Assembly (NCBI RefSeq): GCF_001927245.1
Contig: NZ_MJUX01000004.1
Span: 62,001-126,000, forward strand
Length of the DNA: 64,000 nt
Origin: Acuticoccus yangtzensis
GTDB lineage: Bacteria; Pseudomonadota; Alphaproteobacteria; Rhizobiales; Amorphaceae
Reading direction: 5' to 3'
A model generated the notes under the pieces. The model worked only from the letters and a program-made list of their open reading frames with translations, did no database searches and was not told the DNA's origin. Of this stretch, positions 1-64,000 are shown in pieces. Position 1 is the first letter of the stretch, and each line of letters starts with the position of its first letter. The position numbers and the translations under genes are program-made.

Positions 1-456
1 GCGGGCCTCGTCCGACATGCGCGACGGGTCCCACGGCGGGTCGAACACCATGTTGACGCTGACCTGGCCGACACCCTCGACCGTGCCGACCGCGTTCTCG
101 ACCCAGCCCGGCATCTCCCCCGCGACGGGGCAGCCGGGGGCCGTCAGCGTCATGTCGACGCGGATGGCGCGGTCGTCCTCGATGTCGACGCGGTAGATGA
201 GGCCGAGCTCGTAGATGTCGACCGGGATCTCGGGATCATAGACCGTCTTCAGGGCGGCGATGATGTCCTGGGTGATGCGGTCCAGCTCCGCCTCGGGGAT
301 CGAGGAGGTTCCGGGCTCCATCACCTCGGTCTCGGGCAAGCCGCCGCCGACGGCCTCGGCATCGCGGGCGAGGCGCGCTTCGGACATCGGCCGGCGCGCA
401 TCGTCTTCGGCAGGCGAAGCTGCAGTATCGGCAAGTCCGGCTTTGGTGCTGTCCAT
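1..456 (-). CDS. sufT: SufT-like Fe-S assembly protein (DUF59/MIP18 family), C-terminus cut by window edge
   Basis: Auxiliary factor of Fe-S cluster maturation, encoded last in the suf operon seen here. The 152 visible residues have a variable acidic N-terminus of about 50 residues. A DUF59 core follows, with YDPEIPVDIYELGLIY, the conserved TAPGCPVAGEMPGWV segment holding the family cysteine, and VFDPPWDPSRMSDEAR at the edge. The reading frame is still open at base 1, so the last few residues and any following sufA-type gene lie outside. The start ATG is chosen because AAGGAGGT sits just upstream, overlapping the sufS stop. The family is clear. The exact biochemical role of SufT is less settled than that of SufBCDS. 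Confidence 0.88.
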   Translation of the reverse strand, partial: MDSTKAGLADTAASPAEDDARRPMSEARLARDAEAVGGGLPETEVMEPGTSSIPEAELDRITQDIIAALKTVYDPEIPVDIYELGLIYRVDIEDDRAIRVDMTLTAPGCPVAGEMPGWVENAVGTVEGVGQVSVNMVFDPPWDPSRMSDEAR

Positions 457-466
457 CGGCACCTCC

Positions 467-1738
467 TTAGGCGAAGAATCTATGGGCCTTCTCGATGGCC
501 TCGGCAAGACGATCAATGTCGGCGCGGGTGGTATAGACGCCGAAGGATGCACGGCATGTGGCGTTGACACCCAGCGCATCCATCAGCGGTTCGGTGCAAT
601 GCTGCCCCGCACGCACGGCAACACCTTCGCGGTCGAGGATCATCGAAACGTCGTGCGGGTGCGCGCCCTCGAGGTTGAAGGCGAAGACACCGCCCTTCCC
701 CGCCGCCTCGCCGTAGAGGGTCAGCGCATTGATGCCGCGCAGCCGCTCGAACGCGTAGGTGGTGAGGCCCTTCTCGTGCGCGGTGATCGCGTCCCAGCCG
801 AGGCTTTCGACATACTCGATCGCCGCGCCGAGGCCGATCGCCTGGACGATCGGCGGGGTGCCCGCCTCGAACTTGTTCGGCAGGCCGGCATAGGTGACCG
901 TGTCGCGGGTGACGCTCTCGATCATCTCGCCGCCGCCGAGGAAGGGCGGCATCGATTCCAGGAGCGCCTTGCGGCCGTAGAGCACGCCGATGCCGGTGGG
1001 ACCGTAGAGCTTGTGGCCGGTGAAGGCGAAGAAGTCGCAGCCGATGGCCTGGACGTCGACCGGGCCGTGAACGGTACTCTGCGACCCGTCGACGAGGGTG
1101 GGAATGCCCCGCTCGCGCGCCATGCGGCAGATCTCGGCGACCGGGTTCACCGTGCCCAGAACGTTGGACATGTGGACCACGGCGACCATTTTGGTGCGCT
1201 CGGTCAGGGCCGCCGCGAAGGCGTCCATGTCGAGCGAGCCGTCGTCGCAGAGGCCGACCCACTTGATGACCGCGCCCTGGCGTTCGCGCAGGAAGTGCCA
1301 GGGGACGACGTTGGAGTGGTGCTCCATCACGGTGATGACGATCTCGTCACCCTCGCCGATGGTGGTGCGGCCGAAGGACTGGGCGACGAGGTTCAGCGCC
1401 TCGGTGGAGGAGCGGGTGAAGATCACCTCCTCCGTGGACGGGGCGTTGATGAAGCGGCGCACGATTTCGCGCGCGCCCTCGTAGGCCTCGGTGGAGCGGT
1501 TGGCCAGCGTGTGCAGGCCGCGGTGGACGTTGGCGAAGTCCACGGCGTAGGCCTGCATGATGCGGTCCAGCACGGCCTGCGGCTTCTGGGCCGAGGCGGC
1601 GCTGTCCAGGTAGACGAGCGGCTTGCCGTGGATCTCCTGCGACAGGATCGGGAAATCCGCGCGCACCTTGTCGATGTCGAGGCCCGGTGCCCGTGCCGGG
1701 GCGTCGTGTCCGGGAGCCGGGGCAGCCGCGCCGCTCAT
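467..1738 (-). CDS. sufS: Cysteine desulfurase SufS (group II)
   Basis: PLP enzyme that takes sulfur from L-cysteine and supplies persulfide to the SufBCD scaffold in the cytoplasm. The protein has 423 residues, slightly longer than usual because of a 20-residue N-terminal tail rich in Ala and Pro. The PLP lysine is K243 in TGHKLYGPTGIG, the PLP-binding region reads DGSQSTVHG, and the catalytic cysteine is C381 in RAGQHCTEP, the group II arrangement. It overlaps sufD by 4 bases, so translation is probably coupled. A second cysteine desulfurase of the IscS/NifS type lies at the head of the same cluster. Confidence 0.97.
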   Translation of the reverse strand: MSGAAAPAPGHDAPARAPGLDIDKVRADFPILSQEIHGKPLVYLDSAASAQKPQAVLDRIMQAYAVDFANVHRGLHTLANRSTEAYEGAREIVRRFINAPSTEEVIFTRSSTEALNLVAQSFGRTTIGEGDEIVITVMEHHSNVVPWHFLRERQGAVIKWVGLCDDGSLDMDAFAAALTERTKMVAVVHMSNVLGTVNPVAEICRMARERGIPTLVDGSQSTVHGPVDVQAIGCDFFAFTGHKLYGPTGIGVLYGRKALLESMPPFLGGGEMIESVTRDTVTYAGLPNKFEAGTPPIVQAIGLGAAIEYVESLGWDAITAHEKGLTTYAFERLRGINALTLYGEAAGKGGVFAFNLEGAHPHDVSMILDREGVAVRAGQHCTEPLMDALGVNATCRASFGVYTTRADIDRLAEAIEKAHRFFA

Positions 1739-3015
1739 GCGACGACCGCCGCCAGCGCGGTGCGGATGCGCTCCGCCAGCGCGTCGTTTAGCGCCTCGTC
1801 GGCGACGAGGTCGAGCGCCTCGATGATGAAAGCCTCGGTGAGGAGCCGGCGCGCGGTGGCCTCGGGAATGCCGCGGGCGCGCAGGTAGAAGACCGGGTCC
1901 TCGTCGATGTCGCCGGAGGTGGCGCCGTGACCGCAGATCACGTCGTCGGCGAAGATCTCGAGCTCGGGCTTGTTCACCACCTCGCCGGTATCGTCGAGGA
2001 AGAGCGCGTTCGACATCATCTTGGAGTCGGTCTTCTGCGCGTCCTTCTCGACGAAGATGCGGCCCTGGATGATGGCGGTGCCGCCCTCGCCGATCGCGGA
2101 CTTGAAGATCTCGGTGGAGCGCGAGCCGACCGCGTCGTGGCGGATCACCAGCGTGTTGTCGGCGTGGCGCTTGCCCACGGCAACGGTGGCGGCGCGGAAG
2201 TTGGCCTCCGCATCGTGACCGACCACGTGGCCGAAGATCTGGCTGCGGGCGAGGCCGAGGCCGGTGGTCAGCGTCAAATGGTTGAGGACCGCGCTTTCCG
2301 GCACTTCGGTGTGGAAGGAGTTGAGTTCGACCGCCTTGTCGGACTTGCCGTCGACGAGACGGATCCAGTCGACGTGCGCGCCTTCCTTCAGGGTCAGCTC
2401 GGTGAGGCCGTTCTCCACCACGGCGGCGCTGCCCAGGGTGCGCTCGATGACCGAGGCGCGGCCGTCCGCCGAGACGGACATGGCGACGCGGCCCATCACC
2501 AGCGCGTCGGCGGTGGCGACGTGGACGATCTCGATCGGCGCGCCAGCCTCACCGGCGACGGTGATGACGACGCCGCCCTCGAAGAGGCCGAGATTGGCGA
2601 GCGTCAACGGGTCGTCGTTCCCGGCGACGAGGATGCCGACGGCGGAGAGGTCCGCGGCGGGGTCGAGGATCGACGTCACCGTGACGTTGGCGGGCGCGGC
2701 GGAGAGGCCGGGGACGTAGCGCCCGTTGGCGATGACGATGCGCGCCGCACCCTCCACGAGGGGCGGGTAGCCGGCGAGGATGCCGGCGACGTTCTCCTCG
2801 CCCGCCTCGGCGGCGGCGGGCGGCAGGTCGGTCAGCCGGGCGCGCAGGTCGGTGTACTTGTATGCCTCGATGCGGCGGTGCGGCAGGCCGGCCTCGGCGA
2901 AGCGCGTGAAGGCGTCTTCGCGGGCGGCGGCGAGCGGCGCACCGGCGAAGTCGGCCTTCTTGGCGTCGTAGAGCGCGGCGAGTGCCGTCTCGGCGTCAGT
3001 GGGGGTCAGCTTCAT
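1735..3015 (-). CDS. sufD: Fe-S cluster assembly protein SufD
   Basis: SufD pairs with SufB as the scaffold on which SufC ATPase drives Fe-S cluster assembly. The 426-residue protein has the SufB/D beta-helix core in its C-terminal half, including the conserved CGHGATSGDIDEDPVFYLRAR segment near residue 370. The ATG at 3015 is preferred because GAGGGA lies about 5 bases upstream. A GTG at 3027 that overlaps the sufC stop as GTGA is an alternative and would add four residues. It lies between sufC and sufS in the order B-C-D-S typical of alphaproteobacteria. Confidence 0.96.
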   Translation of the reverse strand: MKLTPTDAETALAALYDAKKADFAGAPLAAAREDAFTRFAEAGLPHRRIEAYKYTDLRARLTDLPPAAAEAGEENVAGILAGYPPLVEGAARIVIANGRYVPGLSAAPANVTVTSILDPAADLSAVGILVAGNDDPLTLANLGLFEGGVVITVAGEAGAPIEIVHVATADALVMGRVAMSVSADGRASVIERTLGSAAVVENGLTELTLKEGAHVDWIRLVDGKSDKAVELNSFHTEVPESAVLNHLTLTTGLGLARSQIFGHVVGHDAEANFRAATVAVGKRHADNTLVIRHDAVGSRSTEIFKSAIGEGGTAIIQGRIFVEKDAQKTDSKMMSNALFLDDTGEVVNKPELEIFADDVICGHGATSGDIDEDPVFYLRARGIPEATARRLLTEAFIIEALDLVADEALNDALAERIRTALAAVVA

Positions 3016-3023
3016 GGCGTCCC

Positions 3024-3779
3024 TCACGCGGGTTCCATGAACTCGGCATAGCCGGACGCTTCCAGCTCCTTGGCGAGTTCCGGGCCGCCCGAACGCACGA
3101 TCTTGCCGCCGGCCAGCACGTGGACGTGGTCGGGGGTGATGTAGTCGAGCAGGCGCTGATAGTGGGTGATGACGAGGAAGGAGCGGTCGGCCCCGCGCAG
3201 GGCGTTGACGCCTTCGGAGACGATGCGCAGCGCGTCGATGTCGAGGCCGGAATCGGTCTCGTCGAGCACGCAGAGCTTCGGCTCCAGGAGGGCCATCTGC
3301 ATGATTTCGTTGCGCTTCTTCTCACCGCCGGAGAAGCCGACATTGATCGGCCGGCGCAGCATGTCCTGCTTGATGCCGAGCTTGTCGGCGGCGCCTTTGA
3401 CGGCCTTCATGAATTCCGGGGTCGACAGCGCCTTTTCGCCGCGCGCTTCGCGCTGGGCGTTCATGGCGGTCTTCAGGAACGTCATCGTCGCGACGCCGGG
3501 GACTTCCACCGGGTACTGGAAGGCGAGGAAGATGCCCGCCGCGGCGCGCTCCTCCGGTTCCATCTCCAGGAGGTCCTCGTCCATGAATTTCACGGAGCCG
3601 TCGGTGACTTCGTAACCGTCCTTGCCGGCGATGATGTGGCCGAGGGTGGACTTGCCGGCGCCGTTCGGGCCCATGATGGCGTGGACCTCGCCCGGCCAGA
3701 TCTCGAGGTCGAGGCCCTTCAGGATCTCGCGGCCTTCCTCATCGTCCACCTTGGCGTGAAGGTTTTCAATTGCGAGCAT
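3024..3779 (-). CDS. sufC: Fe-S cluster assembly ATPase SufC
   Basis: ABC-type ATPase of the SufBCD complex; soluble, with no transport role. The 251-residue protein has Walker A GPNGAGKST at residues 37-45, a Q-loop in FLAFQYPVEV, the signature FSGGEKKRNE, Walker B CVLDETDSGLD and the H-loop ITHYQR. The signature with GGEKKRNE is characteristic of SufC rather than of importers. It is separated from sufB by a small membrane-protein gene, which is not the usual arrangement. Confidence 0.98.
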   Translation of the reverse strand: MLAIENLHAKVDDEEGREILKGLDLEIWPGEVHAIMGPNGAGKSTLGHIIAGKDGYEVTDGSVKFMDEDLLEMEPEERAAAGIFLAFQYPVEVPGVATMTFLKTAMNAQREARGEKALSTPEFMKAVKGAADKLGIKQDMLRRPINVGFSGGEKKRNEIMQMALLEPKLCVLDETDSGLDIDALRIVSEGVNALRGADRSFLVITHYQRLLDYITPDHVHVLAGGKIVRSGGPELAKELEASGYAEFMEPA

Positions 3780-3791
3780 GTTCGTCTTTCT

Positions 3792-3998
3792 TCAATTGGC
3801 GATGATGGCGAGCAGGATCACGACAGCCGCGAACGCCACGCCACTCAAAATTCTGTCCGTCGACGAGGTGCGCGTCTCGTACCGCTCCAGGCGGCGGCGC
3901 TCTCTGAGGAGCGTGAGACGGCGGACCTCGAGTTCCAGCCGGTCCACCTCCTCGCGGAGGCGGGCCGTGTCGCTCTCGCGCCCGCTGAAGGGGGCCAT
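3792..3998 (-). CDS. Small coiled-coil single-span membrane protein inside the suf operon
   Basis: Unrecognised 68-residue protein. Residues 10-45 are strongly charged and heptad-like (many Arg, Glu and Leu, including LREEVDRLELEVRRL), suggesting a short coiled coil. A hydrophobic segment at about 51-66 follows, so it looks like a tail-anchored protein with the coiled coil in the cytoplasm. The start ATG lies 1 base beyond the sufB stop and the gene ends 12 bases before sufC, so it must be co-transcribed. No function can be assigned from sequence. Its position invites the guess that it tethers or modulates the Suf complex, which is inference only. Confidence 0.7.
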   Translation of the reverse strand: MAPFSGRESDTARLREEVDRLELEVRRLTLLRERRRLERYETRTSSTDRILSGVAFAAVVILLAIIAN

Positions 3999-3999
3999 G

Positions 4000-5517
<1,518 letters not shown>

Positions 5518-5574
5518 CGGCTCCCTCCACTCGGGTTCAAAGCCCGAAGGTTGGACATCTTCTAATGATTTAGG

Positions 5575-6699
5575 TCAGGTTGTCATTGGCACAATGACCC
5601 GCTGCAATGCCACCAAAAAACGCTCCAGCGCGGCGCCTGCATCCACAGGGCCGCAGCTGACGCGAATGGCACAGCGCGCCACGTCCGGCGAAACGCCCAT
5701 GGCAATCAACACATGGCTGACGGACACCTTCCCCGATGAACACGCCGACCCGGACGACACCGCGACACCCGCAAGGTCGAGCCCGATCAACGCCAATTCC
5801 GCCGACGCCCCCAGTGCGAACAAACTGGTGTTCGGCAGACGCGGCGCCTCTCGGCCGAATATAGTGGCGCGCGGGAACATTGCGAGAAGGGACGCCTCGA
5901 AAGTGTCACGCGCGCGCCGTGTTTCCTGCCATGCGTCAGGGTCGGCCGCCGGTCCCGCCAGCGCCGCGCCGAACCCCGCGATGGCCGGAACGTTCTCGGT
6001 CCCGCCGCGGGCGCCGCGCTCCTGACCGCCGCCGCGGATGAGGGGCGGAACGGTGATGCCGGGCCGCTTCACCAGCGCCCCAACCCCCTGCGGCGCGCCG
6101 ATCTTGTGACCGGACAGCGTGACGAGATCGGCGCAGAGCGCCGCATCGGGCACACGGCCGAAGCCCTGCACCGCGTCGGTGTGCGTCACCGCGCCCGCCG
6201 CCCGCGCCAGGTCGAACAGCGCCGGATCGGTGACGACGCCGGTCTCGTTGTTGGCGGCCATCAGCGAGACGAGGGCCGGACGCGGGTCCGCCGCCAGTGC
6301 CGCCGCGAGGTCCGCCGCATCGAGCCGCCCCGCGGCGTCCACCGGCAGAACGGTGACGTCGCCTGGCGCGAACCCGCCGCCGGAGAGCACGGCCGGGTGC
6401 TCGGTCGCTTGGGTGATCAGCCGCTCGGCAGGGGCCGCCCCCTCGCGCGCGACACCGGGCCGGAGCGCCATCGCGTTGGCCTCGGTGCCGCCGGAGGTGA
6501 AGGTCACCGCCTCGTGGGTGAGGCCGAATCGCGCACCTAGCGCCCGCCGCGTGGTCTCGACGAGGCCGCGGCACGCCCGCCCCTCCGCATGCACCGAGGA
6601 GGCGTTGCCGCCCGCCAGAAGCGCACGAACCGCCGCATCGCGCGCCGCCTCGGTCGCGGGCGCGCTGGCATTCCAATCCAAATAGAGACGGTCACTCAC
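5575..6699 (-). CDS. Cysteine desulfurase, group I (IscS/NifS type), first gene of the suf cluster
   Basis: PLP-dependent cysteine desulfurase of 374 residues. The PLP lysine is K199 in LSGHKIGAPQG. The active-site cysteine is C320 in SSGSACSSGKVSVSHVL, on the long flexible loop typical of group I enzymes. The LYLDWNASAP start and FTSGGTEANAMAL are standard. Alphaproteobacterial suf operons often begin with such a gene, commonly behind an Rrf2-type regulator. No such regulator lies here: the next gene upstream is a divergent hydrolase. The promoter of the suf operon therefore probably lies in the 78-base gap 6700-6777, with a second possible one in front of sufB. Confidence 0.93.
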   Translation of the reverse strand: MSDRLYLDWNASAPATEAARDAAVRALLAGGNASSVHAEGRACRGLVETTRRALGARFGLTHEAVTFTSGGTEANAMALRPGVAREGAAPAERLITQATEHPAVLSGGGFAPGDVTVLPVDAAGRLDAADLAAALAADPRPALVSLMAANNETGVVTDPALFDLARAAGAVTHTDAVQGFGRVPDAALCADLVTLSGHKIGAPQGVGALVKRPGITVPPLIRGGGQERGARGGTENVPAIAGFGAALAGPAADPDAWQETRRARDTFEASLLAMFPRATIFGREAPRLPNTSLFALGASAELALIGLDLAGVAVSSGSACSSGKVSVSHVLIAMGVSPDVARCAIRVSCGPVDAGAALERFLVALQRVIVPMTT

Positions 6700-6777
6700 G
6701 TCCCGATTGTCCTATTTGCTTGATTCACGAAGGCCGGTTGATAGATAACCCCGCCTCACTCCAAAATCGGGACCGTG

Positions 6778-7497
6778 ATGCCTGAAGTCATCTTTACAGG
6801 ACCCGCAGGCCGCCTCGAAGGTCGTCTGCAGGCGTCGTCAAACCGCAGGGCTCCGCTCGCGATCGTGCTTCATCCGCACCCGCACTTCGGCGGGACGATG
6901 AACAACCAAATCATCTATAACCTGTTCTACATGTTCAAGGAGCGCAATTTCACCGTTTTGCGCTTCAACTTCCGCGGGGTCGGCCGCTCCCAGGGTGAAT
7001 TCGACCACGGCGCCGGCGAACTGGCGGACGCGGCCTCCGCGCTCGACTGGCTGCAGGCCGTCCACCCGGAGGCGCAGGGCTGCTGGATCGCCGGATTCTC
7101 CTTCGGCGCGTGGATCGGCATGCAGCTTCTGATGCGCCGGCCGGAGGTGGAGGGCTTCATGTCCATCGCCCCGCCGGCCAACCTGCACGACTTCTCGTTC
7201 CTTGCGCCCTGCCCGTCCTCCGGCCTCATCATCCACGGTGATCGCGACCGTGTGGCGATCCCGAAAGACACGCAGACGCTGGTGGACAAGCTGAAGCTGC
7301 AGAAGGGGATCAAGATCACCCACTCGATCATCCCCGGCGCGAACCACTTCTTCGAGGGCCAGGTGGACGAGCTGGTGGGCCAGTGCGCCGACTATCTCGA
7401 CATGCGCCTCGGCCGCGGGGCCTATTCGACGCCCGCGGAGGCGCTGCCCGCCCCCGCCGCACCGGCGCCGGAGCTTCCGGCCCCCTCGGAAGACTAA
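6778..7497 (+). CDS. Alpha/beta hydrolase (COG2945-like)
   Basis: Cytoplasmic alpha/beta hydrolase of 239 residues; substrate unknown. The oxyanion-type turn HPHPHFGGTMNN lies at residues 32-43, and FRGVGRSQGEFDHG near 66. The nucleophile elbow GFSFG puts Ser at 108, with an acidic residue in HGDRDRVAIP and a His in GANHFFEG near the C-terminus. A Pro/Ala-rich tail of about 20 residues ends the protein. ATG at 6778 is chosen over the GTG three bases earlier. It is divergent from the suf operon, an adjacency common in Rhizobiales. Confidence 0.88.
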   Translation: MPEVIFTGPAGRLEGRLQASSNRRAPLAIVLHPHPHFGGTMNNQIIYNLFYMFKERNFTVLRFNFRGVGRSQGEFDHGAGELADAASALDWLQAVHPEAQGCWIAGFSFGAWIGMQLLMRRPEVEGFMSIAPPANLHDFSFLAPCPSSGLIIHGDRDRVAIPKDTQTLVDKLKLQKGIKITHSIIPGANHFFEGQVDELVGQCADYLDMRLGRGAYSTPAEALPAPAAPAPELPAPSED

Positions 7498-7534
7498 AGA
7501 CCGGCCGCGGACCGGGGATCGGCCGAGCTGCACC

Positions 7535-8722
7535 TCAGCGGGCGGAGGGAAAGGTGATCCGCCCGCCCGTCATCGGCTCCGGCGCCCGCGTGGTGCCGGG
7601 GAAGGAGATCGCCAGGCCCCGCACCGTGCGCACCGCCATGTAGGCGAACGCCTCCGCCTCAATGTCGGCCGCCGCGAACCGCGGGTCAGGCGTCAGGGGC
7701 AGGCCAAGCCGCTCCTCCAGCCACGCCACCAGTGTGGTGTTGAACGCCCCGCCGCCGAGGACCAACACCTGCACCGGCCGCTTCGGCAACGCCTCGATGG
7801 CGACCGCCACCGTTTCCACCGTGAAGCGGGTCAACGTCGCCACCTTGTCGGCGGTGCCGAGGCCGGCGACGGGGGCGGCGGAGAAGGCGTTGCGGTCCAG
7901 CGATTTGGGCGGCGGGCGGCGGAAGAAAGGATGGTCCATCAGGGCCGCCAGAGCCGCAGCGTCCACCCGGCCTTGCGCCGCCATGGCGCCGCCGGCATCG
8001 AACCTCTCGCCCACCTCGGCCATCGCATCGTCGATCAGCGCGTTCGCCGGGCCGGTGTCGCAGGCGATCAGGGTGTCACCGTCGATATAGGTGATATTCG
8101 CCACACCGCCGAGGTTGAGCATCACCAAAGGCTCGGCAAGGCCGTGCTGGCGGGCGAGCGCGCGGTGATAGACCGGCACCAAGGGCGCGCCCTCCCCGCC
8201 CGCCGCAACGTCGGCGCTGCGGAAGTCGGACACCACGGGCACGCCGAACCTGTCGGCCAGCGCCTGCGGGTCGCCGAGCTGCATCGTCATGCCCCGGTCC
8301 GGCGCGTGGGCGATGGTCTGGCCGTGCCAGCCGATGAGGTCGACCGACCCGCCCTCGCCGTTCGGTCCGTCCCCGTCCGGTGCCTCACCATGCGCCGCGA
8401 ACCAGGCGGCGATGGCGTCGCCGTGCAGGCGGTCCACCACACTCTCGGCGGCGCGCAAGGCGGCGGTGCGGGTGGCGCCGGTCGCGGCGGCCCGCCCGTC
8501 CGCCTCGGCGGCGCGAATCACCGCCCGGTCGGCATCGGCGATGATGCCCGCCGCGGCTCCGCCGGGGACCGCGATAGCCTCCCCGTCCGTCGTCACGCGC
8601 TTCACGTCCACCCCGTCCATGGAGGTTCCGCTCATCACGCCGAGCACCTTCAGAGGGCGCTGCTCGGCCAATGCACGAAGCGCCTTGCCATCCGTGATTT
8701 TCGGTGTAACGGGATCGCCCAT
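7535..8722 (-). CDS. anmK: Anhydro-N-acetylmuramic acid kinase
   Basis: Phosphorylates and opens 1,6-anhydro-MurNAc during peptidoglycan recycling, giving MurNAc-6-phosphate. Family motifs are [14 protein letters not shown] near the N-terminus, [37 protein letters not shown] and [10 protein letters not shown]. At 395 residues it is a little longer than the usual 370 or so, because of an Ala-rich insertion around residues 60-110. The start ATG at 8722 shares bases with the tyrS start on the other strand. nagZ, from the same recycling pathway, lies about 10 kb away in this window. Confidence 0.95.
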
Positions 8723-9956
8723 GGCACGCTCCGACTTCATCCACACGCTCCGCGAACGCGGCTTCATCCACCAGATCACCGACGAGGACGGGCTCGACAA
8801 GTCCCTCAACGACGGGATGGTCACCGGCTATATCGGATTCGACCTCACCGCGCCCTCGCTCCACGTCGGCAGCCTGGTGCAGATCATGATGCTGCATTGG
8901 ATGCAGAAGACGGGCAACCGGCCGATCGTCTTGATGGGCGGCGGCACGTCGAAGATCGGCGACCCGTCCGGCCGCGACTCCTCGCGCACCTTGATGACGG
9001 CGGAGACGATCGAGACCAACAAGGCCGGCATTTTCAAGGTCTTCGAGAACTTCGTCGACTTCTCCGGCGATGCCATCGTCGCCGACAATGCCGACTGGCT
9101 GGACGGCCTCGGCTACGTGCCCTTCCTGCGCGACGTCGGCCGCCACTTCTCGGTCAACCGCATGCTGACGATGGATTCGGTCCGCCTGCGCCTCGACCGC
9201 GAGCAGCCGCTGTCGTTCCTTGAATTCAACTACATGGTCCTCCAGGCCTACGACTTCACCGAGCTGAACAAACGCTACGGCTGCGTGCTGCAGATGGGCG
9301 GTTCGGACCAATGGGGCAACATCGTCTCCGGCATCGACCTCGGCCGCCGCATCTCCGGCGCCGAGCTCTACGGGCTGACCACGCCGCTGATCACCAAGGC
9401 GGACGGGTCGAAGATGGGCAAGACCGCCGCCGGCGCGATCTGGCTCAACCCCGAGATGCTGAGCGCCTACGATTATTGGCAGTTCTGGCGCAACACCGGC
9501 GACGCGGACGTGGAGAAGTTCCTCAAGCTCTTCACCACGCTGCCGCTCGACGAGGTGGCGCGCCTCGCCGCGCTCGAGGGCTCGGAGATCAACGAGGCGA
9601 AGAAGACGCTGGCCAACGAGGCGACGGCGATGCTGCACGGTCGCGCCGCCGCGGAGGCCGCCGCCGAGACCGCCGCCACCACCTTCGAGGCCGGCGGGAT
9701 CGCCGAGGGGCTGCCGACGATCGACGTTCCGGCGGGTGAACTTGCCGAGGGCGTTGGCGTATTGGGCGCGTTCGTGCGGGCGGGGCTCGCGGCGTCCAAC
9801 TCGGAGGCGCGCCGGGCGATCCAGGGCGGCGGCGCCCGCGTGAACGACGAGAAGCTGAGCGACGACAAGCGCGTTCTGGGCACCGGCGACCTCGCCGACG
9901 GCGTGATCAAGCTGTCGCTCGGCAAGAAGAAGCACGCCCTCATCCGCCCGGCCTGA
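8721..9956 (+). CDS. tyrS: Tyrosyl-tRNA synthetase
   Basis: Charges tRNA-Tyr with tyrosine in the cytoplasm. The 411-residue protein has the class I HIGH-type motif as LHVGSL near residues 47-52, and the KMSKS-type motif as KMGKT near residue 235. A tyrosine-recognition region [16 protein letters not shown] and a C-terminal S4 RNA-binding domain from about residue 345 follow. The start [18 protein letters not shown] aligns with the family N-terminus. The ATG overlaps the divergent anmK start within CCATGG, so upstream control elements for tyrS must lie inside anmK. Confidence 0.98.
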
Positions 9957-9983
9957 GCCGGGCGCGGCCCGACGACGCCAGCC

Positions 9984-10004
9984 GAGCCCGGACGCGCCGG
10001 GCTC
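9984..10004. terminator. GC-rich hairpin between convergent tyrS and AsmA-like gene
   Basis: Perfect 8-bp inverted repeat GAGCCCGG / CCGGGCTC around a 5-base loop, directly between two convergent stops and overlapping the AsmA-like stop codon. There is no T-run on either strand, so it is a plausible but weak bidirectional terminator. Confidence 0.45.
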
Positions 10005-13000
10005 AGCGATACTCGAAGATCTTGCGGAAGATGCCGGGTGCGACCGCCGATAGCGGGTTCATCGCGAACTGCGGCGAGGCGAGAGGGCCGGACAGGCGGA
10101 AGGTCACCCCGATCAGCCCGCCGTCGTCGCCCCCGCCCAGGATCTGCCCCAGCACCGGCACCCGCCCGAACATGTTGTTGACGCCGTAGGCCGGGATGAA
10201 GGTCCCGTTCAGCGTCATCGTCTTGTCGGCGAGGTCGATCACCCCGTCCGCCGTGCCGCCGATCACCTGGCCGCGCAGCACCGCCTCGCGGATGCGGATC
10301 CGGTCGCCGCGCTTGTCGAAGTCCACCACCAGCGTGTCGAATGTCAGCCCGGTGCCGGTCTGGATCTGCCGGGCGAGGCGCGGCCCCGCCCTGTCGCGCG
10401 GGTTGCTGCGCGTGCGCTCGATGATCGCCTCGAGGGTGGTCTCGTCGGTGAGCGCGAAGTCCTCGACGATCATGCGCCCGTCCATCGCCCCGTCCGGCGC
10501 GATCTGGGCGGTGATGCGCGTGCGCCCGCCGCGCATGCGCTTGTAGACGTCGAACGCGGCGAGCACCCGGCCGAGCTCGGTGACGTCCACGTGGAGGGTG
10601 CGCCCGCCGCTCTCCTGCGGCGCCAGACGGGCGGCGAAGGAGCCGGCGTTCACCCCGTCGAGCCGGCCCGATACGGAGAGGCGCGACAGGGCGCGGCCGG
10701 AATGGCGCGCCTCCAGCGACACGTCCGTGGCGTAGGTTTCGTCCGACAGGCGCAGGCGCTCGGCGACGGCGCGGGCGGCCACCGGCGGCCCCGCCTTCTT
10801 CTCGCCCGCCTTGTCGCCGGGCTTCGCCGGGCCGCGCATCATCGACGTGATCAGCTTGCGCAAATCGAATGTCGTCGCCTCGACGTCCACCTGGTAGCCG
10901 ACCCCCTGGCGTGTGACGTCCACCCGCGCACTGTCGCCGCGGCTGAGGGCGACGTCGTGCAGGTTGGCCCGCGCCAGCGCGCCACCCTCCAAGGCGAGGT
11001 TGCCGGTGGCCGATATGCCGCCACCGTCCACCCTCAGGCCGTCCACGGAGAGGTTGGCCCCCGCACCGGAGAACTGCCCCGTCGCCTTCATCGCCACGCC
11101 TTTGGCCTTGGCGAGGCCGGGCAGGTCGATCGCGGCCTGGGAGAGATCGACGGCGAAGGTGCGCACGTCGTCCGGATCGGCCTCGACGGTGACGACCACG
11201 GGTCCGGTGAGCGCTGTCCCTGTGTCGAAGCCGCGCTCGCGCCGGTCGCGGTCGGTCAGAACGAAACGGGCGGCGCCGGATTTGCCGCCGAGGAACATCT
11301 CCGAATAGTTCACGTCGATGCGGATGCCGTCGACGGTGGCCTTGCCGCGCGCGGCGAGGCGGCGGGAGTTGAGCAGAACCTCCACGTCCGCATCGCTGAA
11401 GGTCTGCCCGCTGACGGGAATCGAGGTTCCGGCGCCTTTCAGTTGCGCGTCGATCGACCATTGCCGCTCTTCCATGGTCGTGCCGGGCGCGAGCGGCGTG
11501 CGCATGGCGATCTTCGCCTCGAAGGTGCCCGCCACCTGGTCCGGCTCCAGCGGCGTCGCCTTGAGCTGGGGCAGGTCCATCAGAGTGGCGATGGCGACGA
11601 TGGCCGAAAGCGGTCCCTGAACCGTGGCGGTGATGCTGGCCTCCGCCGGCTGGCCGGACACGTCCGGAATGGTGAAAGCGCCCTCGCTGACCCGGAGGAG
11701 ACCCGCCGCGCCCATGTCGACCACACCGCCGTCGAGCCGCACGGAGAGGATGCGGTCCTGCATCCTCAGCGCACCGTGGCCGCGGGTGATGGCGATCGGA
11801 ATGCCCGGCGCGGTGAACGTCACGTCGACGAATTCGAGGTCGATGCCGATCGTCCCCGGCATGTCCGAGTGGGTGGTCGGGTCCGGGTCCATCTCCAGCG
11901 GGGTGAAGGCGAGCGTCACGTCCCCGCGGCGGACTGTGCCGCCCTTCACGACCTCGGCGATCGCCTTGCGCGGCTTGTAGGCGGCCACCACCGGCCAGGC
12001 GCCCAGCAGCGTGTCGACGGAGGTCGGGCCGATGTGCGCCGCCAGCGAGAGCCACGGCCCGCCGTCGTGAATGTCGAGCGTGAAGACGGCGTCGGCCCGG
12101 CCCCTTTCGGCCTGCCCGGCGAACTGATCGACGCGGATCATCCCGCGCGCGAAGTCGATCTCGCCGTGCATCTGGGCCGACGACAGCTCGACGGGGGACT
12201 TGTCGATGTCAGCCGAATGAAGCTGCGTGTATGGGGTCGAAAGGTCGAAGGTCCACGGGTCGTCCGGCCCCGCACCGGCGGTCACGTCCCCCGCGATGGT
12301 GACGGTGGAGAGCCCCGCCGAGAAGCGCGAGGGCAGCACGGTGATGCTGTGCCCGTCCGGCGTCAGGGCGAGGTCGATGCGCCCGCCGCCGAACTCGCGC
12401 GGCGGATCGTCGCCCATGACGACGGTCCCGCCGGAGATGCCGATGGTGGCGCGCGCCTCGGCCGGCCCCTCGGCGGGCAATGCTGCGGACAGGTTGAGGG
12501 CGAGGACGAAACCGTCCTGCACCGGCTTCACCGGGGCGAGGTCGCGCGGCACCAGCCCGTCGACGGCGATGTCGAGGTCGCGCCCGGTGGCGGTGTCGCG
12601 ATAGTCGAGCCGCAGGCTGAACGGGCCCCCGGCGCCGATGCCGGCCACCCGCACGCCAAGCGCGTCGGCCGCCTCCACATGCGCTTCGACGTCCTGAAAC
12701 ACGCGCGCTTCGTTGATCGGCCGGCCCGGCACGACGAGATCGATGCGCCCGTCGGTGAGGTCGACGCGCTCCAACCCCGCCCCCGACAGCGCGGATTTGA
12801 GGCCGTGCAGCACGTCGCCCAACAGCGCGACGGCCGCGCCCGGCTCCGGCACCTTCACGTGTCCGCCCTCGCCGGACGGGTCGACCTTCAGGTCGGCGCC
12901 CTTCATCGTCACCGCGCGGCCTGAAAGGCTTTGGGTGAGGGTGATGCGTTTCACCGTGGCGGCCGCCTTCGCGGTGCTGACGCCGACGCCCTCCAGCGTG

Positions 13001-13263
13001 ACGAACAGCCGCCCCGCACCGAGCCGCAGTGCGATGCGCTCCAGTGTGAGATCGACGCCCCGCGCGGCGGCGGCCCGCTCGACGATGCCGGTCAGCGGCA
13101 GGCCGAGAGGGGCGACGCTGAGCCGCACGACGGCGGCGACGAGGACGACCAGCGCGGCGACGGCGGCGAGGCGGGCGGGAGACGTGCGGCGACGCCCTTC
13201 AGCACCGAGGCCGCCGGGCGGAAGGATCGCCTGTGGTTGATCGGGCATGTCGGGCAGCCGCAT
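10003..13263 (-). CDS. AsmA-like / DUF3971 envelope protein (YhdP-type architecture)
   Basis: A 1086-residue protein with a Pro/Arg-rich cytoplasmic start, one membrane span at about residues 30-50 and a very long beta-rich periplasmic region. The C-terminal part resembles AsmA-like and DUF3971 domains, with IGGTADGVIDLADKTMTLNG and SQFAMNP-type motifs near the end. Proteins of this class (YhdP, TamB, AsmA) are bridge-like factors thought to carry phospholipid between inner and outer membranes. That role is inferred from the family. Met at 13263 is taken as start, with another Met five codons later possible. It is convergent with tyrS and divergent from the peroxiredoxin gene. Confidence 0.82.
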   Translation of the reverse strand: MRLPDMPDQPQAILPPGGLGAEGRRRTSPARLAAVAALVVLVAAVVRLSVAPLGLPLTGIVERAAAARGVDLTLERIALRLGAGRLFVTLEGVGVSTAKAAATVKRITLTQSLSGRAVTMKGADLKVDPSGEGGHVKVPEPGAAVALLGDVLHGLKSALSGAGLERVDLTDGRIDLVVPGRPINEARVFQDVEAHVEAADALGVRVAGIGAGGPFSLRLDYRDTATGRDLDIAVDGLVPRDLAPVKPVQDGFVLALNLSAALPAEGPAEARATIGISGGTVVMGDDPPREFGGGRIDLALTPDGHSITVLPSRFSAGLSTVTIAGDVTAGAGPDDPWTFDLSTPYTQLHSADIDKSPVELSSAQMHGEIDFARGMIRVDQFAGQAERGRADAVFTLDIHDGGPWLSLAAHIGPTSVDTLLGAWPVVAAYKPRKAIAEVVKGGTVRRGDVTLAFTPLEMDPDPTTHSDMPGTIGIDLEFVDVTFTAPGIPIAITRGHGALRMQDRILSVRLDGGVVDMGAAGLLRVSEGAFTIPDVSGQPAEASITATVQGPLSAIVAIATLMDLPQLKATPLEPDQVAGTFEAKIAMRTPLAPGTTMEERQWSIDAQLKGAGTSIPVSGQTFSDADVEVLLNSRRLAARGKATVDGIRIDVNYSEMFLGGKSGAARFVLTDRDRRERGFDTGTALTGPVVVTVEADPDDVRTFAVDLSQAAIDLPGLAKAKGVAMKATGQFSGAGANLSVDGLRVDGGGISATGNLALEGGALARANLHDVALSRGDSARVDVTRQGVGYQVDVEATTFDLRKLITSMMRGPAKPGDKAGEKKAGPPVAARAVAERLRLSDETYATDVSLEARHSGRALSRLSVSGRLDGVNAGSFAARLAPQESGGRTLHVDVTELGRVLAAFDVYKRMRGGRTRITAQIAPDGAMDGRMIVEDFALTDETTLEAIIERTRSNPRDRAGPRLARQIQTGTGLTFDTLVVDFDKRGDRIRIREAVLRGQVIGGTADGVIDLADKTMTLNGTFIPAYGVNNMFGRVPVLGQILGGGDDGGLIGVTFRLSGPLASPQFAMNPLSAVAPGIFRKIFEYR

Positions 13264-13343
13264 CTACCTTTACTCGACTGGAACACTATGACGGAAACTG
13301 AACCCCAGGCGAATGGACGCCGCGAACGGATGCCCAACCACCG

Positions 13344-13817
13344 ATGCCCATGACCACCATCGACGAAGGCGCGAGCGCGCCCGACTTCACTCTCCCCGGC
13401 GACAACGGAACCGAAATCACACTGAGCGCCTATCGTGGCCGCCCCGTGGTCGTCTACTTCTATCCCAAGGACAATACATCGGGATGCACCAAGGAAGCGA
13501 TCGCGTTTAACGAGTTGTCCGGTGAGTTCGATGCCGCAGGCGTCGCGCTGATCGGCATCTCACCGGACCCGGTCGCCAGCCACGACAAGTTCAAGGCCAA
13601 GTTCGAGCTCGGCTTCCCGCTCGCGGCCGACACGGAGAAGACCGCGTGCGAGGCCTATGGCGTGTGGGTCGAGAAGTCGATGTATGGCCGGAAATATATG
13701 GGCGTGGACCGCTCGACCTTCCTGATCGACAAGGACGGCACGGTCGCCAAGGTGTGGCGCAAGGTGAAGGTGCCGGGCCACGCGGAGGCGGTGCTGAAGG
13801 CGGCGCAGGCGCTGTGA
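13344..13817 (+). CDS. bcp: Thioredoxin-dependent peroxiredoxin, BCP/PrxQ family
   Basis: Reduces hydrogen peroxide and organic peroxides. The 157-residue protein has the peroxidatic cysteine C48 in PKDNTSGCTKEAIAF, plus VVVYFYPKDN before it and MGVDRSTFLIDKDG near residue 120. The resolving cysteine found five residues after the first in E. coli BCP is Ile here (I53). The only other cysteine is in the TACEAYGVWVEKS region, so the protein probably works as a 1-Cys or atypical enzyme. MPMTT at 13344 is taken as the start, with Met3 as an alternative. It is divergent from the AsmA-like gene. Confidence 0.93.
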   Translation: MPMTTIDEGASAPDFTLPGDNGTEITLSAYRGRPVVVYFYPKDNTSGCTKEAIAFNELSGEFDAAGVALIGISPDPVASHDKFKAKFELGFPLAADTEKTACEAYGVWVEKSMYGRKYMGVDRSTFLIDKDGTVAKVWRKVKVPGHAEAVLKAAQAL

Positions 13818-13966
13818 GCGGACGACCGGCGGCGGCGCGGGCGGCGGATGATGCTCGATGCCGCCGCCACCCTGCCCCGCGGCGCGGATTTGCCGTGCGC
13901 GGGTCCGAAGCGCGGCCGCGGCGAAACTGACCGCCGCAGCCGCGACTTAAGGCCCCACCGGTGGCG

Positions 13967-14761
13967 TCAGGTGGCTTTCTCGGCTTCGGCCGCTTCGCGT
14001 TCGCGCCGGACTTCGATGCGGCGCACGCACAGGATCGAGATCTCGTAGAGGAGCAGGCCCGGAACCGCGAGGCCGATCTGGCTGATCGGGTCCGGCGGCG
14101 TCAGCACCGCGGCGAGGATGAACACCACCACGATGGCGTATTTGCGCTTCTTGCGCAGGTCCGCCGCGCTGACGAGCCCTGCCCGGCCCAGCAGCGTGAG
14201 GATCACCGGCGTCTGGAACACGATGCCGAACGCGAAGATCAGCAGCATGATGAGGCCGAGATAGCGCGAGGTCTGCGGCAGCATCTCGATCGACGCGGTG
14301 CCGGTCCCGTGGCCGGGCTGCTCCATCGACAGGAAGAAGCCCATCGCCAGCGGCATGATGACGAAATAGACCAGCGCCGCGCCGGCCGCGAAGAGGAGCG
14401 GCGTGGCGATGAGGAAGGGGCGGAAGGCACCGCGCTCGTTGTGGTAGAGGCCCGGCGCCACGAACATGTAGATCTGCGAGGCGACGACCGGGAAGGCGAG
14501 GAAGAGCGCCCCGAACAGCGCCAATTGGAGCTGGGTGAAGAAATATTCCTGCGGCGCCGTGTAGATCAGCCGGATGGGCCGCTCGGCCCCGGCCGCCCGC
14601 TCGAACGGCCAGACGAGGATGTTGAAGATGTCGTTGGCGAAGTAGAAGCAGACGACGAAGGCAATGGCGATCGCAATGATGGACTTGATGAGCCGCGAGC
14701 GCAGCTCGATCAGGTGTTCGATCAGAGGCGCTTTGGACGCCTCGATATCATCGTGGGTCAA
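13967..14761 (-). CDS. tatC: Sec-independent translocase subunit TatC
   Basis: Receptor subunit of the twin-arginine translocase, which exports folded proteins across the inner membrane. The 264 residues give the usual six spans. The conserved cytoplasmic start ends in PLIEHLIELRSRL, and the conserved periplasmic loop motif reads YNERGAFRPF with an FVAPGLY lead. The last 15 residues are charged. It overlaps tatB by 4 bases. The order tatA-tatB-tatC on the minus strand and the neighbouring scp genes match other Rhizobiales. Confidence 0.97.
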   Translation of the reverse strand: MTHDDIEASKAPLIEHLIELRSRLIKSIIAIAIAFVVCFYFANDIFNILVWPFERAAGAERPIRLIYTAPQEYFFTQLQLALFGALFLAFPVVASQIYMFVAPGLYHNERGAFRPFLIATPLLFAAGAALVYFVIMPLAMGFFLSMEQPGHGTGTASIEMLPQTSRYLGLIMLLIFAFGIVFQTPVILTLLGRAGLVSAADLRKKRKYAIVVVFILAAVLTPPDPISQIGLAVPGLLLYEISILCVRRIEVRREREAAEAEKAT

Positions 14762-15285
14762 CGGTCTCCCCCTGCGACGGCGCGCGGGGCCTCATTGGCG
14801 CCGGCCGGGGTGTCGGCCGCGCTGTGTGGGGCTGTGTCGGCGTTCTTCAGCGGTACGACGCCGGACGGCGCGCCCTCCGCCGCTGCGGCGGGCGTCTCGG
14901 CAGGGTCGAGCGCTTTCTCGGCCGCCGCCTCGGCCGCCTTGGCGGGCGCGACGGCCGGTTTGGCGGCCGTGTTCGCGCTCGGCGAGCCGGGGTCGATCTT
15001 GCCGGAGAGCGACTTCTTGGTGTCGTCGAGGCCTTTGCGCAGCGCTTTGGTGGGGTCCATCCCCCGCACGCTGTCGATGTCCTTGCGCACATCGTCGAGG
15101 TTGGCCTGCCGCTCGGCCTCGCGCAGCGCGTCGTTGAACGTCGACTGGAATTCGCGCGCCGTGCGGCGGACCTGGCCGAAGGTCTTGCCGAAGGCGCGCA
15201 ACATGCCCGGCAGCTCCTTCGGACCCACCACGATGATCGCGATCACGGCGACAACGAGAATTTCGGTCCAGGATACATCAAACAC
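14758..15285 (-). CDS. tatB: Sec-independent translocase subunit TatB
   Basis: Substrate-binding partner of TatC. The N-terminus MFDVSWTEILVVAVIAIIVV followed by GPKELP is the diagnostic transmembrane helix and hinge. An amphipathic helix (MLRAFGKTFGQVRRTAREFQ) and a long Ala, Pro and Glu-rich cytoplasmic tail follow, 175 residues in all. The tail is weakly conserved in the family. It begins 15 bases after the tatA stop and overlaps the tatC start. Confidence 0.95.
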   Translation of the reverse strand: MFDVSWTEILVVAVIAIIVVGPKELPGMLRAFGKTFGQVRRTAREFQSTFNDALREAERQANLDDVRKDIDSVRGMDPTKALRKGLDDTKKSLSGKIDPGSPSANTAAKPAVAPAKAAEAAAEKALDPAETPAAAAEGAPSGVVPLKNADTAPHSAADTPAGANEAPRAVAGGDR

Positions 15286-15300
15286 GGGACAGGCCGATGC

Positions 15301-15510
15301 TTAGGCGTTGTGACGCTCTTGCTCTTTCGACACCGTCTGAGACGGGCTGTGATCGATGGTGCGGGGATCGTCGTCGTCCTCGGCCATCCCCTTCTTGAAG
15401 CTCTTGATGCCTTTGGCGACATCGCCCATCAGCTCGGAGATCTTGCCGCGCCCGAACAGGAGCACGAGCACCACACCGATGATGAGAACCTGCCAAACAC
15501 TGATACCCAT
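15301..15510 (-). CDS. tatA: Sec-independent translocase subunit TatA
   Basis: Pore-forming subunit of the Tat system. The 69-residue protein has the short transmembrane helix [18 protein letters not shown], the [24 protein letters not shown] hinge and amphipathic helix (split here over residues 19-42), and a charged tail. It is the first gene of tatABC. The 201 bases upstream separate it from the orphan ABC ATPase gene and probably hold its promoter. Confidence 0.96.
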
Positions 15511-15711
15511 GGCTCACTTCCCTTGTGTTCGCCGCGCCGCGCTTCGCGGTCGGACGGACCGTCGACCAGATATGGGGCTTGCCGGTCCGGGACGCAGCGT
15601 GGCAGGACACCGCCCCACCCTGACGCCTTTTCCGAACGGAACAGGCGATCCGCGCACCGGCGACCTCGCCGAACTGCACCTATAGCGCGGCGCCGAGATG
15701 GTTGCCACCAT

Positions 15712-16854
15712 TCATTGTTCACCGTCCAGGACAATGGCCTGGGCGACATCGGGTGTCATCCACACCGGACCGCCGGAGGGCGCGGACATGGCGTCGGCCC
15801 GCAAGGTAAGTCGCGTTTCGCCGATGCGGGCGAAAAGCTCGGCATGGGTGCCGCAGAAGCGCCGCCGCTCCACCGTCAATTCCACCGCGCCGGGCGTCGC
15901 CTCCGGTACCAGACGCAGCGCCTCGGGACGGAAGGCGACGGTGACCTTTGCGCCGTCGCCCCGCGCGCCCGCCGGAACCGGGCCGAGACGGGTCTCCACC
16001 ATGCCGCCGCGGACCCGCCCGTGAAAGGCGTTAACGGTGGAGAAGACGCGCGCCGCCGCAAGGTCTACAGGGCGGCGCCAGATCTCCTCCGGCGTGGCGG
16101 TCTGGACGATGCGTCCGGCGCGCATGAGGGCGATGCGATCGGCCATCGCCAGCGCCTCTTCGGGGTCGTGGGTGACGATCACCGCCGTCGCGTCGCGCTG
16201 ACGCAGGACGGTCAGCACGTCCTCGCGCACGGTGTCGCGCAAGGAGCGGTCGAGGCCGGAGAACGGCTCGTCGAACAGGACGACGCGGGGGGCGGGAAGG
16301 AGCGCGCGGGCGAGCGCCACACGCTGCTGCTGGCCGCCGGACAACTGGTGCGGATAGGCCCGGTCGTAGCCCTCCAGCCCCACCTGGTGCAGGGCGGCGG
16401 CGGCGCGCTTCAGCCCCTCGCCGCGGCCGACGCCTGACAGGCCATAGGCGACGTTCTCGGCAATGCGCATATGCGGGAAGAGGGCGAGGTCCTGAAAGAC
16501 GAAGCCGATGCGGCGCGCCTCGGGCGGCAGATAGGTGCCCTCACCCGCCACCACGCGGCCGCCGACGACGACGCGCCCGGCCTCCTGCCGCTCGATCCCC
16601 GCGGCAACGCGCAGCAGCGTGGTCTTGCCGCAGCCCGACTGGCCGAGCAGGCACAGGATCTCGCGCGGGCGCACCTGAAGCGACACGTCGTCCAGGATGG
16701 TGCGGCCGCCGATGCGAAAGGTGATGCCTGAGAGGTCGAGCGGGGCCGGACCCTCGACACCGGCGCTGTCGGCCCGGTTCCCGTCGGTCTGCTTCGCCGC
16801 GCCGCGCGGTGCGCGCTGCTGTGCCGCAGACGGTCCTTCAAGCCTCGTGGTCAC
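15712..16854 (-). CDS. Orphan ABC transporter ATP-binding protein (FbpC/PotA-like)
   Basis: ATPase of an importer of the iron(III), sulfate or polyamine type, fused to a C-terminal TOBE-like regulatory region. It has Walker A GQSGCGKTT, signature LSGGQQQRVALARAL, Walker B VVLFDEPFSGLD and the H-loop in VIVTHDPEEAL. The C-terminal 120 residues carry VTVAFRPEALRL, typical of TOBE domains. No permease or binding-protein gene lies nearby, so the partner is unknown. A GTG at 16854 that overlaps the scpB stop by 17 bases is taken as start, giving 380 residues. A later start is possible, because the first 35 residues are low complexity. Confidence 0.82.
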   Translation of the reverse strand: MTTRLEGPSAAQQRAPRGAAKQTDGNRADSAGVEGPAPLDLSGITFRIGGRTILDDVSLQVRPREILCLLGQSGCGKTTLLRVAAGIERQEAGRVVVGGRVVAGEGTYLPPEARRIGFVFQDLALFPHMRIAENVAYGLSGVGRGEGLKRAAAALHQVGLEGYDRAYPHQLSGGQQQRVALARALLPAPRVVLFDEPFSGLDRSLRDTVREDVLTVLRQRDATAVIVTHDPEEALAMADRIALMRAGRIVQTATPEEIWRRPVDLAAARVFSTVNAFHGRVRGGMVETRLGPVPAGARGDGAKVTVAFRPEALRLVPEATPGAVELTVERRRFCGTHAELFARIGETRLTLRADAMSAPSGGPVWMTPDVAQAIVLDGEQ

Positions 16855-17584
16855 GCTTCGCCTCATCCTGCGACGCCTCATCCGCGCGCAGGGTCTGCGG
16901 GCTGTCGTCCTGCAAGCTCCCCAGCGCGTCCTCGGTCGACATGCCGAGATCGTCCTCGTCGAGCGGATCCTCGTCGGCGTCAAGCCGGGCGTCGTCGCGT
17001 GGCGACGGCACGGTGAAGCCGGCGGGCGGCGTTCCTTCCAGGAGCCCGGCCCCGGCGAGATCGTCGAGCCCCGGCAGATCGCCGATGGCGGCGAGCGAGA
17101 AGGACTCCAGAAAGCCCGGCGTGGTGCCGAAGGTGACCGGGCGGCCGGGAACACGGCGGCGCCCGCGCATCTTCACCCACCCCGATTCCAAGAGGATGTC
17201 GAGCGTGCCCTTGGCGACGGCGACGCCGCGCACCTCCTCGATCTCGGCCCGCGTCACCGGCTGGTGGTAGGCGATGATGGCGAGCGTCTCCATCGCCGCG
17301 CGTGACAGGCGGCGCTCGGCCGTGCGCTCGGCCGAGAGCAGGTGGGCAAGGTCCGGCGCGGTGCGGAAGGCCCAGCCGTCCGCCACCTCGACGAGGTTGA
17401 CGCCGCGGTTGGCGTAGATGGTCTGAAGCTGGCGCAGCGGCACGCGCATGTCCGCAACGGTCGGCAGACGCTCGAGCAGCGCCGCCTCGGACACGGGCGC
17501 GGAGGCGGCGAAGAGGATCGCCTCCAGCGCGCGCAAGGTGGCCGCATCGCCCGACCCGGCGAAGAGGTGGACCGGCTCAGCCAT
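16838..17584 (-). CDS. scpB: Segregation and condensation protein B
   Basis: Kleisin-associated winged-helix subunit that works with ScpA and SMC in chromosome organisation. The 248-residue protein has two winged-helix regions in residues 15-165, with the conserved ETLAIIAYHQPVTRAEIEE and GRPVTFGTTPGFLESF segments. A long acidic tail rich in Asp and Glu, about 80 residues, is longer than in many ScpB proteins. It overlaps scpA by 8 bases and the downstream ATPase gene by 17. Confidence 0.95.
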   Translation of the reverse strand: MAEPVHLFAGSGDAATLRALEAILFAASAPVSEAALLERLPTVADMRVPLRQLQTIYANRGVNLVEVADGWAFRTAPDLAHLLSAERTAERRLSRAAMETLAIIAYHQPVTRAEIEEVRGVAVAKGTLDILLESGWVKMRGRRRVPGRPVTFGTTPGFLESFSLAAIGDLPGLDDLAGAGLLEGTPPAGFTVPSPRDDARLDADEDPLDEDDLGMSTEDALGSLQDDSPQTLRADEASQDEAKRDHEA

Positions 17585-18356
17585 CGGGGTTCCCCCTCAC
17601 ATAAAGCGGCGCAAAGGGTTTCGTCTGACGCACCGAGATGCGCCCTTCGCGCGCCATCTCCAGCGCCGCCCCGAAGGTGGAGGCGATGAGGGCGCGGCGG
17701 CTCTCATGCCCCGGCATCGCCGCGACGAGGGCGGTCAGCGGCAGCCATTCGGCGTTGTGCCCCACCATGCGCTCCATGATGCGGCGCGCGTCGACCAGCG
17801 AGAAGACGGGGCGCTTCTCCATCGTCATGGTGCGCACGATCTCGTCCTGCCGCACCGCACCGTAGGCGGAGAGGAGGTCGTAGAGCGAGCCTTTGAAGAC
17901 ACGTTCGGTGGTGACGACGGTGGCTTCCGGCATGCCGCGCGCGAAGATGTCGCGGCCGAGGCGCGGGCGGGCGAAGAGCGCGTCGGCCGCCTCGCGCATC
18001 GCCTCCAGGCGGCGCAGGCGCAAAGCGAGGTCTTCGGCGAGCTCCTCCCCGTCCGCCTCGTCGTCGTCCGGGTCCGGCGCGATGAGGCGGCTTTTGAGAT
18101 AGGTGAGCCACGCCGCCATGACGAGATAGTCGGCGGCGAGCTCGATCCGCATGTCCTTGGCGCGCTGGATGAAGGCGAGATATTGCTCGGCCAGCGGCAG
18201 GATGGCGATGCGCGTCAGGTCGATCTGATTGCGCCGGGCAAGGTCCAGCAGCATGTCGAGCGGCCCTTCGTAGCCGTCGAGGTCGACGTGGAAGAGGTCG
18301 AGTTGAACCGGCTTCTGGTGGAGCGGGGCCGGATCCTCGAAGGGATCGCCGCTCAC
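17577..18356 (-). CDS. scpA: Segregation and condensation protein A (kleisin)
   Basis: Kleisin subunit bridging the SMC heads. The family start FHVDLDGYEGPLDMLLDLAR is present near residue 22, with AADYLVMAAWLTYLKSRLI after it and a C-terminal winged-helix region ending in RISVRQTKPFAPLYVR. It has 259 residues. The start is a GTG at 18356 that overlaps the nagZ stop as GTGA, so translation is probably coupled to nagZ. The order nagZ-scpA-scpB is standard in Rhizobiales. Confidence 0.95.
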   Translation of the reverse strand: MSGDPFEDPAPLHQKPVQLDLFHVDLDGYEGPLDMLLDLARRNQIDLTRIAILPLAEQYLAFIQRAKDMRIELAADYLVMAAWLTYLKSRLIAPDPDDDEADGEELAEDLALRLRRLEAMREAADALFARPRLGRDIFARGMPEATVVTTERVFKGSLYDLLSAYGAVRQDEIVRTMTMEKRPVFSLVDARRIMERMVGHNAEWLPLTALVAAMPGHESRRALIASTFGAALEMAREGRISVRQTKPFAPLYVRGNPDG

Positions 18357-19351
18357 ACCGCCGCTCCCACGAGGTCCGCGAACTCGTCCCGCAGTGCGGT
18401 GACGTCGGCCGGCGCGGGGCCGAGGCGGGCGTGGGCAGCGGCGAGGCGCCGGGCGGCGGCGTCCGTCATCGGGCCGATCGCGGAGGCGATCGCATCCATC
18501 TCGCCAAGGTCGCCGTTGCAGTGGAGCACGCAGTCGCACCCGGCGGCGAGCGAGGCGGCGGCGTTGGCGCCGATGTCGCCGGAGATCGCGCCCATGGAGA
18601 GGTCGTCGCCCATCAAGAGGCCTTCGAAGCCGATGTCGGTGCGGATGAGGTCGATGGCGGCGGGCGAGAGGGTCGCCGGGCGGGCGGGGTCGATGGCGGT
18701 GTAGACCACGTGGGCGGTCATGCCGAGCGGGGTCGCGGCGAGGGCGCGGAAGGGGGCGAAGTCCCGTTCCAGTGCCGCGCGGTCCGCCTCCACCACGGGG
18801 AGTGAGACGTGGCTGTCCACCCACGCCCGTCCGTGGCCGGGGATGTGTTTGACGACCGGCAGCGCCCCGGCGGCCATGACGCCGTCCGCGGCGGCGCCGG
18901 CGAGGGCGGCGACGATGTCCGGCGTCTCACCATAAGCGCGGTCGCCGATGACGTCGTGGGCGCCGGGCACGGGAACGTCCGCCACGGGCAGGCACGGCGT
19001 GTTGATGCCGAAGGGGGCGAGGTCGGCGGCGATGAGGTGGCCGGCGAGCCAGGCGGCACGGGCGGCCTGCGCAGGGTCGGCGGCATGAAGCGCGCCGATG
19101 GCCGCAGCCGGCGGATAGCGCGGGGCGAGAGGCGGACCGATGCGCTGAACGCGTCCGCCTTCCTGGTCGATGAGGACGAGGCGCGCGCCGGACGCCTCCT
19201 GCGCGGCGGCGACGAGGCGGGTGATCTCGTCCGCGGTGCCGATGTTGCGCTTGAAGAGGATCAGGCCGAGCGGGCGGGTTGCGGCGAGGAAGGCGGCCTC
19301 GTCCGCGGTGAGGGCGGTGCCGGACAGGCCGACGATCAGGGGGGCCGTCAT
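18353..19351 (-). CDS. nagZ: Beta-N-acetylhexosaminidase NagZ (GH3)
   Basis: Cytoplasmic glycoside hydrolase that removes GlcNAc from anhydromuropeptides in cell wall recycling. The 332-residue protein has IDQEGGRVQRI near residue 60 and the diagnostic KHIPGHGRAWVDSH loop near 170, which supplies the catalytic His/Asp pair. The nucleophile Asp is in LLMGDDLSMGAI near 245. It lies 5 bases after the SPOR gene stop and overlaps scpA, so the three form one transcription unit. AnmK, which acts on the sugar this enzyme releases, is encoded in the same window. Confidence 0.96.
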   Translation of the reverse strand: MTAPLIVGLSGTALTADEAAFLAATRPLGLILFKRNIGTADEITRLVAAAQEASGARLVLIDQEGGRVQRIGPPLAPRYPPAAAIGALHAADPAQAARAAWLAGHLIAADLAPFGINTPCLPVADVPVPGAHDVIGDRAYGETPDIVAALAGAAADGVMAAGALPVVKHIPGHGRAWVDSHVSLPVVEADRAALERDFAPFRALAATPLGMTAHVVYTAIDPARPATLSPAAIDLIRTDIGFEGLLMGDDLSMGAISGDIGANAAASLAAGCDCVLHCNGDLGEMDAIASAIGPMTDAAARRLAAAHARLGPAPADVTALRDEFADLVGAAV

Positions 19352-19355
19352 CGGA

Positions 19356-22166
19356 TCAGTTGCGTCCCACGAAGCAGTCGGCCCCGGCATTCTTCAGCCT
19401 TTCGCACAGCGAGTTGGCCTCGCCGAAGGAGTTCGTGCCGACGCGGACGCGGTAGAACACGCCTTGGTCGCCCACGTTGGCGGCGGCGATCATCGGCGTG
19501 GCGGAGCCGAGGATGGAGGGGAAGCGCTGCTGCAGGGTGCGGAAGGAGGCTTCCGCGGACGCCCGTTCGCGCCGCGAGGCGAGCTGCACCGCCCACGGGA
19601 AGGACGCAGCCGCCGGCTGGGCCTGCGTTTGGACGGGGCTGGTCGCCGCGGGTGTCGCGCGGGCGGTCTGCACCGTGCGGCCGGGCGCCGGGCGGGCGGG
19701 GGCCGGCCGCGGGGTCGGCACGTTGGCGGCGGCACCGGCGGCATCGGCGCCCTGAGATCCGGTGTCGAACCCGTCGACGTCCGTCCCGTCGCCGGCGGGG
19801 GCGAAGGCGTCGCCTTCCTCGTCCGCGGTGGGGAAGTCCGCTGCGTCGTCAGCCGCGAGGCCGGGTGAGGAGGAACCGAAGCTGTTCGTGCCGGGGCCGT
19901 CGAGCGTCTCGTCGCGCGCGTCCGATTCGATGGTGCGCACGGCGGTGTTGGCGGCGACGTCGAAGCTGGGGTCGGACCGGGCGGAGCGCGCCGAGCCTGA
20001 TGCCGCGCCTTGTGCCTCGCCTTGAGGAAGGGTGCCGTCCTGTCCGCCGGTGGAGGTCGATCGCGTGCGGCCGCCCCCCTCGCCCGGGCGCAGGATCGAC
20101 CCGTCGGGCAACACGGTGACGGTGCGGACGGAGCGCGTCTCGGTCTCCGGAACCGGGGACGGGGGGGCCTCCTGCGGGCCGATGCGCACCGGGTCGGGCA
20201 CCACGAGGCGGTCCTCGTCGCCGAGGGCGATGCGCTCGGAGATGTCGGGACGGGCGGTGGACTCTTCCTCGGCGGGGCGGGTCTTCACGTCGCGCGCGTC
20301 GGCGACGATGACGGGCGGCTCTCCGCTCGGCGCACTGTCGCCGCCGATGAGGCTGAAGCCGCCGATCCCCGCGACGATCACCGCCGCGAGGCTGCCCACG
20401 GCGACCGCGATGCCCCGCTTGGCGCCGCCGCGGCGATGGCCGCGCACGCGCTGGGACGCCCGCGCGAGGGACGGCGGCAGGTCGTCGTCGAAGCGGTCGT
20501 CGGCGTCCTCGAACTCGAGGGCCTCGCCGCCGAATTCCTCGAAGGCGTCTTCCTCGCCGTACTGGGTATAGGCGTTGGACCGCTGGTCTTTGAGGGCGCC
20601 GCGCGCGTCGGTCAGGAAGACGGGGGCGAGCGGATCGTCGAGGTCCGGCGGCGCGGCGGGGAACGGGTCGGCCTCGTCCTCCCGCCGGTCGAACCGGAAG
20701 GACGGGATCGGCTTGGTGCGCTTCGCGGAGAGGTCGATCTTCGGGTTCACGGGGCCGCGCGCCGCCGGGGGCACGGGCGCGGTTTCGCGATAGCTGCCGC
20801 CGTCGCGCTGGGTCGCGGCGCGGGCGGCGGCAAGCGGAATGTCGGCGGCGACGGGCGTGGCGCGGCTGCGCGGCAGCCCGGCTGCGGGCGCCGGTGCGTC
20901 GACCGCGTCCGAGGCGTCGGGCTCGGAGCCCGCGATCGTCGGTGAAGGCACGGCCTCGTCCTCGTCGTCGAACACGTGGAAATCCTCGGCGTCGATGGGC
21001 GGTTCGGGGCGGTCGAGTATGGAGGGCCGGTGCGGCGGCGCGTCGGGGACGGGCGAGGCGATGGCGGGGCCGCCTTCGTCACCCGGCAACGCGAGGCTGC
21101 GCGAGACGGCCTCGGACGCGGCCTCGGCGGCCAGACGTGCGGTCGACGGTTGGGTGGCCTGATTGCCGTAGGCGCGGCCGTTGATGATCTCGCTGATGGC
21201 GTGACCGAGCTCCCAATCGAGCGCGTCCGCGGGCGGCTCGTCCGGCTCGGCGGCGGGCGGCGGGGCGCTCGCCTCGGCCCCATTGCGGCTGCGGCGCCAG
21301 TCGCGCGGGTCCTGCGCCGACGCGCCCTCGCCCAGCGCATTCTGGACGGGCGTGGTCTGGCCGGCCGCGTGAGGGGCCGCCGCATTGTGGGATGCGGAGG
21401 CGGCTCGAACGGGCGTACCGGGTTGGGCAGCGCCTGCGGGCGAGCGCATGAGGCCGCGCGGCGGGACCGCGCCGGGGGCGTCCAGGGCGGAGCCTGCGTC
21501 CAGCTCGCGGCGGATGCGTGCGGCCTCGCGGGCGCGCAGCTCGTCGGACGGGCGCTGCTCGGGTGAACGCGCCTCGGGCGAACGCGGCTCGGGTGAACGC
21601 GCTTGGCGCTGTTCGTCGGTTCCGGCGAGGGTCGGATCGGAACGCTCTTGGCGCGGCCGCGGGCGCTCCAGCTCTTCGTTCAGGCGTTGGCTGAAGCGGG
21701 CGCGGCGGTCTCCCCCCTCGCGGCTGAAGCCGGGTTCGGGATCGCTCTGCGGCCGGGCGTAGGGATCGTCATGCCGGCCGTTGCCCGCCTCGTCGTCCCT
21801 GCCGCGGGCCGCGGGGCGAGCGAAGCCGAAAGACGCACCGTCCCGTGCACCGGCGGGGGCCTGGTCGAAGCGGCGGTCGTCCCGGCGCTGGCCGGTCGCG
21901 GGGTCGCGTTCGGCGTAGGGGTCGCGCTCTAAAGAGGGGTCACGATCGGAATAAGGGTCCGCCGCGGGATCGCTGTCGCCATCGCCCTGTTCGGCGGGCG
22001 ATCCGGCGGAGCGGGCGGACACGGGCGCCTGATGAGCCGGGCCCCAGACGGGGGGCTCGGCGTCGACGAACTGGTCCAGCTCGTCGTAAATGTCCGCGGA
22101 CTTGTGGCGTCCGGCTCCGACGGAACCGGGTCGATCGAAGGCCGAAGTTCGCGTCGGACCGTTCAT
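19356..22166 (-). CDS. SPOR-domain single-span membrane protein with very long disordered region
   Basis: The 936-residue protein probably binds denuded septal peptidoglycan through its C-terminal SPOR domain (about residues 860-935, starting FPWAVQLASRRERASAEASF). One membrane span lies at about 580-605, after an Arg-rich HRRGGAKRG, with a cytoplasmic N-terminus. The first 575 residues are disordered and rich in Asp, Arg, Pro and Ala. They include short near-repeats such as RSPEPRSPEARSPEQRPS and a run of DPYAERDP-like units. The periplasmic linker (605-860) is also low complexity. nagZ, scpA and scpB follow at once, so septum and cell-wall functions sit together. The role in division is inferred from the domain. 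Confidence 0.88.
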   Translation of the reverse strand: MNGPTRTSAFDRPGSVGAGRHKSADIYDELDQFVDAEPPVWGPAHQAPVSARSAGSPAEQGDGDSDPAADPYSDRDPSLERDPYAERDPATGQRRDDRRFDQAPAGARDGASFGFARPAARGRDDEAGNGRHDDPYARPQSDPEPGFSREGGDRRARFSQRLNEELERPRPRQERSDPTLAGTDEQRQARSPEPRSPEARSPEQRPSDELRAREAARIRRELDAGSALDAPGAVPPRGLMRSPAGAAQPGTPVRAASASHNAAAPHAAGQTTPVQNALGEGASAQDPRDWRRSRNGAEASAPPPAAEPDEPPADALDWELGHAISEIINGRAYGNQATQPSTARLAAEAASEAVSRSLALPGDEGGPAIASPVPDAPPHRPSILDRPEPPIDAEDFHVFDDEDEAVPSPTIAGSEPDASDAVDAPAPAAGLPRSRATPVAADIPLAAARAATQRDGGSYRETAPVPPAARGPVNPKIDLSAKRTKPIPSFRFDRREDEADPFPAAPPDLDDPLAPVFLTDARGALKDQRSNAYTQYGEEDAFEEFGGEALEFEDADDRFDDDLPPSLARASQRVRGHRRGGAKRGIAVAVGSLAAVIVAGIGGFSLIGGDSAPSGEPPVIVADARDVKTRPAEEESTARPDISERIALGDEDRLVVPDPVRIGPQEAPPSPVPETETRSVRTVTVLPDGSILRPGEGGGRTRSTSTGGQDGTLPQGEAQGAASGSARSARSDPSFDVAANTAVRTIESDARDETLDGPGTNSFGSSSPGLAADDAADFPTADEEGDAFAPAGDGTDVDGFDTGSQGADAAGAAANVPTPRPAPARPAPGRTVQTARATPAATSPVQTQAQPAAASFPWAVQLASRRERASAEASFRTLQQRFPSILGSATPMIAAANVGDQGVFYRVRVGTNSFGEANSLCERLKNAGADCFVGRN

Positions 22167-22232
22167 TGCTCGCCGCCACTCAACTCATCATCACCACCTG
22201 CGCCAGCAGAACATCCCGCTTCGGCCCAGTGG

Positions 22233-23960
22233 TTACCGCATTTCGTCCGGCGCGCTCACACCAAGTGCGGACAGGCCCTCGACAATGACAGAGCGCACCG
22301 CTTCAACAAGGGCGAGCCGTGCCCTCGTCAAGTCTCTCGACTCCGTATTAACGAACCGTAGCGTCGGACTATCCTTGCCCCTGTTCCACTGTGCATGCAA
22401 GGCCGACGCGAGGTCGTTGAGGTAAAAGGCCACGCGATGCGGCTCCGCAGCGTCCGCCGCGGTCGCCAATAGCTGCGGCCATTGCGCCAATAGTATCGCA
22501 ATCGCACGCTCACCCGAATCGTTCAAGCCTGAAACGTCGACGGACGCGAGGTCCTGATCGACCGATTCGTCAAACGCCTCACGGGCTTGACGCTTCGCCG
22601 ACGCACACCGGGCATGGGCATATTGAACGTAGAAGACAGGATTATCCCGGCTCTGTTCGGTGACTTTGACAAAATCAAAATCGAGCGGCGCATCGGATTT
22701 GCGGTATAACATCATGAACCGCACCGCATCCGTCCCAACTTCCTCGACAACGTCGCGCAACGTCACGAAATCACCGGACCGCTTCGACATCTTCACCGGC
22801 TCGCCGCCCCGGTAGAGTTTGACGAGCTGGCACAGCAGGCAGTCGAGCGTCACCTTCTCGTGGCTGAGCGCGGCGACGGCCGCCGTCATGCGCCGCACAT
22901 AGCCGCCATGGTCGGCGCCCAGAACGTCGACGAGACGATCGAACCCGCGGTCGATCTTGTTGGCGTGATAGGCGATGTCGGACGCAAAATAGGTGTAGGA
23001 GCCGTCCGACTTCTTCAGCGCGCGGTCCACGTCGTCGCCGTAGCGGGTGGAGCGGAACAGCGTCTGCTCGCGGTCCTCCCAGTCCTCGGCGGCGCCCTTG
23101 GGACGCGGCAGAACGCCCTCGTAGATCAGCCCGTCACGCTCCAGCCGCCCCACCGTCGCGGCGACGATGTCGTCAGGCGTCTGCAGGCTGCGCTCGGAGA
23201 AGAAGACGTCGTGCTTGATGTTGAGAACGTCGAGGTCGCCGCGCACGGCGTCCATCATCGCCGCGATCGCCGCGTCGCGCACGATCGGCAGCCATTCGGC
23301 CTCGTCCTTGTCCATCAGCGCGGTGCCGTGGGCGGCGGCCAGCGCCTCGCCCACCGGGACGAGATAGTCGCCCGGATAGAGGCCGGCCGGGATCTCCACC
23401 GTCTCGCCCAGCGCCTCGCGGTAGCGCAGGTAGGCGGAGCGGGCGAGGACGTCGACCTGGGCGCCCGCGTCGTTGATGTAATATTCGCGCGTCACCTCAT
23501 GGCCGCGCAGGGCCAGGATGGCGGCCAGCGCATCGCCCACGACGGCGCCGCGCGCATGGCCGACGTGCAGCGGCCCGGTCGGGTTCGCCGAGACATATTC
23601 CACGTTGACCCGCTGCGGCGCGGGTGTCGCGGCGAGCGCGGTGAAACGCGGCCCGTCGAGCGCGGAATGGATCACCGCGGCGGCGGCCTGGTCGGAGACG
23701 CGCAGGTTGACGAAGCCCGGCCCCGCCACCGAGGTTTCGGCCACCAGCGGGTCGGCCTTCAGCTTCTCGGCGATCAGTTCACCGAGCTGGCGCGGATTGC
23801 GCTTGGCCGCCTTCGCCAGCACCATGGCCGCGTTGGTGGACAGGTCGCCGTGCGCGGGGTCGCGCGGCGTCTCGATGGCGATTCGTTCGAGCCCATCTCG
23901 CAGCCCTTCCGCCTCGACGATGGCGATGACGCGCGCTTTGAGCTCTTCCAGGAGATGCAT
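22233..23960 (-). CDS. argS: Arginyl-tRNA synthetase
   Basis: Charges tRNA-Arg. The 575-residue protein has the N-terminal Add-1 domain and the HIGH-type motif in [20 protein letters not shown] near residues 125-145. The KMSK-type motif appears in [13 protein letters not shown] near 390, and a C-terminal anticodon-binding DALR domain ends in the region [18 protein letters not shown]. The start [11 protein letters not shown] matches the family. The gene precedes the SPOR gene by 66 bases on the same strand, as in related genomes. Confidence 0.98.
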
Positions 23961-24102
23961 GACAGTCCGACGTGAGTTGCTTTGCGGCGCCTCTTAACGC
24001 GTTCGGTCCTGCGTTGCGAGTGCGCCCTGCCCTCTCGACACGGAATGTCGGCCCGCGGACGCAAAAGCCGCCGCCCGCCGCCCGCCCCGGTCGCCAGCCG
24101 GT

Positions 24103-24318
24103 TCAGCTATGGCTGGTGCGGGTGACCTTCACCATGGCGCGGGTCTGCGAATTGTCGACCTTGCGGTGCTGGCCCATCTCGTCGAATTGGGCGTGAATGG
24201 CGGCCAGCGGGATCTCCTCGCTGTCCATCTCCAGCCCCACGAGATCGTTGAGGCCGCCGCGGCGCGGGGTCTTCTCCGCCTTCTCGGCGGCCAGCGCTCT
24301 GAACAAAGCTCGAAACAT
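24103..24318 (-). CDS. Small hypothetical protein
   Basis: 71-residue protein not recognised. A basic, hydrophobic start (MFRALFRALAAEKAEKTPRR) is followed by a more acidic centre (LVGLEMDSEEIPLAAIHAQF) and a polar C-terminus. No membrane span or cysteine is seen. The start is supported by GGAGGGAA 7 bases upstream. It lies alone between argS and dgt on the same strand, and may be the last gene of the dgt transcript. Confidence 0.6.
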   Translation of the reverse strand: MFRALFRALAAEKAEKTPRRGGLNDLVGLEMDSEEIPLAAIHAQFDEMGQHRKVDNSQTRAMVKVTRTSHS

Positions 24319-24415
24319 CGGTTTTCCCTCCGTCTGTGCGCGGGTGGCTGTGCTGTGCGCGAGTGTGGCACGCACCCGTCCGGAGGTTTATCGGCCGAAG
24401 CTCGATTGCAGCTTG

Positions 24416-25597
24416 TCACACCCTCGGCGTGGAAAGGTCGGGCGTTGCGCCGACGAGGCGGCGGTGCTCGACCAGCGCGAAACGGTCCGTCATGCCGGCG
24501 ATATAATCGCAGGTGCGCCGCAGCCGCCGGGCCTCGCCGTCCTGCGCATGGCGCCAGGATTCGGGCAGCAAGGACGGGTCGTTGGCGTAGACGGTGAAGA
24601 GCTCCTCCACCACGCGCGCCGCCTTCTCGCGCACCTCCAGCACACCCGGATGCCGGTAGAGGTTGGCGAACAGGATGCGCTTCAAGGCTTTCTCCGACGC
24701 CGCCATGTCCTGCGAAAAGGCGACGAGAGGCCCCGGCTGGGCGGAGACGTCCGCCGCGCTCGCGATCCCGGCGCGGGCGATGCGCCGCACCGTCTCGCCG
24801 ATCACGTCCTCGATCATCCGCGTCAGAAGACGGCGCACCAGCTCGTGGGTTCGGCGCAGCGGCTCGATGCCGGGGGCCTCGGCGTCCACCTCGGACAGAA
24901 TGGCGTCGATCAGCGGCACCTCGCGCAGCACGTCGAAGCCGAGGAGGCCGGAGCGCAACCCGTCATCGATGTCGTGGGCGTTGTAGGCGATGTCGTCGGA
25001 GATCGCGGCGGTCTGCGCCTCCAGCCCCGCCTGGCGGGTGAGATCGAGATCGTCCGGCGGCGGATCGGTCAGGAAGATCTGGTCCCCCGGCGCCGGCGGC
25101 CCGTTGTGCTTGATGAGGCCTTCCAGCGTCTCGAAGGTGAGGTTCAGCCCGTCATAATGGGCGTAGCGCCGCTCCAGCCGGGTGACGATGCGGTAGGCTT
25201 GGACGTTGTGGTCGAACCCGCCATGGTCCACCATCAGGCGGTGCAGAACGTCCTCGCCCTCGTGGCCGAAGGGGGTGTGGCCGAAGTCGTGGCTGAGGGC
25301 CAGCGCCTCGGTCAGATCCTCGTCCAGAGACAGCACACGGGCGATCGACGACGCGATCTGCGCCACCTCCAGCGAATGGGTCAGCCGGGTGCGGAAATGG
25401 TCCCCGTCGGTGGAGATGAAGACCTGCGTCTTGTGCGTCAGCCGGCGGAAGGCGGAGGAATGGACGATCCTGTCCCGGTCGCGCTGAAACGCGGTCCGGG
25501 TGGCGGACGACGGCTCGGCGATGCGCCGCCCGCGGCTGGCGCCCGGATGGGTGGCATAAGGCGCCAGCAGGCGCGGCGACGGTCGCACGTTCTGCAT
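24416..25597 (-). CDS. dgt: Deoxyguanosinetriphosphate triphosphohydrolase-like protein
   Basis: HD-domain phosphohydrolase that removes triphosphate from dGTP or other dNTPs. The 393-residue protein has the family motifs HSSAFRRLTHKTQV, RLTHSLEVAQIASSIAR and the HD pair in ALSHDFGHTPFGHEGED. A third metal-binding Asp lies in DDIAYNAHDIDDGL. The start is fixed by a strong AGGAGGT just upstream of the ATG at 25597. It is divergent from the Fe-S carrier gene, an arrangement common in alphaproteobacteria. Confidence 0.95.
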   Translation of the reverse strand: MQNVRPSPRLLAPYATHPGASRGRRIAEPSSATRTAFQRDRDRIVHSSAFRRLTHKTQVFISTDGDHFRTRLTHSLEVAQIASSIARVLSLDEDLTEALALSHDFGHTPFGHEGEDVLHRLMVDHGGFDHNVQAYRIVTRLERRYAHYDGLNLTFETLEGLIKHNGPPAPGDQIFLTDPPPDDLDLTRQAGLEAQTAAISDDIAYNAHDIDDGLRSGLLGFDVLREVPLIDAILSEVDAEAPGIEPLRRTHELVRRLLTRMIEDVIGETVRRIARAGIASAADVSAQPGPLVAFSQDMAASEKALKRILFANLYRHPGVLEVREKAARVVEELFTVYANDPSLLPESWRHAQDGEARRLRRTCDYIAGMTDRFALVEHRRLVGATPDLSTPRV

Positions 25598-25820
25598 GGG
25601 ACCTCCTGAGGATTGGCACCGAATCGCGGCGCAACCTTGCCACGAATCGACTATCCGGCGGCTTAACACAGGACGGCCCGCGATGCTGCCCGCGCACAGG
25701 GTTGCGCCGCCCGCGGTTTATGTGCTGTGCCACATTTTATCTGGACCGTCGCGCGCTGCCCGTTTCGCTCGGCGTCGCAACGCACTATGTTCAGCCCTCA
25801 CACGCATTGGAGGATGCGCA

Positions 25821-26153
25821 ATGACCGACGCTTCCTTTTCCGTCACCCCGCGCGCCTTGACGCGGGTGGCGAAAATCCTGGCGGGCGAGCCCGCCAATGC
25901 CCTGCGCGTCTCCGTCGAAGGGGGCGGCTGCTCGGGCTTTCAGTATCGCTACGACCTGGTCGAGGGGCCGGAGTCGGAGGATCTCATCATCGAGGGCGAC
26001 GCCGCGACGGTGGTGGTGGACCCGGTATCCCTGCCCTTCCTGGCCGGCGCCGAGCTCGACTTCATCGACGATCTGATGGGCCAGTCCTTCCAGATCAAGA
26101 ACCCCAACGCCCAGGCGTCCTGCGGCTGCGGAACCTCCTTCTCGCTCTTCTAA
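25821..26153 (+). CDS. erpA: A-type iron-sulfur carrier (ErpA/IscA family)
   Basis: Delivers Fe-S clusters to apo-targets. The 110-residue protein has the three family cysteines: one in EGGGCSGFQYRYDL near residue 37, and a pair in NAQASCGCGTSFSLF at the C-terminus. The start is supported by GGAGGATG upstream of the ATG. It is 8 bases from xth, so the two are probably one operon. The symbol erpA follows the usual annotation at this locus. Sequence alone cannot separate ErpA from IscA or SufA. Confidence 0.9.
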   Translation: MTDASFSVTPRALTRVAKILAGEPANALRVSVEGGGCSGFQYRYDLVEGPESEDLIIEGDAATVVVDPVSLPFLAGAELDFIDDLMGQSFQIKNPNAQASCGCGTSFSLF

Positions 26154-26161
26154 GGCCCTCC

Positions 26162-26962
26162 ATGCTCACCGTCGCGACCTGGAACATCAACGGCGTGAAG
26201 GCACGCATCGACGTGCTCACACGCTGGCTGGAGGAATCGGCGCCCGACGTCGTCTGCCTGCAGGAGATCAAGAGCCAGGACGAGACCTTCCCCGCCGAGG
26301 CGGTGGAGCGGCTCGGCTACAACGTCGCGACACACGGCCAGAAGGGCTTCAACGGCGTGGCGCTGCTTTCCAAGCGCCCGCTGGAGGACGTCGCGGTGCG
26401 TCTGCCGGGCGACGAGGCGGACGAGCACGCCCGCTGGATCGAGGCGACGATCTCCACCGACACCGGCGCGGTCCGGGTGGTGAGCCTTTATCTGCCGAAC
26501 GGCAACCCGGTGGAGCGCAGCCCCGAGCCGTCCGGCAAGTTCGGCTACAAGCTCGGCTGGATGGACCGGATGCTGACCCGCGCCGAAGCGCTGCTCGCCA
26601 CCGACGAGCCGATCGTCCTGGCGGGCGACTACAACGTGATCCCCCTCCCCGCCGACGCGCGCCATCCGGACCGCTGGACCGAGGACGCGCTGTTCCAGCC
26701 GGAGAGCCGCGCCCGCCACCGCGCGCTGGTGAACCTCGGCTATGCGGACGCCCAGCGCGCGGTGGACCGCAGCGACGGGATCTACACCTTCTGGGACTAT
26801 CAGGCCGGCGCTTGGCAGAAGAACAACGGCATCCGCATCGACCACGTGATGCTGTCCCCCGTCGCGGCCGACCGGCTGTCCGGCGTGGTGGTGGAGAAGC
26901 ATGTGCGCGGGTGGGCCAAACCGTCCGACCACGTGCCGGTGGTGTTGACGCTGGACGTTTGA
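26162..26962 (+). CDS. xth: Exodeoxyribonuclease III
   Basis: AP endonuclease / 3'-5' exonuclease of the EEP family in base excision repair. The 266-residue protein begins MLTVATWNINGVKAR, has the metal-binding Glu in CLQEIKSQD near residue 35, SLYLPNGNPV near 107, and the catalytic Asp/Asn in LAGDYNVIPL near 155. The C-terminal Asp-His pair is in KPSDHVPVV. All catalytic residues are intact. It follows the Fe-S carrier gene by 8 bases. Confidence 0.96.
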   Translation: MLTVATWNINGVKARIDVLTRWLEESAPDVVCLQEIKSQDETFPAEAVERLGYNVATHGQKGFNGVALLSKRPLEDVAVRLPGDEADEHARWIEATISTDTGAVRVVSLYLPNGNPVERSPEPSGKFGYKLGWMDRMLTRAEALLATDEPIVLAGDYNVIPLPADARHPDRWTEDALFQPESRARHRALVNLGYADAQRAVDRSDGIYTFWDYQAGAWQKNNGIRIDHVMLSPVAADRLSGVVVEKHVRGWAKPSDHVPVVLTLDV

Positions 26963-27038
26963 GGCATCACGCCGAACGAGGCGCGGGAGCACGGCCCGTC
27001 GATGAAACAGGGCTGCACATGAAACCGGGCCGCACTTG

Positions 27039-27065
27039 AAAAACGGGACCGCCGAAGCGGTCCCG
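27039..27065 (-). terminator. Rho-independent terminator 3 of 3 (distal)
   Basis: On the minus strand, a perfect 9-bp stem (CGGGACCGC paired with GCGGTCCCG) closes a TTCG tetraloop and is followed by TTTTT. It is the last of three near-identical units spaced 32-33 bases apart. A C(UUCG)G loop is unusually stable. Confidence 0.88.
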
Positions 27066-27071
27066 CAATGG

Positions 27072-27096
27072 AAAAAGGGTCCGCCGAAGCGGTCCC
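27072..27096 (-). terminator. Rho-independent terminator 2 of 3
   Basis: Minus-strand hairpin of 8 bp with one internal mismatch, TTCG loop, then TTTTT. It shares the flanking CCATT with its neighbours, so the three units look like tandem duplications. Confidence 0.82.
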
Positions 27097-27103
27097 GTAA
27101 TGG

Positions 27104-27128
27104 AAAAAGGGGCCGCCGAAGCGACCCC
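27104..27128 (-). terminator. Rho-independent terminator 1 of 3 (proximal)
   Basis: Minus-strand hairpin with an 8-bp stem (one G-T wobble), TTCG loop and TTTTT tail. It begins about 45 bases after the stop of the small reading frame at 27173 and is the first terminator met by transcription from that gene. Confidence 0.85.
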
Positions 27129-27172
27129 CCGTGAGCTTCAGCGGGCGATACGCCCGGCTAAGCCCGACCGAA

Positions 27173-27253
27173 TCACCGAGACGAAGAAGGCTGCTCCGTC
27201 GTCTCCCGATTCGACCCAAGCGTCGCCGCCCGCTTCAGAATCCCACTCGACAT
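27173..27253 (-). CDS. Tiny open reading frame with an extreme ribosome binding site
   Basis: Predicted 26-residue basic peptide starting MSSGILKRAATLG and ending in a Ser-rich PSSSR; no function recognised. The case for translation is the leader. AAAGGAGGTGATCC, complementary to the whole 16S rRNA 3' tail, ends one base before the ATG, with 7 bases between the AGGAGG core and the start. Three tandem terminators follow. A second frame over the same DNA stays open from 27257 to 27138. It would give an acidic, hydrophobic peptide with AGGDAWVESGDDGAAFFV, but has no start codon and would need a -1 shift. The unit could also be a regulatory RNA or leader. No downstream gene follows past the terminators. 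Confidence 0.5.
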   Translation of the reverse strand: MSSGILKRAATLGSNRETTEQPSSSR

Positions 27254-27254
27254 T

Positions 27255-27268
27255 GGATCACCTCCTTT
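27255..27268 (-). promoter_or_regulatory. Full-length Shine-Dalgarno sequence
   Basis: The 14 bases AAAGGAGGTGATCC on the minus strand are the exact complement of the conserved 16S rRNA 3' end. Typical sites in this window match only 4-8 bases. This supports very strong ribosome recruitment to the ATG at 27253, or ribosome sequestration. Confidence 0.85.
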
Positions 27269-27328
27269 CGCTGTGTTGAACACGACCCGATGTTGTCACG
27301 ATTCGCGCGTCTCGCAACCCCCATCGGC

Positions 27329-28027
27329 TCAACTCTCCAGCCCCAATAAAGGAGGAAGCGCGAAGAGGCCGCGGAACGTGGCGAGGGCGCCACGATCGCC
27401 GCTGACCTGCGCCGCCCCGTCCGCCTCCAATCCCTCGAGCGGCACCCCGCCATAGACCCAGCCCGCCAGCACCGGCGCCGCGCCGACCGAGAGCGTCGCC
27501 GCCACGGGACCCTCGCCACCGCGCACGATGGTGAGCGCCCGGTCCGCCACCCTGAGGCGGAAATCCTCGGCCCCCACGGTGATGCCGATCGAAAGGTCGA
27601 GCCACGCCGCACGTTCCGGCACCAGCATCGTCTCGAACGACAGCATGATCGACGCCGCACTGAGAGGCAGCGTCTTGTCGTGCAGCGGCGAGCGTGCGGC
27701 CCAGCGCCCCAACACCATGAAGATGGGCCGCGCCTCGAGCCCCCATGCGGTGAGCCGGTAGGCCCGGCCCGCCGGCGGCGGCAAGGTCACCCGCTCGACG
27801 ATGCCGAGCTTCTCCAGCTTGGTCAGCCGCTGGGTCAACACGTTGGCGCTGAGGCCGGGAAGGTTCGTCCGCAGATCGCTGAAACGTTTCGGCCCGAACA
27901 TCAGTTCACGCATCACGAGCAGCGCCCAGCGCTCCCCCACGAGGTCGAGCGCATGGGCGGCGCCGCAGGCATCGCCATAGCTCCAGCCGATCGCTTCCGC
28001 ATCGTAGGTTACTTTTTCTGACTTCAT
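27329..28027 (-). CDS. HxlR-type winged-helix regulator with SCP2-like C-terminal region
   Basis: DNA-binding regulator of 232 residues. The N-terminal HxlR domain (about residues 15-110) contains ALDLVGERWALLVMRELMFG and FSDLRTNLPGLSANVLTQRL. The C-terminal 110 residues (from LDLSIGITVGAEDFRLRV) resemble an SCP2-type sterol-binding fold, a combination known in this family and suggestive of a hydrophobic ligand. The start ATG at 28027 follows the family N-terminus. It is divergent from a VOC-family gene, which it probably controls. An inverted repeat covers its start codon. Confidence 0.85.
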   Translation of the reverse strand: MKSEKVTYDAEAIGWSYGDACGAAHALDLVGERWALLVMRELMFGPKRFSDLRTNLPGLSANVLTQRLTKLEKLGIVERVTLPPPAGRAYRLTAWGLEARPIFMVLGRWAARSPLHDKTLPLSAASIMLSFETMLVPERAAWLDLSIGITVGAEDFRLRVADRALTIVRGGEGPVAATLSVGAAPVLAGWVYGGVPLEGLEADGAAQVSGDRGALATFRGLFALPPLLGLES

Positions 28028-28084
28028 GGTTGCGAAAGATAACTCATCGTGTGATCGTCTCCAAACCCAGCGGGAGGTGGGACC

Positions 28085-28540
28085 ATGACAACAACGACCA
28101 CGACCCCCATGATTTTCGTCAACCTGCCCGTGACGGACCTCGAGCGGTCCGTCGCGTTCTACGAAGCCGTCGGCGCCACGCGGAACCAGTTTACCGATGG
28201 CGCGACCGCGAGCGGTGTCAGCTTCAGCGACGCCATCCACGTGATGCTGCTGACCCACAAGAAATTTTCCGAATTCACGACGCGCGCCATCGCAGGCCGG
28301 GACACGGCGCAGACGCTGCTGTGCCTGTCGTGCGCAAGCCGCGCGGCGGTGGATGCGGCAGTGGCGAGCGCGGTCGCTGCGGGCGGCGTCGCCGACCCCG
28401 GCCCCGTCCAGGAGCACGGTTTCATGTATGGCCGCTCGTTCGAGGACCCGGACGGGCACATCTGGGAAGTGGCGTGGATGGACCCCGCGGCGATGCACTC
28501 CTACGCGCCCGCGGCCGAACCTGCACCCGTGACAGCCTGA
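28085..28540 (+). CDS. VOC-family (glyoxalase/bleomycin-resistance-like) protein
   Basis: 151-residue protein of the vicinal oxygen chelate superfamily, with paired beta-alpha-beta-beta-beta units. FVNLPVTDLERSVAFYEAVG opens the first unit, and GRSFEDPDGHIWEVAWMDP ends the second and carries a metal-ligand Glu. Members bind metal or act as binding proteins; the substrate is unknown. It lies divergent from the HxlR regulator and 10 bases before a DUF1428 gene, so the two plus-strand genes are probably co-expressed. Confidence 0.88.
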   Translation: MTTTTTTPMIFVNLPVTDLERSVAFYEAVGATRNQFTDGATASGVSFSDAIHVMLLTHKKFSEFTTRAIAGRDTAQTLLCLSCASRAAVDAAVASAVAAGGVADPGPVQEHGFMYGRSFEDPDGHIWEVAWMDPAAMHSYAPAAEPAPVTA

Positions 28541-28550
28541 GGACCCGTCC

Positions 28551-28904
28551 ATGACCTATATCGACGGATGCGTCGCCGCGGTGCCGACCGCGAACAAGGA
28601 CGCCTTTCTCACCCATGCGCGGGCGGCCGCCGCCTGCTTCAAGGACCACGGCGCGCTGCATGTGATCGAGTGCTGGGGCGACGACGTTCCGGACGGCGTC
28701 ACGACCTCCTTCCCCATGGCCGTGAAGAAGGCCGACGACGAGACGGTGATCTTCTCGTGGATCGTCTGGCCCGACAAGGAAACGCGCGACAAGGGCCACC
28801 AGGGCGTGATGCAGGACCCGCGCATGGCGCCGGACACCAACCCGATGCCGTTCGACGGCAAGCGGATGATCTTCGGCGGGTTCGACGTCGTCCTCGAAAG
28901 CTGA
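28551..28904 (+). CDS. DUF1428 family protein (YbaA-like)
   Basis: 117-residue protein starting MTYIDGCVAAVPTANKDAFL, with the conserved GALHVIECWGDDVPDG and a C-terminal KRMIFGGFDVVLES. All are standard for DUF1428, a small ferredoxin-like fold of unknown function. It is full length. It follows the VOC gene by 10 bases under the likely control of the divergent HxlR regulator. Confidence 0.9.
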   Translation: MTYIDGCVAAVPTANKDAFLTHARAAAACFKDHGALHVIECWGDDVPDGVTTSFPMAVKKADDETVIFSWIVWPDKETRDKGHQGVMQDPRMAPDTNPMPFDGKRMIFGGFDVVLES

Positions 28905-28919
28905 GCCGCGGGCGCGGTG

Positions 28920-29267
28920 TCAGCGGTCGATGTGGCCGAGGTCGCGCTCGGCGAAGGCCGCGTCACGCACCCGGCTCTTCAGCGCCTTCACGTCGGGGAA
29001 GCCGCCGTCGCGCTTGCGCTCCCAGATCACGCTGCCGTCCAGCGTGATCTCGAAGACGCCTCCGGTGCCGGGCACCAGGGTGACGGACGCGAGGTCCGTG
29101 CCGAAGGTGGAAAGGAGCTCCTGCCCCATCCACGCCGAGCGCAGGAGCCAGTTGCACTGTGTGCAATAGGTGATGGTGATGGCCGGTTTGGCCTTGCCCA
29201 TCGCCTCTCCCGCCACCGCATCACCAGCCGCCGCCTCTCCCGCCGCAGCCTCGACCGGGCCGGTCAT
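28920..29267 (-). CDS. Rdx / SelT-SelW-SelH family thioredoxin-like protein
   Basis: 115-residue protein with a redox-type CxxC (CTQCNWLLR) near residue 36 and the family segment GTGGVFEITLDGSVIWERKRDGGFPD (residues 67-92). Its mammalian relatives carry selenocysteine; here both positions are Cys. The ATG at 29267 overlaps the HAD gene stop as ATGA. A start at the internal Met23 (MGKAKPAITITYC) would remove an Ala/Glu-rich lead that is not part of the family and is a real alternative. Confidence 0.88.
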   Translation of the reverse strand: MTGPVEAAAGEAAAGDAVAGEAMGKAKPAITITYCTQCNWLLRSAWMGQELLSTFGTDLASVTLVPGTGGVFEITLDGSVIWERKRDGGFPDVKALKSRVRDAAFAERDLGHIDR

Positions 29268-29953
29268 GCGCTGAGCTTCGCGGCGAGGTCGCCGAGGTCG
29301 GCGGCCACCACGTCCCAATCGCCCTCGGGGGTAAGGTCGATGGTCTGGCCCGGACCGTGCTCGGTCGGGCGCGGAATGAAGGCGGTGGAAAGGCCGCACG
29401 CCTTGGCGGCGGCCAGGTCGCCGTTGTGGGCGGCCACCATCATCACCTCGCCCGGCGGCAGCATCAGGAGCCGGGCGGCGCCGAGGTAGCTTTCCGGCTG
29501 CGGCTTGTAATGGCCGGTGGTTTCCGCGCCCAGGATCGCGTCCCAGCGCCAGCCGTTGTGACGGGCCATGTCCAGCATCAGGCGGATGTTGCCGTTGGAG
29601 TGCGGCGCAAGGATGAAGTCGGCGCCGAGCCGCGCGAGGCCGGGCGCGGTGTCCGCCCAACCGTCCAGCGTGTGCCACAGCAGGTTGACCTGGTCGCGGT
29701 CGGCCTCGGGGATCGGCGCGGCGCGGTCTTCGATCACGCCGTCGAGGTTCTCCCGGTGGAGCGTGTCCAGCGGGACGAAAGGACGCGCGCCGCTGCGCAC
29801 GGCCTCCATGGCGGGTTGGTAGCGGGCGCGCCAGGCGTCGGCGAAGGCGAGGCGCTCGGCCTCGCCGTCGATCCAGGGCGTCAGGCCGCGGGCGATGGAG
29901 CCGCGCCAGTCGACCAGCGTGCCGAATACGTCGAAAATCAGAGCCTTCGGCAC
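29264..29953 (-). CDS. Haloacid dehalogenase type II (HAD superfamily)
   Basis: 229-residue HAD hydrolase. The nucleophile is D8 in LIFDVFGTLVDWRGS. The second motif Ser/Asn is in APHSNGNIRLM near residue 118, the Lys in TTGHYKPQPESYL, and the acidic motif in MMVAAHNGDLAAAK. The layout matches L-2-haloacid dehalogenases, although many such proteins act on phosphate esters. It is translationally coupled to the Rdx-family gene by a 4-base overlap. Confidence 0.9.
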   Translation of the reverse strand: MPKALIFDVFGTLVDWRGSIARGLTPWIDGEAERLAFADAWRARYQPAMEAVRSGARPFVPLDTLHRENLDGVIEDRAAPIPEADRDQVNLLWHTLDGWADTAPGLARLGADFILAPHSNGNIRLMLDMARHNGWRWDAILGAETTGHYKPQPESYLGAARLLMLPPGEVMMVAAHNGDLAAAKACGLSTAFIPRPTEHGPGQTIDLTPEGDWDVVAADLGDLAAKLSA

Positions 29954-29999
29954 ACTGTGTCCTTATGCGTGGGTGCGCGGGTCGACGGACCCGCCGCGG

Positions 30000-30233
30000 T
30001 CAGGAGACCGGGGATGCGGTGGAGTAGCTGCACCCCGAGCCTTTGCCCGACGACATGCGGGCCCGCGGGGTGGGCGTTGCGGTCGACGACCCCGGTGCTG
30101 CGGCGTCGACCGCGGCGTCCTGGGTGACGATACCGGGCGAAACGTCGGCCGGGACGGGGACCGGCTCGGCGGATTGGGCGGCGGCCGGCAAAGAGAAAAG
30201 TCCAAACGCCGCGGCAACAATGATCGGTCGCAT
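30000..30233 (-). CDS. Small predicted secreted protein
   Basis: 77-residue protein with a clear signal peptide (MRPIIVAAAFGLFSLPAAAQ, cleavage likely after AAA or AQS). The mature part is rich in Ala, Pro, Ser and Thr and holds one Cys near the C-terminus. Not recognised. The start is supported by AAGGAGCC upstream. It stands alone between the HAD gene and ilvD. Confidence 0.6.
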   Translation of the reverse strand: MRPIIVAAAFGLFSLPAAAQSAEPVPVPADVSPGIVTQDAAVDAAAPGSSTATPTPRARMSSGKGSGCSYSTASPVS

Positions 30234-30653
30234 AGGTGGCTCCTTTGTCGGATCATAAGATCCTATAGCGCTGCGCCGCCGCCGCAAGAGAGCGATGGGC
30301 GCCGCCCCGGAGCCGAGAGATTGCGCGCCGGCTGATCGCCCAGCCCTGCGCCCAGGTGCGGCGCGCGGCCGCGACGAGAGGACGCGGCCACGCCGGACCC
30401 GCCCGCCATGGCAATGCGCCGCTACCGGCACCTGCGGCGCCGCGAAACGCGCGGCTGGAACCAACCCCCGCGAAGACCGCCCGCGGTTGCTCTCCCCGCC
30501 ACGCAGGTGCAGAGCCTGACCGCCGTGCGGCCGGTGCCACCACGCTAGCCGAGGGCGGTGGACTGCCCGCCGCGCGCGGGTTGCCCGCTGCACCGAGGCC
30601 GAATGCGGCGGCGAGCGGCACCGTCCGCCGGACGGTGCCGGAGCGCCGGGCGA
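30234..30653. other. 420-base intergenic region, no gene recognised
   Basis: Very GC-rich. The open frames here have no family resemblance and no supporting ribosome binding site, so no gene, repeat or RNA is called. It separates the small secreted protein gene from the 3' end of ilvD. Confidence 0.6.
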
Positions 30654-32384
30654 TCAGACGTCGGCGTAGGCGCGGACTTCGGCCGCGCCGCCGGGGTGGG
30701 TGACGGCGCCCTTCTCGGCCGAGCCGACGGTCTGGGCATATTTCCAGATCGCGCCGGACTTGAAGTTCGTCTCGCGCGGCTGCCAGGCGGCCTTGCGCTT
30801 GGCAAGCTCCTCGTCGCTGAGGTCGACCGAGATGGTGCCGTTGATCGCGTCGATGGTGATCATGTCGCCATCGTTCAGGAGGCCGATCGGCCCGCCGACC
30901 GCAGCCTCGGGACCGACATGGCCGACGCAGAAGCCGCGCGTGGCGCCGGAGAAGCGCCCGTCGGTGATCAGCGCCACCTTGTCGCCCATGCCCTGGCCGT
31001 AGAGCGCGGCGGTGGTCGCCAGCATCTCACGCATGCCGGGGCCGCCCTTCGGACCCTCGTAGCGGATCACCAGCACCTCGCCTTCCTTGTAGGTGCGCTT
31101 GGAGACCGCCTCGAAGCACTGCTCCTCGGTGTCGAAGCAACGGGCGGGGCCGGTGAAGACGAGGTGATCGGCCTGCATGCCGGCGACCTTCACGATCGCG
31201 CCTTCGGGGGCGAGGTTGCCCTTCAGGCCCACCACGCCGCCGGTCGGCGACATCGGCTTGTTGGCCGGGCGGATGACGTCCTGCTGGTCGTTCCAGCGCA
31301 CCTTTTCGAGGTTCTCGGCCATGGTGCGGCCGGTCACGGTCAGGCAGTCGCCGTGGACGAAACCGTGTTCGTGCAGCGTCTTCAGCACCAGCGGGATGCC
31401 GCCGGCCTCGAACAGGTCCTTCGCCACGTAGCGCCCGCCCGGCTTCAGGTCGCCGATATAAGGGGTGCGCTTGAACACCTCGGCGACGTCGTGAAGGTCG
31501 AACTCGATGCCGCATTCGTGGGCGATCGCGGGAAGGTGCAGCGCGGCGTTGGTGGAGCCGCCGGTGGCCGCGACGCAGGCGGCCGCGTTCTCCAGCGCCT
31601 TGCGGGTGACGATGTCGCGCGGGCGGATGTTCTTGGCGATCAGCTCCATCACCTGCTCGCCGGCTGCGGTGTTGAAGCGGTCGCGGATCTCATAAGGCGC
31701 GGGGGCACCGGCGGAGTAAGGCAGCGCCAGCCCCATCGCCTCGGACGCCATCGCCATGGTGTTGGCGGTGAACTGGGCGCCGCACGCGCCGGCCGAGGGG
31801 CACGCCACCTGCTCCAGCTCGTCGAGGTCCTCGTCGTTCATCGCGCCGACGGAGTGCTTGCCGACCGCCTCGAACAGATCCTGCACGGTGACCGGCTGAC
31901 CGCGGAAGGAGCCCGGCAGGATGGAGCCGCCATAGATGAAGATGGACGGAACGTTGAGGCGCACCATGGACATCATCATGCCCGGCAGCGACTTGTCGCA
32001 CCCGGCCATACCGACCAGCGCGTCGTAGCAGTGGCCGCGCATGGTCAGCTCGACCGAATCGGCGATGACCTCGCGCGACGCCAGCGAGGACTTCATGCCC
32101 TCGTGACCCATGGCGATGCCGTCGGTCACGGTGATGGTGCAGAACTCGCGCGGGGTGCCGTTGGCGGCGGCGACGCCCTTCTTCACCGCCTGCGCCTGGC
32201 GCATCAGCGAGATGTTGCAGGGGGCGGCCTCGTTCCAGCAGGTCGCAACGCCCACGAGCGGCTGGTGGATCTGCTCTTTGGTGAGACCCATCGCATAAAG
32301 GTAGGAGCGGTGCGGGGCACGGGCCGGACCCTCAGTCACGTACCGGGACGGCAGGCGGTCCTTGATGAGGGTGCGCGTGGTCAT
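30654..32384 (-). CDS. ilvD: Dihydroxy-acid dehydratase
   Basis: Fe-S dehydratase of branched-chain amino acid synthesis, converting dihydroxy acids to 2-keto acids. The 576-residue protein has the three cluster cysteine regions: [11 protein letters not shown] near residue 50, [13 protein letters not shown] near 125 and [15 protein letters not shown] near 200. [18 protein letters not shown] lies near 475. The start [15 protein letters not shown] fits the family. It stands alone; no other ilv or leu gene is in the window. Confidence 0.97.
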
Positions 32385-32623
32385 CGTAGCGTTCTCCGCT
32401 GTTGTTGGTGGCCGGCGCCGCCGGCGAGGATCAAACGTCGCCTCTCCGCTAGGCGTCTCGGTGGCGTCTGGCAAGGGACACTCGGACTGGAAGTGTTCGA
32501 CTTTCAGACGGAGAGGACACCCGCACCGATGATGCGCCATGCGGCCGGCTCAGGTGGACAGCTCCTGCGGCGGACTTTATTCTCTTCCGCGTTCACCAGA
32601 TCTGTCCTGTAAGGTTGAATGGT

Positions 32624-33241
32624 ATGGCGCTCGCCGAAAGCCCGCGGACGATGACCCTGCGCGATGCGCTGGAGAACCGGCTCATCCGCAAGATCATCAA
32701 GGTGTGGACCCCCACATTGTCGAGCTTCGTTCTGCTGGCGGCGATCAGCGCCACGTCGGTGACGACGCCGTTGATGTGGTTCGCCATCGGCGCGCTCTAT
32801 TATTCGTTCCTCGAATATGCGCTGCACCGCTTCCACTTCCACAACGGCCCCTACGACATGTGGGTCAGGCGGATGACGTTCGACCTCAGCCGCATGCACC
32901 TCGACCATCACAAGATCCCCGCCCACCCCAAGGGTGCGGTGAACCAGCAGCGGCCGGCCTTCGTGGTGACGATGGTGTCGGCGGTGATCGCGCTGTTCCT
33001 GCCCGTCTCCTACGACGTGTCGTTCGCCTTCCTGGCGGGCAGCGCCGGGTGTTATGTGGCCAACGATCTCATCCACTTCGCGGTGCATCACCTGCCGATG
33101 AACGGGCCGGTCCTCGGCTACTGGAAGCGGCACCACATGCTGCACCATTACCGCGACGACAACGCCAACTTCGCCACCGTCCTGCCGCTGTGGGACAAGC
33201 TCTTCGGCACCGAATATAAGGGTCCCGTCCGCAAGGGTTGA
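32624..33241 (+). CDS. Fatty acid hydroxylase / sterol desaturase superfamily protein
   Basis: Integral membrane di-iron enzyme of 205 residues. The His clusters are EYALHRFHFH, HLDHHKIPAH, HFAVHHLP and KRHHMLHHY, arranged as in the fatty acid hydroxylase superfamily. There are four likely membrane spans. The substrate could be a fatty acyl, sphingoid or hopanoid lipid. ATG at 32624 (AAGG nine bases upstream) is preferred over an in-frame TTG at 32615. Confidence 0.88.
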   Translation: MALAESPRTMTLRDALENRLIRKIIKVWTPTLSSFVLLAAISATSVTTPLMWFAIGALYYSFLEYALHRFHFHNGPYDMWVRRMTFDLSRMHLDHHKIPAHPKGAVNQQRPAFVVTMVSAVIALFLPVSYDVSFAFLAGSAGCYVANDLIHFAVHHLPMNGPVLGYWKRHHMLHHYRDDNANFATVLPLWDKLFGTEYKGPVRKG

Positions 33242-33260
33242 GGCCGGCCCCGAGGAATGA

Positions 33261-33282
33261 CGCCCCGGCCGCAGCCGGGGCG
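33261..33282. terminator. GC hairpin between convergent genes
   Basis: Perfect 9-bp inverted repeat CGCCCCGGC / GCCGGGGCG around a 4-base loop, between the hydroxylase gene and the convergent dctM-type gene. There is no T-run, so function as a terminator is plausible but not proven. Confidence 0.5.
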
Positions 33283-33292
33283 CCTCCCCCGC

Positions 33293-34564
33293 CTATCGCA
33301 CCAGGACGAGCGACAGAGCGGGGACGAGGTTGATGATGATCAGCCCGACGATGCGCGTGAAGTAGAAGGGCAGCACCCCGCGAATCACGTCCTGCACAGG
33401 CAGCTTGGTGATGCGGCTCATCACGAAGAGGTTGAGGCCGATCGGCGGGGTGAGCGTCGCGATCTCGATCAGCGCGGTCATGATCACCGCGAAGTGGATG
33501 AGGTCGACGCCCACGGCGCTGGCGACGGGGAAGAGGATCGGCGCCAGGAGCACGATCATCGACACACCGTCGAGGAACATGCCGACGACGAGCAGCATGA
33601 GGTTGACCGCGAGCAGGAACATCCACGGCGACACGTTCGCCTGGCGGATCATCGCCGACAGCTCGTTGGCGAGGCCGAGCCGGGTGAGCAGCGCCGTCAG
33701 AAGCCCCGCCCCGATGATGACGGCGTAGATCATCACCGTCTGCATCACCGATTCCTTGGCGACGCCCCACACGGTGCCGAGCGTCGTCGTGCGGTAGACG
33801 AAGAGGACGAGGACGATGGCGTAGCCTGCGGCGAGCGCTGACACCTCGGTCGGCGTGAAGGCGCCGGCATAGATGGAGCCGATGATGAGGATCGGCATCA
33901 GGAGCGCGCCGGTGGCCCCCGGAAGGCGCTGGCCGAAGCCCTTCCAGTCGGCCTTCTCGGCGAGGATGCCGTAGCCGCGCGACCGGCTGATCCACACCGT
34001 GGTGATGGCGAGCATCGCCGCTTCCATCAGGCCGGGAAGAAGGCCCGCGATGAAGAGGTCGGTGATCGGCAGGCCCGTGGTGGCGCCGATGAGGATGAAG
34101 GTGAGCGAGGGCGGGATCATCAGCCCCAAGGTGCCGCAGACGGCGACGAGGGCGGAGGCGAAGCGCGGCTCGTAGCCCTCGTTGGGCATCAGCTTCACCG
34201 CCGCCGGGCCGAGGGCGACGGCGCAGGCCACGCTGGACCCGTTGACCGCGGCGAAGAACACCGAGGCGGTGGCGAGCGCGAGCGCCACGCCGCCGCGGAA
34301 CCAGCGCACGACGGTGCCGATCAGCTCCAGAAGCTGCAGCGCGATGTTGCCGCGCGACATGACGTTGCCGGCGAAGATGAAGAACGGGATGGCGACGAGG
34401 GCGTAGCTGTCGATGGAGCTCCACGCGGTCTGAGCGAGGAGCACGGGCGGGATGTTGAAGGAGAACAGCGATAGGGCGACCGCGACGGCCCCCAGCGCGA
34501 TGGAGACGTGGACGCCGAGCGCCAGGAGGACGAGGAGCGCGGCGATGGCGATGGCGACGATCAT
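33293..34564 (-). CDS. dctM: TRAP transporter large permease subunit (DctM family)
   Basis: Membrane subunit that couples sodium or proton flow to import of an organic acid captured by the periplasmic DctP-type protein. The 423 residues give the usual 11-12 spans. The conserved IPFFIFAGNVMSRG, AAVNGSSVACAVALGPA, MIPPSLTFILIGATTGLPI and LTPPIGLNLFVMS segments are present. It overlaps dctQ as ATGA. Together with dctQ it lies left of the GntR regulator, while the binding-protein gene lies on the other strand to the right. Confidence 0.95.
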   Translation of the reverse strand: MIVAIAIAALLVLLALGVHVSIALGAVAVALSLFSFNIPPVLLAQTAWSSIDSYALVAIPFFIFAGNVMSRGNIALQLLELIGTVVRWFRGGVALALATASVFFAAVNGSSVACAVALGPAAVKLMPNEGYEPRFASALVAVCGTLGLMIPPSLTFILIGATTGLPITDLFIAGLLPGLMEAAMLAITTVWISRSRGYGILAEKADWKGFGQRLPGATGALLMPILIIGSIYAGAFTPTEVSALAAGYAIVLVLFVYRTTTLGTVWGVAKESVMQTVMIYAVIIGAGLLTALLTRLGLANELSAMIRQANVSPWMFLLAVNLMLLVVGMFLDGVSMIVLLAPILFPVASAVGVDLIHFAVIMTALIEIATLTPPIGLNLFVMSRITKLPVQDVIRGVLPFYFTRIVGLIIINLVPALSLVLVR

Positions 34565-35109
34565 GCCGTCACCTCGGCGGCGGTGACGGCCTCGTCCTCG
34601 GCGCTGGCGGCGAAGGGATCGCGCCCGCGGGCGACTTCGACGGCGGCCCAGATGTAATAAAGGCCGTAGAGCGCGGCGCCGATGGGGAGCGACAGGCGCA
34701 CGACCCACAGCGGCAGGTCGAGGTTGGAGTCGGTGCGCATGCCGATGCGGTGGAGGTGCTGCACGGAGATGATGGAGGCGTAGAACAGCACCGCGCAGAA
34801 GACGAGGCCGGTGATGACCGCGACCCAGCCGCAGAGCTTGCGCCCGGTGGGGCCGAGCAGGTTGACGACGAGGTCCATGCGGATGAAGTGGCCGTGCCGG
34901 TTGGCGACGCCGATGGCGATCAGGACGCTCCACACCACGCAGAAGCGCACGAGTTCCTCGGCCCACCAGTGGCTGACGGCGAAGACGTAGCGTCCCACCG
35001 CCTCGTAGACCATGACCACCATCGCGACCGCCATGAAGAGCGTCGCGACGGAGAGAATGGCGCCCTCCCCGAGCCGTCCGGCCCGGACGAATAGATTGTT
35101 GTTTTTCAT
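34561..35109 (-). CDS. dctQ: TRAP transporter small permease subunit (DctQ family)
   Basis: Four-span membrane partner of DctM, 182 residues. The segments VYEAVGRYVFAVSHWWAEEL and RHGHFIRMDLVVNLLG are typical of DctQ. The C-terminal 25 residues are charged and cytoplasmic. It lies 162 bases after the GntR gene stop and overlaps dctM by 4 bases, so dctQM may be read from their own promoter or through the regulator gene. Confidence 0.93.
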   Translation of the reverse strand: MKNNNLFVRAGRLGEGAILSVATLFMAVAMVVMVYEAVGRYVFAVSHWWAEELVRFCVVWSVLIAIGVANRHGHFIRMDLVVNLLGPTGRKLCGWVAVITGLVFCAVLFYASIISVQHLHRIGMRTDSNLDLPLWVVRLSLPIGAALYGLYYIWAAVEVARGRDPFAASAEDEAVTAAEVTA

Positions 35110-35271
35110 TGTCTGCCTTCTGACAGCGGCCGTTCGGCCGCCATGGGCGTTTCCTCGCCCCGTTTTGCCGGGGCTCTGTTGTGGGTGATCTCCTTGCGGA
35201 GGGCCGCGCCTTTGGCGGATCGCGGCGGGCCGGGCACGCGTGGCGCCCGTGCGCTGTCCTGTGCCGCCGCG

Positions 35272-36090
35272 TCAGGCCCGCGCCTTGGGCGCCTTGGCCG
35301 GATCGGACGGGGTCGCCGCCGGACGGGTGCCGTCGCGCCCGCCGACATTGGTGAGGGTCATCTCGTGCCGGAAGGTGGCGGCGGGGTGGTGGTTGATGGT
35401 GACTTCCATCAGGCCGTGCTCTTCCGCCTCGTAGCGCCGGGTGACGGTGAGGATGGGTGAGCCCGGTTCGACGCCGAGGCGCGAGGCGACGTCCGGATCG
35501 GCAAGGGTCGCCTCGACGATCTGGTGCACCTGGTGGAGCGTAACGTCGTAGCGGTCCTCGATGAGGCGGTAGACGGCACGCGGGACGGCGCCGATCGTGT
35601 CGGCGACCCCGTCGAACGGGGCGGGCAGGAAGAGGTGGGTGAAGCAGACCGGCGGCGTGTCCCGCGTTTCGCGCCGCAGGAGCGCCACGCGGGTCCACAC
35701 GGTGTCCGGCTCGCAGCCGAGCCGTGCGGCCTCCGGCGCGCCGACGAGAATGCGCTCGGTCGCCAGCACTTCGAGGAAGGTGCTGGAGGCGTATTGCATC
35801 AATTCGCCGAGCGAGCCGATGGTGTTGGAGAAGCGCGGGGCGGATTGTGTGGCGATGACGCGCGAGCCTGCCCCCTGGCGACGCTCGATGAGGCCTTCGC
35901 TCTGGAGCTGGCGCAGCGCCTCGCGCACGGTGTGGCGGCTGGCGGCGAAGCGTTCGGACAAGGCGTGCTCGGTCGGCAGGTTGGTGCCGAGCGGGCACTG
36001 ACCGGTGACGATCTCTTCTCGCAGTGTGGCGAAGATGGCCTGGTAGCGCGGCTTCACGGAACCCTCGGGCGCGGCGGCGTAGCAATCCAT
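35272..36090 (-). CDS. GntR-family regulator with UTRA effector domain (HutC type)
   Basis: Local regulator of the TRAP/catabolic locus. Residues 14-80 form the GntR winged helix (ALSERFAASRHTVREALRQL, then GLIERRQGAGSRV). Residues 100-245 form a UTRA ligand-binding domain. The effector is probably the substrate or a CoA intermediate. The gene is divergent from dctP, and the 320 bases between them carry three copies of a TCCRTAYRAA-type motif. The final 25 residues are low complexity. The 272-residue size is close to the family norm. Confidence 0.93.
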   Translation of the reverse strand: MDCYAAAPEGSVKPRYQAIFATLREEIVTGQCPLGTNLPTEHALSERFAASRHTVREALRQLQSEGLIERRQGAGSRVIATQSAPRFSNTIGSLGELMQYASSTFLEVLATERILVGAPEAARLGCEPDTVWTRVALLRRETRDTPPVCFTHLFLPAPFDGVADTIGAVPRAVYRLIEDRYDVTLHQVHQIVEATLADPDVASRLGVEPGSPILTVTRRYEAEEHGLMEVTINHHPAATFRHEMTLTNVGGRDGTRPAATPSDPAKAPKARA

Positions 36091-36148
36091 AGTGGCCTCT
36101 CAGTCCCTCCTGCAAGGGTGCGCCGCGGGTCGTCGGCATACGGCGATA

Positions 36149-36163
36149 TTTTGTATGGACAAA
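36149..36163. promoter_or_regulatory. Candidate GntR operator, site 1
   Basis: TTTTGTATGGACAAA is an imperfect palindrome (TTTGT / ACAAA) 59 bases upstream of the regulator start. Its complement carries TCCATACAAA, matching the two other sites. The GT-N4-AC core resembles HutC-type operators. Confidence 0.55.
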
Positions 36164-36331
36164 TTTGCAGACGAAACGCCTGCCGTCAACAAGGCGTCAG
36201 TTTAAGGAATTGGATCTGTTTTCTCATCGCCCCGGTTTTGCGGCGAAATCAGCGCCGGCAACCGCGGATTTCGTGCGTGCCAGAACGCGCATCGAGGCGC
36301 GGAGCCGAGATCCCGCCAGACAGAGCCAAAA

Positions 36332-36346
36332 TTCATACGGACAAAT
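36332..36346. promoter_or_regulatory. Candidate GntR operator, site 2
   Basis: TTCATACGGACAAAT; the complement reads TTTGTCCGTATGAA, nine of ten core bases shared with site 1. It lies next to TTGACA at 36350-36355, a possible -35 box for dctP. Confidence 0.55.
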
Positions 36347-36377
36347 AGATTGACAAATCCGGCGGAGGGGGTCGATC

Positions 36378-36391
36378 TTATCCGTATAAAT
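36378..36391. promoter_or_regulatory. Candidate GntR operator, site 3
   Basis: TTATCCGTATAAAT, sharing TCCGTAT-AA with site 2, placed 20 bases before the dctP start where a bound repressor would block transcription. Confidence 0.5.
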
Positions 36392-36410
36392 AAGAACGGG
36401 AGGAAACATC

Positions 36411-37412
36411 GTGCTCAAAGGCTCCAGCCTCGCACTCATGCTGCTGTCGTCCGTGGCGCTGGCGAGCCAGCCCGCCGCCGCCGCCGACGTCGAAATGGTG
36501 ATGACCAACCAGATCGCGCCGAACCATTGGGCCGCGAAGCTGATGGATGAATATGCCGCCACGCTGGAAGAGAAGTCGGGCGGGCGAATCAACGTGGAGG
36601 TCTACCACTCCAGCTCGCTCTTCAAGGACAGCGAGGCGCTCGCCTCCATCGGCACCGGCACCGTGCACATGGTCTGGCCGGTCAGCGTGCAGCTCGAGGC
36701 GATCGCGCCGGACTACGGCGTCGTCAACCTCCCCTTCGCCATCACCGACGCGCTGATGACCAAAGAGGGCGCCGCGCAGGAACTCTCGGACACGCTGTCC
36801 GAGATGGTGGCCGGACGCGGCCTCAGGGTCATGGGGCTGATGCGCGCGGGCGACCTCGTGTTCCTCTTCCCCGACAGCTTCGTCGAGAGTGAAGAGGCGC
36901 TGAACGGCGCCAAGATCCGCGTCACCGGCGGCAAGGTGCTGCAGGACCTGATGAAGAATTACGGCGCGAGCCCCGTCACCATGCCGGCGACCGAGATGGC
37001 GGCCGGGCTGATGCAGGGCGCGATCGACGGCATCTTCACCTCTTACGGCGGATGGGAGATGGTCGGCGTGTCCGGCGCGCAGAAGGCGACTTTGGTCCCC
37101 GGCCTGTCGCTCGTCACCTACACCGTGGTGGCGGACGATGCGTGGCTGAAGGGCCTGCCGGACGACCTGCGCACCATCGTCGAGGACACGACGGCGGAGC
37201 TGTTGGCGACGCAGTGGCAGCGCGGCATTGAGGGCGACAACGAGAAGCGTGACCTGATGGTGAGCCAGGGCGGCGAGCTGATGGTGGTCGAGGACGAGGC
37301 GGTGCTCGCCAGGTTCCACGAGCAGGCGAAGGCGGCGCAGGCCTCCTTCGTGGACGCCCATCCGGACGCCTACAAGACGTTCCAGGACTTCCTGGCGAAG
37401 TATCAGGACTGA
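36411..37412 (+). CDS. dctP: TRAP transporter substrate-binding protein (DctP family)
   Basis: Periplasmic binding protein that hands substrate to DctQM. A signal peptide covers residues 1-24 (ALMLLSSVALASQPAAAA). The 333-residue protein has the DctP features NHWAAKLMDEYA, GRINVEVYHSSSLF and the binding-site Arg region GAKIRVTGGKVLQDLM near residue 165, which usually contacts a substrate carboxylate. The start is a GTG with GGGAGGAAA upstream. It is the first gene of the rightward catabolic transcript and is separated from dctQM by the regulator. Confidence 0.93.
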   Translation: MLKGSSLALMLLSSVALASQPAAAADVEMVMTNQIAPNHWAAKLMDEYAATLEEKSGGRINVEVYHSSSLFKDSEALASIGTGTVHMVWPVSVQLEAIAPDYGVVNLPFAITDALMTKEGAAQELSDTLSEMVAGRGLRVMGLMRAGDLVFLFPDSFVESEEALNGAKIRVTGGKVLQDLMKNYGASPVTMPATEMAAGLMQGAIDGIFTSYGGWEMVGVSGAQKATLVPGLSLVTYTVVADDAWLKGLPDDLRTIVEDTTAELLATQWQRGIEGDNEKRDLMVSQGGELMVVEDEAVLARFHEQAKAAQASFVDAHPDAYKTFQDFLAKYQD

Positions 37413-37663
37413 GCCGAAGCCGCGCCCACCGTGGCGCGGCACCCGCTCGGCGGGGGGCGGGTCCTCCGGCGCCCTCCCCGCCTCGGCTTCCCGCCCCCCG
37501 TGATCGGCCGGCCTCCGGGCTGGCGCCACCGTGACCGCCGCCCGCCGGCCCTGACCGCCCGACGCTGCCGGCCGTTGCGACCTCATCCCGATGGCCCGCC
37601 GGACGGCCCGGCCGTTCGCCCCACTTATTCGGCCCGGCACCGGGCCTCGCACCCGGCCCCAAG

Positions 37664-38500
37664 ATGGAAATGGCACCCGTGACACGCCCCCCCTTCGCCT
37701 GCCGCAGCCTGCTGTTCGTGCCCGGCGCCCGGCCCGACCGTTTCGCCAAGGCGCTCGCCACCGCGGCGGACATCGTCTGCATCGACCTGGAAGACGCCGT
37801 GCTGCCGGACCAGAAAGCGGCCGCGCGCGAGGCCGTCTCGTCCTACCTGGCCGGGCTCGACGCGGCGACGGCGCGCCGCATGGCTGTGCGCATCAACGGC
37901 GTTACGACGCTGGAGGGGCTGAAGGACCTCGCCGCACTCGCCGGACGCGCCCCGGCGACGGTGCTTCTCCCCAAGACCGAAACGCCGCGTGATATCGAGA
38001 TCGTCACCGCCGCCCTCGGCGACGTGGGCGTTCTGCCGCTGGTCGAGACCGTGCGGGGCCTGCGCGCGGCCGACGAGATCGCCGCCGCGCCGGGCACCAC
38101 GGCGCTGATGTTCGGCGGCGCCGACTTCGCCGCCGAGATCGGCGCGACGATGGATTTCGAGCCGCTGCTGGCGATCCGCCAGGCGCTGGTGCTCGCCGCC
38201 GCCGGTGCCCAGCGCCCGCTGATCGACGTGCCGCACGTGCGCATCAAGGAGCTCGACCATCTGGCCACTGAGGCCGCACGGGTGGCGACCCTCGGCTTCA
38301 CCGGCAAGGCAGCCATCCACCCCACCCAGGTGGACCCGATCAACGCCGCCTTCAGCCCCAGCGCGGCGGAGGTGGAGCGGGCCCGCGCCGTCATCGAAAC
38401 CTTCCGCACCAAGGGTGTCGCACAGCTCGACGGCGAGTTCGTCGAAGGCCCCATCGTGCGCCGCTACGAGCGCATCCTGGCCCTCGCGGACCACACATGA
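37664..38500 (+). CDS. HpcH/HpaI-type CoA ester lyase (CitE-like)
   Basis: Aldolase-type lyase that cleaves a beta-hydroxyacyl-CoA such as citramalyl-CoA, malyl-CoA or methylmalyl-CoA. The 278-residue protein has SLLFVPGARPDRFAKAL near residue 15, the metal-binding CIDLEDAVLPDQK, the catalytic Glu in LVETVRGL, and LMFGGADFAAEIGA near 150. The C-terminal IHPTQVDPIN is standard. It is followed by a MaoC hydratase, acyl-CoA dehydrogenase and CoA-transferases. Close relatives pair with itaconate or mesaconate catabolism, so citramalyl-CoA is a good candidate substrate, as inference. Confidence 0.9.
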   Translation: MEMAPVTRPPFACRSLLFVPGARPDRFAKALATAADIVCIDLEDAVLPDQKAAAREAVSSYLAGLDAATARRMAVRINGVTTLEGLKDLAALAGRAPATVLLPKTETPRDIEIVTAALGDVGVLPLVETVRGLRAADEIAAAPGTTALMFGGADFAAEIGATMDFEPLLAIRQALVLAAAGAQRPLIDVPHVRIKELDHLATEAARVATLGFTGKAAIHPTQVDPINAAFSPSAAEVERARAVIETFRTKGVAQLDGEFVEGPIVRRYERILALADHT

Positions 38501-38534
38501 GCGCGCGCCCGCCAGAAACGCAAAGGAAACGCCC

Positions 38535-39053
38535 ATGAAAGCCGCCGTCAAAGAGATCGGCTCACAGCGTTATCGCGAGACCTTCGGCCGCTATTTCGAC
38601 GATTTCGCCATCGGCGACGTCTACGAGCACCGGCCCGGCCGCACGATCACCGAGAGCGACAACACCTGGTTCACGCTGCTGACGATGAACACCCACCCGA
38701 TGCACTTCGACAAGGAGTACGCCAAGCATTCGGAGTTCGGGAAGATCATCGTGGCGAGCCCGTTCACCGTGGCCGTCATCGTCGGCATGAGCGTCACCGA
38801 CGTGTCGCAGAAGGCGAAAGCCAACCTCGGCTGGAAAGAGATCCGCATGCCCGCCCCGGTGTTCGTGGGCGACACGCTCTACGCCTCGTCCGAGGTGCTG
38901 GACAAGCGCGAGTCGAAGTCCCGCCCCGGCGACGGGATCGTCACCATCAAATCCATCGGCACCAACCAGGACGGCACCACCGTGTGCGAGTTCGAGCGCG
39001 TGATGCTGGTCCCCAAAGCCGGCGCCGACTTCGAAGCCGCCGCGAATTATTGA
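38535..39053 (+). CDS. MaoC-family enoyl-CoA hydratase
   Basis: Hot-dog fold hydratase of 172 residues. The active-site segment TLLTMNTHPMHFDKEYAKHSEFG stands where R-specific hydratases carry Asp and His. The His is kept, but the Asp position reads Asn, a form seen in MaoC proteins acting on dicarboxylyl-CoA such as mesaconyl- or itaconyl-CoA. The start ATG has AAAGGAAA upstream and lies 34 bases after the lyase gene. Its role is presumably to hydrate the enoyl-CoA that the lyase then cleaves. Confidence 0.9.
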   Translation: MKAAVKEIGSQRYRETFGRYFDDFAIGDVYEHRPGRTITESDNTWFTLLTMNTHPMHFDKEYAKHSEFGKIIVASPFTVAVIVGMSVTDVSQKAKANLGWKEIRMPAPVFVGDTLYASSEVLDKRESKSRPGDGIVTIKSIGTNQDGTTVCEFERVMLVPKAGADFEAAANY

Positions 39054-39062
39054 GGTGAAGCC

Positions 39063-40244
39063 ATGAATATTCAGACCAAACCCGTGGCCGCGACCATCTC
39101 CGAGGACGACGAGGCGCAACTGCTCGACGTCATCGACCGGTGGACCGAAGGCGAGCTGAAGCCGGTCGCCATGAAGTTCGACCATGGCGACGAGTACCCG
39201 CACGAGATCGTCGAGCAGATGAAGGAGCTGGGGCTGTTCGGCGCCACCATCTCCGCCGACTATGGCGGCCTCGGCCTGCCGGCGACCACCTACGCCAAGA
39301 TCGTCATGCGCATCAGCCAGACGTGGATGGCGCCGACCGGGATCTTCAACTCGCACCTGATGATGGCCGCCGCCGTGCAGCGGTTCGGCACGGAGGCGCA
39401 GAAGGCCGAGTGGCTGCCCAAGTTCGCGTCGGGCGAGATCCGCGGCGGCCTCGGTCTCACCGAGCCGGACTGTGGCACCGACCTGCAGGCGATCCGCACC
39501 GTCGCCAAGCGTGACGGCGACGATTACGTCATCAACGGCACCAAGACGTGGATCACCAACGGTATCGAGGGCTCGTGCTTCGCGCTGCTGGTGAAGACGG
39601 ATCCCGCCGCGGAGCCGCGCCACAAGGGGATGAGCCTCTTCATCACCCCCAAGGGCGAGGGCTTCCGCATCGGCAAGAAGCTGAAGAAGATGGGCTATAA
39701 TTCCATCGACTCGGCCGAACTGGTGTTCGAGGACTACCGCGTTCCGGCCGCCAACCTCGTCGGCGGCGAGGAGGGCAAGGGCTTCCTGCAGGTGGCGGGT
39801 GGGCTGGAGCTCGGCCGCATCAACGTCGCAGCGCGCGGCGCCGGCATCGCCGAGGGCGCACTGCAACGGGCGTCCGATTATGCCCAGGTGCGCAAGACCT
39901 TCGGCAAGGAGATCATCCAGCACCAGGCGATCCAGCTGAAGATCGGCGAGATGGCGACCCGGGCCCGCGCCGCGCGACTCCTCGTGCTGGACGCCGCCGC
40001 CACCTACGACCGCGGCGAGCGCTGCGACATGGAGGCCGGCATGGCGAAATATTTCGCCTCCGAAGCCGGTGTGGAGAACGCGATGGAGGCGATGCGCGTC
40101 CACGGCGGCTACTCCTATTCCAAGGAGTACGACGTCGAGCGGCTCTACCGCGACGCCCCGCTGATGTGCATCGGCGAAGGGACGAACGAGATGCAGCGCA
40201 TCATCATCGCCAAGCAGTGGGCCAAGAGGAACCCGGCGCAATGA
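39063..40244 (+). CDS. Acyl-CoA dehydrogenase
   Basis: FAD enzyme introducing a 2,3-double bond in an acyl-CoA and passing electrons to ETF. The 393-residue protein has GLTEPDCGTDLQAIRT near residue 140, TKTWITNGIEGS near 160, RKTFGKEIIQHQAIQ near 280 and the catalytic Glu in LMCIGEGTNEMQR near residue 372. The two middle signatures match short-chain and glutaryl-CoA-type dehydrogenases. It overlaps the first CoA-transferase gene as ATGA. The substrate is not readable from sequence. A saturated branched dicarboxylyl-CoA fits the cluster. Confidence 0.93.
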   Translation: MNIQTKPVAATISEDDEAQLLDVIDRWTEGELKPVAMKFDHGDEYPHEIVEQMKELGLFGATISADYGGLGLPATTYAKIVMRISQTWMAPTGIFNSHLMMAAAVQRFGTEAQKAEWLPKFASGEIRGGLGLTEPDCGTDLQAIRTVAKRDGDDYVINGTKTWITNGIEGSCFALLVKTDPAAEPRHKGMSLFITPKGEGFRIGKKLKKMGYNSIDSAELVFEDYRVPAANLVGGEEGKGFLQVAGGLELGRINVAARGAGIAEGALQRASDYAQVRKTFGKEIIQHQAIQLKIGEMATRARAARLLVLDAAATYDRGERCDMEAGMAKYFASEAGVENAMEAMRVHGGYSYSKEYDVERLYRDAPLMCIGEGTNEMQRIIIAKQWAKRNPAQ

Positions 40245-41416
40245 GGCCGCTCGAGGGGATCCGTGTCCTGACGCTGGAGTCCTTCGGCGCCGGGCCCTAC
40301 GGCACCATGGCGCTGGCCGACCTCGGCGCCGAGGTGATCAAGATCGAGAACCGGGCGACGGGGGGCGACGCCTCCCGCGGCGTCGGCCCGCACATGCTGG
40401 GCGACGGGGACAGCCAGTATTATCAAACCTTCAACCTCGGCAAGAAGAGCGTTGCGCTGGACCTGAAATCGCCCGAGGGCCGCGCGGCGTTCGAGGAGCT
40501 GGTGAAGACCGCCGACGCGGTGGCCAACAATATGCGCGGCGACCAGCCGGAGAAGCTCGGCGTCGACTATGCGACGCTCTCCAAGATCAAGCCGGACATC
40601 GTCTGCCTGCACATCTCCGCCTACGGGCGGGACAATCCGCGCAAGGCGTGGCCGGGCTACGACTATCTGATGCAGGCCGAGGCGGGGCTGATGGCGATGA
40701 CCGGCGAGCCGGACGCGCCGCCCACCCGTCTCGGCCTCTCCATGATCGACTTCATGACCGGGATCACCGGGGCGCTCGGCCTGGTCTCGTCGATCCTGGC
40801 GGCGAAGCGCACCGGCAAGGGCTGCGACGTCGACACGTGCCTGTTCGACGTGGCGCTGCACCAGATGTCCTATCCCGCCACATGGTACATGAACGAGGGC
40901 ACGGCGCCGGTGCGGCTGCCGCGCGGCTCGCACCCGTCCAACGTGCCGGTGCAGACCGTGCCGACCGCCGACGGCTGGCTCTACCTCATGTGCATGACGC
41001 AGAAGTTCTGGTTGAACCTGACCGCGGCGATGGAGCGGCCGGACCTCGCCGCCGACCCGCGCTTCGCCACCATGGACGCGCGCCGCACCAACCGCGCGGC
41101 GCTGTCGGACATTCTGGACGAGGTGTTCCAGACCCGCACGACCGAGGACTGGATGAGCCGCCTCGCCGGTATCCTCCCCGCCGCCCCGGTCTACGACGTG
41201 CCGCGCGCCTTCGCCAATCCGTGGCTGGACACGGTGGGGATGACGCAGACTGCGGCGCATCCCGAGAAGGCCGACCTCAAGGTGCTGTCGAGCCCGCTGA
41301 AGATCGACGGCAAGCGCGCCGTCGCCACCCCCGGCAACGCGCTGGGGGCGGACACCGAGGCGGTGCTGTCGGCGGCGGGCGTCGACACCGCCGCCATCAA
41401 GACGGCGGCGGAGTAG
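40241..41416 (+). CDS. Class III CoA-transferase (CaiB/BaiF), copy 1
   Basis: Moves CoA between carboxylates through a covalent Asp intermediate. The 391-residue protein begins MRPLEGIRVLTLESFGAGPYG, has the CoA-binding ADLGAEVIKIENRATGGD, and the catalytic Asp is D170 in LSMIDFMTGITGA. The middle of the protein and the C-terminal EDWMSRLAGILPAAPVYD are typical. It overlaps the dehydrogenase gene and is followed after 4 bases by copy 2, so the two may act as separate enzymes or as partners. Confidence 0.92.
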   Translation: MRPLEGIRVLTLESFGAGPYGTMALADLGAEVIKIENRATGGDASRGVGPHMLGDGDSQYYQTFNLGKKSVALDLKSPEGRAAFEELVKTADAVANNMRGDQPEKLGVDYATLSKIKPDIVCLHISAYGRDNPRKAWPGYDYLMQAEAGLMAMTGEPDAPPTRLGLSMIDFMTGITGALGLVSSILAAKRTGKGCDVDTCLFDVALHQMSYPATWYMNEGTAPVRLPRGSHPSNVPVQTVPTADGWLYLMCMTQKFWLNLTAAMERPDLAADPRFATMDARRTNRAALSDILDEVFQTRTTEDWMSRLAGILPAAPVYDVPRAFANPWLDTVGMTQTAAHPEKADLKVLSSPLKIDGKRAVATPGNALGADTEAVLSAAGVDTAAIKTAAE

Positions 41417-41420
41417 GCCG

Positions 41421-42545
41421 ATGAAGCTTCAAGGCATCAAAGTCGTCGACCTCTCGGTCTTCCTGCCCGGCCCTTACATGACGCTGATGATGGCGGACCA
41501 CGGCGCCGACGTCATCAAGGTGGAGCCGCCGGGGGGCGACCCGGCGCGCGAGATCGGCCCGCGCGAGAACGGGACGACGATCTTCTTCCGCACCATGAAC
41601 CGGGGCAAGAAGTCGGTCGTCCTCAATCTGAAGGACGCCGCCGACAAGGCGAAGCTCGACGCGCTGGTGGCGGACGCGGACGTCTTCGTCGAGAGCTTCC
41701 GTCCTGGCGTGATGGACCGGCTCGGCTTCGGGCCCGAGCGGCTGAGGGCGATGAACCCGCGGCTCGTCTACTGCTCCATCAGCGCCTTCGGCCAGGACGG
41801 ACCGATGCGCGACGTTCCGGCCCACGACCTCGCCGTCGAGGCGCTGGCCGGTGCGATCACCCTCAACCGGGGGCAGGACGGTGCGCCGGCGATCCCCGGC
41901 ATCGCCGCGGCCGACATGCTGGCGAGCCTTCACGCTTTCTCGGCGGTCCTCATGGCGCTCTACCGGCGCGAGACGACGGGCCGCGGCGACCGGGTGGACC
42001 TTGCGATGTTCGACGCGGTGCTGTCGGCCTACCCGAACCAGCTCGGCGCCGCGCTGGGGCTGAAGCGCGAGCCGGTGAACCTCGAGGAGCGAAGCCTCGG
42101 GGGGGCCGCCTTCTACCGCATCTACGAGACGGCGGACGGGCGGCATCTGGCGCTCGGCGGGCAGGAGGAGAAGTTCATCACCAACCTCCTCACCGCGCTC
42201 GGCCGGCCGGACCTGATCGCGCTGACCGAGGACGGCCCCGGCCGCCACCAGCAGCCGCTGATGGACTTCCTCAGCGACACGTTCGCCCAGAAGCCGCTCG
42301 CCGCATGGGTGGAGTGGTTCAAGGGGCGGGACGTGTGCTTCGCCCCGGTCAACGGCATCCTGGAGGCGCTGGCCGAGCCGCAGACGGCGCACCGCGGCAT
42401 GGTGCTGATCGACGAGGCGGGCCAGACCCACATCGGCAACGCTGCCAAGTTCGCCGACGAGCCCGCGCGCCCGAACCTCGCCCTGCCCGAACTCGGCGCC
42501 CACCAGGACCTCGCCCGCGCCCCCGCGCCGGCGGACCAGGACTGA
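41421..42545 (+). CDS. Class III CoA-transferase (CaiB/BaiF), copy 2
   Basis: Second CoA-transferase of the cluster, 374 residues and clearly diverged from copy 1. It has VVDLSVFLPGPYMTLMMADHG, KVEPPGGDPAR and a catalytic Asp in GIAAADMLASLHAF near residue 172. The C-terminal 20 residues are Ala/Pro rich. The start follows copy 1 by 4 bases. Its acceptor and donor cannot be told apart from those of copies 1 and 3 by eye. Confidence 0.9.
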   Translation: MKLQGIKVVDLSVFLPGPYMTLMMADHGADVIKVEPPGGDPAREIGPRENGTTIFFRTMNRGKKSVVLNLKDAADKAKLDALVADADVFVESFRPGVMDRLGFGPERLRAMNPRLVYCSISAFGQDGPMRDVPAHDLAVEALAGAITLNRGQDGAPAIPGIAAADMLASLHAFSAVLMALYRRETTGRGDRVDLAMFDAVLSAYPNQLGAALGLKREPVNLEERSLGGAAFYRIYETADGRHLALGGQEEKFITNLLTALGRPDLIALTEDGPGRHQQPLMDFLSDTFAQKPLAAWVEWFKGRDVCFAPVNGILEALAEPQTAHRGMVLIDEAGQTHIGNAAKFADEPARPNLALPELGAHQDLARAPAPADQD

Positions 42546-42610
42546 CACCTCAACGACAGGGCCGCGCCCGACCAGCGCGGTCCCACGACAACACGGGAAA
42601 CGCCCAGACG

Positions 42611-43414
42611 ATGCCGATCGCCGACATCAACAACCACAAAATGTATTACGAGACTCATGGGGGGGGCGATCCGCTCATCCTGATGGGCGGCTGGGGCTCC
42701 TTCTGCCACGGCGAGGAGAAGCACCTGCCCATCGGCCTCCTGGAGCGCCACAAGGTCGTCCTGCTCGACTATCGCGGCATCGGCGAGTCGGAGGACGACC
42801 ATAGCGTCCCCTCCTCCACCCGCCTTTATGCCGAGGACGCGGTGGCGCTGATGGACCATCTCGGCATCGACCGCTTCCACATGGTGGGGCTGATCGGCAT
42901 GGGCGCGTGCATCGGCCAGGAGATCGCCGCGACGTGGCCGGAGCGGGTCCGCTCGCTGGTCAACACCGGCGCGTGGCTGAAGGCGGACCGCTTCCTCGCC
43001 GACCAACTCAACGTGATGACCGAGGTTCACCGCGACCTCGGCTTCCTCGCCTTCCAGCGGCTGGTGACGGTGATGTCCTTCGAGCCGGCCTACTACGCCA
43101 AGAACATCGACAGGCTGACCGGGCCGGACGGGGTGTGGCACCACATCAACGGGCGGATCGACACGCACCTGCGCTTCGTCAACGCCTGCCTGACCCACGA
43201 CATGACGGACCGGGCCGGGTCGATCACCGCGCCGACCTTCGTGCTGCACGCCCACATGGACCAGGTGACGGGGCCGCGCACGACGCTTCCCATCGAACAG
43301 GCGATCCCGAACGCCACCGGCTACCACATGAAGAACGCCGCCCACGTCATCGCGGGCAAGGAACAGAAGATCGAATTCGGGCAGGTCCTGTGTGACTTTC
43401 TGTCCAAGCACTGA
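42611..43414 (+). CDS. Alpha/beta hydrolase-fold protein lacking the usual nucleophile
   Basis: 267-residue alpha/beta hydrolase-fold protein: LILMGGWGSF (oxyanion turn) at residue 23, LLDYRGIGESEDD at 51, candidate acid D217 in HAHMDQVTG and candidate base H245 in NAAHVI. The nucleophile elbow, normally GxSxG, reads LIGMG in MVGLIGMGACIGQEI. The expected Ser position is Gly96, with no Ser, Cys or Asp available in place; Cys100 is the nearest. The protein is otherwise complete, so this is not simple decay. It lies between CoA-transferase copies 2 and 3 and could be a non-hydrolytic enzyme, a lyase or a binding protein. Confidence 0.82.
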   Translation: MPIADINNHKMYYETHGGGDPLILMGGWGSFCHGEEKHLPIGLLERHKVVLLDYRGIGESEDDHSVPSSTRLYAEDAVALMDHLGIDRFHMVGLIGMGACIGQEIAATWPERVRSLVNTGAWLKADRFLADQLNVMTEVHRDLGFLAFQRLVTVMSFEPAYYAKNIDRLTGPDGVWHHINGRIDTHLRFVNACLTHDMTDRAGSITAPTFVLHAHMDQVTGPRTTLPIEQAIPNATGYHMKNAAHVIAGKEQKIEFGQVLCDFLSKH

Positions 43415-43452
43415 GAACGGCGCCAAGCGCCGCCGGACCTGGGGAGGATGAG

Positions 43453-44679
43453 ATGAGCGAACTGAACATGCCGCTGGGCGACCTGCGCGTTCTGGAGATG
43501 GGGCAGCTTCTGGCCGGCCCCTTCTGCGGCCAGCTCCTGGCCGACTTCGGCGCCGAGGTTCTGAAGATCGAGGCTCCCGGCGTCGGCGATCCGATGCGCG
43601 AATGGGGCCAGGAGCGCCCGCAAGGCGTCTCGCTCTGGTGGTCGGTCGTCGCGCGCGGCAAGCGGTCGGTGGAGATCGACGCGAGGAAGCCCGAAGGCCG
43701 CGACATCATCAAGAAGCTGGTCGAGACGACCGACATCCTGATCGAGAATTTCCGCCCCGGTACCATGGAGAAATGGGGCCTCGGCTACGAGGAACTCGCC
43801 AAGATCAATCCGCGCCTGATCATGGTGCGCGTGTCGGGCTACGGGCAGACGGGGCCGAATTCGGGCAAGGCCGGGTACGGCTCCATCGGCGAGGCGTTCG
43901 GCGGCATGCGCTACGTGGTGGGCGACCCGGCGACGCCGCCGTCGCGCATGGGCATCTCCATCGGCGACACGCTGGCGGCGACCTTCGCCTGCCTCGGCGC
44001 GATGATGGCGCTGCACGTGCGCGAGAGGACCGGGCGTGGCCAGGTCGTGGACAGCGCCATCTACGAGGCGGTGCTGGCGGTGATGGAATGCCTGATCCCC
44101 GAGTACCAGCAGCTCGGCTATATCCGCGAGCGGACCGGTGCCATTCTGCCGAAGATCGCCCCGTCCAACGTCTACCCGACCAAGGACGGCAAGATGACAT
44201 TGATCGCAGCCAACCAGGACGGCGTGTTCAAGCGCCTGTGCGCGGCGATGGGCCGGCCGGAGCTCGCCACCGATCCACGCTACTCCGGCCACGTCGCCCG
44301 CGGCGACCGCCAGGAGGAGCTGGACGCGCTGGTGGCCGATTGGACCTCCACCTATGACGCCGAGGCGCTGGGCGCGCTGCTCGACGAGCATGGCGTGCCG
44401 CGCGGCGACATCTACCGCGCGCCGGAGATGCTGGCCGACGCGCACTTCAAGGCGCGCGATGCGATCGTGTCGATCATGCACCCCAAGCTGGGGGAACTGA
44501 AGATGCAGAACGTCGCCCCGCGCCTGTCCGAAACGCCGGGCAAGGTGCGCACGGCGGGGCCGGAACTCGGCGATTGCAACGGCGAGATCTTCGCCGGGCG
44601 GCTGGGCCTCGACGCCGAGACGCTGCAGCGACTGGCCGACGCCGGGGCGATCGGCCGTGTGACGGAGGTCGCCGCATGA
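43453..44679 (+). CDS. Class III CoA-transferase (CaiB/BaiF), copy 3
   Basis: Third CoA-transferase, 408 residues, with LEMGQLLAGPFCGQLLADFG, LKIEAPGVGDPMREWG and the catalytic Asp in RMGISIGDTLAATFA near residue 178. The overall layout and the YPTKDGKMTLIAANQDGVF region resemble succinyl-CoA:dicarboxylate CoA-transferases, so this is the best candidate for activating the imported substrate. GGGGAGGATG precedes the start. It overlaps the lyase gene as ATGA. Confidence 0.92.
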   Translation: MSELNMPLGDLRVLEMGQLLAGPFCGQLLADFGAEVLKIEAPGVGDPMREWGQERPQGVSLWWSVVARGKRSVEIDARKPEGRDIIKKLVETTDILIENFRPGTMEKWGLGYEELAKINPRLIMVRVSGYGQTGPNSGKAGYGSIGEAFGGMRYVVGDPATPPSRMGISIGDTLAATFACLGAMMALHVRERTGRGQVVDSAIYEAVLAVMECLIPEYQQLGYIRERTGAILPKIAPSNVYPTKDGKMTLIAANQDGVFKRLCAAMGRPELATDPRYSGHVARGDRQEELDALVADWTSTYDAEALGALLDEHGVPRGDIYRAPEMLADAHFKARDAIVSIMHPKLGELKMQNVAPRLSETPGKVRTAGPELGDCNGEIFAGRLGLDAETLQRLADAGAIGRVTEVAA

Positions 44680-45593
44680 GCGCGGCGGTGAACGGCACGG
44701 CGATGCCGCGGCGCGTCACGATCGTGGAGGTGGCGCCGCGCGACGGATTGCAGAACGAGAAGCAGCACGTGTCGGCCGACGACAAGGTGGAGCTCATCGA
44801 CGCGCTGGCGGCGGCGGGGCTGACGCGGATCGAGGCGACGAGCTTCGTGAACCCGAAGCGCGTACCGCAGATGGCCGATGCCGACGAGGTGATGGCGCGC
44901 GTCGACCGGGGGTCGGGCGTCTCCTACTCGGGTCTGGCGCTGAACCCGAAGGGGGCCGAGCGGGCGATCACGGCGGGGTGTGACGAGATCACCTACGTTG
45001 CTGTCGCCAGCGAGACCTTCTCGCAGCGCAACCAGGGGCGCGGGGTCGATGCGGTGCTGGCCGACCTTGCGGGCGTGGCCGCGGCGACGCGGTCGGCGGG
45101 GCGGTTCCTGTCGGTCTGCGTCGCGACCGCGTTCGGCTGTCCGTTCGACGGGCGGGTGAGCGCTGAGACGGTGACGGACATCGTCAAGCGCATCCTCGAC
45201 CACGAGCCGGACGAGATCGGGCTCGCGGACACCATCGGCGTCGGCGTTCCCTCGCAGGTGACGGACCTGTTCGGCCGTGTCGGCGAATTGACGGCGCTGC
45301 CCCGGCGGGCGCATTTCCACAACACGCGCAACACCGGGTTCGCCAACGTCTACGCGGCGTTGCAGGCGGGGGTTTCGGTGTTCGATTCCAGCGCTGGCGG
45401 GCTGGGGGGCTGCCCCTTCGCCCCGCGCGCGACGGGCAACATCGCCACCGAAGATCTCGTCTACATGCTGGACGGGATGGGCATCGCGAGCGGTGTGGAC
45501 CTTGCCCAGGTGGCCGGGCTCGATGCGTGGCTGGCTGGCAAGGTGGGCCATGCCGTTCCGGGCCAGCTCGGCAAGGCGGGTGCCTTTCCCTGA
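44676..45593 (+). CDS. Hydroxymethylglutaryl-CoA lyase family protein
   Basis: DRE-TIM metallolyase of 305 residues that cleaves HMG-CoA or a related 3-hydroxyacyl-CoA. The metal/substrate motif is VEVAPRDGLQNEKQ near residue 17. The metal-binding HFHNTRNTGFANV lies near 220 and the signature cysteine region in FDSSAGGLGGCPFAPRATGN near 250. All catalytic features are present. It ends the catabolic transcript. With HMG-CoA the products would be acetoacetate and acetyl-CoA, but HMGL-like proteins also act on other substrates. Confidence 0.92.
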   Translation: MSAAVNGTAMPRRVTIVEVAPRDGLQNEKQHVSADDKVELIDALAAAGLTRIEATSFVNPKRVPQMADADEVMARVDRGSGVSYSGLALNPKGAERAITAGCDEITYVAVASETFSQRNQGRGVDAVLADLAGVAAATRSAGRFLSVCVATAFGCPFDGRVSAETVTDIVKRILDHEPDEIGLADTIGVGVPSQVTDLFGRVGELTALPRRAHFHNTRNTGFANVYAALQAGVSVFDSSAGGLGGCPFAPRATGNIATEDLVYMLDGMGIASGVDLAQVAGLDAWLAGKVGHAVPGQLGKAGAFP

Positions 45594-45642
45594 GCCGGCT
45601 CGGCGGCGCCTCCTCCGCGCGCGCCGACCGGCCGGAGCCGCC

Positions 45643-47115
45643 TCAGCTGAACAGGCGGCGCGGGCCGCAGCGGGCGCGCGGCTCGTAGGCCGATACGGTT
45701 TCGAGCGTCCGGCGCGGTTCGGACAACGGGTTCTTCGCGGGGACGGGCTGCGGCGCATACACGGTCTGCGCCGCATAGGCCGGCGGCGCCGATTGGTAGG
45801 TCCGCTGCGAGGGAACGTAGGCGGTCTGGCCGGTGTAGCCGTTGGGCGCGGCGCCGAAGATCTGGCGCGGCGCGGCGTAGGCGGGCTCGGCTCCCGCGGA
45901 GCGCGCCGCTCCGGCCATCGCTCGGGTGGCGCGTTCGGCGGCCTCGCGGCGTTCGGCGATGCGCGCTTCGATCATTTCCACCGTCAGGCGGCGCGGCGGC
46001 TCGACCGGACGGCGGTCTGACACGGGTCGCCGGGGGCGGGACGGCCGCCCGTCGCGCGGCGGCTGCTGCCCGCCTGCGGAGCGCACAGGGGCAAGCGGTG
46101 CGGCCAGAGCCTCCTCGATCATCCCGTAGCGCGGGGCGTCGTCGGCGGGCGGGGTGTGGAAGCGGGTTTCCAGGGTGCTGACGCGGCGCACAACTTCGAG
46201 CAACGCCTGCTCCAGCCGCGCGACGTCGGCCTTGTTGGCGAGCGAGGCGACCTCGGTGGCGAGGCTGGAGAGCGAACGGGCGAGGCTTTCGTCCGCGACG
46301 GTATCGACCGGCGACAGGGAGGGAGATGGCGCACCGCCCCTCGGCGCGAGGTGGGCCGGGATCCCGTTCGGAGCGGATGCGACAGGGGCCGATGCGGTGT
46401 GAGGCGTGACGATCGTACCGGCATGGTGGGTGTGAGCGCGCACATCGTCCAGCCATGTGGCGCGTGCGGGCGCGGTGACCGGGGAGCGATCGTCCGTCCT
46501 GGCGGGCGCGCCTTGTCCCAGAGCGCCGTGTCCCGAAGCGCCGTGTGCAGAGGCGCCGTGTGCAGGGGCGCCGTGTGCCGGTGCGGCGCCGCGGCCGCCC
46601 CGCATCTGCTCGATGGTGCGCGCAAGGGTCCGGAAGTCGGCCAATGTTGTCTCCGCATGGGGGGACGGTGAGTGATGGTCCGCCTCGTGCCCGCCGCGTC
46701 CGGAGGGGTAGGACGCGCGCGTGTCCGGCACGGATTGCAGGTCCGGGAAGGGCTTGCGGTGTCCTTTGGGGAGCTGCATCTTGGAGCCGGCGGTGTGGCT
46801 CGCCCCGTTCGGGTTGGCGGCGCTGCGGTGGTTGGAGCCGTGCCGGCCGGTGCTGTCGGGCGCCGTATCGGGGTGCGTGCGGCGCTCGCCCTGGCGGGCC
46901 CGGTAGGTAGCGGCGGACTGCTCCAACGACGGGCGGACCGTGCGGCCGTTGCGCTCCGCCGGCAGATCCACCTCGGGCTCGTGCAGCGAGGCGACGGCCC
47001 GCTCATAGTCCGACGAATGGGTCTCATGGTCGGCCCAGCGTGGCTCGTCCCACGCGTCGGCCTCACCCAGCGCGCCGGCAATCAGCGGATTGGGCTGCAT
47101 CTTTGTCTTCAGCAT
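45643..47115 (-). CDS. Low-complexity hypothetical protein with HGA repeats
   Basis: 490-residue protein, unrecognised and mostly disordered: rich in Ala, Pro, Arg, Ser and His, with no membrane span. Residues about 170-200 hold five-residue near-repeats of the form HGAPA, HGASA and HGALG. Residues 260-300 (SLARSLSSLATEVASLANKADVARLEQALL region) form a likely coiled coil, and another helix rich in Arg and Glu lies near 385 (MIEARIAERREAAERATR). The start at 47115 has GAGGAGGG upstream. The layout suggests a scaffold or regulatory protein. It is divergent from rnhB. Confidence 0.65.
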   Translation of the reverse strand: MLKTKMQPNPLIAGALGEADAWDEPRWADHETHSSDYERAVASLHEPEVDLPAERNGRTVRPSLEQSAATYRARQGERRTHPDTAPDSTGRHGSNHRSAANPNGASHTAGSKMQLPKGHRKPFPDLQSVPDTRASYPSGRGGHEADHHSPSPHAETTLADFRTLARTIEQMRGGRGAAPAHGAPAHGASAHGASGHGALGQGAPARTDDRSPVTAPARATWLDDVRAHTHHAGTIVTPHTASAPVASAPNGIPAHLAPRGGAPSPSLSPVDTVADESLARSLSSLATEVASLANKADVARLEQALLEVVRRVSTLETRFHTPPADDAPRYGMIEEALAAPLAPVRSAGGQQPPRDGRPSRPRRPVSDRRPVEPPRRLTVEMIEARIAERREAAERATRAMAGAARSAGAEPAYAAPRQIFGAAPNGYTGQTAYVPSQRTYQSAPPAYAAQTVYAPQPVPAKNPLSEPRRTLETVSAYEPRARCGPRRLFS

Positions 47116-47445
47116 AACACCCTCCTCGACCTTCGGCCTCATGCCGAATCGGCCCCACCAAATTGCCGCCGAAGGATTGGACCTTGCCGCAGGGGGATGT
47201 GCAAAGCCTTTCGGGCGGTTTGCACAGAACCCCGGACGTGTCGCGATCAAACGGTGGAAAACGGCCGCTTTGCCGGGGCTTTTCCGGCGGGGACCACCTT
47301 TGAACGACCCCGCTCGCCCTGTAGCTTTTGATCCGTCTTCCTCGCCGGTGTGGCCCCTTATCAAGGCCACAACAGGCTGGTCTGTGGCTTGTCGTTCGCC
47401 TTTGGGGCAAGCTCTTGGTTCTTGTGATGCCATCCCGGAGCAAAA
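47116..47445. other. 330-base divergent intergenic region with two inverted repeats
   Basis: No gene recognised. An 8-bp perfect inverted repeat TGTGCAAA / TTTGCACA spans 47198-47226, and a 7-bp one TGTGGCC / GGCCACA spans 47349-47371. The region must hold the promoters of rnhB and of the low-complexity gene. Whether the repeats are operators or RNA hairpins cannot be told. Confidence 0.5.
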
Positions 47446-48273
47446 ATGGCGCTGTCCCCGGCCCGAATGAGATCGCTATCGCAGTTTGATCAAATCGTTT
47501 GCGGTGTCGACGAGGCGGGCCGCGGCCCCTGGGCGGGTCCTGTCGTGGTGGCCGCGGTGGTGCTCCCGCGGACCTTGCGGATCGAGGGTCTGGCGGACTC
47601 CAAAGTGCTCTCCCACAAGGTGCGGTGCGAGCTGTTCGAGCACATCGTCGCCGAGGCGGCGGTGTCCACCGTCGTCGTCGCGGCGCGGCGGGTGGACGAG
47701 ATGAACATCCGTGCGGCGACGCTGTGGGGCATGCGCCGCGCGGTGGCGACGCTGCCGGTGCGCCCCAGCGTGGCCTTGATCGACGGGCGGGACGTTCCGG
47801 ACGGGCTGTGCGTCAAGGGCCGTGCGCTGGTGGGCGGCGACGGACGGTCGACCGCGATCGCCGCCGCGTCGATCGTCGCCAAGGTGACGCGCGACCGGCT
47901 GATGACGCAGCTTGCCCGTGCCTTTCCGCATTACGGGTTCGAGCGTCACAAGGGCTACGGCACGCCCGAGCATCGCGCCGCCCTGGCGTTGCACGGCCCG
48001 TGCGTGCATCACCGGCGCAGCTTCGCGCCGATCCGCGCGTGCCTCGGTTCCGCGGGCGACGTGCGGACGGCGCCGGCGCCCTGTGACACCGCGCCGGCCG
48101 AGGCCGCCTTCGCCGAGACTGGCATCGAATACGCCGATGCTGCCTTTGAAGACGCGACGCTCGGCGAGATCGAACCGGTCGCCGCCGTGCGCGAGCCGCG
48201 AGCGCGACGGGTGCCGCCGCAGCGCCCGGCAAAGCGCCTCGCCCCGGCGACGGCGGCGCGCCGCACCGGCTGA
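47446..48273 (+). CDS. rnhB: Ribonuclease HII
   Basis: Cleaves the RNA strand of RNA-DNA hybrids and excises misincorporated ribonucleotides. The catalytic acidic residues are D22 and E23 in CGVDEAGRGPWAGPV and D113 in LIDGRDVP, with another Asp in VGGDGRSTAIAAASIVAK. PHYGFERHKGYGTPEHRAAL is the standard C-terminal part of the domain. At 275 residues it is about 60 longer than a typical RNase HII: the extra tail is Ala- and Arg-rich and disordered. Met1 has a weak GGAG upstream; Met8 is an alternative start. Confidence 0.95.
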   Translation: MALSPARMRSLSQFDQIVCGVDEAGRGPWAGPVVVAAVVLPRTLRIEGLADSKVLSHKVRCELFEHIVAEAAVSTVVVAARRVDEMNIRAATLWGMRRAVATLPVRPSVALIDGRDVPDGLCVKGRALVGGDGRSTAIAAASIVAKVTRDRLMTQLARAFPHYGFERHKGYGTPEHRAALALHGPCVHHRRSFAPIRACLGSAGDVRTAPAPCDTAPAEAAFAETGIEYADAAFEDATLGEIEPVAAVREPRARRVPPQRPAKRLAPATAARRTG

Positions 48274-48371
48274 CGGGAGGCCCCTCGCACCCGGCCGTGC
48301 CCGAGCGCGATCGCCGTGCGTTTGGGACGAAAACCGCTGGCGGTCGCGCCCCGGCGTATTAGAGTGGCGGC

Positions 48372-50678
48372 ATGACCCGGACTTTCACGCACAGCTCCCA
48401 CTGGGGCGCCTTCTCCGCCACGCCGGACGAGGCGGGCCGCCTTGCGATCACCCCGCACGCGGCCGACCCCGACCCCTCGCCCATCCTGCAGAACTTTACC
48501 GACACGCTGGCCCATTCGGCCCGTGTCGCCCGCCCCATGGTGAGGCGCGGCTGGCTGACCGACGGCCCCGGCCCCACGACCTCGCGCGGGCGGGATGAAT
48601 TCGTCGCCGTGCCGTGGGACGAGGTGCTGGACCGTCTCGCCGCCGAGCTGACCCGCGTGCGCGACGATTTCGGCCCCGAGGCGGTGTTCGGCGGGTCCTA
48701 CGGCTGGTCGAGCGCCGGACGGTTCCACCACGCCCAGAGCCAGGTGCACCGCTTCCTCAACACAGCGCTCGGCGGCTATGTGCGCTCGGTCGGCACCTAC
48801 TCGTCGGCGGCGGCCTACGCGATCTTCCCGCACATCGTCGGCCGGCTGACCGACGTATCGCGCCACAACGTCACCTGGGAGCAGGTGGCGAACGACACCG
48901 AGCTGGTGCTGGCCTTCGGCGGCATGGCGCTGAAGAATTCCACCATCGCCCAGGGCGGCATCAGCGCGCACGTCGAGCGCGGGTCGATGGCCAAGGCGCG
49001 CGCCCGCGGTGCCCGGTTCGTCAACATCGCGCCGCTGAAGTCGGACATGCCGGAGGAAGCGGGCGCGGATTGGCTGGCGATCCAGCCCGGCACCGACACG
49101 GCGCTGATGCTGGCGATGATGCACGTCCTCTACACCGAGGGCCTCGCCGATACCGGGTTCCTCGCCACCCACACCGTCGGCTTCGACCGTTTCGCCCGCT
49201 ACCTGACCGGCGAGGCGGACGGCGTTGCGAAGACGCCCGAATGGGCCGCGCCGATCACCGGGATCCCCGCCGCCACCATCGCGGATCTCGCCCGCGCCGC
49301 CGCGAAGGCGCGCACCCTGGTCGCCACCGCCCACGCGCTGCAGCGGTCCGAGCACGGCGAGCAACCGCTGTGGGCAGGGCTCACCCTGGCGGCGATGCTG
49401 GGCGACATCGGCCTTCCCGGCGGCGGCTTCCACTATTCGCTGGGCGCCATGGGCCACACCGGGCGCCCGCCCGTCGCCGTGCCGCTGCCGACCCTGCCGC
49501 AGGGCGAGAACGGGGTGTCCACCTACATCCCCGTCGCCCGCGTGACGGACATGCTTGAGAAGCCGGGCACCGCCTACGACTATAACGGCAAGCGCCTCAC
49601 CTATCCGGACATCAAGCTGATGTACTGGGCGGGCGGCAACCCGTTCCACCATCACCAGGACCTCGACCGGCTGGCCAAGGCGCTCGGCAAGCTCGACACC
49701 TTCGTGGTGCACGACTACGCCTTCACCTCCGCCGCCCGCCACGCCGACATCGTCCTTCCCGCGACGATGACGCTGGAGCGCGAGGACCTCGGCGCAGGCA
49801 ACACCGACCGGCTCCTTCACGTGATGCGCAAGGTTGCCGAACCTCATGGCGAGGCGCGGGACGACTACGCGATCTTCGCCGGCCTGGCCGAGCGCATGGG
49901 CCGCGGCGAGGCCTTCACCGAGGGGCGCGACGCCGAGGAATGGATCGCCCACCTCTACGAGAGGACCCGCGCCGCGCTGACGGCCAAGGGCCTCCCGGCG
50001 CCGACGCTGGCCGAGCTGCGCGATGCGGGCGAGCTCGAGCTGCCGCTGATGCCGGACGATGGGGCCGCCCTCGCCCGCTTCCGCGCGGACCCGGAGGGCG
50101 CGCCTCTCGCCACACCGTCCGGCAAGATCGAGATCTTTTCCGCCACGATCGACGCGATGGGATATGACGACTGCCCCGGCCACCCGGTTTGGCTGGACCG
50201 CTCCGAGGTGCCGCGGGCGGATGCGCCGCTATGGCTGATCGCCAACCAGCCCGCGACGCGCCTGCATAGCCAGCTCGACTATGGCGCCACCTCCCGCGCC
50301 GCCAAGCGGGACGGGCGCGAGGTCGCCCGGCTGAACCCGGCCGACGCTGCGGCGCGCGGCATCGGCGAGGGCGACGTGGTGGTGGTGACGAGCCCGCGCG
50401 GCCAGTGCCTCGCCACGGCGGCGTTGACGACGGACGTGCTGGAAGGCTGCGTGAACCTGTCGACCGGGGCATGGTACGATCCGGTGGAGATCGGCGGCGC
50501 TCGGGTGTGCGTCCACGGCAACCCGAACGCGGTGACGTTGGACCGCGGCACGTCGAAGCTCGGCCAGGGCTGCACGGGCCAATTGTCCTGCGTGGAGGTC
50601 GCCCGCTGGACCGGCCAGGTGCCGGGTGTGACGGTCCACAGCGCCCCCGAGCCGGTCACCCTCGAGGCGGCGGAATAG
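48372..50678 (+). CDS. Molybdopterin-dependent oxidoreductase, BisC/TorZ type
   Basis: 768-residue molybdenum bis-MGD enzyme of the DMSO reductase family. It has no N-terminal Fe-S cysteines and no Tat signal, so it should be cytoplasmic like biotin sulfoxide reductase. The molybdenum-ligand Ser region is FGGSYGWSSAGRFHHAQ (residues 107-122), with SVGTYSSAAAYAIFPHIVG next. MYWAGGNPFHHHQDLDRL lies near residue 425, and the C-terminal cofactor domain contains NQPATRLHSQLDYG. S- or N-oxide reduction (biotin sulfoxide, methionine sulfoxide, TMAO) is the likely chemistry; the substrate is not resolved. It stands alone. Confidence 0.88.
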   Translation: MTRTFTHSSHWGAFSATPDEAGRLAITPHAADPDPSPILQNFTDTLAHSARVARPMVRRGWLTDGPGPTTSRGRDEFVAVPWDEVLDRLAAELTRVRDDFGPEAVFGGSYGWSSAGRFHHAQSQVHRFLNTALGGYVRSVGTYSSAAAYAIFPHIVGRLTDVSRHNVTWEQVANDTELVLAFGGMALKNSTIAQGGISAHVERGSMAKARARGARFVNIAPLKSDMPEEAGADWLAIQPGTDTALMLAMMHVLYTEGLADTGFLATHTVGFDRFARYLTGEADGVAKTPEWAAPITGIPAATIADLARAAAKARTLVATAHALQRSEHGEQPLWAGLTLAAMLGDIGLPGGGFHYSLGAMGHTGRPPVAVPLPTLPQGENGVSTYIPVARVTDMLEKPGTAYDYNGKRLTYPDIKLMYWAGGNPFHHHQDLDRLAKALGKLDTFVVHDYAFTSAARHADIVLPATMTLEREDLGAGNTDRLLHVMRKVAEPHGEARDDYAIFAGLAERMGRGEAFTEGRDAEEWIAHLYERTRAALTAKGLPAPTLAELRDAGELELPLMPDDGAALARFRADPEGAPLATPSGKIEIFSATIDAMGYDDCPGHPVWLDRSEVPRADAPLWLIANQPATRLHSQLDYGATSRAAKRDGREVARLNPADAAARGIGEGDVVVVTSPRGQCLATAALTTDVLEGCVNLSTGAWYDPVEIGGARVCVHGNPNAVTLDRGTSKLGQGCTGQLSCVEVARWTGQVPGVTVHSAPEPVTLEAAE

Positions 50679-50832
50679 ACCCGCCGGGCCGCGCCGCCTT
50701 CCAGCGGCACGGCCCGGTGCGGGCATTGACGCGGCGCGCGAAGGCGGATGAGCACGCGCGCGAAGGTGTTGAGCGAAGCGCGCGAAGGCCGGTGGGCGGT
50801 GCGCGCGAGGCTGAAAGGCGAGGCCGCGACGA

Positions 50833-51453
50833 TCAGAGGGCGAGCCCGCCTTTGGTTTTGAGGAAGGCGATGACGTCGTCGACACCGTCGCCGCCGCGCA
50901 GGTTGGTCATCAGAAAGGGCCGGTCGCCGCGCACCTTCAGCGTGTCGGACCGCATCACGTCAAGCGATGCGCCGACGAAGGGGGCGAGGTCGGTCTTGTT
51001 GATGATGAGGAGATCGGAGCGGGTGATGCCGGGGCCGCCCTTGCGCGGGATCTTCTCGCCGCCGGCGACGTCGATCACGTAGATCGTCAGGTCGGCCAGC
51101 TCGGGCGAGAAGGTGGCGGCGAGATTGTCGCCGCCCGACTCCACCAGCACCAGGTCCACCTTCGGGAAGCGCTGGCGCATCTCCTTGATGGCGGCGAGGT
51201 TGATGGACGCATCCTCACGGATCGCGGTGTGCGGGCAACCGCCGGTCTCCACGCCCATGATGCGCTCCTCGTCCAGCGCCTCGGCACGGGAGAGGATGAG
51301 CGCGTCTTCCTTGGTGTAGATGTCGTTGGTGATGGCGACGATGTCGATCTTGTCGCGCAGCGCCTTGCAAAGGCGTTCCATCAGCATCGTCTTGCCGGAG
51401 CCGACAGGCCCACCGATTCCGACCCGCAGAGGCCCGTGCGCCGTCGCCGACAT
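50833..51453 (-). CDS. ureG: Urease accessory GTPase UreG
   Basis: SIMIBI GTPase that powers nickel delivery to urease with UreE, UreF and UreD/H. The 206-residue protein has the P-loop [13 protein letters not shown] near residue 12, the metal-binding CPH in [15 protein letters not shown] near 70, [17 protein letters not shown] near 103 and the guanine-recognition [10 protein letters not shown] near 150. All key residues are intact. It lies 112 bases downstream of ureF on the same strand. Confidence 0.97.
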
Positions 51454-51565
51454 AGTTCATCCTTCCATTCGCTGCTTAAGCTGTGGCACCGGCGCGGCGG
51501 GCGGGCAAGGGCCTGCCGCGAACTGCCCCCGGCGGGCGCAGGATGGCGCCGACTATGGCGCCCCG

Positions 51566-52687
51566 TCAGGAGCGGAACAGCCGCACGTGCTGCGTTTCGT
51601 GGGCCATGGCGCAGATGTCGAGGCCGATGGCGGTGGAGCGGATATCGGCCAACGCGGCGGCCTCGGCCCGGCGGGCGACCTCGGCGGCGACGGGCAGCAG
51701 CGCGGCGGTGATGCGCTGACCGTCCGTCTGGCCGAGCGGGACGAGGCGCACTGCGGCGGAGACAAGGTTGGCGGCGAAGGCGTGCAGCGCTGCGGTGAGG
51801 AGCGGGCGCAGCGGCACACCGTGCAGCCCTCCTGCCGCGCCGATGGCCACCGGCAGCGGACAATCGGCGTCGGACAGGCGCATGGTCCGCGGCCGCGCGG
51901 TGTCCGCCGCCGCGCCGGACAGCGGCCCATCCCCTCCCGCGGTGCCTCCCCCGCCTCCGCCCCGCGCGGCCGCCCCCAGGCTTTCGCCCGGCGCAGAAGA
52001 CCATGCGCCCCCGCCTCTTAAGGCCGACCACGCACGTTCGCCTGGCGTAGCCGACCCTACGGCTTCGCCTCGCGCAGCCCACGACGCGCCAACATCTGGC
52101 GCAGCCGACACCGCACCTCCGTCCGGCTGAGCCGACCCCACGCCTTCGTGGCGTGTAGCCGACCACACGCTTTCGCCTCGCGCTGCGAACCACACGCTTT
52201 CGTCCAGCGCAGCCGAACCAACACCTGCGTCGCGTGTAGCAGACGACACGCTTTCATCCTGCGCGGCCGACCACACGCGTTCGTCTCGTGCGGCCGACCA
52301 CACGGTATCCACCAGTTCCGCGAACGCGTTGCCCTGGCGCAGGGTCTCCTCGCGGCGCTCCCGCGAGGGGCTGAGCGCAAGCGCGAGTGTGGACAGGCTG
52401 TCGATGCCGGCGGCGTCACCGGCACGAGCCGCGCGCCAGGCGTGGGCGGCGATGATGGCATCGCTCTGGCCGGACCCGTCAAAGAGCGCGGTTGTGATGG
52501 CGCTCTGAGTGGCCGCCGCGTTGTCGAGGCCGCCCTTCTCGAACAGCGTTTCAAGGCCGTGCGAGTAGGAGAAGGCGCCGATCGGAAAAGCCGGCGAAAA
52601 CCATGTGAGGAGCAGTGCCAGGTGATGCTCCGGGTCGCCCGCCCCCGCCATGTGGCGCTGCGGATCGGCCCCCGCCGCCTCAGCCAT
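51566..52687 (-). CDS. ureF: Urease accessory protein UreF with a large in-frame repeat insertion
   Basis: Couples UreG to the apo-urease complex during nickel insertion. The N-terminal half has the family motif FPIGAFSYSHGLETLF near residues 35-50. The C-terminal half ends in the conserved AMAHETQHVRLFRS. Between them residues 131-247 are 13 tandem nine-residue repeats close to SAARGESVW, encoded by a 27-bp DNA repeat. Without it the protein would be 256 residues, near family size; with it, 373. The frame is intact. The start at 52687 overlaps ureE by 8 bases; Met13 is an alternative. Confidence 0.9.
   Translation of the reverse strand: MAEAAGADPQRHMAGAGDPEHHLALLLTWFSPAFPIGAFSYSHGLETLFEKGGLDNAAATQSAITTALFDGSGQSDAIIAAHAWRAARAGDAAGIDSLSTLALALSPSRERREETLRQGNAFAELVDTVWSAARDERVWSAAQDESVSSATRDAGVGSAALDESVWFAARGESVWSATRHEGVGSAQPDGGAVSAAPDVGASWAARGEAVGSATPGERAWSALRGGGAWSSAPGESLGAAARGGGGGGTAGGDGPLSGAAADTARPRTMRLSDADCPLPVAIGAAGGLHGVPLRPLLTAALHAFAANLVSAAVRLVPLGQTDGQRITAALLPVAAEVARRAEAAALADIRSTAIGLDICAMAHETQHVRLFRS
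51947..52297 (-). repeat. 13-copy 27-bp tandem repeat inside ureF
   Basis: Exact 27-base periodicity for 351 bases. Copies at the 5' end of the gene encode SAARDERVW, SAAQDESVS, SATRDAGVG and SAALDESVW. Copies toward the 3' end decay to SALRGGGAW, SSAPGESLG and AAARGGGGG. Every unit is a multiple of 3, so copy-number changes would keep the frame. Confidence 0.92.
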
Positions 52688-53318
52688 GGTGGTGGCCATG
52701 GCCGTGGTGGGCATGGTTGCCCTCGTCATGGCTGTGCGCTTGGCCGCCGCCGTGTTCATGGTCGTGATTGTGGCCGTGCGCGTGGGCGTCGCCGTCATGC
52801 GTGTGATCGTGGTGGCCGTGATCGTCATGGCCGTGATCATGGTGCCCGTGATCATGGTGATCATGACCGTGGTGGCCGTGGCCGCCGCCGTCGTGATAGG
52901 CGCCATATTCGGGATCGAAGGGCCCGCTGAGAGAGGTCACCGTGCCGCCCAGCCGCTCCACCATGGCTTCCAGAACGTGGTCGCGGCGGATGCGCAGCCG
53001 CCCCGCCAGGATCGCCGTCGGCGTGTGGCGGTTGCCGAGGTGCCAGGCGAGACGCGTCACCAGCAGCGGGTCCGGCGCGGTGATATCGGCGACCGCCTCG
53101 TCCAGTGCGAGGATCTGGAGCGTGCGCCCGTCCTCCATGGCGATCAGGGTGCCGGCGGCGAGCCGCGTCGCCTCGGCCAGGTCGACGAGCACGTCCTCAC
53201 CTTCGCGCGTGGCGACCACGATGCGGCGGCGGTGGCGGTCGTCGAAGGTGAGCTCGGCGGTGAGGTCGGCCGGACCGGCGGCGTCAGGCAGGATCGTGTG
53301 GGCGCGGATCATGGTCAT
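52680..53318 (-). CDS. ureE: Urease accessory protein UreE with long histidine-rich tail
   Basis: Nickel chaperone for urease. The N-terminal domain (residues 1-75) and the C-terminal metal-binding domain with LAWHLGNRHTPTAIL near residue 92 are standard. The last 70 or so residues contain about 30 His with Asp, Gly and Glu, a tail able to bind several nickel ions, as in enteric UreE. It has 212 residues. ATG at 53318 is used, with a second ATG two codons later. It overlaps ureF and is divergent from a small secreted-protein gene. Confidence 0.95.
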   Translation of the reverse strand: MTMIRAHTILPDAAGPADLTAELTFDDRHRRRIVVATREGEDVLVDLAEATRLAAGTLIAMEDGRTLQILALDEAVADITAPDPLLVTRLAWHLGNRHTPTAILAGRLRIRRDHVLEAMVERLGGTVTSLSGPFDPEYGAYHDGGGHGHHGHDHHDHGHHDHGHDDHGHHDHTHDGDAHAHGHNHDHEHGGGQAHSHDEGNHAHHGHGHHHG

Positions 53319-53444
53319 CCTCCATCGCCCGCTTGTGGGCGAGACTTTGCGCTGCGGCAATGGCTTTCCTCGTAGCAAGATCGCGCGTATCGGCGGGGCT
53401 GGCCGCCGTCGCCGGTCACGGGGCCGCCCAAGGGGGGAGTGAAC

Positions 53445-54011
53445 ATGATGCGATCCGCCGTCTTTCGCGCTCTTCGACCGCTGGCCGCCCGCATGGGGGT
53501 GACCGGCGCTCTCCTCCTGCCCGCCCTCGCCCTCGCGATCGTCCCGGGCCTCAGCCCTACCCCGGCCGCGGCGCAGGATGGCGACGTGGCCGCCGTCGCC
53601 CGGCCCGCCGGGCCGGTGCCGCTCCTCACCGCCGCCGACATGGTCGGCACCTGGCTCTGCACCGACGACGAGGCCGGCGCCCCCTGGGGCGAGATCGGCT
53701 ACCGGGCCGACGGCACCGCCTCCTTCGCGCTCGACGCCACGCTGACCATCAAGGGCGTTCCGGTCACGCTGATCGGCAGCGGCGAGCAGACCTGGTCGCT
53801 CGACGGGGCGATCCTGCGCGAGCAAATCACGTCCATCACCCTCACCAGCGTGAAGGCGGACGGCGTCCCGGTCGAGCAGGCGCTGATCGACGAGTTGCAG
53901 GCGCAGTTCTCCGCCTATGGCGAAGAGGCCTCGCCCATCACCGTCCTTGACCGCGACACCTTCATCGAGCACGGTGACGCGCACACCGTCACCTGCCGGC
54001 GCCAGACGTGA
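53445..54011 (+). CDS. Predicted secreted protein between ureC and ureE on the opposite strand
   Basis: 188-residue protein with a long signal peptide (residues 1 to about 44, hydrophobic GVTGALLLPALALAIVPG, cleavage near AAAQ). A beta-rich mature domain follows, with the segment MVGTWLCTDDEAGAPWGEIGY and a second Cys near the end, possibly a disulfide pair. It is not recognised; a lipocalin-like small beta-barrel is possible. The start has a purine-rich AAGGGGGGAG upstream. It interrupts the urease genes, ending 8 bases from the convergent ureC stop. Confidence 0.75.
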   Translation: MMRSAVFRALRPLAARMGVTGALLLPALALAIVPGLSPTPAAAQDGDVAAVARPAGPVPLLTAADMVGTWLCTDDEAGAPWGEIGYRADGTASFALDATLTIKGVPVTLIGSGEQTWSLDGAILREQITSITLTSVKADGVPVEQALIDELQAQFSAYGEEASPITVLDRDTFIEHGDAHTVTCRRQT

Positions 54012-54018
54012 AAAACGC

Positions 54019-55716
<1,698 letters not shown>

Positions 55717-55887
55717 CGCGGGCTCCAACGGACGTCGGAGCGAGAATGTCTTGTCTGGCAGGCAAGTGCAACGGATGCGGTAGGGCCGAGCATCGCAACT
55801 CTCGGCCGTGAGCGGCGGCTCCCATGGGCCGAGTTCGGGTCGCGGCCCGGTCGGGACGGCGCCGTCCGACCGGGGCGAGACCTGAAC

Positions 55888-56826
55888 CTAGAACTGGATC
55901 ACGCCCTTCAGCCAGAAGAAATCGCCCTGGACGCGGTTCTTGACGGCAAGTTCGGGCAGCCACTTCGCCTCGATCATGGCCGAAACCTTCTCGGTCGCGA
56001 GGAGGTAGGTGGCGACCGGGCCGATGCCGAGCGAATGGCCGCGGAAGGCGCCGAGGCGTGCGCCAGCGCCCTCGTCGTCGGTCACCTGCTGGAGGTAGAA
56101 GGCCTCGGCGCCGATCCCCACGTAGCCCGGACCGAGCGGCAGAAGCTGCTGGACGCTCCCCTCCATGTGAAGAAGCGAACCGCTTTGATAGTTCGTCGCC
56201 GTGTTCTCGGTGTTCATCGTCAGGCCGACGAAGCCGGATGCGTTGAACCCGTTCGTCGGGTTGCTGTAGGAGACGGCCACCGTGGGATCGACGGTGAGGT
56301 AATTCTTGCCGATGTTGGCCAGGCGCCCGGGCTTGTAGGAGCCGGTCGGCAACGTCACCGGGAGCGACACGCCCACGCGCATGTTGCCCGTCTTCCAGGC
56401 CAGCATCGCCGGAATGAGGGTGATGTCACCGATCCCGGAGTCGCTGTCCGTCGCCGGGAAGTCGCCGAACGGGGTGCGCACCGTCGCGTCGACCTTCAGG
56501 TCCATGAACGGCACCACCATGCCGACGGACACGAAGGCGTTGGCGATCTTCTCGTCGAACGTATAGAAGCCGCCGATCGTCACGGCGGAGACTTCAGCGT
56601 CGAGCCCGTTGGTGAGAAGACCCCCGTCCAGCACCTGAAGTGAGCCCTCCGCATCGCCGTGATAGTGGAAGGCGTTCACGGCGGCGATGAAGCCCGGCTC
56701 CGTCGGTTGCAGGTCGATGAGGGTCGCGGAGACACCGGGGATATAGTGTCCCGATCCCGCTTCCTCGGCCGACACCGCAGTGATCGCAGCCAAACTCAAT
56801 GCAATGCCGAACAGGAATAAACGCAC
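55888..56826 (-). CDS. Outer-membrane beta-barrel-type protein (phenol_MetA_deg/SphA family)
   Basis: 312-residue protein with a signal peptide (VRLFLFGIALSLAAITAVSA) and alternating hydrophobic strands. It ends in an aromatic residue (KGVIQF), as outer-membrane barrels do. The core (DSGIGDITLIPAMLAWKTGNM, SLPVTLPTGSYKPGRLANIG) matches the family annotated as transporter / MetA-pathway of phenol degradation, thought to be a porin-like uptake protein. The substrate is unknown. A GTG at 56826 with AGGAGGT just upstream is the start. It lies 171 bases before ureC; no evidence links it to urea. Confidence 0.82.
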   Translation of the reverse strand: MRLFLFGIALSLAAITAVSAEEAGSGHYIPGVSATLIDLQPTEPGFIAAVNAFHYHGDAEGSLQVLDGGLLTNGLDAEVSAVTIGGFYTFDEKIANAFVSVGMVVPFMDLKVDATVRTPFGDFPATDSDSGIGDITLIPAMLAWKTGNMRVGVSLPVTLPTGSYKPGRLANIGKNYLTVDPTVAVSYSNPTNGFNASGFVGLTMNTENTATNYQSGSLLHMEGSVQQLLPLGPGYVGIGAEAFYLQQVTDDEGAGARLGAFRGHSLGIGPVATYLLATEKVSAMIEAKWLPELAVKNRVQGDFFWLKGVIQF

Positions 56827-56963
56827 CGCGACCTCCTTAGGAATTGCATCAAGATTAGCAAAGCCTCCGGAGTGCCGCGAGGCGCCGCGGCCGAATGCGT
56901 TCACGAATGCCGCCTGCGTGACACACAGGCAACATTGTGCAGCCTCGGTCCTGCCCGAATGTC

Positions 56964-58052
56964 TTATGCCGGATGAGCCGCCGCGCCGGCCTCGTCCTCG
57001 TCGTGGTCCGGCTTTTCCTCGAAGATCGTCACGTCGAGCGGCGGGATCTGGCCGTTGGCGGAGAACAAGACCGCCACCCAGCGCAGCGACGGCACCTTCG
57101 AGCAGACGATGATCGCGATTGTCAGCACCGGGACCGCGATGAGCGCCCCGACGATCCCCCAGAGTGCCCCGCCCGCGAACACGGCCAGAAGCACCACCAG
57201 CGACGAGAGGTTCAGCGAACGGCTCATCAGATGCGGCATCAAGACGTTGGTGCCGAGCACCTGGACGATGCCGACGCAGGTGAGAACGATCACCACCGGC
57301 CACAGGGACAGGAACTGCAGCAACGTCATCAAGGTCGGCAGCAGGATACCGAAGATGGAGCCGATCGTCGGTATGAAGCTGAAGAAGAAGACAAGGACGG
57401 CCCAGAAAATGGCCGCGTCCACCCCCACCAGCCACATGACGATGAAGGTGGGAACGGCTTGCACCAGCCCCACCAGCACCTGAACGCTCAGCACCTCGTC
57501 GACCGCGTCCTTGATCTCCAGCGCGACGCGGCGGAAGCGCCGCTCCCGGTCGCGATCGCCGGACAAGGCGACGAGCTTGCCCTCGAACGACTGCGCTTCC
57601 ACGAAGATGAACATCACGTAGAGAAAGACGATGAAGAAGGCCGAGGTGTAGGCCGCCGTCGACCCGGCGAGGTTGATCAGCAGTTGGCGCAGGTCGATCT
57701 CGCGGAACAGATCGACAAGACGCACATGCTCGTTGGAGCCGACATAGTTCTGCACTCCGGCCAGCAGGGTGTCGACGTTGCTCTGGTAGACGGGCAGGTT
57801 CTCGCGGAAATTGGCCACCGCCTCGACCAAGAGGATGGCGATCAGCCCGACGATCAGGGTGATGCCGATGACGCTGACCGCGCGCGCCGTCGTGCGGCGG
57901 TGACGCCAGCGGCGCGGGACGAGGCGAACGAGCGTCGCCGAGGTCGCACTGAGGACCAGCCAAACGAGGAGCCCCGTCGCCAGCGGGCGCAGCACACTCT
58001 CCGCCGTCTCCAGGATCCAGATCGTTGCCGCGATCAGAACGGCAATGCGCAT
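56964..58052 (-). CDS. AI-2E family transporter (PerM-like permease)
   Basis: Integral membrane protein of 362 residues with about eight spans and a long periplasmic or amphipathic segment near residues 75-115. The family motifs are FFFSFIPTIGSIFGILLPTLM and GALWGIVGALIAVPVLTIAII. Members move small solutes or ions, and few have a defined substrate, so the AI-2 name should not be read literally. ATG at 58052 is chosen for the GGAGGG upstream. An earlier Met at 58151 would add 33 low-complexity residues. The tail is acidic. Confidence 0.88.
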   Translation of the reverse strand: MRIAVLIAATIWILETAESVLRPLATGLLVWLVLSATSATLVRLVPRRWRHRRTTARAVSVIGITLIVGLIAILLVEAVANFRENLPVYQSNVDTLLAGVQNYVGSNEHVRLVDLFREIDLRQLLINLAGSTAAYTSAFFIVFLYVMFIFVEAQSFEGKLVALSGDRDRERRFRRVALEIKDAVDEVLSVQVLVGLVQAVPTFIVMWLVGVDAAIFWAVLVFFFSFIPTIGSIFGILLPTLMTLLQFLSLWPVVIVLTCVGIVQVLGTNVLMPHLMSRSLNLSSLVVLLAVFAGGALWGIVGALIAVPVLTIAIIVCSKVPSLRWVAVLFSANGQIPPLDVTIFEEKPDHDEDEAGAAAHPA

Positions 58053-58372
58053 GAACCCTCCCGGCGCGGGGCCCGCCCGCATCCCAGGCCGTTCCGCCCA
58101 GCCCGTCGCGGCCGGGCCGGAATCACGGCCGTTCCCATCGCCGTCACTCAAGCCCGACTATGCGCTGAACATCAAGATCCAGGCGGCGCGGCCATTCGGG
58201 TGGCCGGGTCAAACGATAAGATGACTTGACGTTTCGCGCGCACGGGCCGAGCGATCGTCGCGCGGTCGCGGCGGGCGGCGGCGCGGGCCCCTGCCCCGAA
58301 GCTGCCACGAAACCGCTCTACTCGAGAACCGCCGGCTCTCAGACCGGGCGGCCTATGGGGGGTTGAGACTCT
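58053..58372. other. 320-base intergenic region, no gene recognised
   Basis: GC-rich gap between the divergent AI-2E transporter and SH3-protein genes. It must hold at least one promoter. A TTGACG at 58226-58231 could be a -35 box for the rightward gene, but no convincing -10 follows. Confidence 0.5.
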
Positions 58373-60910
58373 ATGCGTAAACCTATCGCCATTCTCCTGG
58401 CCACGGTGATCGCCGTGACGCCGGTGGCGGCGAGCCCTGCTGTGACCACCGCGAACGTGAACATGCGATCGGGGCCCGGAACCACCTACGAGGTGCTCGG
58501 AACCATCGACAGCGGAACGGACATCGACCTCGGCGACTGCGACGCCTCCGGGGCGTGGTGCTCGGTCACCGTCGACGGCCGCCAAGGCTATATGAGCGGC
58601 CAATATATCGAGATGAAGGACGATCCCGGCGGCTGGCCGCGCTCCTTCACGACGCAGAGCGGCGGACAGATCATCCTCTACCAGCCGCAAGTCACCGACT
58701 GGCAGGATTTCCGCACCATCGACGCGCTGATCGCCGCCGAATATGTGAGCGGCCCGAATGCGTCGGCGGTCTACGGCGTGATCGGCGTGACGGGCAAGAC
58801 CGAGGCGGACGAGGCGAACGACGAGGTGGTGATCAGCGACATCACCGTGACCGAGCTGAACTTCTCCGCGCTCGACCGCGAAGGGATGGATGCGCTCAAC
58901 GTCGACGTCGGCCAGGTGCTGCCGACGGGGCCGATCACGGTGGCCGAGCAGCGCCTCGTCGCCAGCCTCGCCGACTCCAAGCGGGTGGCCGACGTGGACG
59001 GGCTGAAGTCCGACGCGCCGCCGATCTTCCACTCCGAGACGCCGGCCATTCTGGTGCAGACGAACGGCGACGCCTCGCTGGCGCCGGTGCAGAACACGAC
59101 AGGGCTCAGCTTCGTCGTCAACTCCAACTGGGACATCCTGACCGAAACCGGCCAATCCACCTACTATCTGCGCGACGAGCAGTCCTGGCTGTCGGCGACG
59201 TCGCTCGATGGGGAATGGAGCGCGGTGGACACCCTTCCCGCCGCCTTCTCGGGCCTGCCGGCGGATGATGACAGCTGGACCGACGCGCGCGCCGCGATCC
59301 CGCCCAAGCCGTTCCAGAACGGGGCGCCGAAGGTGTTCTACAGCACCCAGCCGGCCGAGCTCATCCTGTTCGACGGACCGCCGAAGAAGGAGGCCGTCCC
59401 CGGAACCGCGCTCGAATGGGTCTCCAACACCGAGACCGACCTCTTCTTCGACACCGCCACCTCGACCTGGTACGTGCTCCTATCGGGCCGCTGGTTCAGC
59501 GCCGCATCGCTGGACGGGCCGTGGACCTTCGCCACGCCCAACCTGCCGGACGACTTCCACAAACTCCCCGCGGACACGCCATATTATAGCGTGCGCTACG
59601 CCGTCCCCGGCACGTCGGAGAGCGACGAGGCGCGGCTGAAGGCGAGCATTCCGCGCACTGCGCGCGTGGAGATCGGCTCGGTCACGCCGGACGAGGTGGC
59701 CTATGACGGCGACCCGAAGTTCGAGGCGATCGACGGCACCCAGATGACCTACGCGGTCAACACCAACGACGACGTCATCAAGGTGGGTGAGCAATATTTC
59801 CTGCTGCAGAACGGCGTGTGGTTCGTGGGCGCGAGCCCGACCGGGCCGTGGGCCGTGGCGCAGACGGTTCCGGACACGATCTATACGATCCCGCCCTCCT
59901 CCCCGGTCTACAACACCACCTATGTGCGCGTGTACGAGACCGAGCCCGGCGCGGTGTGGTTCGGCTACACCATGGGCTATCTGACCGGCTATCTCGCCTG
60001 GGGCACGTTCGTCTACGGCACGGGCTATAGGTACGATCCCTATTGGTATCGCGGGGTGAGGCCCTATCCCGGCTATTTCCCGCGTCCGGTGACCTACGGC
60101 ATGGGCGCCTACTACAACCCCGTGCGCGGGACCTATGGGCGCTACGGCTATGCCTACGGGCCTTATCGCGGCATCGCGGCCGGGGCGCGCTACAACCCGC
60201 GCACGGGAACCTATGTGCGCGGCGGGCAGATCTACGGGCCGGCGGGAAGCCGCGGCTTCATGACGGCCTATAATCCGCGCACCGGCACGCGGGCGGGCGC
60301 CCATGGCGGGCAGAACATCTACGGCTCGTGGGGCACGGCGGGGATCCAGCGGGGCTCGGCCTGGGCGCGCGTTTCGGGCGGGCGCAACGATGCCGGCGGC
60401 GGCGGGCTGCGCTGGAACACGTCGGGCGGCGGATCCGGCTTCGTCGGCGACACGCGCAACGGCAACATCTATGCCGGGCGCGACGGGAACGTGTACCGCA
60501 ACACCGGCGACGGCTGGCAGAAGTTCGACCGGGGCGACGGGTGGACCGGCGCGAACCGCCCCGCCGGCGCGACGGCCGCTGCGGGCCCGGCTCGTCCGGC
60601 GGATCGGACGGCGGCGAATCGTCCGGCGGGAGATCGTCCGGCGGCGCAGCGTCCCGCGGAACGGGCGCCCGCGGCCAACAGGCCGGCCGCGAACCGTCCT
60701 GCGGCGCAGAGGCCGCGTGCCTCGGCACAGGGACCCGAGGCCGTCCGCTCGCAATTGCAGGCGGACATGCGCGGCCGACAGGCCGGCAACCTCAACCAGA
60801 TGCGCCAGCGCGACTTCGCCCGCTCCCCCGCCCGCGGCAATTTCGAGCGTGCCGGCGGCGGCCGTTCATTCGGCGGCGGCGGGCGCTTCGGCGGCGGCCG
60901 CCGGCGATGA
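58373..60910 (+). CDS. Large secreted protein with N-terminal bacterial SH3 domain
   Basis: 845 residues. A signal peptide covers residues 1-20 and an SH3_3 domain about 26-80 (NVNMRSGPGTTYEVLGTID, then GYMSGQYIEM). A middle region (about 230-520) has repeated units ending in WF.AASLDGPW or close forms. A Gly, Tyr and Arg-rich stretch follows (520-690, RYDPYWYRGVRPYPGYFPR), and an Ala, Arg and Pro low-complexity tail. Similar proteins are often labelled carbohydrate-binding family V/XII. Binding of cell wall or surface glycans is a reasonable guess. It stands alone, divergent from the transporter gene. Confidence 0.82.
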   Translation: MRKPIAILLATVIAVTPVAASPAVTTANVNMRSGPGTTYEVLGTIDSGTDIDLGDCDASGAWCSVTVDGRQGYMSGQYIEMKDDPGGWPRSFTTQSGGQIILYQPQVTDWQDFRTIDALIAAEYVSGPNASAVYGVIGVTGKTEADEANDEVVISDITVTELNFSALDREGMDALNVDVGQVLPTGPITVAEQRLVASLADSKRVADVDGLKSDAPPIFHSETPAILVQTNGDASLAPVQNTTGLSFVVNSNWDILTETGQSTYYLRDEQSWLSATSLDGEWSAVDTLPAAFSGLPADDDSWTDARAAIPPKPFQNGAPKVFYSTQPAELILFDGPPKKEAVPGTALEWVSNTETDLFFDTATSTWYVLLSGRWFSAASLDGPWTFATPNLPDDFHKLPADTPYYSVRYAVPGTSESDEARLKASIPRTARVEIGSVTPDEVAYDGDPKFEAIDGTQMTYAVNTNDDVIKVGEQYFLLQNGVWFVGASPTGPWAVAQTVPDTIYTIPPSSPVYNTTYVRVYETEPGAVWFGYTMGYLTGYLAWGTFVYGTGYRYDPYWYRGVRPYPGYFPRPVTYGMGAYYNPVRGTYGRYGYAYGPYRGIAAGARYNPRTGTYVRGGQIYGPAGSRGFMTAYNPRTGTRAGAHGGQNIYGSWGTAGIQRGSAWARVSGGRNDAGGGGLRWNTSGGGSGFVGDTRNGNIYAGRDGNVYRNTGDGWQKFDRGDGWTGANRPAGATAAAGPARPADRTAANRPAGDRPAAQRPAERAPAANRPAANRPAAQRPRASAQGPEAVRSQLQADMRGRQAGNLNQMRQRDFARSPARGNFERAGGGRSFGGGGRFGGGRRR

Positions 60911-61072
60911 CGCTGCGGCCGGTGGCGCCTGGCGCTACCGGTGGACAGCGCCGCTCGCGGGCGGCAAGCGCGCCGGTCACCGCGGCGGCTGGGCGCGCTA
61001 CAAGCGCCGACAGCGGCACCGGCGGCGCTCTCGTGACGTGTGGCGGCGGGCCCTCCCGCCGCCGCTGACGTA

Positions 61073-62053
61073 TCAGAGCACGGATTTGGCGAGCATCATG
61101 TGGCAACCCTTCTCGCCGTCGACGGTCTGGGTCACGCGCAGATCGCCCTGCAGCGAGCACAGCATGTAGGCCTCCTCACGGGTGAGGCTGGTGCGGCGGC
61201 CGATGTGCTCGATCATCTGGCGCAGGGCGATCCGGGCCGCCTCGTCCAGGTCCTCGTGCATCCCCATGCTGATGAGATGCGTGGCGTTCTCGGCGAACGG
61301 ATAGGCGTAGTCGAGGTCCTTGCGCACGGTGAGGCGGAAGGTGCCCGTGAGGCCGGTCTCCAGCGCGGTGATGCACACCTCGCCGTCCCCCTGAACACCG
61401 TGCCCGTCACCGGCGGAGAAGAGCGCCCCTTCGGCGAAGACCGGCAGGTAGAGCGTCGACCCCGCGACCAGCTCCTTGTTGTCCATGTTGCCGCCGAACT
61501 TGCGCGGCTGCATCGACGGGATGCGCCCCCAATGGGGCGGAGGCGCCACCGCCATCACCCCGAAGAAGGGCGACAGGGCGATCTCGGTGCCCCAGGGCAG
61601 GCGCGCCGTGCGGGCGGCGGTGTCGATCGCCGGGTGGATCCGCGTGAGGCTGTCGAACTCGTTCGGCAGCGTGCCCTTCAAGGGGACGATCTGCACGAAG
61701 CCCCAGGGCTCGTTCAGCGCGACGTCGAGGATGTCGACCTGCAGCACGTCGCCCGGTTCGGCGGTCTCCACGTAGACGGGGCCGGTGAGCATGTGGGTGG
61801 TGCCGTCACGCACGCACGTTTCGACGGCGCTGCGGTGACCGGGCGAGACCAGGCTTGCGTCGGGCGGCATGCACTCCGCCCCGCCAGCGGCCCAGGCCGT
61901 CAGGTGAACCGTGTCGCCCGACGCCACGGTCAGCACCGGCGGCAGCGCCGCATCGTGGTGGCCCCAATGAATGTTCTGCGGCAAGGCGGGCAGTTCGTGG
62001 TGGGTGGCGGAGGGTGTGGTCGGCGCGGCGGGCGGGGTGGTCCGGGTGGACAT
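61073..62053 (-). CDS. Acetamidase/formamidase family protein
   Basis: 326-residue enzyme of the FmdA/AmdA family, which hydrolyses short amides to acid and ammonia. NIHWGHHDAALPPVLTVASGD lies near residue 28, GPVYVETAEPGDVLQVDIL near 92, GGNMDNKELVAGSTLYLPV near 190, and EGALFSAGDGHGVQGDGEV carries the metal and substrate-binding residues near 213. A strong AGGAG precedes the start. Urease is encoded 5 kb away, so two ammonia-releasing activities lie in the area. Their co-regulation is not shown. Confidence 0.93.
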   Translation of the reverse strand: MSTRTTPPAAPTTPSATHHELPALPQNIHWGHHDAALPPVLTVASGDTVHLTAWAAGGAECMPPDASLVSPGHRSAVETCVRDGTTHMLTGPVYVETAEPGDVLQVDILDVALNEPWGFVQIVPLKGTLPNEFDSLTRIHPAIDTAARTARLPWGTEIALSPFFGVMAVAPPPHWGRIPSMQPRKFGGNMDNKELVAGSTLYLPVFAEGALFSAGDGHGVQGDGEVCITALETGLTGTFRLTVRKDLDYAYPFAENATHLISMGMHEDLDEAARIALRQMIEHIGRRTSLTREEAYMLCSLQGDLRVTQTVDGEKGCHMMLAKSVL

Positions 62054-62329
62054 GGCGGCTCCTCGGGTCAGCGCCGCCATCCTACCGCCCGCCCCGCGGA
62101 TTCATACACGTTTTAGTGAAATGCCCGGTTTCGGGATGCGCCGCCGCCGCTGCACCAGGTCGGGAGGACCGCAGCGAGGCGAGGCTCGGTCACGCCAAAC
62201 GGATCGCGCTCAGCGGGCGACGGTGACCATGCTGGTCCGCTCCAGGCCCGCGTGTTCCGCCCAGGCAGCGGCAGCCGCGCCCAGCCCGGCCCGGCCGCCT
62301 TAACGTTCGGCCGAAGCGGCGTCGCGGGC

Positions 62330-63313
62330 TCAGTCGGCGCGGGTGACGGTGGCGACGGTGGGGGCGCGCACGCTGCGGACCGAGAGCGAGGTGCCCGTGG
62401 TGATCGGCACGCGCAGGCGCTGCTCCGGGCCACCGGTGAACACCTTCCCGTCGAGCCGCACGCGGTAGGTGCCGTCGGCCGAGATGATGACGGCGCCCGG
62501 CTCGGCCGGGACGGCCACCCACCCGTCCTCGGCGGTGATGGAGAGGGACCGTCCCGTCGCCGCCGTCCGCGAGGCCTCGAACAAGCCGAACCGGGCGAGG
62601 CCGTTCTGCTCCAGGTAGACCGCCGCCCCGGCGAGGGCGACGACGGCGATCAGTCCCATGACCACGGTGCCGCCCAGCGTCTTGGCGATGTTGCGCCTGC
62701 GCGGAACGACCATGATCTCGCGGGTGCGCGGCTCGGCGACGACGACGCGCGGCTCTCGCTTGGGGGCCACGGTGAGACCGGATGCGCTGCGCTGAGCGGA
62801 GGCGCGAGCCTGTCCGGGAACGATTGTCCCGGCGTCGAGGTCGGCGCGTCCGCGCTCCTCGTCCGAATCGGCGGCGGGGTCCGTCTCCTCATCGGCAGCG
62901 TCATCCGCGTCGGACCATGCGTCCTGATCGTCGGCGGCGCTTACCGGGGGTGCGCCGCGGGTGCGCTCGGCGCGCGGCAGATCGCCCCGCCCTGTCCCCA
63001 CGTCGACCCAGACTTCGCGCGCATCGGCGGCGGGGTCGTCGGCGGGATCGGGCGCGGTCAGCTCGTCATCGAGCGCGCCCTGGAGGCGCGAGGCGATGTC
63101 TTGCGGAGCGGCGGAGCGGGCGCGGGTGTCCTCGCCGGCGGGCGCACGCTGGCGCGTCCGCTTCGTCGGATCGACGGCGGCGGGCGAATCGGGCGTGGTC
63201 GGCGTGTTGGGCGTTCCGGTGGGAAAATCGATCCCGCAGACCGGACACCTGTAGGCGCCGGACACGACCGGTTCGCCGCACCCGCGGCAACGAAAGAAGG
63301 CTCGTGAGGCCAA
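62330..63313 (-). CDS. Zinc-ribbon single-span membrane protein
   Basis: Unrecognised 327-residue protein. Two CxxC pairs at residues 9-12 and 23-26 form an N-terminal zinc ribbon. An acidic disordered region follows (35-200, many Asp and Ala), then one membrane span at about 213-235 after an Arg-rich RRRNIAK. A beta-rich C-terminal domain of about 90 residues would lie on the outer side. The start is TTG at 63313, supported by AGGAGG upstream. The layout suggests an envelope sensor or assembly factor, without proof. Confidence 0.7.
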   Translation of the reverse strand: MASRAFFRCRGCGEPVVSGAYRCPVCGIDFPTGTPNTPTTPDSPAAVDPTKRTRQRAPAGEDTRARSAAPQDIASRLQGALDDELTAPDPADDPAADAREVWVDVGTGRGDLPRAERTRGAPPVSAADDQDAWSDADDAADEETDPAADSDEERGRADLDAGTIVPGQARASAQRSASGLTVAPKREPRVVVAEPRTREIMVVPRRRNIAKTLGGTVVMGLIAVVALAGAAVYLEQNGLARFGLFEASRTAATGRSLSITAEDGWVAVPAEPGAVIISADGTYRVRLDGKVFTGGPEQRLRVPITTGTSLSVRSVRAPTVATVTRAD

Positions 63314-63472
63314 CCGGCGCCTCCTGGTTCATCGGTTCTCGGCGAATGCCACCAACGGGCACGCCGGTCAAACGGCAAGCGTGATCGCACCCGAAGTGAC
63401 GCGAGGCCGCGACGGGCCGGGTCGCTTCCCGGTCCGTCGGCCGCGCCCTTCGGCGGCGTTCAGGATGCGGCG

Positions 63473-63985
63473 TCAGCGGCTCTTGCGGTAGAGCCAATAA
63501 CGCCCGCGCTCGGCGGCATCGGAGCGCGGCAGCTCGTCGAACCCGTCCATGTCGAGCGCGATTCCGGAGGCCACATAACCACCCGGAGCGGTGCGCTCGG
63601 CGATCAGCGGCGACAGCCAGGCCCGCTTGACGAGGTCGGCGGTGGGGTCGCCTGTGCCCAGATCGCAGTGGACCAGCGCCGCCAGCGCCCCGACCCGCGG
63701 CCCGCAAAAGGCGAGCGTGTCGCGAATCTCGCCGACGATCATGTGATCGCCGTCGGGGATCGAGGCCGGATGGGCCGTCACCGCCCGGTCGAACACGAAG
63801 ATTTCGCGGTCCGGCAGGATGGTGCGCAGATGGTCGAACGTGCGCCCGTTGCCGAGGCCGAGCTCCAGCACCGGCCCCGCGACGTCGAGCGCCGCGGCGA
63901 CCTGTTCGAGAAACGCCTTCTGCGCCGTCATGCGGGCGATGAAGACGTCGAGCCGGCTGATGGGCCGGCTGGCCGGCTGGCTCAT
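63473..63985 (-). CDS. Class I SAM-dependent methyltransferase-like protein
   Basis: 170-residue protein with the SAM-binding motif VLELGLGNGRTFDHL at residues 39-53 and the acidic end of strand 2 in IFVFDRAVT. The remaining core is short but consistent with a small Rossmann methyltransferase; the substrate is unknown. The last residues are basic (YWLYRKSR). It starts 15 bases from the window edge, so upstream context is not visible. It is separated from the zinc-ribbon gene by 159 bases on the same strand. Confidence 0.75.
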   Translation of the reverse strand: MSQPASRPISRLDVFIARMTAQKAFLEQVAAALDVAGPVLELGLGNGRTFDHLRTILPDREIFVFDRAVTAHPASIPDGDHMIVGEIRDTLAFCGPRVGALAALVHCDLGTGDPTADLVKRAWLSPLIAERTAPGGYVASGIALDMDGFDELPRSDAAERGRYWLYRKSR

Positions 63986-64000
63986 ACGCGAAGAGCGCTG

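Follow-up and report, generated by a model that had tools for sequence, protein, structure and literature searches.

A possible ribosome-engaging small RNA gene related to Caulobacter CC2171 in Acuticoccus yangtzensis

A locus on the minus strand of the window, by which is meant the whole 64,000-nt stretch analysed here (nt 62,001–126,000 of contig NZ_MJUX01000004.1 of Acuticoccus yangtzensis), can tentatively be read as a self-contained gene for a small RNA, kin to the sRNA CC2171 of Caulobacter, and its product would be a ribosome-engaging mini-mRNA or sRNA in which translation, and not the peptide, matters. Judged from sequence comparison, this joint reading has close to an even chance of being correct. 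The RNA looks built to engage ribosomes, since it carries a complement of the 16S rRNA tail and a short frame that appears to be kept in length, not in peptide. An initial annotation had proposed a short transcript acting via the ribosome, either as a small mRNA or as a regulatory RNA, or in both roles; the comparison fits this proposal, except for the notion of a conserved small protein, which was not supported.

On the minus strand, the sequence ran TTCAACACAGCG-AAAGGAGGTGATCC-A-ATG into a frame of 26 codons, and 43 bases separated this frame from three UUCG hairpins, each with a T-run. The CAAC leader motif (nt 27275–27278), putatively near the RNA 5′ end, was followed by the SD, AAAGGAGGTGATCC (nt 27255–27268), a complement of the 16S rRNA 3′ tail that is conserved within the class, and by the frame ATG...TGA (nt 27173–27253; ATG at 27253–27251, TGA at 27175–27173). 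A long imperfect rod (nt 27131–27246), with its 5′ arm starting at frame codon 3 and its base immediately before terminator 1, was predicted to end in the apical hairpin GGAG-CAGC-CUUC (nt 27186–27197), which coincides with the EQP codons. Terminator hairpins 1, 2 and 3 occupied nt 27108–27129, 27077–27096 and 27043–27066, respectively, the last two being tandem copies, and the length of the RNA to the first terminator would be about 180 nt. Outside the transcript, 3′ of the RNA, lies a convergent gene on the plus strand (nt 26162–26962) which, following the initial annotation, we take to encode an exodeoxyribonuclease III-like protein (xth); the gene 5′ of the RNA on the same strand (nt 27329–28027), presumably encoding an HxlR-type regulator, was present in the loci of two of seven genus relatives. 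Adjacency to xth, suggested as a landmark for relatives, held in all seven relatives from the genus, one of which matched through no more than 21 residues at the edge of its locus; elsewhere in the order, 11 loci were tested and none had xth alongside. Heuristic gene calling gave a downstream gene for 112 loci, sharing the strand of the RNA in 61 and lying on the other strand in 51 (in the Rhodobacterales type, same strand in 15/20); an attenuator or leader of the downstream gene was rejected on this mixed orientation and on the convergent gene in the window. An FMN riboswitch was observed in Pelagibacterium luteolum (L122:5129–5280), about 240 bases 3′ of the SD on the same strand.

AAAGGAGGTGATCC at nt 27268–27255 was the single exact match in the 5.04-Mb assembly, where the reversed control pattern gave none. 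Within the window, AAAGGAGGTGATC had one exact match and three with two mismatches, against a chance expectation of 0.72 at up to two mismatches. By sequence search, the 16S end GCGGCTGGATCACCTCCTTT was present in three of eight genus genomes, which makes the 16S complement real for the genus, and was absent from the window's own assembly, which seems to be without a 16S end. The claim of a 14-base match to the 16S tail ahead of a 26-codon minus-strand frame was thus borne out, AAAGGAGGTGATCC being unique in the assembly and the frame being located behind it. The predicted duplex with the 16S tail amounted to -26.0 kcal/mol for the AAAGGAGGTGATCC-type SD and -22.2 kcal/mol for the GGAAGG form. 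Of 136 loci, 112 had CAAC no more than 16 nt away on the 5′ side of the SD, against 2 with CAAC in a control window farther upstream, and the Rfam model of CC2171 (RF01867) starts at this motif; to judge by these sequences, transcription probably starts near CAAC, with the RNA 5′ end close by. In a Rhodospirillaceae bin (L113), 11 bases of the 16S tail, GGATCACCTCC, recurred exactly within the RNA, about 110 nt past the SD.

The UUCG hairpins start at nt 27129, 27096 and 27066, that is, in steps of 33 and 30 bases instead of the 32–33 first given; the hairpins themselves were confirmed, and a pattern scan of the window found no UUCG hairpins with T-runs beyond these three. Relatives in the genus carried one to about four like copies (the scan missed the imperfect first hairpin in L004), so that the triplet is a local duplication; its description as an essential part of the locus was not supported for the same reason. 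Hairpin 1 alone was conserved in place. The triplet is not family-defining and may insulate the convergent gene. The repeat units of this array match across the genus and are tandem and fast-evolving. In the wider comparison, terminators were located for 128 of 136 loci, some of them visibly misplaced (L053, L003, L061).

The distribution of the RNA gene was followed with an exact pattern, SD plus start plus TC, and with its reverse as control. At the level of the order, 138 of 297 genomes matched, and at that of the class, 49 of 385; a phylum-wide draw, whose rows were counted by hand, gave 34 of 67 alphaproteobacterial genomes versus 0 of 182 proteobacteria outside the class; the reversed pattern gave none in the order, class and phylum-wide searches. 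The pattern occurred once per carrier genome, the exception being G662 (L203), the sole genome of 297 with two matches, one having GGGAGG for AGGAGG. DNA similarity placed the block in each of the seven other genus species examined; another 11 genomes from the order brought the total to 19 of 41, with the window's own counted, and no match was obtained in the two other genomes of the window's family. A scan of named genomes yielded at least 117 loci; among the matches listed (80 titles), 77 name groups that we take to be alphaproteobacterial and three name merely Proteobacteria. By these sequence matches, the RNA gene is spread through the Alphaproteobacteria, with none in the controls outside the class. 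Conservation in close relatives, on which the initial annotation had staked its proposal, was found for the leader, frame length, hairpin 1 and RNA structure.

RF01867 scored 36.7 bits against the window (E 2.4e-6 in a 411-base search), and the window was not reported for this family at the Rfam gathering threshold of 75 bits; because its score is under the cut-off, it is a relative and not a filed member by Rfam's rule. The model nevertheless aligns end to end to the window, and the weak score is probably due largely to the shared 5′ block. This block, CAAC...GAAAGGAGGTGATCC-start-TC, is common to RF01867 and the window and comprises the full 16S-tail complement, the start codon and a Ser codon; also shared are the RNA size and a long-range helix that runs from codon 3 to just ahead of the terminator, in the same place and of other sequence. 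The two differ in the start codon (GUG in the model, ATG in the window), in the rod sequence and EQP apex of the window, and in that RF01867 has the Rfam type sRNA gene and the alignments shown for it mark no frame. With E up to 0.1, RF01867 matched 17 of the 19 related loci; with E up to 0.001, it matched 21 of 96 genomes from the class, five of them exceeding the cut-off; among 14 named control genomes, Caulobacter vibrioides was the only match, and four of 18 scan-chosen loci (L064, L103, L114 and L119) passed the cut-off. Two matches were obtained in two of the 21 carriers, G052 and G079. In G052, a CC2171-like form, with the SD followed by GATCGAATG, was observed together with a Sphingomonadales-like form (L028 and L042), and paralogues may therefore exist. 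MH_s33 of M. huakuii is listed as RF01867 in the excerpted text of PMC5596092, and CC2171 gains one covarying pair in Rfam 15 (PMC11701678, in excerpt). No description of the 16S complement and frame of CC2171-like RNAs was found in the portions of the open-licence literature covered by the search. Atu_C3, rsmX, SCARNA4 and ar7 were discarded as families for the window, since all were weak Rfam matches far under their own cut-offs. Elsewhere in the window, nt 55275–55562 on the plus strand matched RF02514 (5′ ureB small RNA) at 105.8 bits; we take this family to be an RNA antisense to a urease gene of Helicobacter, and the match probably reflects conserved coding sequence for urease and not an sRNA.

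For analysis of the frame, clade groups were set by hand from peptide patterns. The window group held eight loci of the genus plus 11 from elsewhere in the order, among which L019 is Caulobacter-like. The Rhizobium type stands for one family (f23), a label inferred partly from peptides; its 44 sequences were fetched by similarity to one locus or by pattern, the pattern fetch matching 15 of 121 genomes in this family. The frame was 18 codons long in 20/20 loci of the Rhodobacterales type and 30/34 of the Sphingomonadales type, 14 codons in 9/9 Bradyrhizobium loci, and 23 or 24 codons in 44/44 Rhizobium-type sequences; the window group kept 26 codons and the stop in 11/19 loci, and lengths were more variable in the VSHC (20–26) and MSS (18–44) groups. 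All three stop codons were used at a fixed place in the Rhodobacterales, Sphingomonadales and Rhizobium types and in Bradyrhizobium, with TGA, TAA and TAG numbering 5, 4 and 11 in the Rhodobacterales type and 25, 18 and 1 in the Rhizobium type, while the adjacent codons varied in both. TGG was absent among the 20 Rhodobacterales-type stops, though either purine is found at the second and at the third stop position (permutation p about 0.008, calculated by hand with kinship ignored); the same calculation, again ignoring kinship, gave 0.5 for the Sphingomonadales type, 0.2 for VSHC, 0.2 for Bradyrhizobium and 0.09 for the window group. Frames +1 and +2 were interrupted in 6 and 5 of the 11 window-group loci with 26 codons, in 7/20 and 11/20 of the Rhodobacterales type, in 7/26 and 3/26 of the Sphingomonadales type and in 0/6 and 0/6 of Bradyrhizobium; in the last two, an open frame is weak evidence because out-of-frame stops are rare there. 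With the alternative frames broken in about half of the window group, neither the second open frame said to encode an acidic peptide nor the suggested -1 shift could be sustained.

Codon tests did not detect amino-acid-level conservation of the frame in the window group. Mean entropies at codon positions 1, 2 and 3 were 0.79, 0.67 and 0.58 in the Rhodobacterales type (n=20), 0.86, 0.93 and 0.63 in the Sphingomonadales type (n=26), and 0.86, 0.90 and 0.65 in the window group (n=11). Third positions were the least variable in the three largest of 11 codon sets and the most variable in two small sets and in the Rhizobium-like 24-codon set. The synonymous share in frame, compared with the other two frames, was 0.35 vs 0.40 and 0.25 in the Rhodobacterales type, 0.24 vs 0.39 and 0.47 in the Sphingomonadales type, and 0.28 vs 0.39 and 0.34 in the window group; it was highest in frame in just one of the 11 sets, four 26-codon sequences with 0.49 vs 0.17 and 0.20. 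In a Rhizobium-like genus, it was 0.29 vs 0.23 and 0.21 for 23 codons (n=19) and 0.28 vs 0.21 and 0.36 for 24 codons (n=12). Most sets showed no amino-acid selection, and the Rhizobium type was mixed. Peptides differed between orders; the Rhizobium type had a recognisable clade-specific peptide, MSNEISDLVTGM..KARQPSL, and 15 of the 19 23-residue peptides of the Rhizobium-like genus had a pI of 4.40–4.68 (Biopython). A conserved peptide MSSG...EQP was dropped on the codon tests and because EQP is the apical RNA hairpin. On balance, the data speak for selection on translation and its end point, though the peptide need not be idle.

The rod was predicted from an alignment of eight species of the genus, and its counts cover 50 of 56 predicted pairs, six leader pairs being omitted. 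Across the eight species, 95.7% of the cells in rod plus terminator 1 were paired, and nine pairs had changed on both sides (six in the rod, three in terminator 1). None of 500 shuffles scored as high on any measure, and pairing fell to 44–54% on sliding by one base. G004 (L009) kept the apical EQP hairpin despite a frame shifted at that point. At the base of the rod, the helix between codons 2–9 and the pre-terminator bases was stronger in its own pairing than in every cross-clade pairing in six clades, the margin in Bradyrhizobium being merely 0.5 kcal/mol, and it clearly beat same-clade partners in the MSS, VSHC and window groups. In the predicted ensembles, it was populated at 0.35–0.43 in these three groups, 0.24 in the Sphingomonadales type, 0.05 in the Rhodobacterales type and 0.00 in Bradyrhizobium, an SD latch being dominant in the last two.

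This latch was assessed as far-pairing of the SD core against dinucleotide shuffles in 115 of the 128 terminator-bearing loci and in the 44 Rhizobium-type sequences. Pairing exceeded that of the shuffles in the Rhodobacterales type (0.96 vs 0.49), Bradyrhizobium (0.90 vs 0.51) and the Rhizobium type (0.81 vs 0.41), was near expectation in the Sphingomonadales type (0.52 vs 0.44), and fell below the shuffles in the window group (0.27 vs 0.50), VSHC (0.22 vs 0.45) and MSS (0.19 vs 0.52). The Rhizobium-type SD was GGAAGG, with an extra A, in 44/44 sequences, a count outside which other SD forms in the family fall because sampling followed one locus or pattern; CCTTCC began 4–6 nt past the stop in 42/44, the SD core was paired far downstream in 41/44 minimum-energy folds, and all six bases of the post-stop CCTTCC were paired with the SD in 39/44. 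The Rhodobacterales-type SD, GGAGG, was paired with a [CT]CTCC site in 19/19 folds, and this site lay just before the terminator in 18/20 loci; none of 18 window-group loci had such a site within 45 nt ahead of the terminator. The extra SD base matched in its partner is the strongest single sign of selected pairing, and may represent one event. In the window clade, the SD core was unpaired at 0.38 vs 0.32 in shuffles, and the SD is predicted to be free, with the latch absent. The internal latch averaged -15.1 kcal/mol; since the SD:16S duplexes are stronger, the 16S tail could win the SD, if able to reach it. Over 132 loci, an internal mimic of the 16S tail gave a duplex z of -0.9 vs -0.2 for a reversed control; in Bradyrhizobium z was -1.92, the reversed-SD control also scoring well at -1.42. 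A universal mimic was rejected, as the Sphingomonadales type showed none and SD pairing in the open clades falls below that of shuffles.

On the preferred reading of a ribosome-engaging RNA, 30S subunits would dock on the leader by way of an SD:16S helix of unusual length, the ribosomes so loaded would translate the mini-frame, and translating and stopping at a fixed place would control the fold or fate of the RNA, or tie up 30S subunits. In the Rhodobacterales type, Bradyrhizobium and the Rhizobium type, an internal anti-SD copy is predicted to latch the SD shut; that of the Rhizobium type stands where a terminating ribosome would cover it. The rod of the window clade would leave the SD free and set a stable helix from codon 3 on, and it is conceivable either that it traps the 30S subunit or that it is simply unwound. 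Several findings tell against the preferred reading: a strong rod could equally block translation, the base helix is scarcely populated in the Rhodobacterales type and Bradyrhizobium, the latch is weaker than chance in the window clade, MSS and VSHC and near chance in the Sphingomonadales type, the frame-0 synonymous share is highest in one case among the 11 sets and in the 23-codon set, third positions vary most in two small sets and in the 24-codon set, and 336 of 385 class genomes were without an exact pattern match. A more specific version, though doubtful, is an RNA switch operating throughout the class, with the 16S tail of free 30S subunits as its ligand: the anti-SD copy or rod would compete with the ribosome for a single hyper-conserved SD, the fixed length of the mini-frame would allow a terminating ribosome to hold the switch open, and the RNA would report or buffer ribosome availability.

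An ordinary small-protein gene, in which the strong SD would serve high synthesis of a functional peptide of 14–30 residues, is rather unlikely. It would explain why frame and stop are kept, why clade-specific peptides such as that of the Rhizobium type are recognisable and why the four-sequence 26-codon set has its synonymous excess in frame, and SEP1 of S. meliloti (23 residues, pI 4.18, with the top translation efficiency among new small ORFs in the excerpted text of PMC10117765) resembles the Rhizobium-type peptides in length and acidity, as a possible homologue only. Weighing against it are the remaining codon sets and the low third-position variability of the three largest, the divergence of peptides between orders, and the EQP codons, which sit in an RNA hairpin kept as RNA on a frame shift. 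That same third-position conservation, the strong covarying structure and the cataloguing of RF01867 as an sRNA would suit a non-coding sRNA acting in trans, whose start codon and frame are incidental to a 16S-like leader; such an RNA would not account for a stop position that stays fixed while the stop codons interchange, nor for the lack of TGG among the Rhodobacterales-type stops, and we consider it unlikely. Least probable of all, and in our view very unlikely, is a decoy whose exposed SD soaks up anti-SD sRNAs, the CCUCCUCCC-loop RNAs of rhizobia and Rhodobacter. RNAs of this kind have been described from Rhizobiales and Rhodobacter (PMC3927594, in excerpt), and the SD core of the window clade is somewhat freer than in shuffles, but pairing with CCUCCUCCC would not require UGAUCC, which is equally conserved. 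The window RNA is itself no member of that class, as it presents an SD and not an anti-SD, and no CCUCC-type motif stood in the stretch before the terminator in its group.

Several known systems resemble the RNA as the preferred reading describes it. The dual-function RNAs of the rnTrpL/peTrpL kind in S. meliloti (PMC10117765) share with it a short RNA, a mini-frame and structure, but the window RNA is not the leader of a downstream operon. In the uORF26-DUF1127 leader of the same species (excerpts of PMC12218461), the RBS and the first ten codons of the mini-frame form a predicted hairpin and translation alters what the RNA exposes; that leader controls a downstream gene, whereas the window RNA stops at a terminator of its own. 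In S. aureus, extended SD:anti-SD initiation (PMC13009471) likewise involves pairing of the spacer plus the SD core with the 16S tail; it is reported for about 30% of initiation sites there, while the complete complement in the present start context is found about once per carrier genome. Further related literature includes PMC4842269, PMC7143759, PMC5521070, PMC7717549 and PMC5082802, all in excerpt. SD use can be low in the class that carries the RNA gene, as exemplified by C. crescentus, in which 75.4% of coding sequences are without an SD and two Caulobacter ncRNAs were reported as translated, according to PMC4117421. If the preferred reading is true, CC2171, a catalogued Caulobacter sRNA, would join a widespread RNA gene of the class that acts at the ribosome, and its frame would be one conserved for length and stop, not for peptide, which would bear on how small-ORF catalogues are read.
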